From contig JANWZO010000021.1 in assembly GCA_025054615.1 (NCBI GenBank), positions 1 to 39,560 on the forward strand: a DNA stretch of 39,560 bases. The letters are read 5' to 3'. The notes under the pieces are model-generated. The model saw only the letters and a list, made by a program, of their open reading frames with translations, was not told the DNA's origin and ran no database searches. Positions 1 through 39,560 of the stretch are shown here, piece after piece; the first letter of the stretch is position 1, and every line of letters starts with the position of its first letter. Both the position numbers and the translations under genes were made by a program. This DNA comes from Kiritimatiellia bacterium. GTDB taxonomy: Bacteria; Verrucomicrobiota; Kiritimatiellia; CAIVKH01.

Positions 1-77
1 ATCTGGTCGCGCATGAAATCGCGCGCCTGATAGTTGCGGACGCCGGTCCACGGCGGCCGGCCCTCCCGCGCCAGATC
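1..77 (-). pseudogene. Truncated second copy of the EVE-domain gene (continues off the left edge)
   Basis: Bases 1-77 match bases 1753-1829 of the intact EVE-domain gene with only two mismatches (positions 20 and 56). The match stops abruptly at 77/78, so codons 1 to about 16 of the gene are missing and unrelated sequence follows. The matching part would encode roughly residues 17-42 on the minus strand, and the rest, if present, lies left of the window. This is a partial duplication next to decayed accessory genes. Whether the rest of the copy is complete cannot be seen. Confidence 0.8.
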
Positions 78-114
78 TTTTTACAAATGGCGCACGACGA
101 CGTGCTGGGCAAAA

Positions 115-252
115 CTGGCCAGGAATCTCAAAGCCGAAATTGACGAGGAACGCATAGAAGGATACTGGGGCACGGTATCCCTCGCTTTTGAGCCGGGCGA
201 GCACAAGCGCATCGCGGTCAAGATCGTGGACGACCGCGGCATCGAGGTCTGA
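115..252 (+). pseudogene. C-terminal remnant of a site-specific DNA methyltransferase (type III Mod-like)
   Basis: The last 45 codons of this frame read LARNLKAEIDEERIEGYW and then FEPGEHKRIAVKIVDDRGIEV before a TGA. From memory, the acidic AEIDEE segment followed by a KRIAVKIVDDRG-type ending resembles the C-terminus of adenine-specific methyltransferases of type III restriction systems. Nothing upstream in this frame continues the protein, because the sequence runs into the truncated EVE copy at 77. The catalytic part is therefore gone and this is a tail fragment. The family call rests only on the tail and needs a profile search. A DUF4258-type fragment starts 10 bases downstream. Confidence 0.45.
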
Positions 253-262
253 AGGTCCTCGC

Positions 263-534
263 ATGGATTGGTACAGCCTGATGCAATATGAGCTTACGGA
301 ACATGCCCTGGACGTCCTTGCGAAGCAGGCTAATCAGCCTGCCTGGCCGGAACCGGCATAGAGCGCGCCGGATGCGACGGACCCCGATCCGGTGGATCCG
401 ACCCTTGAACACCGCCTGACTCGCATCCCCGATTTTGGCGGGCGCGTGTTTCGGGTGGTCGTCTTCGTCAACGCCAAGAAAATGCCGCCGCATGTCGTCA
501 CGGCATTTTCGATCGAATGCGGACCATCGCATGA
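263..534 (+). pseudogene. Decayed DUF4258-family protein (toxin-like partner)
   Basis: The frame starts MDWYSLMQYELTEHALDVLA and, after an in-frame TAG at 359, continues DPVDPTLEHRLTRIPDFGG, RVFRVVVFVNAKK and PPHVVTAF. This is the layout of DUF4258 proteins, small RelE-like candidates often paired with an antitoxin-like gene. Three lesions are visible: garbled sequence around 325-355, the TAG at 359 in a place where a Leu codon (TTG) would fit, and a lost T in the T run near 507-510. Restoring that T gives AFFDRMRTIA and a TGA at 532-534 that overlaps the next start codon (ATGA). The gene cannot make a full protein as written. Confidence 0.65.
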
Positions 535-746
535 AGCTCAAGGAGGACCAGCAGGCCGACGCACTTTATCGAACCCTCAGCGAAGCGCCAGCAAACCGTT
601 CCAAGGAAGTTTCACCCGGGATTGTTGTGGACTACGACGATCAGGTGGGCAACGTGATTCTTACGGCTGGTCTCAACGGGAAGCAGTTCGTCGCTTCCGG
701 TTATCGCCGTACGACTAACTTCTCAACCAGGTCGGCGACGAGATGA
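531..746 (+). pseudogene. DUF2283-family protein, frameshifted C-terminus
   Basis: From the ATG at 531 the protein starts MKLKEDQQADALYRTLSEAP and continues RSKEVSPGIVVDYDDQ, which is the signature of DUF2283. These are 60-70 residue proteins commonly encoded directly after a DUF4258 gene and regarded as a toxin-antitoxin-like pair. After about residue 40 (VGNVI) the usual GIEVL-type ending is replaced by unrelated residues, so a frameshift near 650-660 is likely. The start overlaps the original stop of the DUF4258 gene by ATGA. With its partner also broken, the module is almost certainly inactive. Confidence 0.6.
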
Positions 747-786
747 TGACCTTGTAGACCAGATCAGGCAGCTCGCAAGAATACTG

Positions 787-1242
787 TTGCAGGAGATGGC
801 CCCCTTGCAGGCCGGGCTGGACCTGTTGAGCCGAAACGCGGCGAGTTGGCTAGAACCGCTAGAGCCATTCATCAATGACACCAAACAGGCCGAAAGCGTG
901 GCAATTACGGAAGACCTTACCGTCTTGCGATATTTTCACCCAAAATCAGCCAAACCTGTTCGCGTACCCGAAAAAGCGGATGCGGATGGACTGAAAAAGA
1001 TATCGCGGACCACCTCCGAAGGGGATTACGAGGCGCCCAAAGAAGAATCGCGGCACGGCGGCCTTGATGCACATGCCGCGAAAAAATCCTCAAATCCTCT
1101 CCGAATTGGCGGGGAAGCTCTCGGAAAATCCGTCCGATTCCGGTCGTCGCGTCTCGTCGTCGCTGCTTCCCGTCCGGCCTTCGCCTCGGGCTGGCCGTCG
1201 GCTATGTTTGCCGCTGGCCTGTGTCCGCGTCGAGATACCTAA
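787..1242 (+). other. Unrecognised open frame in the remnant zone
   Basis: The frame is open for 151 codons from the ATG at 787, and in the same frame it continues upstream without a stop into the damaged DUF2283 region. Residues 1-80 (for example LQAGLDLLSRNAASWLEPLE) look helical and protein-like. The last 60 residues are rich in R, S and A and look like translation of non-coding GC-rich DNA. I do not recognise a family and see no convincing ribosome binding site. It may be another decayed gene or simply an open frame. It accounts for most of the stretch between the DUF2283 remnant and the tRNA. Confidence 0.2.
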
Positions 1243-1282
1243 TCCGTGAAAAAACGTTGCGGAAAAATCGCCAAAAACAAAA

Positions 1283-1369
1283 TGGTGCACCCGGAGGGAC
1301 TTGAACCCCCACGCCGGTAAAGGCATAAGAACCTGAATCTTACGTGTCTGCCAATTCCACCACGGGTGC
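1283..1369 (-). tRNA. tRNA-Leu (anticodon CAG), CCA encoded
   Basis: On the minus strand the sequence folds as a class II tRNA. The acceptor stem is GCACCCG paired with CGGGTGC, followed by discriminator A and a genomically encoded CCA (1283-1285). The anticodon stem is TAAGA/TCTTA with loop TTCAGGT, giving anticodon CAG. A long variable arm and a T loop (GTTCAAGTC) are present. It decodes the Leu codon CTG, common in this GC-rich DNA. Its 3' end points at the degraded stretch 1-1282, a typical arrangement for integration at a tRNA gene. Confidence 0.95.
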
Positions 1370-1409
1370 AACCGTGAACCCTAATTTATCGTGAAGCCTC
1401 GCCGCGGAG

Positions 1410-1877
1410 TCAAGTGCCCCTCGCGCGGATCATCTCCATCAACACGCGAGCGTGTTCCGCCGAGACCGGCTGAACCGAGAGCCGTTGTCCGCGCTTCAAC
1501 ACGAGCATGTCCCGAAGTCTTTTCTCCGCCCGAAGCTCCGTTAATGTGATGATCGGCTCAACCTTCCGCTCAAACGCAACATCGACAAGGAACCATACCG
1601 GCCGATCGGCGTGGGCCCGCGGATCATAATACGGACTTTTGGGATCAAATTGCGTCGGGTCCGGATACGGCTTGCCCACGACGCGGGCCAGTCCAGCAAT
1701 GCCAGGCGGTTCCGCACTGGAGTGGTAAAAAAAGACAATATCCCCCTCGCGCATCTGGTCGCGCATGAAATTGCGCGCCTGATAGTTGCGGACGCCGGTC
1801 CACGGCGTCCGGCCCTCCCGCGCCAGATCGTCGATCGAATAGACCGACGGCTCGCTCTTCATCAACCAGTAGGCCAT
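1410..1877 (-). CDS. EVE domain-containing protein
   Basis: A 155-residue protein starting MAYWLMKSEPSVYSIDDLAR, then TPWTGVRNYQARNFMRDQM and GDIVFFYHSS, with a late PVWFLVDVAFERK. This is the single-domain EVE (DUF55, THYN1-like) family, with a PUA-like fold that in known members binds modified bases in DNA or RNA. The length is normal for the family and covers the whole domain. No catalytic residues are expected. It lies between the tRNA-Leu and the palindrome array and seems to be a single-gene unit. A truncated copy with 75 of 77 bases identical sits at the left edge of the window. Confidence 0.93.
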   Translation of the reverse strand: MAYWLMKSEPSVYSIDDLAREGRTPWTGVRNYQARNFMRDQMREGDIVFFYHSSAEPPGIAGLARVVGKPYPDPTQFDPKSPYYDPRAHADRPVWFLVDVAFERKVEPIITLTELRAEKRLRDMLVLKRGQRLSVQPVSAEHARVLMEMIRARGT

Positions 1878-1933
1878 GTTCCCACAATACGATCACGAAT
1901 CCTGGCGCGCCAGTTCGGACCGCCGGCCGCCCG

Positions 1934-2078
1934 GTTTCCATGGTATGGAAACGCGGCCCTTTCCGTTTCCATCGAATGGAAATTTTCAGCCCTCACTTTT
2001 CCATAGCATGGAAATTTCGACCCTCACCTTTTCCATGGAATGGAAATTCTCTCACTTACCATTTCCATGGCATGGAAA
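1934..2078. repeat. Array of five 17-bp palindromes, TTTCCATnnnATGGAAA, with a 31-32 bp period
   Basis: Five copies of TTTCCAT-nnn-ATGGAAA start at 1935, 1966, 1998, 2030 and 2062, so the period is 31, 32, 32 and 32 bp. The 7-bp arms are perfect in all five copies, and the first extends to 8 bp (GTTTCCAT/ATGGAAAC). The central triplets differ: ggt, cga, agc, gga, ggc. The 14-15 bp spacers are pyrimidine rich and partly alike, several containing CCTCAC or CTCAC. The array lies upstream of dusB (start 2163) and 57 bp upstream of the EVE start. A 32-bp period is three helical turns, so all sites would face the same side of the DNA. An operator array or a mobile palindrome family are both possible. 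Confidence 0.9.
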
Positions 2079-2162
2079 TTTCGGCGCGAGGGCCGGGAGG
2101 GCGGTCACATCGCCGGCTCGCTGGACGGAAAACATTTGTCGGACCGGCGCGACGCGATCATC

Positions 2163-3266
2163 ATGCATCCGATGCTTGACCGGCCGATCCAGATTGGAGC
2201 CATCCAGGTGCCGAACCGCGTTCTGCTGGCGCCCTTGGCGGGGGTGAGCGACGTCCCGTTTCGCCGCATCTGCCAGGAGTTCGGCGCGGGACTGACCTAT
2301 GTGGAAATGCTCTCCGCGGTCGCGCTGCTGGTGAAAAACCGGCGGACCGAGGAGATGCTCGCGCGCCACCCGTCCGAGATGCTTTTGGGCGTGCAGGTGA
2401 CCGGTCCGGACCCGGAGCGCGTGTTTCAGGCGGTGCGGCTGCTCGATGAGCGAGGGTTTGACATCATCGACCTCAACATGGGTTGCCCGGTGCGCAAGGT
2501 GGTGCAATCCGGTCTGGGCGCGGCGCTTTTGCGCGACACGGCGCGCGTGGAGCAGATCGTCGCGGCGGCGCGGGCGGCGACGAAACGCCCGCTTTCCGTC
2601 AAGATTCGACTCGGATTTTCCAAGGCCTCGATCAACGTCGAGGCGAACGCGGCGGCGATCGCGCGCGCGGGCGCCGATGCGATCACCATCCACGGGCGCA
2701 CCCGCGAGGACAATTACGGCGTCCGCGTCCGGCTGGACGGGATTGCGGCCGGGTTGGCGGCGGCGCGCGCGGTGAATCCCCGAATCGTCGGCATCGGGAA
2801 TGGCGACATTTTCACACGCGCCGATGCGGCGCGCATGGTCCAGGCAACGAGCTGCGACGGCGTGATGGTCAGCCGGGGCGCGCTTGGCAACCCGTGGATT
2901 TTTCGCGCACTGGCAGGCCACGGGCCGGAGGATCCGACCGTCTCGGAATGGGAGGAGACGGTCCTGAGGCATTTGCAGTACCACGCGGCGCACTACGGGG
3001 ACACGCCCGCCTCGGCCCGGATGATGCGAAAACACCTGCTCTGGTACGCCTCCGGATTCCCGCATGTGCACCGGTTGCGCGAGGTTTGTAACGGCATTTT
3101 ATCGCTCGACGACGGTCGACGCGCCGTGTCGGCCTTCGCGCGCTCGTTGCCGCCGGACCTGCGCCGCGGCGAAGATGCGCCGCGCGACGCGCGCGTTGCG
3201 GCCGATCCGAAATTTCAGATGGACCGGGCGCTGGACCGCGCTGTCGGCGAAGAGGGACTTGCATGA
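2163..3266 (+). CDS. dusB: tRNA-dihydrouridine synthase, DusB type
   Basis: An FMN-dependent enzyme that reduces specific uridines in the tRNA D-loop. Seen in the sequence: the N-terminal barrel start [20 protein letters not shown], the FMN-site QVTG, the active-site [20 protein letters not shown] with the catalytic Cys, [22 protein letters not shown], and [13 protein letters not shown]. The protein is 367 residues, slightly longer than most DusB because of a charged C-terminal tail. I chose the ATG at 2163 (an alternative is 2172). The frame is open further upstream, but that part is translated palindrome array. No strong ribosome binding site is visible. It ends in an ATGA overlap with the next gene, so the two are probably cotranscribed. 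Confidence 0.93.
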
Positions 3267-4468
3267 CGGCCGCGGCCCCAGCCGTTGTTCCGACACGGCG
3301 ATTTGGCCAAACTGAACTGGCGATGCCGGTCTTTTCGTGCGGCGGGATGCGCTACCAGCATTCGTGGAAAGATCTGCCTGCATCTGAGGTGCCGGAGGCG
3401 AGTCAGCGGAACCTGGAGGCGACGATTCGGCGCGCGATCGAGCTGGGCATTCGACATATCGAAACGGCGCGCGGCTACGGGACTTCGGAGCTGCAATTGG
3501 GAAGCATCCTGCCGGACTACCCGCGTGACGAGCTCATCGTGCAAACAAAAGTCGGGCCGAAGGAATCTGGTGCGGAGTTTCGCACCGTGTTCGAGACTTC
3601 GCTTCGAAACCTTCGGCTCGGGCATGTTGACTTACTCGCCATCCACGGAATCAACAACCAGGCGCTGCTGGAACTCACGTTGAAGCCCGGCGGCTCGCTT
3701 GATGAAGCGGAGCGGCTTCGGCGGGAGGGCCGATGCCGGTTCATCGGGTTTTCGACCCATGCGCCTGTAGGGGTGATTGTTCGCGCCATCGAGACAGGCC
3801 GCTTTGATTACGTGAACCTCCACTGGTATTTCGTAAACGAATTCACGTGGCCGGCCGTGGAGGCCGCGGCAGCCCGAGACATGGGCGTCTTCATCATCAG
3901 CCCGAACGACAAGGGAGGCAAATTGTACGAACCGTCGGACAAGCTCAAACGCCTGTGCGCGCCACTAACGCCGATGCAATTCAACGACCTGTACTGTTTG
4001 AGCCGGTCGCAGATCCACACGTTGAGCCTCGGCGCGGCCCGGCCGAGCGATTTCGATGAACACGTGGACGGCCTGCGTTGGTATTCGCAAGCGGCGACGG
4101 TCACCGCGCCGATTGCAGCGCGGCTATGGGACGAGGTCATCCGCACACACGGACGCGACTGGGCGGAACATTGGCACGAGGGCATCCCGGAGTGGACTGA
4201 GATTCCGGGCGGAATCAACGTGCACGAAATCTTGCGCCTGTGGACGTGGGCCACCGCGCTCGACATGGAGGGTTGGGCGAAAATGCGCTATAACCTCCTC
4301 GGCCAGGCCGATCATTGGTTTCCGGGCCAGAATGCGTCGCGCGTCGACGAAGTCGATTGGCGTAAGGTCTTGGCTCGCAGCCCTTTTGCGAATCGGATTC
4401 CGGACATCCTGCGCGACGCGCATGTCCGTTTTTTCGAGGGCCCCCGAAAGCGCTTGAGCGAAAGCTAA
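3263..4468 (+). CDS. Aldo/keto reductase family protein
   Basis: A 401-residue protein of the NAD(P)H-dependent aldo/keto reductase barrel family. N-terminal [20 protein letters not shown] is the usual first strand. The catalytic-tetrad region reads [16 protein letters not shown] (about residues 65-80), where Tyr72 is kept and the usual Asp is Glu67. Lys is in VQTKVG (about 96) and His in LLAIHG (128). The C-terminal 110 residues, rich in Trp and His, extend beyond a standard barrel and have no Cys cluster, so this is not the ferredoxin-fused type. The substrate is unknown. The start overlaps dusB by ATGA, which suggests cotranscription with the tRNA-modification gene. Confidence 0.85.
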
Positions 4469-4581
4469 ACCCAGCGGAGGGTCCGCACGCGATCGCCCTG
4501 GCTGGCCCTCCCCCCCCATCCGCTCGATGCCGGCGATTCCTGCATTGAAAAAGCTGTTTCGCTTTGGTTGGCTGATGGGCC

Positions 4582-5988
4582 ATGTCCCCGGACACCCCCC
4601 ATCAGGATTCCGGACCCGAACCGGCCCGACCGGCGACCGACTCGCCGGACGGCCCGGTTGCGGACATGATTTTGAATTTGCGGTTCGTTCCGACGTGGGC
4701 CCGCCAACCGGCCGATGAGTCGCCGACGGCGGCGGAAGCTGCGCCCGCTTCCGAAGCCGAAGATCTCCCGCCCGAAGGCCGCGTAGAACGCCAACGGCCG
4801 AAACGGGACCGAAACATGCGGCGGCGTGAGGAACGGGCGGAGCCGGCGAACGCGGAGCGCCAACCGGTTAAACGCCAGCCGGCGGCTCGGCTGCCCGTAT
4901 TCATCTCGTTCCTGCCGGAACGGTCGGCGCTCGATCGGGTCGGCCGTCGGATTCAGGCGGCGAGGAAGGCCTACCCGCTTGAGCAACTGTCCGTTTGGTT
5001 CCTGACCAAACCGGAACACTTCCTCATCAAAGTCGAGTCGCGCGGCGATCTGACGTTGTACCAGTTCAAGCCGGATGGCTGCATCTTCACCGATGAGGAC
5101 TCGCTGCGCAGCCATGCGCTGACGACTCATCTGCGCGAGGTTTTTGAAGAGGTGATTGAGCAGGGGGACCCGCCGTCGGGCCAGTTCACCTGCGTGGGCC
5201 GCTGCACACTGACGGGCGAACTGTTAGGCCCTCCGAACTATCATGGATTTCAGGAACGGCTGCTCGAACTTCAACGCACCCGGTTTCCGCATCTGAAAAT
5301 CGATGAGTATCGGGCGAAAATTGAGCTGGTGAAGGATCCGGCCGCCATCGAGCAGTGGAAGGAACAGGCTCGCACGCGCCGCCGCTATCGGCCCAAAAAC
5401 GCGCCGCCGGACGCGCCGCTGCTTTCGAGCGAGGAGGCGATCCTCGAGTATGAACGCACGCAGTTGGGGCAGCTTCGTTCCGCCGGAAAGCGGTTCATCA
5501 TGCCCGCACGGATGCTGGAAAAATTGCCGGAGCATTATCCGTTACGCCGGCAGATCGAGGAAGCGCTGAGGCGCGAACGCGCCAAGCCGTTTACGATGAC
5601 CCTGGCCCTCCGACCCGCCCTTCGCCACAAGGGGCTCCACTTCTTCAAGGCCCGGGAGGGCGAGACCTTTGTCACGGCGGTTGAACCACATCCGATCGAC
5701 CCGGCTAACACCGCGGCGCACATACGCCCTCTGCTCGAGGCCATCCGGAACTATCCCGGGCTGAAGCGGGACGATCTGCTCCCGATTCTAAAACCCGGGG
5801 CCGACCCCCTGTCGGAAGCCGCCATTCGGCTGTTCTCTGACCTGCGGTGGCTCGTTGAAAAGGGGTTTGTGATCGAATTTTTTGACGGTTCACTTACGGC
5901 CCCAAGCCCGACGGAAAAGCCGGCGCCGGAGCGCCCGCCCCGCGAGCCGCGGCAGAATCAGCCCTCCAACATTAGCCCGCCTGGCTGA
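4582..5988 (+). CDS. Conserved-looking hypothetical protein with disordered N-terminus
   Basis: A 468-residue protein I cannot assign. Residues 1 to about 105 are Pro/Ala/Arg/Glu rich and probably disordered. From LPVFISFLPERSALDRVGRR onward it looks globular, with conserved-looking stretches such as LSVWFLTKPEHFLIKVES, LYQFKPDGCIFTDEDS and GRCTLTGELLGPPNYHGF. A segment around residues 390-440 (RDDLLPILKP through RWLVEKGFVIEFFDG) has the pattern of a winged helix. The tail is proline rich. There is no signal peptide or membrane segment, so it is probably cytoplasmic, perhaps nucleic-acid binding (inference only). It follows the aldo/keto reductase by 113 bp and the start at 4582 has no strong Shine-Dalgarno. 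Confidence 0.7.
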   Translation: MSPDTPHQDSGPEPARPATDSPDGPVADMILNLRFVPTWARQPADESPTAAEAAPASEAEDLPPEGRVERQRPKRDRNMRRREERAEPANAERQPVKRQPAARLPVFISFLPERSALDRVGRRIQAARKAYPLEQLSVWFLTKPEHFLIKVESRGDLTLYQFKPDGCIFTDEDSLRSHALTTHLREVFEEVIEQGDPPSGQFTCVGRCTLTGELLGPPNYHGFQERLLELQRTRFPHLKIDEYRAKIELVKDPAAIEQWKEQARTRRRYRPKNAPPDAPLLSSEEAILEYERTQLGQLRSAGKRFIMPARMLEKLPEHYPLRRQIEEALRRERAKPFTMTLALRPALRHKGLHFFKAREGETFVTAVEPHPIDPANTAAHIRPLLEAIRNYPGLKRDDLLPILKPGADPLSEAAIRLFSDLRWLVEKGFVIEFFDGSLTAPSPTEKPAPERPPREPRQNQPSNISPPG

Positions 5989-6155
5989 GAGTTTGGCAAC
6001 CCGGAATGGGCGCGCGCCCGCGCCGCAAAAACCGCTTGAGCGATGGCATTCCATTGCTAGGCTCAACGACTCGCGCATGTAGACGGCAGGGGGATGGATC
6101 CTGCGGGACGGGGAGCAAGGGGATTCGGCTTCCCGCGGAGCAAACGGGCGCGGAC

Positions 6156-6180
6156 CCCTCGATCGGTCGAGGGCTTTTTT
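6156..6180 (+). terminator. Intrinsic terminator in the leader upstream of hom
   Basis: The stem is CCCTCGA-TCGG-TCGAGGG (6156-6173), a perfect 7-bp GC-rich hairpin with a UCGG tetraloop, followed by C and six Ts (6175-6180). It ends 56 bp before the hom start codon and lies 167 bp after the stop of the preceding gene. It may end transcription of that gene or act as an attenuator for the amino-acid operon. The 5989-6155 stretch contains further GC-rich hairpins (around 6087-6105 and 6119-6134) but no riboswitch core I recognise. Confidence 0.8.
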
Positions 6181-6236
6181 GTAGTCACCGGCGGAAAGCT
6201 GCCGTTCGGACATGCCCTAGAATCGAGGACGACGCG

Positions 6237-7535
6237 ATGAAAGAAATTGGACTGGCGGTGCTGGGTTTCGGCACGGTGGGCGCCGGCGTGGTCGAGGGTC
6301 TCCAGCGCAACGCGGAGCTGATTGCGCGACGGGTCGGTGCGCGTCCGGTGCTGCGGTGGATTGCTGACCTCGACCTCGAGCGCGACCGTGGCGTCCGCGT
6401 GGACCGCTCGCTCCTCACGCGAGACGCGCGCTCGGCGGTGGAAGACCCGCGGGTGGACATCGTGATTGAACTGATCGGCGGAGTCGGGATTGCGCGGGAG
6501 CTGGTCACGCGCGCGCTTGAACTCGGAAAACCTGTGATCACCGCCAACAAAAAGATGCTGGCCGAATACGGCTCCGAGCTGTTCGGGTTGGCAGCCGCCC
6601 GAGACACCGAGCTGGCATTTGAAGCGAGCGTCGGCGGCGGTATCCCGATCATCAAGGCGCTGCGCGAGGGGCTGGTGGCCAACAACATCCTCGAGATTCA
6701 CGGCATCCTCAACGGCACGTGCAACTACATCCTGACGCGGATGGAACTGGAAAACCTGCCGTTTTCGGAGGCGCTCCGGGCGGCGCAAGCCGCCGGCTTC
6801 GCCGAGGCGGAGCCAAGCTTGGACATCGACGGGCTCGACACGGCGCACAAGGCGGCCATCCTCGCCTCCCTGGCATACGGCTTTCCCGTTCCCATGTCGG
6901 CCGTCCACGTCGAAGGCATCCGCGGGCTGGCGATCGATGAAATCCGCTATGCCGGCGAACTGGGATACCGCGTGAAGCTGCTGGCCATCATCAAGCGCGA
7001 GGCCAATGGCATCAGCGTGCGGGTGCATCCGGCACTCGTGCCCGCAAGGCATATGCTCGGCTCCGTGGACGGCGTGTTTAATGCGGTCCTCGTCCGTGGC
7101 GACATCGTCGGCGACACGTTGTACTATGGGCGCGGCGCGGGACGGCTGCCGACCGCGAGCGCTGTGCTGGCCGATGTGGCCGATGTGGCCGCCCGGCTCG
7201 CCCGCGGCGGACAAACCGGGGCTCGCGCGCTGCCGCTGGGCGGAGCGTCGGAGCCGCTCGTCGACATGTCGGAAATCCGCACGCGCTACTACCTGCGCAT
7301 GTCGCTACTCGACCAGCCGGGCACCCTTGCGCGCGTGGCAGCGGCGCTGGGCGCGCACCGGGTCAGTATTGCTTCTATGGTGCAGAAGGAGCGCCGACAG
7401 GGCGAGCATGTGCCCGTCATCATGCTTACGCACGCAGCCGAGGAGCGCGCCTTCCGCGCGGCGCTGGCCGAGATCGACGCGCTCGATGTTGTCGGCGCGC
7501 CGACGGTGGCGCTTCGAATCCAGGATTTCGAATGA
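6237..7535 (+). CDS. hom: Homoserine dehydrogenase
   Basis: Converts aspartate semialdehyde to homoserine with NAD(P)H, the branch step toward threonine and methionine. The 432-residue protein has the Rossmann motif AVLGFGTVGAGVVE (residues 7-20), KPVITANKKML, the substrate region EASVGGGIPIIKALREGL, NGTCNYILTRM, and the catalytic region AEAEPSLDIDGLDTAHKAAI. A C-terminal ACT domain (about residues 350-425, YYLRMSLLDQPGTLARVAA) implies feedback control by an amino acid, as is usual for bacterial enzymes. The ATG at 6237 is preceded by GAGG at 6225-6228. The frame upstream is open but non-conserved. It ends in an ATGA overlap with the mutase-like gene, marking the start of a four-gene aspartate-family operon. 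Confidence 0.96.
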   Translation: MKEIGLAVLGFGTVGAGVVEGLQRNAELIARRVGARPVLRWIADLDLERDRGVRVDRSLLTRDARSAVEDPRVDIVIELIGGVGIARELVTRALELGKPVITANKKMLAEYGSELFGLAAARDTELAFEASVGGGIPIIKALREGLVANNILEIHGILNGTCNYILTRMELENLPFSEALRAAQAAGFAEAEPSLDIDGLDTAHKAAILASLAYGFPVPMSAVHVEGIRGLAIDEIRYAGELGYRVKLLAIIKREANGISVRVHPALVPARHMLGSVDGVFNAVLVRGDIVGDTLYYGRGAGRLPTASAVLADVADVAARLARGGQTGARALPLGGASEPLVDMSEIRTRYYLRMSLLDQPGTLARVAAALGAHRVSIASMVQKERRQGEHVPVIMLTHAAEERAFRAALAEIDALDVVGAPTVALRIQDFE

Positions 7536-8698
7536 AGTCGCTGGCGATCCTCCTCGAAAACGCGGCGGATGAGCCCAGTCCGGACCTCGACGGCCGCACC
7601 CCCCTGGCCGTCGCGCGCTGCCCGAATGCAAACCGCCTGGCCGCGGAGGGACAAGCCGGTGCGTTACCCGGCGGCCGCTCCAAAAAGCGCGTGTCCCCCG
7701 AACGGCTGCTCGGCGCCCTTGCGGGGCTGGACGAGGAGGCTGCCCGCCTGCTTTCCCGCGGAGCGCTGGAGGCGTGGGCGCTGGACACAGACTTTTCGGG
7801 ATATACCCACGCATTTTGCGCAAACTTCGTGACGCTGGACAGCGGCGAGCTCCGCGACGGCTTGGTCAGTGGGATCACGATGCAGGAGACCGAACGGCTC
7901 GCTGCGGCCGTCCAGACGCGATTCGACCCGGCGCGGGTGCGCCTGCTCCCGCGAGCCCCCGGCCGGCTCGTTGTGCTGGCGCGGATGAGCGGCGGGGACC
8001 CGGACTACGGGATTCCGCCATGGGTGCCGGAGGCGTCCGACTCGCTTGCCCACGGCGGGCGCGGATCTGCCCTGTTCAGGGAGGTCATGGAGCGTTCGGC
8101 TGAGCAACTGGTGCGGCACCCGGTCAATGAAATCCGCGTGGACCTCGGTGCGAATCCCGCCAACGCCATTTGGATCTGGGGCGGCGGTCCGCTTGCGCGA
8201 ATCGCGCCATCCTTGTTGCGCGTTCAGTTCCTGACGCAAAGCGCGATGGCGGCCGGGTTCGCACGGGCAATCAGCGCGCCGGCCCATGCTCTGCCGGAAC
8301 CGTGGGAATCGGCGCAGCCGTCACCGGCCGTGGACACGTCTGAGGCGCGCGCGTGGCTGTCCGCGTGCGACCGCCTGATCGTCTACGCGGAAATGCCTCC
8401 GGAGTTCCACCGCGCTGCCGCGCCGGAAAAAGTGCGGCTCCTCGAGCGGATCGACCTCCTGCTCATTCAGCCCTTGCTCGACGCCCTTCGCCGGTATAAG
8501 CATCGGCGTTGCCTGCTGGCGACCGTGGATCCGTCCGCGGGAGCAACCGGCGCGGAATGCGCGCCACAGCCGTTTGTGCTGTGGGGCACGCATGTGGAGC
8601 CGGATGCCGCCACGCACTGGGACGAGGAAACGTGCCAAGCGGGCAAGTTGGTCGGCTTAAGCCTGTCCGAGGTGATGAAGTTGTTGTCGGGAGAGTAG
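7532..8698 (+). CDS. ApgM-like (cofactor-independent phosphoglycerate mutase family) protein without the catalytic residues
   Basis: A 388-residue protein that aligns along its length with archaeal-type phosphoglycerate mutase. In hom-lysC clusters such proteins have been proposed to be homoserine kinases. Kept: [20 protein letters not shown] (12-31), [10 protein letters not shown], the HPVN of residue 196 onward, and [12 protein letters not shown] (208-219). Lost: the first metal Asp (the usual GDGMAD is LENAAD at 9-14), the nucleophile motif GSDVANLS (basic residues at 50-55 instead), the EAPDEAGH metal motif (now EMPPEFHRA, 287-295), the DH pair (now VDPSAG, 332-337) and the RTHT metal site (AECAPQ). 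It should be unable to bind the two metals or form a phosphoserine. It overlaps hom by ATGA and precedes lysC by 2 bp. A regulatory or scaffold role is inference. Confidence 0.8.
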
Positions 8699-8700
8699 AT

Positions 8701-9921
8701 ATGGCCCTGATTGTCCAGAAATACGGCGGCAGCTCCGTCGCCGATGTCGAGTGCATCCGCCGCGTCGCGAAACGTATTCTCAAGACGCGGGACGAGGGCA
8801 ACCAGGTCGTCGTGGTGGTCAGCGCGATGGGCGACACGACAGACGAGCTGATCGACCTGGCGAAGCAGGTGAATCCTGAGCCCGATGAACGCGAACTCGA
8901 CGCGCTGCTCGCCACGGGCGAACAGATTTCATCCGCCGTCCTCACGATGGCGCTGCACGCGCTGGGCGCGGACGCAATCTCGATGAGCGGCCCGCAGGCG
9001 GGCATTTATACGGACGAGGTCCACACGAAAGCGAAAATCCGCGCTTTGAAGCCGAAACGGCTCCTCGCTCAGCTCAAAAAGGGTCGCATCGTGGTGGTGG
9101 CCGGATTTCAGGGGCTCAACCCCAACGAGGACATTGCCACGCTCGGGCGCGGCGGTTCGGACACGACCGCTGTCGCGCTCGCGGCGGCAATCAAGGCTGA
9201 CCGGTGCCAGATCTTGAAGGATGTGGAGGGGGTTTACACCGCCAATCCGCGGGTCGTACCGGAGGCGCGGAAACTGGATGAAATTTCGTATGATGAAATG
9301 CTCGAGCTGGCCAGCATGGGCGCGGAGGTGCTCCAGTCTCGCGCGGTGGAATTTGCCAAGAAACACGGAGTGGTCCTTGAAGTCATGTCGAGTTTCGTTG
9401 AAAAACCGGGTACGTTGGTTCGCGAAGAGGTGAAAAACATGGAAGACATTGTCGTTCGAGGCGTTGCCGCGGACAAAAACCAGTCGAAGGTGACCGTCAA
9501 GGGCCTGGAGGACAAGCCGGGCGTGGCCGCGCTGATGTTTGGGGAACTGGCTCGCAAGAACATCAACGTCGATATGATTGTCCAGAACGTGTCCGAGAAC
9601 GGCCAGACGGATATCACGTTTACCGTGCCGCGGGTCGATCTGGCGAAGACGCGGCGCGCTGTCGAGTCGATGCAGTCCGAGCTCGGCGCCAAGGGCGTGG
9701 TGGTGGATGAGGATATCGCCAAAATTAGCATTGTCGGCGTCGGCATGCGGAGCCATTCCGGCGTGGCAGCGAGAATGTTCGAGGCTCTCGCGCGGCAAAA
9801 AATCAACATCGAGATGATTGCAACCTCGGAGATCAAAATCTCCGTCGTAATCCGAAAGAGCGAGGCAGACAAGGCGGTCCAGGCCCTGCACAAGGCCTTC
9901 GAGCTGGGGAAAAAGAAATGA
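8701..9921 (+). CDS. lysC: Aspartokinase
   Basis: Phosphorylates aspartate, the first step to lysine, threonine, methionine and diaminopimelate. The 406-residue protein has [16 protein letters not shown] at the N-terminus, [14 protein letters not shown], the LATGEQIS motif, [17 protein letters not shown], and the ATP-site [12 protein letters not shown]. Two ACT repeats follow (about residues 265-335 and 345-400), giving the monofunctional, feedback-regulated type. The length is typical. The ATG at 8701 has GGGAGAG upstream. It follows the mutase-like gene by 2 bp, and cimA starts about 55 bp downstream. A possible internal start for a separate beta subunit is listed separately. Confidence 0.96.
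9426..9441 (+). promoter_or_regulatory. Possible internal ribosome binding site and start for a LysC beta subunit
   Basis: AGAGGTG (9426-9432) precedes an in-frame ATG (9439-9441) by 6 bases. Initiation here would give a 160-residue product holding only the two ACT domains, starting [13 protein letters not shown]. Aspartokinases of Bacillus and Corynebacterium are known to make such a regulatory beta subunit from an internal start at the matching position. Whether it is used here is inference. Confidence 0.4.
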
Positions 9922-9976
9922 GTTGTGCGGGGCGAAAATCCGGCGGGTCCCTACGCCCCACGTGGAGACGCCGGCG

Positions 9977-11569
9977 ATGAAGCCGCGGGTGGAGATTTAC
10001 GACACCACCCTGCGCGATGGCGCGCAGGGGGAAGGCGTTTCTTTTTCCGGCGTCGGCAAGATCCTCGTCGCCAAACGCCTTGACGAATTCGGCGTCGATT
10101 ACATCGAGGGCGGTTATGCGGCGTCGAATCCGAAGGACATGGAATTCTTTCGCGCGATCAAAAGCGAAAAATTCACGAATGCGCGAATCGCTGCATTTGG
10201 CAGCACACGCCGGGCAAATGTGCCGGTGGCCGAGGACCAGGGCTGCCGTGCGCTGATTGAAGCGGACACACCGGTCTGCACCATCTTCGGAAAGAGCTGG
10301 CGGCTGCATGTCCGCGAGGTCCTGCGCACGACGGAAGAAGAAAACCGCGCAATGATCGCCGACACCGTGCGCTTTCTCAAGGAGCGCGGCAAGGAGGTCA
10401 TTTACGACGCGGAGCACTTCTTTGACGGATATGCAGACAGCCGCGAACACGCGCTTGCAACGCTCCGCGCCGCCGTGGAGGCCGGCGCCGACCGGCTCGT
10501 GCTCTGCGATACGAATGGCGGCAGCCTTCCGGACACGGTGGCGGCGGTGGTGCGCGACGTGTGCGCGGTCTTTCCCAACGCGCGGATCGGCATCCACACC
10601 CACAACGACTCCGAGCTGGGCGTCGCCAATTCGATTGCGGCGGTCCGCGCGGGCGCCCTACACGTCCAGGGTACGATCAACGGCTTCGGGGAGCGAGTGG
10701 GCAATGCCAATCTCGTCAGCATCATCCCGATCCTGCTTCTGAAAATGGGCTATGACTGCATGCAGCCCCACAGCCTGCGGCAGCTCAAGGCGGTTTCGCA
10801 GTACGTGTACGAAATGGCGAGCGTCCGACCCAATCCCAAGCAGCCGTTCGTAGGCGACAGCGCCTTCGCGCACAAGGCGGGGATGCATGTTGACGGGGTT
10901 CGAAAAATTGCGTCGAGCTTCGAGCACATCGACCCGGCGCTCGTCGGCAACCAGCGGCGCATTCTGATTTCGGAGCTGTCCGGCGCTAGTAATGTCTTCC
11001 TGAAGGCCGTGGAGATGGGCCTGCAACTGGAGAAAAATTCGCCCGAAATCCGCCAGATACTCCGCGAGCTGGAGAATTTGGAAAAGGAGGGTTACGCGTT
11101 CGAAGCGGCGGAGGCGTCATTCAAACTCCTCATTCAAAAGGTCCTGAAGCGTCACAAACCGTTCTTTCAGCAGCTCGGCTACCGAGTGATCGTCGAAAAG
11201 CGACGCCATGACGAGGCTAGCCTCGCGGAGGCAACGGTCAAACTGGCGGTCAACGGCGAAATCGAATCTACTGTGGGCGAAGGCGACGGCCCGGTCGACG
11301 CATTAAACGACGCGCTCCGCAAGGCGCTGACTCGGTTTTATCCGTCGATACGCGAGGTACAGCTCGTCGACTATCAGGTTCGGATCCTGGATCCGGAAAC
11401 CGGCACGGCGGCAAAGACCCGCGTGCTGATTGAATCCTCAGACGGCAAACAATCGTGGGGCACGGTGGGCGTCTCGACAAACCTGATCGAGGCGTCGTGG
11501 GAAGCGCTGGTGGACAGCGTGGAGTACAAGCTCTTCCTTGAGGAACAGGCGGCCAACTCGGGCCGCTGA
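9977..11569 (+). CDS. cimA: Citramalate synthase
   Basis: Condenses acetyl-CoA with pyruvate to (R)-citramalate, the entry to threonine-independent isoleucine synthesis. The 530-residue protein has the DRE-TIM motif DTTLRDGAQGEGVSFS (9-24), IEGGYAASNPKD, the DAEHFFDGY sequence typical of CimA rather than LeuA, GIHTHNDSELGVANS (metal HxH) and GTINGFGERVGNANL. A C-terminal LeuA-type regulatory domain (about residues 385-520) implies feedback by isoleucine or leucine, as in the family. I took the ATG at 9977 because GGAG (9964-9967) precedes it and the motif begins 8 residues in. The frame also opens at 9923, just after lysC. It is the last gene of the operon. Confidence 0.93.
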   Translation: MKPRVEIYDTTLRDGAQGEGVSFSGVGKILVAKRLDEFGVDYIEGGYAASNPKDMEFFRAIKSEKFTNARIAAFGSTRRANVPVAEDQGCRALIEADTPVCTIFGKSWRLHVREVLRTTEEENRAMIADTVRFLKERGKEVIYDAEHFFDGYADSREHALATLRAAVEAGADRLVLCDTNGGSLPDTVAAVVRDVCAVFPNARIGIHTHNDSELGVANSIAAVRAGALHVQGTINGFGERVGNANLVSIIPILLLKMGYDCMQPHSLRQLKAVSQYVYEMASVRPNPKQPFVGDSAFAHKAGMHVDGVRKIASSFEHIDPALVGNQRRILISELSGASNVFLKAVEMGLQLEKNSPEIRQILRELENLEKEGYAFEAAEASFKLLIQKVLKRHKPFFQQLGYRVIVEKRRHDEASLAEATVKLAVNGEIESTVGEGDGPVDALNDALRKALTRFYPSIREVQLVDYQVRILDPETGTAAKTRVLIESSDGKQSWGTVGVSTNLIEASWEALVDSVEYKLFLEEQAANSGR

Positions 11570-11688
11570 GCCGGCGCTTCGACTGCTATCGCTCTCACGC
11601 CCGAATTTCGTGCCCGAGTGGGGACGGCCATTCTTGCGAATAGGAAGCCGTTGATCCTGCTTCGCGCAGTGTATTAGATTCACGAACC

Positions 11689-12450
11689 ATGTCGGATGCC
11701 GTCACCCAACCGTTGCCGCCGGATTCCGCTCCCACACCGGATGCAGAAGCGCCGGCCCGAGGTCTTTCCTCCGCGTTGACGCCGCCGTTGTCGCCCGAGG
11801 AAATACGAGTGCTGGCGTGCCTCGTCGAAAAGCAATGTACGACACCTGAATATTATCCGCTCACCCTCAATGCCTTGGTCGCCGCATGCAACCAGAAAAA
11901 TAACCGCGACCCTGTGGTGTCGTACACGGAGGACACCGTCTCCCGCGCGTTGGACCGTCTTCGTGATCGCCGGCTCGCTGCTATGGTGTCGGTGGCGGGC
12001 GCCCGCGCGCCGAAATTTAAGCACCTTTTTTCGGAAACGTTCGGGCTGGACGAATGCGATACGGCCCTCCTTTGCGAACTCATGTTGCGCGGTCCCCAAA
12101 CCCCCGGCGAATTGCGCGCCCACTGCGATCGATTCACTCGCATGCCGCCCGTTCCGGAAATTATTTCGGCCCTCGACGCACTGGCTGCGCGGCCTACGCC
12201 GCTCGTGGTCCGGCTCCCTCGACAGCCCGGCCAAAAGGAAGCTCGATATGCCCATCTTTTCGGCGCGCCGCCGACAATCGATGAGACGCCTCAGACCGCG
12301 GCCCCCACCCCGGCGCCCACCCTTCTCGAGCGGTTGGAACGGCTGGAAGCCGAAGTTGAGTCGCTGCGCCGGGAAATCCGCGAGTTACAGGCCTGTTTGA
12401 ATCCGCCTTCGACAACGACGAAAATTTCCAGCGGATCCCAATCCCACTGA
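11689..12450 (+). CDS. yceH: YceH/UPF0502 (DUF480) family protein
   Basis: A 253-residue protein with the DUF480 tandem winged-helix fold. Seen: LSPEEIRVLACLVEKQCTTP, YYPLTLNALVAACNQKNNRDP, YTEDTVSRALDRLRDR, and LLCELMLRGPQTPGELRAHC. The core spans about residues 33-195. A 35-residue Pro/Ala-rich N-terminus precedes it, and a coiled coil (ERLERLEAEVESLRREIREL, about 210-240) follows, as in many members. The biochemical role of the family is not established. The ATG at 11689 lies just after a weak promoter-like pair (TTGATC 11651, TTAGAT 11674). It stands alone after the cimA operon. Confidence 0.9.
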   Translation: MSDAVTQPLPPDSAPTPDAEAPARGLSSALTPPLSPEEIRVLACLVEKQCTTPEYYPLTLNALVAACNQKNNRDPVVSYTEDTVSRALDRLRDRRLAAMVSVAGARAPKFKHLFSETFGLDECDTALLCELMLRGPQTPGELRAHCDRFTRMPPVPEIISALDALAARPTPLVVRLPRQPGQKEARYAHLFGAPPTIDETPQTAAPTPAPTLLERLERLEAEVESLRREIRELQACLNPPSTTTKISSGSQSH

Positions 12451-12457
12451 ATCGACC

Positions 12458-12485
12458 TTGTGTTGCAGCCCTCAATCGCTATAGT
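12458..12485 (+). promoter_or_regulatory. Possible promoter for the GYF_2 gene
   Basis: The TATAGT box (12480-12485) is a five-of-six match to the sigma-70 -10 element. TTGTGT (12458-12463), 16 bp upstream, is a weak -35. The start codon follows at 12507, with AGGAAA before it as a ribosome binding site. The spacing fits, but the prediction rests on the -10 box only. Confidence 0.35.
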
Positions 12486-12506
12486 CCGCGTTACTAGGAA
12501 ATAGTC

Positions 12507-13061
12507 ATGCAGCGTCAGTGGTACTACGCGGTACGAGGCGAACAACGCGGCCCCGTTTCCGAAGAGAATCTGATCGAATTAATCCGTCTGAAAAGTCTCT
12601 CCGCATCCGACTTGGTTTGGACCGAGGGCATGAGCGATTGGGCAGAGGCGGGCTCGCGCCCTGAGCTGGCTTCGGCCTTTCAGGGACTTTTGGCGAATGC
12701 GGCCGTCGGCCAGAGCGTGCCGCCGGGGACGGGAAACACGGCCGCCGTGCCCCAGTTCGGCTTCTGGTTGTCCTTCATTGGAATAGTAAACATTTTGAGC
12801 GGCGCACTTCTCACCGTGACCTGCGTCGGGATTCCTGTCGCGATCCTCCAGATTATTGCTGGCATTTCCCTATTGAGCGCCAAACCGCTGCTGGCCTCTG
12901 CGCGGTCGGCCCCGCCCGAAATCGCGGCTGCCCTTGCCAAATTTCGCACCTTTTTTGCGATGAGCGGCGTGATCCTTCTTGTTCAGATCGCCACGATAGT
13001 CGCGGCGCTGATTTTCATGATTGTGAGCACCTCAAACCTATCGCATCTGTTATCAGAATAG
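12507..13061 (+). CDS. GYF_2-domain membrane protein
   Basis: A 184-residue protein. Residues 4-55 form a GYF_2 domain (WYYAVRGEQRGPVSEENLIE through DLVWTEGMSDWAEA), a small bacterial domain thought to bind proline-rich peptides. A linker follows, then a hydrophobic part with two to three membrane segments (about residues 88-130, SFIGIVNILSGALLTVTCVG and a following stretch, and 152-176, SGVILLVQIATIVAALIFMI). The domain plus C-terminal hydrophobic region is common in PVC bacteria, and its function is unknown. AGGAAA precedes the ATG. The next gene starts 15 bp downstream, so the two may be cotranscribed. Confidence 0.85.
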   Translation: MQRQWYYAVRGEQRGPVSEENLIELIRLKSLSASDLVWTEGMSDWAEAGSRPELASAFQGLLANAAVGQSVPPGTGNTAAVPQFGFWLSFIGIVNILSGALLTVTCVGIPVAILQIIAGISLLSAKPLLASARSAPPEIAAALAKFRTFFAMSGVILLVQIATIVAALIFMIVSTSNLSHLLSE

Positions 13062-13076
13062 CGGGATGCCGGAACC

Positions 13077-13511
13077 ATGAGCCACCCTCAACCGATGTTT
13101 GTGCACAAGACCTCCGTGCGCCTGCACGACACCGATGCCGCTGGGGTTCTATATTTTGCGAACCAATTCCGCATCGCGCACGAGGCATATGAGGCTTTTA
13201 TGGAACAGGCCGGATTTGGCCTCGGAGACGTGCTCAAACGTGGAAAGATCGCCCTGCCGATTGTCCGCGCAGATGGCGACTTCCGCATGCCGCTCCACGT
13301 CGGCGACCCGCTGGAGTTGACGCTGCGCCTGTTGCGGATGGGCCGAACGTCCTTCACATTGGTCTGCCGCTTGGCGAAGGACGGCAAAACCGCGGGCCAC
13401 GTGACGACCACTCATGTGGCGATCGATCCGCGCACCCGCCGTAAAAAGGAACTTCCGGCAGCCCTTCGCCGGGCGCTCGCCCCGCTGAAGAACACGCCTC
13501 TCACCGCCTAG
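13077..13511 (+). CDS. menI: Hotdog thioesterase, probable 1,4-dihydroxy-2-naphthoyl-CoA hydrolase
   Basis: A 144-residue 4HBT-type single hotdog domain. The active-site segment HDTDAAGVLYFANQFRIAHE (17-36) holds the catalytic Asp and the AGVLYFAN motif. Members with this motif include the DHNA-CoA thioesterases of cyanobacteria and plants. The menaquinone operon ends 33 bp downstream in convergent orientation, which supports the MenI role. The hydrolysis of DHNA-CoA would connect MenB to MenA, both encoded nearby. The substrate is inferred from context, and a generic acyl-CoA thioesterase (YbgC-like) is the alternative. The start has only a weak Shine-Dalgarno and follows the GYF_2 gene closely. 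Confidence 0.75.
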   Translation: MSHPQPMFVHKTSVRLHDTDAAGVLYFANQFRIAHEAYEAFMEQAGFGLGDVLKRGKIALPIVRADGDFRMPLHVGDPLELTLRLLRMGRTSFTLVCRLAKDGKTAGHVTTTHVAIDPRTRRKKELPAALRRALAPLKNTPLTA

Positions 13512-13544
13512 TCGGGCCAATTGTCGAACCCGGTCGGGCGCAGG

Positions 13545-14255
13545 TCATTTGGGAGGGGTCTCTTTCGCCCTCTCGCCGAGCCATCCCCTCAACGCTTCGT
13601 ACCAGCGTTCGGCAAGAACCTGTTCTCCGGCCTCATTGGGGTGCACGCCGTCGTACGTGTGTAGCTCGGGGTCAAAGCCCGTAAACATGTCGACGTTGAA
13701 CACCGGCGACTCCGCGGTCCCGAGGCTCTGGAGCTGGCGTATTTGTTCGTTGGCGGCGGCGAATTCTGCCTCCATGCCCGCCGCGGGGATAAGTTCTGCG
13801 ATAAACAAGGCCACTCGGGGATTGGCCTGCCGCAGGATATCGATGACTCTTTCCAGTTCGCGAGCAACCTGCTCGGGTTCTTCACCTCGAAACAAATCGT
13901 TGGACCCTAAATGGATCAGCACAGCGTCAGGGCGGGCCGCGGCAGCCCAAGCTGGCAAGTGCTCCAACACCTCGTCAATTGTCCAGCCCCAGTGCCCCTC
14001 ATGGTCTAGATCGAAATCGCGCTGAAACGGCCCCGCGATGTAATTCCGACGCATGGAGCCGACGAAATCCACGCGGAATCCTGCCTGTTTCAGAAGGTGC
14101 CACAGCGGGCGCCGATAGCTTTCGCGCGCGTAGTCTCCCTGTGTGATCGAATCGCCGAGCGGCATGATGCGCACGCCGTCCGCGTCGCCTTCCACGCCCT
14201 TCCAACCGCACCCACAGAGTAAAAACGCGGCGAGCAAACGACGTCGCGCGCTCAT
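13545..14255 (-). CDS. SGNH/GDSL hydrolase, probable lipoprotein
   Basis: A 236-residue secreted esterase-like protein. The start MSARRRLLAAFLLCGCGWKG looks like a lipoprotein signal with the lipid Cys around residue 16 (LCGC). Block I is RIMPLGDSITQGDY with the catalytic Ser, followed by GHWGWTID, the Asn-containing HLGSNDLF, and the final DGVHPNEAGEQ with catalytic Asp and His. The substrate is unknown, and such proteins deacylate sugars, lipids or peptidoglycan. I use the ATG at 14255 because it overlaps the menE stop by ATGA and starts the signal peptide. The frame upstream is menE in another phase. As the last gene of a menaquinone operon it is functionally out of place. Confidence 0.87.
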   Translation of the reverse strand: MSARRRLLAAFLLCGCGWKGVEGDADGVRIMPLGDSITQGDYARESYRRPLWHLLKQAGFRVDFVGSMRRNYIAGPFQRDFDLDHEGHWGWTIDEVLEHLPAWAAAARPDAVLIHLGSNDLFRGEEPEQVARELERVIDILRQANPRVALFIAELIPAAGMEAEFAAANEQIRQLQSLGTAESPVFNVDMFTGFDPELHTYDGVHPNEAGEQVLAERWYEALRGWLGERAKETPPK

Positions 14256-15682
14256 GGCAGCGACGCCGCGCGGGTCCGGAGCTCGGCGCGATCCAGTTTC
14301 CACGGCGAATCTCCGTTGGAGGGCCAAGGGTGGAACGCATCCGGAATCTTGTACTTCGGGAGAACGGCCGCAAGCCTCGCGCGCAAGTCGGCCTCCGGCA
14401 CCGAATCGCCGCGCCAACGGATGAAGGCGACGGGCCTCGCCCCGAATTCCGGGTCGGGGCGCGGGGCCACCGCCGCTTCCTCGATTTCGGGCATGCTGCA
14501 GAGGATCGCCTCGATCTCCTCCGGCTGTATGTTTTCGCCGCCGGAAATGAACATATTGTCCTTTCGACCGAGAACGGTCAGATACCCGTCGGCATCGATC
14601 GAGCCGAGGTCGCCGGTCGCGAACCAGCCATCGGCATCGCGGGCGCGATCCAACTGGCCATCATTTACATAGCCGTTGAAGAGGGTCGCGCCGCGTACGA
14701 GAATCTCGCCATCCTCAGCGATCCGGATCTCTCGGTGATTCAGTACCCGCCCACTTGTCATGCGCTTGGCGGGGGGGGAGGTCGGTGTCATTGTGCAAAC
14801 CTGCGATGCCATTTCGGTCAGCCCATACGTTGTATACACCGGCCATCGTCGGCGGAGCGCCTCCGCGAGGAGGCTTGCGGGCAACGGCGCGCCGCCGACG
14901 AGGATCGCCTTTACATTGCGGAACGAGTCTGGAACGCCTGGACCGTGGATTAATCGATACAAGTGTGTCGGGACCAAGGACAGATGGGTCACCCCATAGC
15001 GCTCCTGGGCCCGCTCCAGCGATTCGCCGGCCTCTGGAATAGCCATCGCCGCACCCGCCATCGCGCAACGGAAAAGGATACCAATTCCCCCCACATGGTA
15101 GAGCGGCAAAGCCAGCAGCCAGCAATCCCGAGATCCGAGCCGGATGTTCTGGTTCGCGCCCCGCGCGCTGTAATAGTGGTTTGCAATCGAATGCTCGGCC
15201 GCCTTGGGAGGGCCTGATGAGCCCGAGGTGAACAGGATCGTGGCAGCCGCATCCAGGCGTAGAGGCCAGCAAAATTTTTCGTCGGCGTCCGGCTCGCGAT
15301 AGATCAGTAACTCATCCGGTGGGAGGATTCGGGCCCCGCCGAGTTCCTGATCCGAAGAATTGGCGCGCGCGATCAAAAAGCGGGCGGCGATCCGTCGGAT
15401 CTGCTCCTCCACCGCGGCCCGGGGAAGTCGCGTGTTCAGGGGGCACGCGGTCACACCCGCCCGCCAGCAGCCAAACAGTAGCGCGACCGTCCGCCATGAC
15501 GTCTCGAGGAACAGGGCGACGCGCGTGCCGGGTCCGATGCCGAGCCGGCGCAGGTTCCGGGCCGCGCGGGCGGCCATCTCATCCAGCTCTGTAAAAATCA
15601 TGAGATGCGCGCCCTCGATGATGGCGGTCTGATGCGGCGAAATTGCCGCCGCCTCGGCCAGCGGACATCGAATCGTACTCAT
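14252..15682 (-). CDS. menE: o-Succinylbenzoate--CoA ligase (acyl-adenylate family)
   Basis: Activates o-succinylbenzoate with ATP and CoA for MenB. The 476-residue protein has the AMP-binding P-loop ILFTSGSSGPPKAAEHS, LPLYHVGGIGILFR, the YTTYGLTEMASQ motif, GDLGSIDADGYLTVLGRKDN and the C-terminal lysine region KYKIPDAFHP. LPLYHVGG followed by YGLTEMASQVCTM is typical of MenE. Position between menC and the SGNH gene in a men operon supports it. The ATG at 15682 has AGGGG upstream and gives MSTIRCPLAEAA. A TTG at 15715 is a less likely start. It follows menC after 69 bp and overlaps the SGNH gene by 4 bp. Confidence 0.92.
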   Translation of the reverse strand: MSTIRCPLAEAAAISPHQTAIIEGAHLMIFTELDEMAARAARNLRRLGIGPGTRVALFLETSWRTVALLFGCWRAGVTACPLNTRLPRAAVEEQIRRIAARFLIARANSSDQELGGARILPPDELLIYREPDADEKFCWPLRLDAAATILFTSGSSGPPKAAEHSIANHYYSARGANQNIRLGSRDCWLLALPLYHVGGIGILFRCAMAGAAMAIPEAGESLERAQERYGVTHLSLVPTHLYRLIHGPGVPDSFRNVKAILVGGAPLPASLLAEALRRRWPVYTTYGLTEMASQVCTMTPTSPPAKRMTSGRVLNHREIRIAEDGEILVRGATLFNGYVNDGQLDRARDADGWFATGDLGSIDADGYLTVLGRKDNMFISGGENIQPEEIEAILCSMPEIEEAAVAPRPDPEFGARPVAFIRWRGDSVPEADLRARLAAVLPKYKIPDAFHPWPSNGDSPWKLDRAELRTRAASLP

Positions 15683-15751
15683 GCCGTCATCCCCTGCAAC
15701 GCCTCTGCTAATCAAACGCCTACAGGCAGCGCCGATGGAACCTCGGCTCCC

Positions 15752-16789
15752 TTACCAATCTACCACACTTCGCCGCGCTGCGCGCAGATCCAGCGCACCG
15801 TCAACAAACGAGAGCGGCGGTTCTAGAAGATCACGCTGGAGCGCGCGCAGCGTGTCAAGGCCCGCAAAACCGCCCAGGGCCCCGCCGATCTCTCCCAGGA
15901 TGCGGATTCCGACTCCGGATTCGTAGGCCGAGCTCCACACCGCCTCGCAGCCCGCGCGTTTGGCTCGCAACGCGAGTCGAACAGCGCGGATCAACCCGCC
16001 TGCCAGGGTCGGCTTTAGGATCCAGGCCGCCACGGGCGGCGTCGGCGGCGCTGGATCGCCATCGGTCCAAAGGCTTTCATCCTGCGCCAGCCGAATTTCG
16101 CCGGGCCAACCGTCTGGCGGTTGGAAGGCGCCGGAAAAAGGCTCCTCCAAATAATCGACCGGCGCGGTAGAGATCTCCCGCGCGAACGACAAGGCGGTTT
16201 CCGCGGTCCACGCCCGGTTGGCGTCCAGCCGGAACCGCAAGGTCGGAGCGGCAGAGACAGCCTCGAAAATCGCCGAGATTTCACGACGCATGGCTGCGCG
16301 CCCCACCTTGATTTTCAACACGCGAAATTTGTCCGCCGAGGCCCAGTAGGCGGCCTCCGCCCATGTATCCGGTGGACCGGCTGCAAGCGCGCAAACTAGG
16401 CAGATGTCCGAGTGAGTGCCCAAAAGCCAGCCCGCCAGCGATTCCCCTGCCTCGGCTGCAGCGGCGGACGCCAACGCGCTCTCCGCAGCGAACCGCGCGG
16501 AGGAACACACACCCCCAATCGACTGCGCCCACGCCGCCAACTCATCAAACGACCGAATTTCAGCACCTTTCACCGAGTCGAGGCACGCGTTCAGGTCCTG
16601 CATTGCCTGGTCAAGAGATTCCGGGCTGAAGCTCGGCAGCGGCGCGCAATCGCCCCACCCTTCCGCGCCGGATTCCGAAATCACGCGGACAAGCGCCCCG
16701 TCCCTGGTTCGCAGCTCGCCCGCTCGCAAAACGAGCGGCTTGGCGAGTCCCAGGCGGTACGGCCGGACTTCGAAATGCGCGACCTTCAC
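15752..16789 (-). CDS. menC: o-Succinylbenzoate synthase (enolase superfamily)
   Basis: Dehydrates SHCHC to o-succinylbenzoate. The 345-residue protein carries the full active site of the muconate-lactonizing subgroup: KIK (Lys159/Lys161 in VLKIKVG), metal ligands Asp189 (RLDANRAW), Glu215 or 216 (YLEEP) and Asp237 (AQDES), and Lys259 (ILKPT). The N-terminal cap begins VAHFEVRPYRLGLAKPL. The start is GTG at 16789, overlapping the menA stop by GTGA, with GGTGGA just upstream. The frame stays open far upstream through menA, but that part is a shadow. Substrate use could be broader (racemase activity in the same fold), but operon context makes OSB synthase most likely. Confidence 0.92.
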   Translation of the reverse strand: MKVAHFEVRPYRLGLAKPLVLRAGELRTRDGALVRVISESGAEGWGDCAPLPSFSPESLDQAMQDLNACLDSVKGAEIRSFDELAAWAQSIGGVCSSARFAAESALASAAAAEAGESLAGWLLGTHSDICLVCALAAGPPDTWAEAAYWASADKFRVLKIKVGRAAMRREISAIFEAVSAAPTLRFRLDANRAWTAETALSFAREISTAPVDYLEEPFSGAFQPPDGWPGEIRLAQDESLWTDGDPAPPTPPVAAWILKPTLAGGLIRAVRLALRAKRAGCEAVWSSAYESGVGIRILGEIGGALGGFAGLDTLRALQRDLLEPPLSFVDGALDLRAARRSVVDW

Positions 16790-17664
16790 AGGTTCCACCC
16801 GATTGAGAAGAGCATCGCGAAGGCGAGCATCAACAGGGCCGTGTAGGCGAGAACATGGTTCAGCAGAGCTGCATTCGATTCGCCCCAAACGGTTCGAATG
16901 GCGGGAATCGCGGCAAACACAATCACAGTGGCTGCAGTGGCATTTGGCGGAGCGCCCATGTATGCGACCAGCACAAGAGGCACCACCGCGGCACCGACGA
17001 TACAAAGGGTATATTCCCACTTTGCGAATCCGGCGCCAAACCGTACGGCAAGGGTTCGTTTGCCGGCTCTCGCGTCCGTTTCGATGTCCCGAAGATTGTT
17101 CACGGTCAGGATCGCCATGGAGAGCAGTCCCGGAGCAAGCCCCGCAACAACGGGCGTCCACGACCACTCCAGCGTCTGGACGTAATACGAACCCGCCACG
17201 GCAACCGGACCGAAAAAGATCAGCGTAAAGACGTCGCCTAAACCCACGTAGGCAAGAGGTTTCGGCCCGGCCGTATAGAGGATTCCAGATGCGATCGACA
17301 AAACGCCGACCACAGCCAGAGGCCAGCCCGCGCGCCATATGAGGTAGGCGGCAAAAACAGCAGACAGGACAAAGGCAATCGCTGTCGCGGCTATCATCTG
17401 GCGCGGTGTGACGAGCCCGGACACGGTCGCGCGGGTCGGGCCGCGGCGCGATTCGGTATCTGCGCCCTTCAGGAAATCGGCGACATCGTTGCAGTAGTTC
17501 GTGCCGATCTGAATAAAGAGCGCGCTGGCCAACGCACACAGGGCCGAGGGCCAGTCCAACGAGCCGGCGCGTTGGGCCATTGCGGTCCCCATCATCACCG
17601 GCGCGATCGAAGCCCACAGGGTTTTGGGCCGCGCGGCCGAAATCCAGACCGTCGCCGACCTCAC
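16786..17664 (-). CDS. menA: 1,4-Dihydroxy-2-naphthoate polyprenyltransferase
   Basis: A UbiA-superfamily integral membrane enzyme that prenylates dihydroxynaphthoate to demethylmenaquinone. The 292-residue protein shows WISAARPKTLWASIAPVMMG, the first Asp-rich motif NYCNDVADFLKGAD, and the second, NNLRDIETDARAGKRTLAVR. About nine hydrophobic segments follow the family pattern. GTG at 17664 is the best start: GAGGGT lies just upstream and it sits 7 bp after the zinc-ribbon stop. A TTG at 17700 would overlap that gene. It ends in a GTGA overlap with menC. Confidence 0.95.
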   Translation of the reverse strand: MRSATVWISAARPKTLWASIAPVMMGTAMAQRAGSLDWPSALCALASALFIQIGTNYCNDVADFLKGADTESRRGPTRATVSGLVTPRQMIAATAIAFVLSAVFAAYLIWRAGWPLAVVGVLSIASGILYTAGPKPLAYVGLGDVFTLIFFGPVAVAGSYYVQTLEWSWTPVVAGLAPGLLSMAILTVNNLRDIETDARAGKRTLAVRFGAGFAKWEYTLCIVGAAVVPLVLVAYMGAPPNATAATVIVFAAIPAIRTVWGESNAALLNHVLAYTALLMLAFAMLFSIGWNL

Positions 17665-17671
17665 GTCACCC

Positions 17672-18028
17672 TCATCGGTCGAAGGGGTCCCGCTGCACAA
17701 TTTGTCCGCAATAAATGCATGTCGGCATACCCTTGGAAAGGGTCCGACCGCAGGATGGGCACGTTTGGGGGGCTGTCTTCAAAGCCACCCGGCCGTCGAG
17801 ACGGCCATCGCTCACATCCAGTTCGGTGAATGTAGCGATGAGGTCCTCGTCGGTGTAACCGTGCTGTGGCTTGAGCAAACGCCACAATGCGTCCTCGACG
17901 AGTGCGGGCCGGTTCCGGTCCGACTCGAGGACATGCGCCTGGCTCTTCACCTGGGAGGCGAGGAATGAAGACGGTGCACGGTCCATCGCCAAATGACTCG
18001 CGCGCGCAATGAGCAGTCCGTCCAGCAT
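17672..18028 (-). CDS. Small zinc-ribbon protein in the menaquinone operon
   Basis: A 118-residue protein of unknown function. The C-terminus has two CxxC knuckles, CPSC (residues 90-93) and CIYC (104-107), with a 10-residue loop: a zinc ribbon. Residues 1-85 are likely helical and acidic, with DLIATFTELDVSDGR in the middle. There is no signal peptide or membrane segment. It lies 33 bp after menB and 7 bp before menA, on the same strand, so it is almost certainly cotranscribed with the men genes. It could help MenA or MenB folding or regulate the operon, but nothing in the sequence shows it. Confidence 0.75.
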   Translation of the reverse strand: MLDGLLIARASHLAMDRAPSSFLASQVKSQAHVLESDRNRPALVEDALWRLLKPQHGYTDEDLIATFTELDVSDGRLDGRVALKTAPQTCPSCGRTLSKGMPTCIYCGQIVQRDPFDR

Positions 18029-18061
18029 GGGCCTCGCCTTCCGACTTCCTTCAGCAGACCC

Positions 18062-18886
18062 TCAGGGCCTGCGCGGAAATTTGGTAAAGTCCGGCTTCCT
18101 TTTCTCCAAAAACGCCCGTTTCCCCTCCTGCGCTTCCTCAGTCATATAGTACAGCAGTGTCGCATTTCCGGCGAGTTGCTGCAGGCCCGCTTGACCGTCG
18201 CAATCGGCATTGAAGGCGGCTTTGAGACAGCGGATCGCGAGCGGCGATTTTTCAAGAATTTCGCGACACCACTTGACGGTTTCCTCCTCCAGCCGCTCGA
18301 GAGGAACTACGGCGTTCACGAGCCCCATTTCGAGCGCCTCTTTCGCGGTATACTGCCGGCACAAATACCAGATTTCGCGCGCTTTCTTCTGGCCAACGAT
18401 GCGCGCGAGATACGACGCGCCGAATCCGCCGTCGAAGGAGCCGACCTTCGGACCGACCTGGCCGAAGATCGCATTCTCGGAGGCGATCGTCAGGTCGCAG
18501 ACAACATGCAGCACGTGGCCACCCCCGATCGCATAGCCATTAACCATTGCGATCACCGGCTTGGGGCAGGCCCGGATATCCCGTTGGAAATCGAGGACGT
18601 TGAGGTGGTGCTGGCCCGCCTCGTCCTGATAGCCGGCATCGCCGCGCACGCGCTGGTCGCCTCCGGAGCAGAAGGCCTTGTCCCCTGCCCCCGTCAGGAT
18701 GATCACGCCAATCGACTCATCCAGGCGCGCATCCTGCAGGGCGTGGATCATCTCCCGGACAGTCAGCGGTCGAAAGGCATTCCGGACCTCGGGCCGGTTG
18801 ATGGTGATTTTCGCGATACCCTCGGCCTTGTGGTACAAGATGTCCTTGTACGTACCCGCCGGCTTCCAATCGATTCCGGTCGCCAT
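18062..18886 (-). CDS. menB: 1,4-Dihydroxy-2-naphthoyl-CoA synthase
   Basis: Crotonase-fold enzyme closing the naphthoate ring from o-succinylbenzoyl-CoA. The 274-residue protein has [12 protein letters not shown] (71-82), [20 protein letters not shown] (116-135), [16 protein letters not shown] (141-156) and the C-terminal [13 protein letters not shown] typical of MenB. The length is typical. The ATG at 18886 has a strong GGAGGTG 5 bases before it. It heads what is left of the operon, because the menH gene directly upstream is a decayed fragment whose end touches this start. How the operon is now transcribed is unclear, since its former upstream part is displaced by inserted DNA. Confidence 0.97.
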
Positions 18887-19140
18887 TCTCGCACCTCCAA
18901 ATGAACGATTCGATCTGTACCCACGTAAAGTCCGGGCGTTCCACGTGCGGCATGTGCCCGGCGCCAGGTACAATAAGCGCCGAACCGGCCGGACACAAGG
19001 CGGCGGCAATGCAGCATTAGGCGCTTGAGGTCCGTGCCGAACTCTGCCCCCGGGGTTGCGCAGAAGTCCGCGGCTAAGCATCTGGCGCGAACTGGCGACA
19101 TCCGGTCGACCGCGAAACGCGGAGACAGAGGCTTCTATGA
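18884..19140 (-). pseudogene. menH: menH 3' part, decayed (SHCHC synthase remnant)
   Basis: Upstream of menB on the minus strand one frame reads [20 protein letters not shown] and then IESFIWR, the C-terminus of MenH-type alpha/beta hydrolases including the catalytic His in GAGHMPH. Further upstream the similarity moves between frames ([10 protein letters not shown], then [11 protein letters not shown]), with an in-frame TAA, so at least two frameshifts have occurred. The tail reaches the menB start, as expected for an operon gene just before menB. The matching N-terminus lies 3 kb away at 22149. The protein cannot be made. Assignment to MenH over another hydrolase comes from position plus the N-terminal stub. 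Confidence 0.7.
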
Positions 19141-19241
19141 TAATTTCAGAAACCCTGTTGCTGCGCCGCTGGCCCAATTTACAGCGCCTTATACTTAATC
19201 TCGAGGCAAGCTCGATAAGCCAAAGAAATTTACGCGCTGAC

Positions 19242-19298
19242 TTGTAGCCGAGCTCGGCGAGCTCGAAAAATTTCCGGCGCCAACGGCGCCGGCTACAA
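19242..19298. repeat. Double-hairpin element bounded by TTGTAGCCG inverted repeats
   Basis: The 57-bp element begins TTGTAGCCG (19242-19250) and ends with its reverse complement CGGCTACAA (19290-19298). Inside are two hairpins: CGAGCTC-ggc-GAGCTCG (19249-19265) and CCGGCGCC-aac-GGCGCCGG (19274-19292). This looks like a REP- or MITE-like palindromic unit. It sits between the menH remnant and the transposase remnant. Other copies were not found in the window. Confidence 0.7.
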
Positions 19299-19745
19299 CA
19301 TCTTCGTCAATGTCTGAATCACTGGAGCCGACAGCCCCGGCTTCCGAGATTGCCTCCAGATCTAAATCACCGGGGTCGATGATTCCATCTACAAGAAACG
19401 CAATCACGCTCCGACGAAAGGCCAGTTGTCAACCGGCGCAAGCGCGCACGCCATCGGACGTGGCGGTCTCGGAAAGCCCTCGCGGATGACGAGCTGCGGC
19501 GTGAAGGCGGCTCACGCAATACGGACAGGCGATGAAGACATGTCGCGCGACGACACGGTTTCAAAACGTCGCAAGATCACAGGCAAATCGAACGACCATC
19601 AAGGAAACTGCGCCCCGGATCGGCACGGTGTCAACATGCTTCACGGCGAGGACCTACTTCTCCATCTTTCTTTTTCGTCGCTCATGAAATAGGCAGCCTG
19701 GTCATGTCATTTATAGCATTTCTGACTAGAGGCTAACCCAAAACC
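19299..19745. other. Non-coding degraded stretch
   Basis: No convincing gene. Short open frames exist on both strands, for example IAFLVDGIIDPGDLDLEAIS on the minus strand at about 19348-19407, but none has a ribosome binding site or a recognisable domain. The stretch separates the double-hairpin repeat from the end of the transposase remnant. Its composition becomes less GC rich toward 19745, which fits inserted or decayed DNA. Confidence 0.5.
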
Positions 19746-20205
19746 TATTTTAGGAGCAGCAGCGTATATGTCAGATGAAGCAGATCTTCGTAGATAACGG
19801 GGAACTTCTCTCAGCGGATGCACAGGGCTGCGAACGTGCGACACCCAAATAATCGTTCATTTGACTGTCCATCGTCGGGCAGCGTACCGCAGCCATCGTC
19901 CGTCCTGCGCGACCTTCTCTGACTCCGATTCGATCGATGCGGCGCAATCATCACGATGCCGTTTCCAGCCATTTCCTCGTCTAATCGATCCCTGTCGTGA
20001 GTCCCGTCCCCGATGATTCGTTTGGGCATCTCCTGGGTCAGTATGAAGTCAAACAGCCCCTGAACCCTTCGGCTCTCGTTGAAGGCGACCGAGCCAGTGG
20101 TCACCGTAACCGATTATCCTCCCGCATCGACCCAAATGATGATTTTCACGCCATTTACCGCTTTCTCGTGCCGATGCCGTCGCCCCCCGCGCTTTGACGA
20201 ATGTA
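19746..20205 (-). pseudogene. IS5-type DDE transposase remnant
   Basis: On the minus strand the frames together give KIIIWVDAGG, NESRRVQGLFDFILTQEMPK, RIIGDGTHDRDRLDEEMA, VMIAPHRSNRSQ, then in a shifted frame RWLRYAARRWTVK, NERLFG and FAALCIR, and after a TGA in place of Trp, EKFPVIYEDLLHLTYTLLLL. This follows the C-terminal half of IS5-family transposases (the IGDKAYDSD and ERLFAW-type regions). At least two frameshifts and one stop make it inactive. The natural stop is TAG at 19746-19748. No clear N-terminal half or terminal inverted repeats were found. Confidence 0.75.
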
Positions 20206-20591
20206 CCGAAGACCAAACTTTTGGAAACGAGCTCTGTTGGTTAGTACTTCTCCGCGTCGCGATTCTCCAGAATCCAGAAGATCACTCGGAGCCCCCTTCT
20301 TTTGTTTTCTCGTGGACGTCCATCTCACGGGTTGCGTGGTGCGTCGGAAATATGACGGCACGGCCTATCCAATTAATCATCTGTAAGTTTCAGAATGCCG
20401 TCATCAGACATCGAACGATTTCTAATGTTCAACAGGTTTGGGGAGCGCGTTTATAGAGTTTTGACATTCCCACTCATTCTCGGCGGTCAACCGGCGGAGA
20501 GAAGAAGGCGCATAGAGAAGGCCAAGGGAATGACGGTGCGCGCGGGTCCTGCACGCGATCGTCCACTGGTTTTTTGCTCGCCTGCATTCGC
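20206..20591. other. Stretch without a recognisable gene
   Basis: Between the transposase remnant and the dehydrogenase gene I find only short frames on either strand with no recognisable motif. It may hold the decayed 5' half of the insertion sequence, since the transposase N-terminus should lie here on the minus strand, but I could not reconstruct it. Base composition is lower in GC than the flanking operons. Confidence 0.5.
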
Positions 20592-21587
20592 TCATTTGCT
20601 GGCTCGCAACACATTCTCATTTATGCGGCCTTCTTCAAAGTCAGAGATATTTTGAATCGTGGTTTGCGCGATCGTGGTGATCGCCTCGCGTGTGAAAAAG
20701 GCCTGGTGACCGGTCACGAGCACGTTAGGAAACGTCATCAGGCGAGCGAGCGTATCGTCGTTGATCCCCTGATCGGATAAATCATGAAAGAAAACGCCTT
20801 CTTCCTCTTCGTAGACATCGAGACCGACGCCGGCGATTCGCCCTGCGCGAAGCGCGTCGATCAACGCATCGGTATCGATCAATCCGCCGCGACTCGTGTT
20901 GATCAAATAGGCGTTCGGCTTCATCAGGGCCAATGTTTCGCGATTGATGAGATGATACGTCTCCGGCAGCAACGGCACATGTAAACTGACGATATCCGAG
21001 GTGCGGAGCACGACGTCTAACGCTTCATACCGCATGCCAAGGGAGAGACACGCCGGATTTGGTGCCACGTCATAGCCCACCAACGAGCAGCCAAATCCGC
21101 TCATGATTTTCGCAAATACGGCCCCAATTTTTCCCGTGCCGATCACGCCCACGGTCGACCCATGAATATCGTGGCCGAGCAATCCCGCCAGCCGGAAATT
21201 GAATTCCCGCGTTCTGTTGTACGCGCGGTGGATGCGACGATTCAGCGCCAGCAAAAGGCCCACAGCAAATTCAGCTACTGCATACGGCGAGTAAGAGCCG
21301 ACGCGCATCACGGTGATGCCGTGCTTTTCCGCTGCGACAACATCGATATTATTGTATCCGGTGGAACGCTGTGTGATGAGCTGCGTTCCGCCTTTTGCCA
21401 AACGTTGAATCACCGCCTCCGTGGCGCGGTCGTTGACAAAGGTGCAGATCGCGCGAAACCCGTTCGCCAGCGCCGCGGTTTGAAGGTCGAGTTGAGCGCT
21501 GGTAAACACGAGTTCGTGCCGTCCGCGATTGGCCGCTTCGAGAAATTCACGGTCATACGAATGTGTGTCGTATATGAGTACCTTCAT
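20592..21587 (-). CDS. ldhA: D-2-hydroxyacid dehydrogenase, D-lactate dehydrogenase type
   Basis: A 331-residue NAD-dependent dehydrogenase, most like fermentative D-lactate dehydrogenase. Seen: MKVLIYDTHSYDREFLEAAN, STGYNNIDVVAAEKHGI, YSPYAVAEFAVGLLLALNR, the Rossmann motif VGVIGTGKIGAVFAK, the catalytic Arg in LINTSRGGLIDTDAL, Glu in DVYEEEEGVFF, and His in LVTGHQAFFT. DVYEEEEGVFFHD followed by VTGHQAFFT is characteristic of LdhA. The gene is intact although its neighbours on both sides are wreckage, and its composition is less GC rich than the men genes. GAGG precedes the ATG at some distance. It lies inside the segment that splits menH, so it probably arrived with inserted DNA. Confidence 0.93.
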   Translation of the reverse strand: MKVLIYDTHSYDREFLEAANRGRHELVFTSAQLDLQTAALANGFRAICTFVNDRATEAVIQRLAKGGTQLITQRSTGYNNIDVVAAEKHGITVMRVGSYSPYAVAEFAVGLLLALNRRIHRAYNRTREFNFRLAGLLGHDIHGSTVGVIGTGKIGAVFAKIMSGFGCSLVGYDVAPNPACLSLGMRYEALDVVLRTSDIVSLHVPLLPETYHLINRETLALMKPNAYLINTSRGGLIDTDALIDALRAGRIAGVGLDVYEEEEGVFFHDLSDQGINDDTLARLMTFPNVLVTGHQAFFTREAITTIAQTTIQNISDFEEGRINENVLRASK

Positions 21588-21663
21588 GGTTCATATATCC
21601 TCGTTGTAATCCGCGATAAACGCCCGCCGCGCGCAGATCACGGCGAGGGTTGACGGATAGCGC

Positions 21664-22088
21664 CGCCGCACAACGAACATACCGATTTCCGTCGTTTCTT
21701 CGACCGCAAATTATCCGCCTTCGCGACCGAATCCGCAGTCATTTACTCCGCCATACAGCGTGTGATTGGCGCGCCATGAAGGTATTTTGATACGGATGCC
21801 CCCGAATACCAACGCGTACACGCGGTGAGCGCGCGATCCAGATTCCGGGCGAAACCGCCAGCTTGAAGCCTGAATCGACTCGCATTGATGCGATCAAGCG
21901 CAGAAGCGAAATCCAGAACCCGTTCCCAAATTACGACGGGACCGAACACTTCTTCCGCATGCAGTTCTGCATCCGGCGGAAGGCCCTCGAACATAGTGGC
22001 ATCGATTATCGTTCCCCGCCGGGTCCCGCCGCACAACAGGAGCGCGACGCGTCCCGCGTCCGATGAGATCCACGCCTCAATCGGTCCA
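21664..22088 (-). pseudogene. Aldehyde dehydrogenase, C-terminal fragment
   Basis: On the minus strand the frame reads GPIEAWISSDAG, LLLCGGTRRGTIIDATMFEG, AELHAEEVFGPVVIWERV, ALDRINASRFRLQAGGFARN and LDRALTACTRW. After a frameshift near 21755 it continues YGGVNDCGFGREGG, a TAA stop, and AVEETTEIGMFVV. These are the last third of the NAD(P)-dependent aldehyde dehydrogenase family, with EEVFGPVV and GFGREG intact in outline. The N-terminal two thirds, including the catalytic Cys and the Rossmann core, are missing. The fragment starts exactly where the menH stub stops making sense (about 22075-22088). ldhA follows on the same strand. Confidence 0.8.
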
Positions 22089-22149
22089 CCAAGGGCCCCC
22101 AGTCGCCCGGACTGCCGAGAAACCCGTGCAAACACAGGATGCGAACCAT
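22075..22149 (-). pseudogene. menH: menH 5' stub (N-terminus of an SHCHC synthase-like hydrolase)
   Basis: From the ATG at 22149 the protein reads MVRILCLHGFLGSPGDWGPL and VDRL, the start of MenH-type alpha/beta hydrolases (LHGFLGS oxyanion region). Similarity ends at about codon 25, where the sequence enters the aldehyde dehydrogenase fragment in another frame. It is on the same strand as the menH 3' remnant and menB. The simplest reading is one menH gene broken by about 2.9 kb of other DNA, possibly with loss of the middle (the catalytic Ser region was not found). Confidence 0.65.
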
Positions 22150-22330
22150 ATGCAGACAATTATCGGCTCCGCGGCCGTGCGCCAGCAGTAGGACTGTCCT
22201 GCGGTTCGGCGAATGTCCCGCAGAAATCGTTTGAACTCTGCTAAACAACCCACATCAGCGAAAGCTCGGATGGAGGATTCGGCGCCGATGCTGAGCCACG
22301 GCCGCGAAGATGCTACCTTGTACTGAGGCC

Positions 22331-22996
22331 ATGACGACTCCTCCTCAAATTCAACATGTAGTTTGGGACTGGAACGGGACGTTGTTGGACGACACCGCGT
22401 TATGCATCGAGATTATGAACGGACTTTTGGCGGAGCGAGGGCTACCGCTGTTGGACGAGGCGAGATACCGGCGGTTGTTTGATTTCCCGGTGATCGAATA
22501 CTACCGGCGGCTCGGCTTCGATTTCTCGCGGGATCCGTTCGACGTGGTCGGCGCGGAATTCATCCGGCGTTATGAGGCGCGCCGGTCCGAGGCGCCGCTT
22601 CAGCCGCGGGCGCGGGAGACTTTGGCGGCGTTGAAGGGGGCGGGGTTCGCACAGCATGTGCTGTCGGCCTATCACGCCGGTACCCTTGAAACTCTTCTTG
22701 CGGAAAAAGGCGTGCGCGATTTTTTCGAAGATGTCGTGGGCAGTGACAACGTGTATGCCCATGGCAAACTCGACCAGGGCCGCGAATGGATTCAGCGTCG
22801 TCGCCTTAACCCGTCGGAGGTCCTTCTCATAGGCGATACGAGGCATGATTTTGAGGTGGCGAGGGCGATGGGTTGCCTTTGCCTTTTGGTGGCCGACGGC
22901 TATCACCCCCGCGAGAAGCTCGAGCCGCTTGGCGCACCTGTTGTCGACGATCTGCGAGGTGTCTGCGAATTTCTTGGCCTTCCGGAGGGCAGCTAA
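22331..22996 (+). CDS. HAD-superfamily hydrolase (phosphoglycolate phosphatase-like)
   Basis: A 221-residue HAD phosphatase. Motif I is VVWDWNGTLLDDTA (Asp13 nucleophile, with Asn15 in place of the usual second Asp), motif II is in HVLSAYHAGTLE, the conserved Lys is in AHGKLDQG, and motif III/IV is LLIGDTRHDFEVARAMG. A helical cap lies between motifs I and II, as in phosphoglycolate phosphatases. The DWNGT variant is seen in a recognised subset of the family. The substrate is unknown. I prefer the ATG at 22331 (GAGG immediately upstream). An ATG at 22310 is possible. It is convergent with recG, stops 12 bp apart. Confidence 0.88.
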   Translation: MTTPPQIQHVVWDWNGTLLDDTALCIEIMNGLLAERGLPLLDEARYRRLFDFPVIEYYRRLGFDFSRDPFDVVGAEFIRRYEARRSEAPLQPRARETLAALKGAGFAQHVLSAYHAGTLETLLAEKGVRDFFEDVVGSDNVYAHGKLDQGREWIQRRRLNPSEVLLIGDTRHDFEVARAMGCLCLLVADGYHPREKLEPLGAPVVDDLRGVCEFLGLPEGS

Positions 22997-23008
22997 CCGC
23001 CGTGGCCC

Positions 23009-25096
23009 TCAACCGACTTTCACGAATGGCTCTGCCGCGCGGTACAGCGCGCGAGCGGCCTCTCGCAGCCGTTGATGTTCCGGCCGCTGCAGGTGCGGGT
23101 CCTCATCGATGAGGCGGAACGCCTCTCTGCGGGCTGATTCGAGCAGCGCGACGTCCTGAAGAGGGTCCGCGTTCCGGAACAGCATGGCACCGCTTTGCTC
23201 GCGGCCTAACAAATTTCCCATCCCGCGGATCCGAAAATCTTCTTCGGCGATCCGGAAACCGTCATGCGTTTGCTCCAGCACTTTCAGACGTTTCCAGGCC
23301 TCTTTGGTTTTCGGATCGCCCTGAAGAATGCAGAAGGACTTGTTCTCTCCGCGCCCGATCCGCCCCCGGAGCTGGTGCAACTGGGCCAGACCGAAACGCT
23401 CCGCATGTTCGATCAGCATTACCGTGGCGTTGGGGACATCCACACCCACCTCAATGACGGTGGTCGAGACTACCACGTCGATCTCGCCTCGGCGGAACTT
23501 CTCCATCACGATGTCTCGCTCGGCAGGCGACATTCTTCCGTGAACCAGCCCGAGGCGCAGTCCGGCGAGTGGGCCGGCCCGCAGCTCCTCGAACATTTGC
23601 GTAGCCGCGCGAACCTCGAGTTGTTCCGACTCTTCCACCAAGGGGTAAACCACGTACGCCTGGCGCCCCTTCGCCACCTGTTTGCGAATAAAGTCGTAGG
23701 CCAACGGAAGCTGCTGGGAGCGGATCACCCGTGTTTCAGGCGGCTGGCGGCCCGGAGGCTTCTGCCGAATGATGGTTACATCGAGATCGCCATACCATGT
23801 CATCGCGAGGGTCCGCGGGATAGGGGTCGCCGTCATGACCAGCACGTGAGGCTGCGTGCCTTTTCTGTACAACCGCCCGCGTTGTTCTACTCCGAACTTG
23901 TGCTGTTCGTCGATAATGACCAGCCCGAGTTCCCGGAATTCGACCTGCTCCTGAATCAGGGCATGAGTGCCAGCGACCAGATGGATCCGACCTTCCGCCA
24001 CCTGCTGGCGAACCAAGGCCTTTTCCCGCTCACCGAGGCTTCCAATCAGCAACGCCGACCGGATGCCCAGTGGATGCAAGTATCTTTCAAAGGTTCGCGC
24101 GTGCTGTTGGGCCAGCAATTCCGTGGGCGCCATCATGGCGACCTGCAAGCCGCATTCGATGGCGTCCGCGGCGGCGCAGGCCGCCACGATGGTTTTGCCG
24201 GACCCGACATCGCCCTGCAGTAGGCGGTGCATCGGGTGTGGCCGGGCCATATCGGAGAGGATTTCGGAGAGCGCGCGGCGCTGATCTTCTGTCAGCGTGA
24301 ACGGCAGTGAGGCGAGGAGCTGTTCGCGGAGCCTGCCGGCAGCCTGAATGGGGCGACCTTCAACTTCGCGCTCCAACCGCCTTTTTTTGGCGGCTAACAC
24401 CAGTTGCATGCACAAAAACTCCTCAAACACGAGGCGGGCGCGAGCCCTCGCCGCCTGTTCCAACTCATCTGGAAAGTGCACCTCGCGAAGAGCCCGGCGC
24501 AGCTCCGGCAACTGCCATCGAAGCCTTGTCGACTCCGGTAGGGGGTCTTCCAGTCCGGGCGAATAGATTTCGAGCGCATTCCACACCATTCGGCGGAGCG
24601 CCCGCTGGCCCAGTTGTTCCGTCGAAGGATAGACGGGCACAATACGCCCGATATTGAGCAGGTCGCTTTCCCCGTCGTGAACGCGCTCCAGTTCCGGATG
24701 TTCGAGGAGGAGCGCGCCTCGTGACCTCACGGCGCGACCGTACAAAATCAGACGGACCCCCGGCGCGAGCTGGTCCTTTAGGTAAGGCGCGTTATACCAG
24801 CGACAGCGCGCGACCCCGGTCGCATCGGACACGATCGCGTCGAAGTGCCCCTTCCCGGCGCCGATGGATTTCCAGTCCGCCCGAGATACCTGAACGTGTA
24901 CGGCGGCCCATTCCCCGTGTTGCAGGTCGCGCAAGGGCCGGAATGTGCGGCGATCCTCGTAGCGGCGCGGGAGTGTGAGCAACAGATCGCGGACCGTGTG
25001 AATGTCCAGCCGCGCAAGGAGCGCCGCGCGGTTCGCACCCACGCCTTTGAGATATTGGACGGGCGTACTCCAATCCAAGGACCTAAATTCCTTCAC
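23009..25096 (-). CDS. recG: ATP-dependent DNA helicase RecG
   Basis: A 695-residue branched-DNA helicase that remodels stalled forks and Holliday junctions. The N-terminal wedge domain has TPVQYLKGVGANRAALLARL and the OB-fold region. Helicase motifs: Walker A LLQGDVGSGKTIVA, MMAPTELLAQQHA, DEQHKFGVEQR (DExH-type box), MTATPIPRTLAMT, VSTTVIEVGVDVPNAT and QLRGRIGRGENKSFC. The C-terminal RecG region includes EEDFRIRGMGNLLGREQSG. Length is typical. GTG at 25096 gives the expected N-terminus and has GGAG upstream. An ATG at 25234 would add 46 residues that do not look conserved. Divergent from the membrane protein at 25282. Confidence 0.96.
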   Translation of the reverse strand: MKEFRSLDWSTPVQYLKGVGANRAALLARLDIHTVRDLLLTLPRRYEDRRTFRPLRDLQHGEWAAVHVQVSRADWKSIGAGKGHFDAIVSDATGVARCRWYNAPYLKDQLAPGVRLILYGRAVRSRGALLLEHPELERVHDGESDLLNIGRIVPVYPSTEQLGQRALRRMVWNALEIYSPGLEDPLPESTRLRWQLPELRRALREVHFPDELEQAARARARLVFEEFLCMQLVLAAKKRRLEREVEGRPIQAAGRLREQLLASLPFTLTEDQRRALSEILSDMARPHPMHRLLQGDVGSGKTIVAACAAADAIECGLQVAMMAPTELLAQQHARTFERYLHPLGIRSALLIGSLGEREKALVRQQVAEGRIHLVAGTHALIQEQVEFRELGLVIIDEQHKFGVEQRGRLYRKGTQPHVLVMTATPIPRTLAMTWYGDLDVTIIRQKPPGRQPPETRVIRSQQLPLAYDFIRKQVAKGRQAYVVYPLVEESEQLEVRAATQMFEELRAGPLAGLRLGLVHGRMSPAERDIVMEKFRRGEIDVVVSTTVIEVGVDVPNATVMLIEHAERFGLAQLHQLRGRIGRGENKSFCILQGDPKTKEAWKRLKVLEQTHDGFRIAEEDFRIRGMGNLLGREQSGAMLFRNADPLQDVALLESARREAFRLIDEDPHLQRPEHQRLREAARALYRAAEPFVKVG

Positions 25097-25281
25097 GCTG
25101 GCTGACTCCGGTCCGCGAAACGGCTTCGGGACCGATTTAGCACGATTGTCCCCCACGCTGACAACCTCGCGACTGCCCACCGACCATGCGATTCGGGGGC
25201 GTGATTTCGCGTGTTCCGTTCTCGAGATCCGCATATGCTAGGGCGTTGCGCGCGGCCGCGACTACGGATCTCGCGATCAGC

Positions 25282-25980
25282 ATGAACCCTCTGTATTACA
25301 ATGAGCTCCGGCCGAGCCATCGGAGGTGCAGGGAGCACTACAGGCGGACCCTCGCGATGGGGCTGGTGCCGTTGCTGATCGCGTTATACCTCGCCAGGGC
25401 GTACCATCCCCACATCGGGCCCGGTTTGTTGGCAAATGCGGGACTGGCCCTCTCTGGCATCCTGTTTCTGTGGGGCGTCCGCAACCTGCAATTCGAGGCG
25501 CCGGCCACCCGGTGGGGCCGCTGGATCGCCGCCCGATTAAATGACCTGTTTCCCCCCGTGGTCATCGTCCTGCAGGGCTGGTTTGTGATTCTTGCTGTCG
25601 GCCTACTCTGGTTCGCAATCCTCGGCCTCGGACTGCCGGCGACGGCGCTAGACACGGGCCTGCTGTTCCTATTCATCGTGTTTTCAACTCTCTTGCGGTT
25701 ACTGGCCGGAACGCAACCCCAACACCCTAGCGCAAGGCGCCTGCTCTTCCAGAAAGGGCTCGCCTGTTTGAACCGCATCGCGGCCGCGGTGTTCTTCGCC
25801 CGTCTGTTTACGCTGGTCACTGCGCCGCCGGAGGCCGGCTCCGGCTCCAACGTGCTCGCCATTCTTATATGGATTTTGGCGATCTTGGTCATTCTCGCGG
25901 CGATAGTCTTGTTCGCCGACTTTCTGGTCCGAAAAATGCCGAGGCATTTCTCGGCGCCGCCTGAGGATTCACTCGACTGA
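25282..25980 (+). CDS. Polytopic membrane protein of unknown function
   Basis: A 232-residue protein starting MNPLYYNELRPSHRRCREHY. After a short basic, charged N-terminus there are about six hydrophobic segments: LVPLLIALYLARAY, LLANAGLALSGILFLWGV, VVIVLQGWFVILAVGLLWFA, TGLLFLFIVFSTLLRLLAG, the AAAVFFARLFTLVTA stretch and VLAILIWILAILVILAAIVL. The C-terminus is short and charged. I do not recognise a family. The start was chosen at 25282 because the upstream frame overlaps the recG leader. It is divergent from recG and followed by 220 bp without a gene. Confidence 0.7.
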   Translation: MNPLYYNELRPSHRRCREHYRRTLAMGLVPLLIALYLARAYHPHIGPGLLANAGLALSGILFLWGVRNLQFEAPATRWGRWIAARLNDLFPPVVIVLQGWFVILAVGLLWFAILGLGLPATALDTGLLFLFIVFSTLLRLLAGTQPQHPSARRLLFQKGLACLNRIAAAVFFARLFTLVTAPPEAGSGSNVLAILIWILAILVILAAIVLFADFLVRKMPRHFSAPPEDSLD

Positions 25981-26200
25981 TTCCGGCCCTGCCAGGCCGC
26001 GCCGGTTGGCTCCTGCCATCTGAGAACGCCTGGATTGCGTAGAAATCCCGCGGCTTCTCACTCGCCCAGATCCGCGATCAAATCTAGCGCGGTTCAAATT
26101 CCCTTCACTATTCGCCGGTCGGGAATGCAATCAACCCGGCTGCCTGTGGTCGGAATGGCGCCGATCCAAGAATGGCATGCCGTCCGGCGGCGGCTGCGGC
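25981..26200. other. Intergenic stretch without recognisable genes
   Basis: The 220 bp between the membrane-protein stop and the end of the GH2 gene hold only short, uninformative frames. The transcripts are convergent here. I see no hairpin followed by a T run on either strand. A small RNA cannot be excluded from sequence alone. Confidence 0.5.
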
Positions 26201-29200
26201 TTACCAGCGGTAATAACGATACGGCTCGTCGCCGTCCTCGAAATCATCGCGGTAATCGGTCGCGTACAGAGGCGGGGCCTGATCCTGCGCAATCATCGCG
26301 CGGATGAACATCTCTTCCTCCCGCCCGTGAATGCCGCCCTCACGGTCAGGCGCGAACTGGCGCACGGCCAGCACATTCGGTCCCGCCTTGACGTACTCGC
26401 CGGCGATTCGATAGCTGCGCGGATAATTCCATGCGTCTTTCTGGGAGGCGTCGGTGGAGCCGATCGGCCGGCCGTTCCAGAATGTCGTGTCATAACTTTT
26501 GATGCGGCCCGGATTCACGACGAGTACCTTGCCTTCCCATTCCGGCGGGATTTCCACGACGCGCCGCCAGACCACCTCACCGCTTTGCTCCGTGAGGGGC
26601 GGATACCACCCGGGCAGATTGAAGGTGTCCCAGCCGGAATCATCGTAGTCCGGCCGGACCATCGCCTGCGCCTCGGGGGAAATTCCAGGGTCGGGATGGG
26701 CTTGATCCCAATGCACTGCCGGAAGCGGTTTGGTGATTTTCACTTTCCACGGTCCCGCAAGAGAGATTCGAGTGGGCAGCGGACGGAAAATGCGTTCATC
26801 CGCCCTGAACATGGCGCCCAGATTGGCGAGAATTTGCGCGGTCGCGCGCAGTTGGCGCCAACGCGTAAGGCGGAAATACTGATTTTTCTCCGCATTCAGC
26901 GCGGCAGGGTCGAGCTGGGAATAAACGGCGACCCCTCGACCGACGCGTTTCACCGAAAGCAACGACGACCAATCGTTTCCGCCTTCCGCTAAGACGGGGT
27001 GGTTTCGATGGGTGCGGAAGTGAAGGTCGGAAATGCCAATTCCGGCCAACGCGGTTTCGGCAGGGGGCGGCGGCTCATCGGCCCCATGAAACCGCTCTCG
27101 AACGGTGATTTTGGCGCCGAAATGATCCTCGGCGGCTGCGGCCGCCGGCAGGATTAGCGCGCGGCCCCCGCGCTCGAGAAAAGCGTTCAGGGACGTCTCG
27201 TCCACGGGCGCTCCGGGTCCGATCACGACAACGCCGGCCTGATCGGGAAGCGCGGTTGCCGGCGTATACAGGACCCCCAGTTCATCGAGGAGCGCCTTGC
27301 CGCTGGGCCCGCCGAGATAGCTCACTGGCCCCACTCTCGGCGATGCGGGCGCAGTGGCGACCCGATCCAGGATGCGCCGCGAAAGCAGTTCAGCGACCGG
27401 ATCGGCCGGCGCCTGGTCCTCGAGGTCAAGTGCGCAGAACGTCAGCCGCCCTCTCCCGTAATCCAGCTCCATCAGCGGCGTGTAGGCCATGTCAAACTCG
27501 CATTCCATCAGGGGGCGCCAGCCGCTGAAGTGTGGTTTTTCGACCGGCGCGCTGGCGACGGAATGCCGATTGCCCCAGCGCCAGACGGAATAGGGGGTCA
27601 TGTCCTTCGGGTAAACCGGATACGGATCGAGCAATGTGCCAGACCCCCGCCAATCGCGCAGATCGTCGGTCGTCAACCCCTCGAACAAGGGGTGGCCGGG
27701 CTGCACGGGAAACACGCGGCGGGTTACGTGTCTCGACACACGAAAACCGACATTGCGGCGGAGCCAATCGGGGTGTTGGGACATCATCAGGGCGCGCCCG
27801 CCGTTGCGAACGAATGCTGCAAAGTCGCCAGGCGGCCGCGCGCCCGGCGCCGTAAAGGCTTCCCGACCGATCACGAGTGGAAGCGGGGACGATCTGGTTC
27901 CATCCCAGTCGACCGCCTTGATCCCCATCGATTCCAGCCAGTTTTTCGTTTTGCCGACGGGATCCCACACCAGCACTTCTTTCGTCTTCGGCGCAGGCGG
28001 CGCAGCGTGGATGCGAATGGCGAATTCGTCCCGATGTTCGATCCCACCGATTTTGGCTTTGAGAACGAGTCTCGCGTCCAGAGCGCTGCTGCCGCGAAGG
28101 GCCGGCACCCGGAATCGGATCGGTTCGCGGAGCGTCTGCGCCGATGCGATCACTCCGGTTGCCGATTTTTCCTCGACCACGCGGTCGCCGATCACGAGGG
28201 ACCATGTGGCCTCCCACGGCTGCTCCTCACGCGTGTCGTTGATGAAAACGGCTTGTTTGAAGATGGTCTCGCCCGGCCGGTATAGGTGAGTCTGATCGTA
28301 GAGTGGACTGCCGGAAATCCACGCAAGGGTAGGTCCGTTGTTTTCCTTCAACGCCTGGGCCATGCCCAGGGGTTCCCAGCCGGCGTCGGGCCTCAAATAG
28401 CCCGCTCGGCGGGCATTGATGGATTCTGCCCATGCACCGCGACGGCCCGGGGTCGGGGATAGCGGAAGATTCTCCGGCGGTCGACCCGCAAACCCCTGCG
28501 CATCGAGCGCCCAGGGGATCATGCCGCCGGTAACGCCGGCCGCGCGCCAGTGGCGCCACGTTTCTCGGACGAACAGCCGCTGCAACTCATGAAAAACTGG
28601 ATTGTGCTCAATTGCGGGGTCCAGGTGGGTGTTTTCCCATTTCATGTTTCCGATGAATTTGCTGGCGATCATGCTGCGATAAATCTCGGTTTCCTTTCGG
28701 TACGCATCGGGACCGAGATAAATCGCGCAGAATTCCGTCAGCCACGGTTCGCTCTGCTGGGCCAGACTAAATGGCTTGCGGCCCCGCATCATGGTGGTGT
28801 GCAATGGCGTGCCGAATTCGATCCCAATGTAGGGCATGACCCCGAATTTGACGAAATCGCTCAACCACTCGATGCGCTCCTGGAGTGGTGCCATCAGCAG
28901 ATAGTGGTTGATCGTATAAATGTCGCCCATGAAGTTTCCGGCGTGAGTAAAGACCGGACGGGTCGGGTCGGCGGCCCGGATCATCGCCAACCCCTCTTCG
29001 CCGGGCGGATGTATGTTTTTGCGCGGGAAACCCGTACGCTGGCCGATCATCCGAGGGTCTTGGTCGGCGTGCTGGTTGAAGAAGTTGCCAGTGGTGCCCC
29101 AGATCAAAATCGAGGGATAATTTCGGAAGCGGCGCAATTCCGCCTCCATCGTGCGGCGATAGCGCTCTTTGACGCCGGGCTGATCCCAGATGATTTCGCT

Positions 29201-30442
29201 TTTTTCGCCGAGGATAAATCGCTGCATGCCAATAACCGGCCCCATCAGCGGCATGCCGATTTCATCCGCGCGCTCCGCGATCAGTTCGCGGTGACCGAAC
29301 GGACTGCCCCGCCTGTTGTGGTCGTTTGGCCAGAGTTGCAGAATGTTGAATCCGAAATCGAGAGCGCCGCGCAGAACGCCGTCGATCTCTTCCACCACAA
29401 AGCTCTCGTTCATCAACTGAGGCCGAAGCCGGATCTCTCGTCCGTTGAGGTAAAACGAGCGGCCCTCGATCCAAAACTCTCGAAACCCAAATCGCTGGCG
29501 GTATTCATCGCGGATGCCAGGCCCTTCGACGGCGAGCAAGAGATCGTAGAGTTCCGGGCGTCCGACGTCCCATAAACGCGGATCGGGCCATTCCCACTCA
29601 GCGCGAATCTTTTGAACGGCGGCGGCCGCCACCATTTGCGTCGCAGTGAACACGCGTTCCTCCCGGCCGTCCGGCGCCAGCATGCGGGCGGTGAGCGCGA
29701 CAGGTCCGGCCTGGCGAACGCCGGTCAGCTCGATATCGAGCGCGATGGTTTTCTTCCGGGTTGACGTCTTCACAAAGACGTCACTGACGGCGGCGCCGCG
29801 CGGTTCGCTAACCAGAAAGACCTCGCCAATGAGGCCCGCGGACTCGACGCGCGCGCGGCGTCGCGTCTCCAGATCGGTAGCATAACCCATCCAGTCGATC
29901 TCGGTGCCCTCGTCAGGCTCCGCGATCACGAGAACCCTGACCCGGGAAGTCGCGCCGGGCGCCGCGAGCTCCGTAATGTCGACACGGCCGTAGGGCCACG
30001 CCACCTCACCTGCGGGGCGTCCGTTCACCCAGACCCGGGCATCCGTGCTGACACGGCGAAAATCGAGCAACACCCGCCGGCCCTGCCACGCTTCCGGCAC
30101 CACGATGGCTCGCTCATACCAGCCGCGCCGCAGGTCTTTGGCACGATCCCCTCCGCCAAACACCTTCCAAATTTCTCCAGTGCCGCGCTGCCGAATCCGC
30201 GGGGGGCGCCCGCCCGAATGGCCTTCCGACAGCCACATGCCCGGCACCGGCATGAGTCCCCAGTCATCGGTGGGCTGTTTTTCCGCATCGCCAATGGCCG
30301 GCTGGAATTTCCATAAGCCGTTCAACACAATCCGACCGCGCGTTGCGCTCAGCGGCTCGGTCGGACCTTGATCCGTGGGAACGGGCTGGGCGGTGGCCAG
30401 CAGAGGGAAGACAACTGCGAGCAAAACAGATTGATACTTCAT
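26201..30442 (-). CDS. Very large secreted GH2-like glycoside hydrolase with extra C-terminal domains
   Basis: A 1413-residue secreted protein with signal peptide MKYQSVLLAVVFPLLATAQP. Residues about 35-215 form a GH2 sugar-binding jelly roll (LNGLWKFQPAI, WYERAIVVPEAWQGR, DARVWVNGRPAG). An Ig-like domain (about 220-320) and a TIM-barrel region (about 330-640, FYLNGREIRLR, LIAERADEIGMPLMGP, FRNYPSILIWGT) follow. At the usual acid/base position the expected Asn-Glu reads GNFFN (452-456). Glu542 in IGIEFG may be the nucleophile. Residues about 830-1190 resemble a glutamine-amidotransferase/trimerisation-type fold. A second GH2-like jelly roll (about 1225-1380, WEGKVLVVNPGRIKSYDTTF) ends the protein. 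It is divergent from a transporter operon for probable polysaccharide use. Confidence 0.85.
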   Translation of the reverse strand: MKYQSVLLAVVFPLLATAQPVPTDQGPTEPLSATRGRIVLNGLWKFQPAIGDAEKQPTDDWGLMPVPGMWLSEGHSGGRPPRIRQRGTGEIWKVFGGGDRAKDLRRGWYERAIVVPEAWQGRRVLLDFRRVSTDARVWVNGRPAGEVAWPYGRVDITELAAPGATSRVRVLVIAEPDEGTEIDWMGYATDLETRRRARVESAGLIGEVFLVSEPRGAAVSDVFVKTSTRKKTIALDIELTGVRQAGPVALTARMLAPDGREERVFTATQMVAAAAVQKIRAEWEWPDPRLWDVGRPELYDLLLAVEGPGIRDEYRQRFGFREFWIEGRSFYLNGREIRLRPQLMNESFVVEEIDGVLRGALDFGFNILQLWPNDHNRRGSPFGHRELIAERADEIGMPLMGPVIGMQRFILGEKSEIIWDQPGVKERYRRTMEAELRRFRNYPSILIWGTTGNFFNQHADQDPRMIGQRTGFPRKNIHPPGEEGLAMIRAADPTRPVFTHAGNFMGDIYTINHYLLMAPLQERIEWLSDFVKFGVMPYIGIEFGTPLHTTMMRGRKPFSLAQQSEPWLTEFCAIYLGPDAYRKETEIYRSMIASKFIGNMKWENTHLDPAIEHNPVFHELQRLFVRETWRHWRAAGVTGGMIPWALDAQGFAGRPPENLPLSPTPGRRGAWAESINARRAGYLRPDAGWEPLGMAQALKENNGPTLAWISGSPLYDQTHLYRPGETIFKQAVFINDTREEQPWEATWSLVIGDRVVEEKSATGVIASAQTLREPIRFRVPALRGSSALDARLVLKAKIGGIEHRDEFAIRIHAAPPAPKTKEVLVWDPVGKTKNWLESMGIKAVDWDGTRSSPLPLVIGREAFTAPGARPPGDFAAFVRNGGRALMMSQHPDWLRRNVGFRVSRHVTRRVFPVQPGHPLFEGLTTDDLRDWRGSGTLLDPYPVYPKDMTPYSVWRWGNRHSVASAPVEKPHFSGWRPLMECEFDMAYTPLMELDYGRGRLTFCALDLEDQAPADPVAELLSRRILDRVATAPASPRVGPVSYLGGPSGKALLDELGVLYTPATALPDQAGVVVIGPGAPVDETSLNAFLERGGRALILPAAAAAEDHFGAKITVRERFHGADEPPPPAETALAGIGISDLHFRTHRNHPVLAEGGNDWSSLLSVKRVGRGVAVYSQLDPAALNAEKNQYFRLTRWRQLRATAQILANLGAMFRADERIFRPLPTRISLAGPWKVKITKPLPAVHWDQAHPDPGISPEAQAMVRPDYDDSGWDTFNLPGWYPPLTEQSGEVVWRRVVEIPPEWEGKVLVVNPGRIKSYDTTFWNGRPIGSTDASQKDAWNYPRSYRIAGEYVKAGPNVLAVRQFAPDREGGIHGREEEMFIRAMIAQDQAPPLYATDYRDDFEDGDEPYRYYRW

Positions 30443-30581
30443 GAAATGATTCTAGGGATAACGACCGAGCGAGGTCGAGAGCGTTTGTTGAGTTCAGGAC
30501 CCACCAAAGGGCGGAGCCGACCTAGTCCGTTAGCTTACCAGTATAACCCGAATTGAATCGTAAGTCGGACTCGGCGTCCGT

Positions 30582-31943
30582 ATGATGATCAATATGTTGT
30601 TGATCGAATCCCAACACAAACAGATTCCATGGCGATGGATTCTTCTGCTGGTTGCGCTGCAGCAGACGCGGATTTTTGTGATCTTCGCCGCCGGCAGCAT
30701 GACCTTCACGATGCGGAAGTTCATCGAATCGCCGCTAATCATCAATTCCGTGTCGAGCCTCGACGTGCTGTTTAACATGCTCGTCGCCGCGCCCTGCCTC
30801 TATTACAGCGACCGGATCTGGACGCGCTTCGGGCGACGGCTCCCCTTTATTCTCGCATCGTTTGTGGTCCTTGCGGTCGTCTTGTTTCTTTTGCCCCTGG
30901 CCGGAAGCGCCGTACCGATGGGTCTTCTCGTGGTCCTCTATCTAATTTTCTGGGACGTCGGATCAACCTTCGACACGTTATTAATGGAGATCATCCCTCC
31001 TCAGCAGCGCGGACGCGCGGCAGCGATCGGCCAGTGGTTTTTCAACGCGGCCATCATGATCAACGCGATTGTGATCACTGGACGCTTTGATGATGTTTTT
31101 CACGGGGCGGGATTCACGTTCCGAGGAGAGCAACTGATCTATTGGTGGGGCGCCACATGCATCCTCTTCTGCGCGATTTTTCTCGGCCTTTTCGTAAGGG
31201 AACGAAAGCCACTGACGCCTCCGCCGCCCGACTATGGTGGCGGTTTTACAGGCGCCATGCGCTCATTATTCGGCGAAAAGACCTTGTGGCCCGTTTACTT
31301 GCTCGTCTTTTCGATCATCCTCATGCAGACCGGCCTTGGCGCGATTGATCCGTTGCTAATGACGGAGCAATGGGGCTATTCGAAACAGGACATGGGGACC
31401 AATATATTCGTCGGCGGAATCATCAATCTGGCCATCATCATCCCGTTGGTCGGCATCATCTCGGACAAAATGAGCCGGCTCACGATGTTTTCGATCGGCG
31501 TCATCGGCCAGTTGCTGTTTCAAATTGCGTATTACGTATTTGTGCAGTTCATCCTGCCTGACCAGCGGCCCTCGATTGCGCAAATCATCTTTTTTGGGCA
31601 ATGCATGTCGGCGATCAGCCAACTTTCTCAAATCGCCATGATGCCGCTCATCTACGAATTCATTCCAAGGGACAAGATGGGGACCGCGCAGGCAGGGCTG
31701 AACTTTGTGCGAAGCATCACGCGCCTGCTGACCTTGAACGGGATCGGGCTTTGGGTAACCTGGTATTCGAAGCTGTTTATGCCGCCGGGCACCTATAATT
31801 ACTTCAGCGGCTACTTGTTCATGATCTTGATGGGGCTGATCGGCTGCTCGATCCTTCTGTACTTTGCGCGCCAGGTGAAGGCGGGCAAAATTCAGCGGCT
31901 CGGCATCACCCAGTTCAAGCCGGTTGAGGAGGCGAAAGGATGA
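30582..31943 (+). CDS. MFS transporter (GPH-like)
   Basis: A 453-residue integral membrane protein with about 12 hydrophobic segments and the loop motif YYSDRIWTRFGRRLPFILAS between TM2 and TM3, as in the glycoside/pentoside/hexuronide and SLC45-like branch. A second half-motif is GIISDKMSRLTMFSIGV. It is presumably a sugar importer for products of the neighbouring hydrolases (inference from context). Starts at 30582, 30585 and 30594 are all possible. It shares a 139-bp divergent spacer with the GH2 gene and overlaps the next gene by ATGA. Confidence 0.87.
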   Translation: MMINMLLIESQHKQIPWRWILLLVALQQTRIFVIFAAGSMTFTMRKFIESPLIINSVSSLDVLFNMLVAAPCLYYSDRIWTRFGRRLPFILASFVVLAVVLFLLPLAGSAVPMGLLVVLYLIFWDVGSTFDTLLMEIIPPQQRGRAAAIGQWFFNAAIMINAIVITGRFDDVFHGAGFTFRGEQLIYWWGATCILFCAIFLGLFVRERKPLTPPPPDYGGGFTGAMRSLFGEKTLWPVYLLVFSIILMQTGLGAIDPLLMTEQWGYSKQDMGTNIFVGGIINLAIIIPLVGIISDKMSRLTMFSIGVIGQLLFQIAYYVFVQFILPDQRPSIAQIIFFGQCMSAISQLSQIAMMPLIYEFIPRDKMGTAQAGLNFVRSITRLLTLNGIGLWVTWYSKLFMPPGTYNYFSGYLFMILMGLIGCSILLYFARQVKAGKIQRLGITQFKPVEEAKG

Positions 31944-32923
31944 ACCTGCTTCGCCTCGCCGCGCTGCCCTTGATCGGCGTCCTATTGATTGCGCTGTCGA
32001 TCCGGCTGCACCGCGAACAACTTCGCTTGCGTTTAGAAGGCGTCAAAACCGCGGGCTTGATCGACGGCATGGCGATTCATCGGGGCGGCGGGTATGACGT
32101 GGTGAGCCGCTTCGATGTCGATTTAAGCCTGCGGCTCGCCGACGGGACGGTCCAACAGGCGAGGTTTCGAAACGGGGAGCCGATGGATCCGCTCCCCGAC
32201 AACGAGAAGGAGGCTCAACGTCTGCGGCAGGCGGCGCTCGACGACGTCGAACGGCTCCGATGGCTGCTCCGCCGCGAGTCCCGGCGGCCGGATGATCCGC
32301 GACGCGTTGTTGCACTCACGAAAACGGAAACTGTCACCGGCTACTTCGGACTCAAAACTCTCCCCCCACGTTTCATCGTACGTGACGGCATCGTTCATCC
32401 TGATCCGGCTGGCGAGGCGCAAATTTCCGAAGTCATCACCCGCGTTGAGATGGTTGGCGATCCCCAGCGCGTCCGCGAGAACAAGGGCGACTGGTTGGTT
32501 TCCTTCTCACAAATTCGAGGCGGGGAGCCGTACACGCCAGCCAAACGGAATTTTTTGCTGCATTGTGAACCCTATTCGACCGTGTTTCGGCCGGTCTTTC
32601 AGTACACAGTGAACGGAATCGAGTATGCCGCTATTTCCCACATTGGCCGCCATGGCGGACCCACGCTCGCCCTGCGGTTGTTTCACCGTTGTTGGGTGTA
32701 TTACGACCCGAACGCCCCGGAAAACGCCCTGTTGATGGCGGACCCCGGCCCGGTGGACGGAAAGCCGTTAGACTGGTTCAGCCGATTTTGCGAAGGGCTC
32801 TTTGCGCAGTGGGGAACCGCCTCCCTCATCATTTTCGCCGGATCGATCTTCATCGCATGCGGGCTGATTCTCATTTCGCTCGGGGTCTCCCCAAGCCGGT
32901 CGCTGATCCACCAGTCTTCCTAA
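31940..32923 (+). CDS. DUF3592-like membrane-anchored protein
   Basis: A 327-residue protein with an N-terminal membrane segment (LRLAALPLIGVLLIALSIRL) and a second near the C-terminus (ASLIIFAGSIFIACGLILIS). The extracytoplasmic part has two related halves, and the second contains VFQYTVNGIEYAA and CWVYYDPNAPENALLMAD, the signature of DUF3592. Its function is not known. Overlap with the transporter stop and an 18-bp gap to the esterase gene place it in the carbohydrate operon. It may be an envelope partner of the transporter, but nothing in the sequence shows this. Confidence 0.75.
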   Translation: MNLLRLAALPLIGVLLIALSIRLHREQLRLRLEGVKTAGLIDGMAIHRGGGYDVVSRFDVDLSLRLADGTVQQARFRNGEPMDPLPDNEKEAQRLRQAALDDVERLRWLLRRESRRPDDPRRVVALTKTETVTGYFGLKTLPPRFIVRDGIVHPDPAGEAQISEVITRVEMVGDPQRVRENKGDWLVSFSQIRGGEPYTPAKRNFLLHCEPYSTVFRPVFQYTVNGIEYAAISHIGRHGGPTLALRLFHRCWVYYDPNAPENALLMADPGPVDGKPLDWFSRFCEGLFAQWGTASLIIFAGSIFIACGLILISLGVSPSRSLIHQSS

Positions 32924-32941
32924 CGTCCGAGCGAGAAAAAC

Positions 32942-34807
32942 ATGTTGCGGCTCCATCCTCTGTTGCAAGACCACGCTATCATCCAGGCGGACCGGCCCCT
33001 TGAGATCCGCGGCCTGGGGCGCCCTCGAGAATCGATTGAGGTTTCACTCGGCCGACATCGCACACGGGTGACCGCTGGAGAAGACGGCCGATGGACGGTC
33101 GAATTTCCCGCCGTCCCCGCGGGTGAGGAACTTGACCTTACAGCTTCCGGCGCCTCTGAAACGGTCGAGGCCCGCCGCCTCCTCGCCGGCGATGTGTGGT
33201 TGTGCTCGGGCCAGTCGAACATGGAGTGGCAGCTTGAGCTGCTGCCGCATGCTCGATCCGATGTGGAATCTGCGAATGACCCTTGGACACGTTTCTTCGT
33301 CGTCGAACGCTCCAATGAGCGGACGCCGGTCGATTCGGTGCGCGGACAATGGCGGCATGGGGTTCGGGACCACGTGGGCAAGTGTTCTGCGGTCGCCTGG
33401 TATTTTGCCCAGCGCGTACGCCGCGAAACAGGCCGGCCTGTCGGCCTGATCGTTTCAGCCTGGGGGGGCACCAGCATCCTTGCTTGGATGTCTCTTGAAA
33501 CATTGAAACAACGATCTGAATACGCCTCGCACGTCGCGGAATATGAAGCCGCGAGATCCACGCATGAGCGGGTCAACATGTCGCCCCATCCCTATTTTCC
33601 GCGATTGCCGGAAGCCGCCGGATGGGAAGACCCCGATTTCGACGACCGCCTCTGGCAAACCCTTCGCGTGCCCTGCCCATGGCAGCAACAGGGCTGGTAT
33701 TTCAACGGGGTGGTCTGGTACCGCGTGCGCATCCGGCTGCCCGAGGAATGGATTGGCCGCCCGCTCACGCTGAATCTCGGAGTGGTGGATGATTTCGACG
33801 AAACCTACGTCAATGGCGAACGCGTGGGCGGGCTGGGACCGGAGTGCCCGGAAGCCTACAAAACGCCTCGCTGTTATCCGGTGCCCGCCTCGCTGACCCA
33901 AGGGGGCACGCTGGTCATCGCCGTTCGGGTTTTCGACCACTGGGGCGAGGGCGGTATGATGACCCCCGGCAACCTCCATCCGGAGGGTCGGCCCGATGAG
34001 GCCATCCCCCTTCCGTCGATATGGATCGCCAAACCGGAAGCGGAACTCCGCTGGCGCACGGGATCCATCGCCCTCGCGCCTAGCGAGCTGTACAACGGAA
34101 TGATCCATCCTCTCATCGGCTACCCACTTCGGGGTGTCTTGTGGTATCAGGGCGAAAGCGACGTGCGCCGCGCGCAAAGGTATCGAAAACTTCTGCCTGA
34201 CTTTATTGCCTCCATACGCAGCGCTTGGAACGATCCTCGTCTTCCATTCGGGCTTGTCCAGCTCGCTTCTTACATGCCGACCCAGCCCGTGCCGGTCGAA
34301 AGCGAGTGGGCCGAACTGCGCGAGGCACAATGGCTGACATCTCGCGAGTTGTCCGATATCGGATTAATTTCGGCGATGGACCTCGGCGACGCTTTGGACG
34401 TTCACCCGGGCCGAAAGCAACCGGTTGGCGAGCGCCTTGCCGGGTGGGCGCTTGCGGCCGTGTATAGCCGCGCCGACATCGATTGGCGACACCCGGAATG
34501 GGAATCCGCCGAGACCGGAGGACGCTCCATTCTCCTGCGTTTCCGATACTGCGGAGCTGGATTGCGCACGACCGACGGCGCGGCGCCACGCGGATTTCAA
34601 ATTGCCGGTTCCAACCGAACCTGGAAATGGGCGCTTGCGAGAGTGGCGGCTCCGAACGCAATCGCGGTGCATCACCCGGACATTTCGGACCCTGTCGCTG
34701 TGCGGTACGCATGGCAATCAAATCCTGACGCCAATGTGGTCGGCGCCAACGGTTTGCCACTCCTTCCGTTTCGCACAGATGCGTGGCCGCTGATCACTCC
34801 GCCGTAA
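32942..34807 (+). CDS. Sialate O-acetylesterase-like protein
   Basis: A 621-residue SGNH-type esterase. The N-terminus (PLEIRGLGRPRESIEVSLGR) is the Ig-like domain of this family. Then come WLCSGQSNMEWQL with the catalytic Ser, SAWGGTSILAW, the Asn/Asp region LWYQGESDVRRAQRY, and the catalytic Asp-His in DLGDALDVHPGRKQ. An inserted GH2-type jelly roll (about residues 220-325, WYFNGVVWYRVRIRLPEEW and FDETYVNGERVGG) splits the catalytic domain, as is common in the family. There is no signal peptide, unlike most homologues. It probably removes acetyl groups from glycans handled by the adjacent GH2 protein. The substrate is inferred. Confidence 0.9.
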   Translation: MLRLHPLLQDHAIIQADRPLEIRGLGRPRESIEVSLGRHRTRVTAGEDGRWTVEFPAVPAGEELDLTASGASETVEARRLLAGDVWLCSGQSNMEWQLELLPHARSDVESANDPWTRFFVVERSNERTPVDSVRGQWRHGVRDHVGKCSAVAWYFAQRVRRETGRPVGLIVSAWGGTSILAWMSLETLKQRSEYASHVAEYEAARSTHERVNMSPHPYFPRLPEAAGWEDPDFDDRLWQTLRVPCPWQQQGWYFNGVVWYRVRIRLPEEWIGRPLTLNLGVVDDFDETYVNGERVGGLGPECPEAYKTPRCYPVPASLTQGGTLVIAVRVFDHWGEGGMMTPGNLHPEGRPDEAIPLPSIWIAKPEAELRWRTGSIALAPSELYNGMIHPLIGYPLRGVLWYQGESDVRRAQRYRKLLPDFIASIRSAWNDPRLPFGLVQLASYMPTQPVPVESEWAELREAQWLTSRELSDIGLISAMDLGDALDVHPGRKQPVGERLAGWALAAVYSRADIDWRHPEWESAETGGRSILLRFRYCGAGLRTTDGAAPRGFQIAGSNRTWKWALARVAAPNAIAVHHPDISDPVAVRYAWQSNPDANVVGANGLPLLPFRTDAWPLITPP

Positions 34808-34922
34808 TTCGACCCGCCGCTAGAAGCCCTCAGCACGCGGCGCCCGTGCGCCCGGAGGAGCTGCGGAAGAAGAGGCAGTTGCAGCTCTGCATACCGACCA
34901 CTACCCTTATCAACGACAAGCC

Positions 34923-35456
34923 ATGAAATTGCGGATTGAGCACGGCGACATTACAACCCTAACGGTCGACGCGATCGTCAATGCGGCGAATTCATCCTTG
35001 CTGGGTGGCGGAGGCGTCGATGGCGCGATTCATCGCGCGGCAGGCCCCGAACTGCTTGAGGAATGCCGTCGGCTGGGCGGCTGCCCAACCGGCGAGGCGC
35101 GAATCACCAAGGGCTACCGCTTGCCGGCCCGCTATGTGATTCATGCCGTAGGCCCCGTTTGGCGCGGCGGCCAATTCGCCGAAGCCGAACAACTGGCCTC
35201 GTGTTACCGTTATGCGCTGAGGCTAGCGCGCGAACACCATTGCCGGTCGATCGCCTTCCCCTGCATCAGCACCGGGGCCTATCGTTTCCCGCGCGAGGCC
35301 GCCGCCCGCATCGCGGTGGAGACCGTGCGCGCCGAGGCCCCACACCTGCCGGAAGAGTTCGATGTGATCTTCTGCTGTTTTCTCAAGGAAGATTTTGACA
35401 TCTACCAGCGCCTGCTGTCGGCCCCCAATGGAGCCGCCCCGCCTTCAGCGGCCTGA
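34923..35456 (+). CDS. Macrodomain protein (O-acetyl-ADP-ribose deacetylase family)
   Basis: A 177-residue macrodomain that should bind ADP-ribose and remove O-acetyl or mono-ADP-ribose groups. Motifs: [20 protein letters not shown] (the AxAANxxLxGGGGVDG loop with catalytic Asn), [32 protein letters not shown] and [20 protein letters not shown]. This matches the MacroD/YmdB type in length and sequence. The ATG at 34923 is separated from the esterase by 115 bp that contains no recognisable gene, so it may be a separate unit. The C-terminal tail is short and proline/alanine rich. Confidence 0.94.
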
Positions 35457-35547
35457 GCAAACAACGCGATTTTCCACCCCCCGCCCTTTCGATCGGAGCA
35501 GGGAAAACGCGCGAGGCGTGGTGGCGATCACGCCGTTTCAACACATG

Positions 35548-36936
35548 CTAGGGATTTTTCTGAATGCGAATGTAGATCGTGCGGTGATGGCCCAGTCCAT
35601 GCTTGAATGCGTATCCGAGCACATTGGTCGGCGGCGTGGCTGCGATGCCGTTGGTCAGGAGCGTCCACGGACCACTCAGTAGATTGGTCTTGTACCAGAC
35701 GCTGTAGACCTCTCCGCTTTTTGAGCTCCACGCGAGCAGCTCTGTGCCACCGCCGGTATCTACGAATGCTCGAATCGTCGATTCGAAAACGAGAGGATTG
35801 GTTCCTGTTTGAACTTCGTAGCCGTCGGAATAGCTGTCTTCGTCGCTATCGGCCAGCGTAGGCGAGGTTCCGAGCTCAAACTCCGAGAGGTTCGACAACC
35901 CGTCTCCATCGGGATCGTCGCCCGGATTCGCACACGTCGCCGTGCCGCAGAGATTGCTTTCCCACCAATTATGAAGTCCATCGCCATCTTGATCAAAATG
36001 CGAAGAGGGGGCAACGATCGCAATCAACCTTGGGGGCATACTATCATAAAATTGGTCTCGGTTGAGCGCAACGCGCACCACGTTGGTTAGGTTGGGCAAG
36101 ATCATGATGTTCGTGTAGTTTGGCCACCCCAAAACGATTACCCGTCCATCGTTGCGCACAGCGGCAGCAACTGTATACCCCGCTGCAATCGAAACGATGT
36201 TACTCAGGGAGTTTATGTTTGTGGGAAGACTCAGACCCCACGCGATGATTCGGCCATCTGAACGCAGAGCGAGTGTATAACCTGATGTGCATGCAATTTC
36301 GGTGATATTACTTGCCTCGGGTGGAATATTCGTGATTGGGCCGCCTCCGGTGAGACCCCAGACAGCGGGTGTTCCATCGTTTTTGAGAGCAACACTGTGC
36401 CACCCTCCGGCGGCCACTTTGATCACGTTCACAAGTCCAGACGGTACTGACGTTTGGCCGTACACGTTGTTGCCCCATGCATAAACGGTGCCGTCGTTGC
36501 GAACGGCGAGGGTGTGTTCGCCGCCTGCGCTCACATCCACGACATTGTCCAGAGCCGGCGGTACATTTGTGCGACCCATACCATTGTAACCCCAAGCGAA
36601 CACCTTCCCATCATTTCTCAACGCCACTGCATGCGCCGCGATGCCATGAACCTTGAGGATGACAGCGGTCCCCAAAACCGATGAAGGCGGCGTGAGTATC
36701 CCCCAATTCCAATTACTAGCCGTGCCCCAAACAACCAACTGTCCGTTCGCCTTAATCGCAAACATCGCCGTCCAGGGCACGGCCACAGAGACTACATTTG
36801 TCAAGCCCGTAGGTGGATAGAATGGATCCGTTGGTGGAACCGGTTGACCGTCAAGGTCCGTGACCACCACATATCCGCTGATTGCAAAGGCTGTTCCGAC
36901 TGCGAAAACAACCGCCGAAAGGAGTAAGAATTTCAT
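35548..36936 (-). CDS. Secreted RCC1-repeat protein with TSP3-type calcium repeats
   Basis: A 462-residue secreted protein. The signal peptide is MKFLLLSAVVFAVGTAFA. Residues about 45-290 carry six to seven RCC1-like blades, for example VVDVSAGGEHTLAVRNDGTV then YAWG, and HAVALRNDGKVFAWG, forming a beta propeller. Two TSP3-like acidic repeats follow (DQDGDGLHNWWE, DPDGDGLSNLSEFELGTSP, DSDEDSYSDGYEVQTGTNP). The C-terminus (YKTNLLSGPWTLLTNGIAA) is a small domain often ending secreted proteins of Verrucomicrobiota and Kiritimatiellota. ATG at 36936 has GAGGAGG upstream. Surface or extracellular recognition is inferred. No sorting signal was seen. Confidence 0.85.
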   Translation of the reverse strand: MKFLLLSAVVFAVGTAFAISGYVVVTDLDGQPVPPTDPFYPPTGLTNVVSVAVPWTAMFAIKANGQLVVWGTASNWNWGILTPPSSVLGTAVILKVHGIAAHAVALRNDGKVFAWGYNGMGRTNVPPALDNVVDVSAGGEHTLAVRNDGTVYAWGNNVYGQTSVPSGLVNVIKVAAGGWHSVALKNDGTPAVWGLTGGGPITNIPPEASNITEIACTSGYTLALRSDGRIIAWGLSLPTNINSLSNIVSIAAGYTVAAAVRNDGRVIVLGWPNYTNIMILPNLTNVVRVALNRDQFYDSMPPRLIAIVAPSSHFDQDGDGLHNWWESNLCGTATCANPGDDPDGDGLSNLSEFELGTSPTLADSDEDSYSDGYEVQTGTNPLVFESTIRAFVDTGGGTELLAWSSKSGEVYSVWYKTNLLSGPWTLLTNGIAATPPTNVLGYAFKHGLGHHRTIYIRIQKNP

Positions 36937-37150
36937 GTCGATCCTCCTCAAGCTCACATCAGCAATCGGCATGAATTCGCACTTGCTGTGCAAGGTTTTG
37001 ATCGCTCTGAAGAATTCGTCAATCGTGATTTTTCAAAATCGAACGTCCGATATCTGATCTCCTGTGAATTTCATCGCTACGTGTATCGCGTATCGAGCGA
37101 ATACCACGGTAGCGGCAGGATCGGGTCATTGAGTGTTACTTTTCGCCCCA

Positions 37151-38011
37151 TTACGGATGCTGAAGACATCTCAGATGACGCCAGCTTTCAATGTGCCGTG
37201 GATAGTGCGAAATCATCCAAACCCATTGTTTGAATCGCATCCGTCGGGTCAGCGGCTGGCGACGGGACTCGATGAACCCCAAAAAGGTCTTCTCCCGCGC
37301 CCGTTCTCGCGCTTTTTGAGCAACTTCCGGCGGATAAAGCGAGGGGTATGTTCGGATGAGATACTCGACAAACCTCACATGGGCTAGCCATGTTTTGGTA
37401 TGAAGGGTTCGGTTCGCATCATGCTGGCGATAGAGCAGCAGCGGCTCATCTAGCAGGACCCCACGATAACCGGCGGCAAGCATCTGCATGTAATAATCAT
37501 AATCTTCGTGGTAGAGGAGCTTCTCCCGATAGCGGAAACGTCGTGCGATCTCACCGCGAAGCAGAGTCGTGGCCGGGACAAAATTGCGGATGGGCAGAAG
37601 GGTGGTGTCAAACTGTGGAAAACGGGTGACCCGGTCTATTGAACCGAAAAAACGGCACTGGGTGTAACAATAGGCAATCTGGGGATCCGCCTGTTGCGAC
37701 AAAAGCGCAAAGGTTTTCTCCAAAAATTTCGGGTCAAGGCGGTCATCGGCATCCAGGTTGACGACATAATCGCCGACCGACATCGCGAATCCGGCATTTC
37801 TGACCGCGGGCAGCCCTCGATGCTCAAATCGAACATATCGAACAGGGGGCGGAAAGGATCGCGCAACCTCGCCCGTTCCATCCTGTGAACCATCATCGAG
37901 GACTATAATTTCGGTCGGTGGCAAGGTCTGCGATAGCGCACTTTCCAACGCCTCGGCCAGGTAGCGCTCCGCGTTATAGGCCGGAATGATAATGGAGATC
38001 TTTGGACGCAT
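37151..38011 (-). CDS. Family 2 glycosyltransferase
   Basis: A 286-residue GT-A inverting glycosyltransferase. N-terminal ISIIIPAYNAERYLAEALES and IIVLDDGSQDGTGEV form the nucleotide-sugar site. LDADDRLDP is the DXD metal motif, EDYDYYMQML holds the probable catalytic base, and RQHDANRTLHTKTW lies near the end. No membrane segment or signal peptide is seen. It probably builds envelope or capsular glycans, with acceptor unknown. The ATG at 38011 gives MRPKISIIIPAYNAERYL, and the GTG at 38035 is an alternative. It faces the esterase-like gene divergently. Confidence 0.93.
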   Translation of the reverse strand: MRPKISIIIPAYNAERYLAEALESALSQTLPPTEIIVLDDGSQDGTGEVARSFPPPVRYVRFEHRGLPAVRNAGFAMSVGDYVVNLDADDRLDPKFLEKTFALLSQQADPQIAYCYTQCRFFGSIDRVTRFPQFDTTLLPIRNFVPATTLLRGEIARRFRYREKLLYHEDYDYYMQMLAAGYRGVLLDEPLLLYRQHDANRTLHTKTWLAHVRFVEYLIRTYPSLYPPEVAQKARERAREKTFLGFIESRRQPLTRRMRFKQWVWMISHYPRHIESWRHLRCLQHP

Positions 38012-38146
38012 GCGGTTGCTCGGCAATCGAGCCACTACCGGCCGGATGACCGCTTGTCAACAAGCATACTCGTCGAATCCTCGGCGTTACCTGTAACATC
38101 CGCCGGTCAATTACGGTCGGAATCGTTTTTTTTATGTTATTTGCTT

Positions 38147-39560
38147 ATGAAGCGAATATTTCCCCGCAAGGCCCTTTCTCTCGCCGCCCTTGTTTGGTGC
38201 TCGGCGACAGCGTCGATTCATGCCCAGATCTATGAGTCTTTGTTTACCAATCTCTATTACTCATTATTCTTGACGAACACTCTGCGGCTCTACGTGCCCG
38301 AAGAATGCGGTCCAACCGGCGTCATGGGCGTGCTGATGTTTTTCAACGGGAGCGGGGAAGACCGCAGATTTATGACGCAAATTCCCTGGGTCCAAAACTT
38401 CGCACGTACTCATCGTTTCGCAGTGATGGCTACCGACGGCAACTGGGAACTGGACAATCACAACCGGGCCCAATTTTTCCAGGACCTTACGAACATTTTA
38501 CGGCTGGCGGAGGCGATTTCCGGCCGCACAAATCTGCTCAATGCGCCCTACATGTTCATGGGCCATTCGTTTGGTGCGTTCTCCGCCAACTATGTGGGGC
38601 TGGAAGCCTCGGACCGAACGATCGGATATGTCGCGCATAAAGCCCATTACTGGGATTACGAGTATTATCGAACTCCCTCTTACACGGGTATTTGGAGCCA
38701 CTTGCCGCTCGCCACAAATATTGCGGGCCGCTATGTGATCGGCGCCTTCGTTCCCGGAGAGCGGGATGGGAACGGCGCGGCGAATCCGTGGAGAGTCCAA
38801 CACGAAGCCTATCAGTACCTATTGATGGACGGAGGGCAGGTCTCGTTCGCCATCGATTATGACACCGGCCATGATGACACCTTGAATCAAGGCCACGACT
38901 TCGGCTTTTCGGTGATGAGCGAAGCCATTCGGCTTCGCCATCCGGGTTTTGTACCGGCGACCGGTTACACGCCGCTGGCGTGGCTGCCCATAACCAATGG
39001 CTGGCTGGTTGATCGGGTACTCCTCTCCTCCAATCCGAGCCCCGTCAATCCGAACAGCACGATCGTCGTGCGGCCGTCGTGGCCGACGATGACCAACTTC
39101 AGCGCCTACACGGCGCCGCTGACGAATGCGTCGTGGTTGCCGAGCCGGGGTGCGGCGCGCGCGTATCGGGCGTTCACCTCTACGCAGCCGACCTATCAGA
39201 AGCGAGTGCCCGCGCCGAAACAGAACCCGCTGGTGATCGAGACACCAGTGAGGTTTCAGCGGTTTCGCGCCGGGGACGCGGTGCGGGTGGTGGCCGACAC
39301 ACGGGAATGGACCGCGGCCAAGCGCATGACGCTGTTTGTCAACGATGTCGAGATAGGCACGCTGACCAACCGGCCGTGGGTGTGGACGGTTCCCAACATC
39401 TCCACGGGGGCGCACACGTTGGTGGTGGAGGCCAGCGACGAGCAAGGGACTAACTATGCGGCGTTTGTGTTTATCACCGCAGACGGTCCGCTGACGCGGA
39501 CCAATCGGTGGACCGGTGGAGCCACCAACAACCATTTTGGGGCTGCTGCCAACTGGTCCG
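38147..39560 (+). CDS. Secreted esterase-like protein with Ig-like domain and adhesin-type repeat (partial, runs off right edge)
   Basis: From the ATG at 38147 the frame stays open to the end (471 codons). A signal peptide is visible (MKRIFPRKALSLAALVW then CSATASIHAQ). Residues about 45-270 look like an alpha/beta hydrolase of the poly(3-hydroxybutyrate)-depolymerase or feruloyl esterase type: VMGVLMFFNGSGEDR and the nucleophile YMFMGHSFGAFSANYVG (Ser141), with His-rich TGHDDTLNQGHDFGF near residue 250. An Ig-like domain (TLFVNDVEIGTLTNRPW, VVEASDEQGTNYAAF) follows, then WTGGATNN and FGAAANWS, which resemble repeats of autotransporter-like surface proteins. The substrate is unknown. The frame is incomplete, so I cannot say how many repeats follow. 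Confidence 0.8.
   Translation, partial: MKRIFPRKALSLAALVWCSATASIHAQIYESLFTNLYYSLFLTNTLRLYVPEECGPTGVMGVLMFFNGSGEDRRFMTQIPWVQNFARTHRFAVMATDGNWELDNHNRAQFFQDLTNILRLAEAISGRTNLLNAPYMFMGHSFGAFSANYVGLEASDRTIGYVAHKAHYWDYEYYRTPSYTGIWSHLPLATNIAGRYVIGAFVPGERDGNGAANPWRVQHEAYQYLLMDGGQVSFAIDYDTGHDDTLNQGHDFGFSVMSEAIRLRHPGFVPATGYTPLAWLPITNGWLVDRVLLSSNPSPVNPNSTIVVRPSWPTMTNFSAYTAPLTNASWLPSRGAARAYRAFTSTQPTYQKRVPAPKQNPLVIETPVRFQRFRAGDAVRVVADTREWTAAKRMTLFVNDVEIGTLTNRPWVWTVPNISTGAHTLVVEASDEQGTNYAAFVFITADGPLTRTNRWTGGATNNHFGAAANWS

Follow-up and report, generated by a model that had tools for sequence, protein, structure and literature searches.

Helically phased arrays of an intergenic palindrome in the Kiritimatiellia, possible target sites of a dimeric DNA-binding protein

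The window, i.e. the whole stretch of DNA analyzed here (39,560 nucleotides, contig JANWZO010000021.1 of a Kiritimatiellia bacterium), carries five perfect TTTCCATnnnATGGAAA units in the gap between the genes for an EVE-domain protein and a dihydrouridine synthase (Dus). Both genes point outward from the array, with 57 bp separating it from the start of the EVE gene and 84 bp from the ATG of dus at 2163. The Dus assignment is made at the level of the Pfam family, which does not separate DusB. The features are arranged as follows.

1410..1877, minus strand, EVE-domain protein gene, flanking (Pfam PF01878, 8e-58)
1935..2078, no strand, whole array of five palindromes, 31-32 bp period
1935..1951, no strand, palindrome 1, TTTCCAT-GGT-ATGGAAA
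1952..1965, no strand, spacer 1, 14 bp
1966..1982, no strand, palindrome 2, TTTCCAT-CGA-ATGGAAA
1983..1997, no strand, spacer 2, 15 bp
1998..2014, no strand, palindrome 3, TTTCCAT-AGC-ATGGAAA
2015..2029, no strand, spacer 3, 15 bp, with CCCTCAC common to spacers 2 and 3
2030..2046, no strand, palindrome 4, TTTCCAT-GGA-ATGGAAA
2047..2061, no strand, spacer 4, 15 bp
2062..2078, no strand, palindrome 5, TTTCCAT-GGC-ATGGAAA
2163..3266, plus strand, dihydrouridine synthase (Dus) gene, flanking (Pfam PF01207, 8e-75)

The first-pass annotation had described five palindromes beginning at 1934, with perfectly conserved 7-bp arms and starts 31, 32, 32, and 32 bp apart. The number, the spacing, and the perfection of the arms in all five units hold, and the array start moves to 1935 (unit starts 1935, 1966, 1998, 2030, and 2062). 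The central three bases had been said to differ in every copy, which is true of the window (GGT, CGA, AGC, GGA, and GGC) but is not an absolute rule in the genome, where GGC occupies 24 of 124 in-register units. With up to three mismatches allowed, the window holds these five matches and no others, whereas 100 shuffled versions average 1.0 match and never exceed 4; among its 10 perfect 7-3-7 palindromes, the only recurring arm is that of the array (5 of 10). The presence of CCCTCAC in both spacers 2 and 3 fits local unit duplication.

Elsewhere in the window, the first letters of the contig repeat part of the EVE gene almost exactly (1-85 versus 1750-1836), and this partial duplicate stands about 1.75 kb away from the complete gene. 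A tRNA-Leu (CAG) at 1283-1369 on the minus strand adjoins the EVE gene and the duplicated fragment, and this could be a place where an element integrates.

The palindrome is a dispersed family, a possibility that had been entertained only as an alternative and is now borne out. The source genome (2.48 Mb, 51 contigs) contains 107 exact copies, against none of the reversed control, and 183 single TTCCA-N5-TGGAA sites against 2 in the control. Arrays number in the dozens, are scattered, and comprise 2-8 units each. All of the 41 clusters that were read are intergenic, lying in 27 tandem, 8 divergent (including that of the window), and 6 convergent gaps. In about half of these clusters a second palindrome follows at an offset of 16-17 bp, at one end only, before the 31-32 bp units begin. 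This cap amounts to 1.5 helical turns, an exception in the source genome to the whole-turn rule described below, and its orientation, compared with gene direction by eye, shows no consistent direction. A different arrangement occurs in genome G079 of family f26 (L074/L322, 7082-7263; L324, 6842-6992), where both ends of an array carry a 22-bp (2-turn) spacing as a cap and the spacing inside is 31 bp.

Within the source genome, 93 of the 124 in-register units match at all 14 arm positions. Variation is found at the outermost T/A, the innermost T/A, and the fourth base (TTTACA variants), while the remainder of TTCCA/TGGAA is almost invariant. Spacers from different arrays are 42-54% alike (36-42% for shuffled letters), so that intact arms stand beside diverged spacers, and the arms are therefore kept, or renewed, copy by copy. 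Spacers inside one array are somewhat more alike, at 62-65%, which fits local duplication of the unit. In genome G030, entire arrays of 145 bp resemble one another at 72-84%, even with the spacers counted. Among congeners of genus g27 the best DNA match reaches about 68% identity, and intergenic DNA is not alignable for an empty-site comparison.

The first reading of the locus was that of an operator array, serving the EVE gene, dusB, or both. Its position between two divergent starts and the phased arms, which would suit a repressor, agree with this. However, the genome-wide search and count of gene positions find the unit to be multi-copy and intergenic with no promoter bias, and dozens of similar arrays lie beside unrelated genes. 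The intergenic arrays among 357 examined fall into convergent, tandem, and divergent gaps in the ratio 37/168/61, against a background of 62/294/98 (chi-square p = 0.90); genes here were called by a simple hexamer model applied in frame, and their ends are therefore approximate. In the high-copy genomes G001, G013, and G040, 28-86% of the gaps that measure 60 bp or more contain arrays or single sites, depending on gap type, and the three gap types are used alike. No gene family next to the 357 arrays recurs in more than five genomes, and no key gene was found near the arrays of low-copy genomes. At the dus orthologues, arrays are absent from six of seven same-family relatives (G002-G007); G001, which does carry one there, is array-rich, roughly half or more of its intergenic gaps being occupied by arrays. 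Since context equals background and most dus orthologues lack the array, it is not a dedicated EVE/dus operator, a reading that now seems highly implausible, and the same background context and lack of recurring neighbors speak against the operator array of a wider regulon.

The distances between sites are not free. They cluster at 22, 30-33, 52-53, 61-65, 83, and 93-96 bp and so on, and fit a period of 10.45 bp with R = 0.89 in about 1.1 Mb of contiguous stretches from seven genomes, taken with no selection for arrays. The value remains 0.81 once the 29-34 bp peak is removed. For G132 the search took gaps that place sites 35-65 bp apart, and each of the 25 distances listed is 41-43, 51-53, or 62-63 bp (R = 0.93, reached by none of 100,000 random draws). 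Phasing is not significant (R = 0.18, p = 0.22) in genome G122, whose 2237 sites are mostly solitary.

Whole-turn quantization is a property of duplex DNA as seen by proteins on one face, which makes RNA hairpins a poor explanation. In favor of terminators, mRNA stabilizers, or processing sites, the predicted folding of the array is stronger than that of shuffled sequence (z = -4.2), but this is trivial for palindromes. Moreover, divergent and convergent gaps are used equally, half-site variants such as TTTACA disrupt the stem on one side only, and Rfam yields no match in the window except the tRNA. A function in RNA is thus very improbable.

The motif extends far beyond the source genome. If the inner pair is allowed to vary, two TTCCA-N5-TGGAA sites at a distance of 30-33 bp are present in 95 of the 346 genomes of the class, taken to be the Kiritimatiellia, and in 43 of its 121 genera; the reversed control gives none. 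Positive genomes hold 1 to 1349 pairs, and the range inside one genus is 1 to 98. Single sites in the richest genomes tested number 3209, 2237, 1808, and 1091 against 6, 3, 8, and 3 in the control; in several other families the counts are near background. In an independent genome collection, the matches listed include metagenome-assembled genomes labeled Kiritimatiellae, Lentisphaerae, Verrucomicrobia, PVC group, or uncultured or unnamed bacterium. The inner base pair varies between lineages as a dialect, being T-A in the source genome, A-T in most others, and C/T-G/A in family f26.

Two IMG/VR contigs, L210 (2786-2946) and L221 (650-767), carry both genuine arrays and terminase, head protease, or portal genes, the array lying 0.6-1.7 kb upstream of the terminase. 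Because these contigs bear phage genes, phages of these hosts share the motif.

In the source genome and in genomes of families f1 and f7, more than 85% of sites are intergenic and in arrays. Families f16 and f32 have many sites inside genes, in all three frames. When aligned to solved homologues, AroB, DinB, PNPase, and mevalonate decarboxylase differ little or not at all in length where the site lies, and PrmC has gaps of at most one residue. Most of these coding sites therefore look as if they were made by substitution, in the manner of uptake sequences, a point against transposition alone. For TrpF (G071) and RsmE (G045), the palindrome pair lies in or beside an insertion of 20-30 residues. 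At the trpF locus L064 (1189-1905), an in-frame insertion of about 30 residues holds a pair read as FQGLEK...SKPWN.

Such insertions speak for a selfish or domesticated repeat of the REP/BIME or REPIN kind, copied into intergenic DNA by a transposase acting in trans and devoid of cell function. REP/BIME and REPIN elements are likewise short, high-copy palindromes, mostly extragenic, in pairs or arrays with a variable spacer (PMC3116915, PMC2817692, PMC3733652). The source genome has just such short, dispersed, extragenic, multi-copy palindromes, although in f16 and f32 many sites are genic. Uneven copy number among relatives, the likeness of whole arrays in G030, and the arrays on phage contigs also fit. 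Against this, the arms are short, near-perfect, and intact in copies with diverged spacers, and many coding sites arose by substitution, with a length change of none or one residue. The tag that accompanies REP elements is also missing, as the 82 outer ends contain GTAG/CTAC 0 times and CGTC/GACG 5 times (against an expectation of about 2.2 per tetranucleotide), and target-site duplications at the arrays do not exceed those in shuffles. A link to RAYT/Y1 transposases was rejected, since Y1 genes are present in 20 of 20 genomes tested, whether or not these have arrays, and lack flanking copies of the palindrome. A related palindrome array lies within 1.5 kb at 2 of the 20 Y1 loci, that of the source genome not being one of them. 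At the Y1 locus L058 (1250-1450), two copies of a distinct hairpin repeat rich in GC (CCGAGCGCTGGCTCGG type) lie upstream. Such copying does not predict the strict whole-turn spacing, and a repeat of this kind is an unlikely explanation of the arrays.

A further possibility is a signal for uptake or self-recognition, enriched by biased uptake and recombination. The DNA uptake sequences of Neisseriaceae and Pasteurellaceae share copy numbers of hundreds to thousands and dialects among relatives (PMC3630211, PMC2397512), and the strong genome-wide over-representation with dialects that defines them is found here as well. Density reaches about one site per 2 kb, some relatives have lost the sites, and coding sites lie in three frames, mostly by substitution (G122 and G132), as in uptake sequences. 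ComEC is present in all 14 site-rich genomes, but its presence in 10 of 12 site-poor genomes makes it non-discriminating. The intergenic, arrayed position of most sites in most site-rich lineages and the carriage of arrays by phage contigs speak against this, and palindromy, arrays, and phasing are left unexplained. To our knowledge, no uptake signal is either palindromic or helically phased. Uptake is accordingly a distinctly improbable reading.

Other known systems are instructive by comparison. HIP1 of cyanobacteria is similarly a class-specific short palindrome of extreme genome-wide frequency with lineage variants (PMC4390886), but the palindromes described here have a free center of 3-5 nt and form helically phased arrays. 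The helical register is the feature that distinguishes the family from REP/REPIN, HIP1, and uptake sequences alike. A CRISPR array (repeats above 20 nt with unique spacers of 25-40 nt, and cas genes) does not agree with the 17-nt repeats, the 14-15 nt spacers, and the dozens of scattered arrays of 2-8 units.

The phased operator arrays of dimeric regulators, and the sites of multi-site binders such as ParB and SlmA, likewise consist of palindromes of dimer size that recur along one face of the DNA. The present family differs from these in the absence of a conserved regulon or location, in reaching thousands of sites, and in that the protein is putative. In the open-access papers searched, the commonest 15-mers of the motif do not occur, nor did any account of repeats like these in Kiritimatiellia turn up.

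The preferred interpretation, held with a probability of about 0.58, is that the palindromes are the target sites, genome-wide, of a putative lineage-specific dimeric DNA-binding protein, whose copies would line up next to one another along a single face of the helix. A dimeric protein arrayed in this way had been suggested from the window, and the suggestion gains support from distances in multiples of 10.45 bp across many genomes, from constrained arms, and from variable spacers. The dimer would read two TTCCA half-sites one turn apart, and a site spacing of 2, 3, 4, 5, or 6 whole turns would place neighboring dimers on the same face, where they could touch or bridge. Intergenic arrays would expand through duplication of a unit of about 31 bp, after which selection may keep the arms while the spacers drift. 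The role would be chromosome-wide, in DNA packing, insulating, or marking, rather than in EVE or dus control. Sequence, copy number, phasing, context, arm constraint, and lineage dialects are observed, and from them the protein, its dimeric form, its cooperativity, and its chromosome-wide role are inferred.

Several observations sit uneasily with this protein model. No binding protein emerged from the search for recurring neighbors, and a basic chromosome function does not predict a range of pairs as wide as that seen within the class or within a single genus. The absence of significant phasing in G122 despite its 2237 sites is a further counterpoint, and the one-sided 16-bp end caps set a half-turn neighbor at one end, outside the model's account.

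A bolder form of the same idea, which is tentative and rather improbable, envisages a chromatin-like, sequence-programmed system. A putative dimeric protein would polymerize on one DNA face at hundreds to thousands of intergenic palindromes placed exactly 2, 3, 4, or more turns apart. Its specificity and the full set of its sites would shift in concert, as a dialect, and the phages of these hosts would bear the same arrays.

For genome annotation, these findings carry the warning that such arrays are not to be taken as local operators. For the biology of the class, order in register with the helix, in 28-86% of gaps in three high-copy genomes, points to an unnamed structural or marking protein. 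The dialects offer a direct route to this protein, whose recognition residues would change with the inner base pair.
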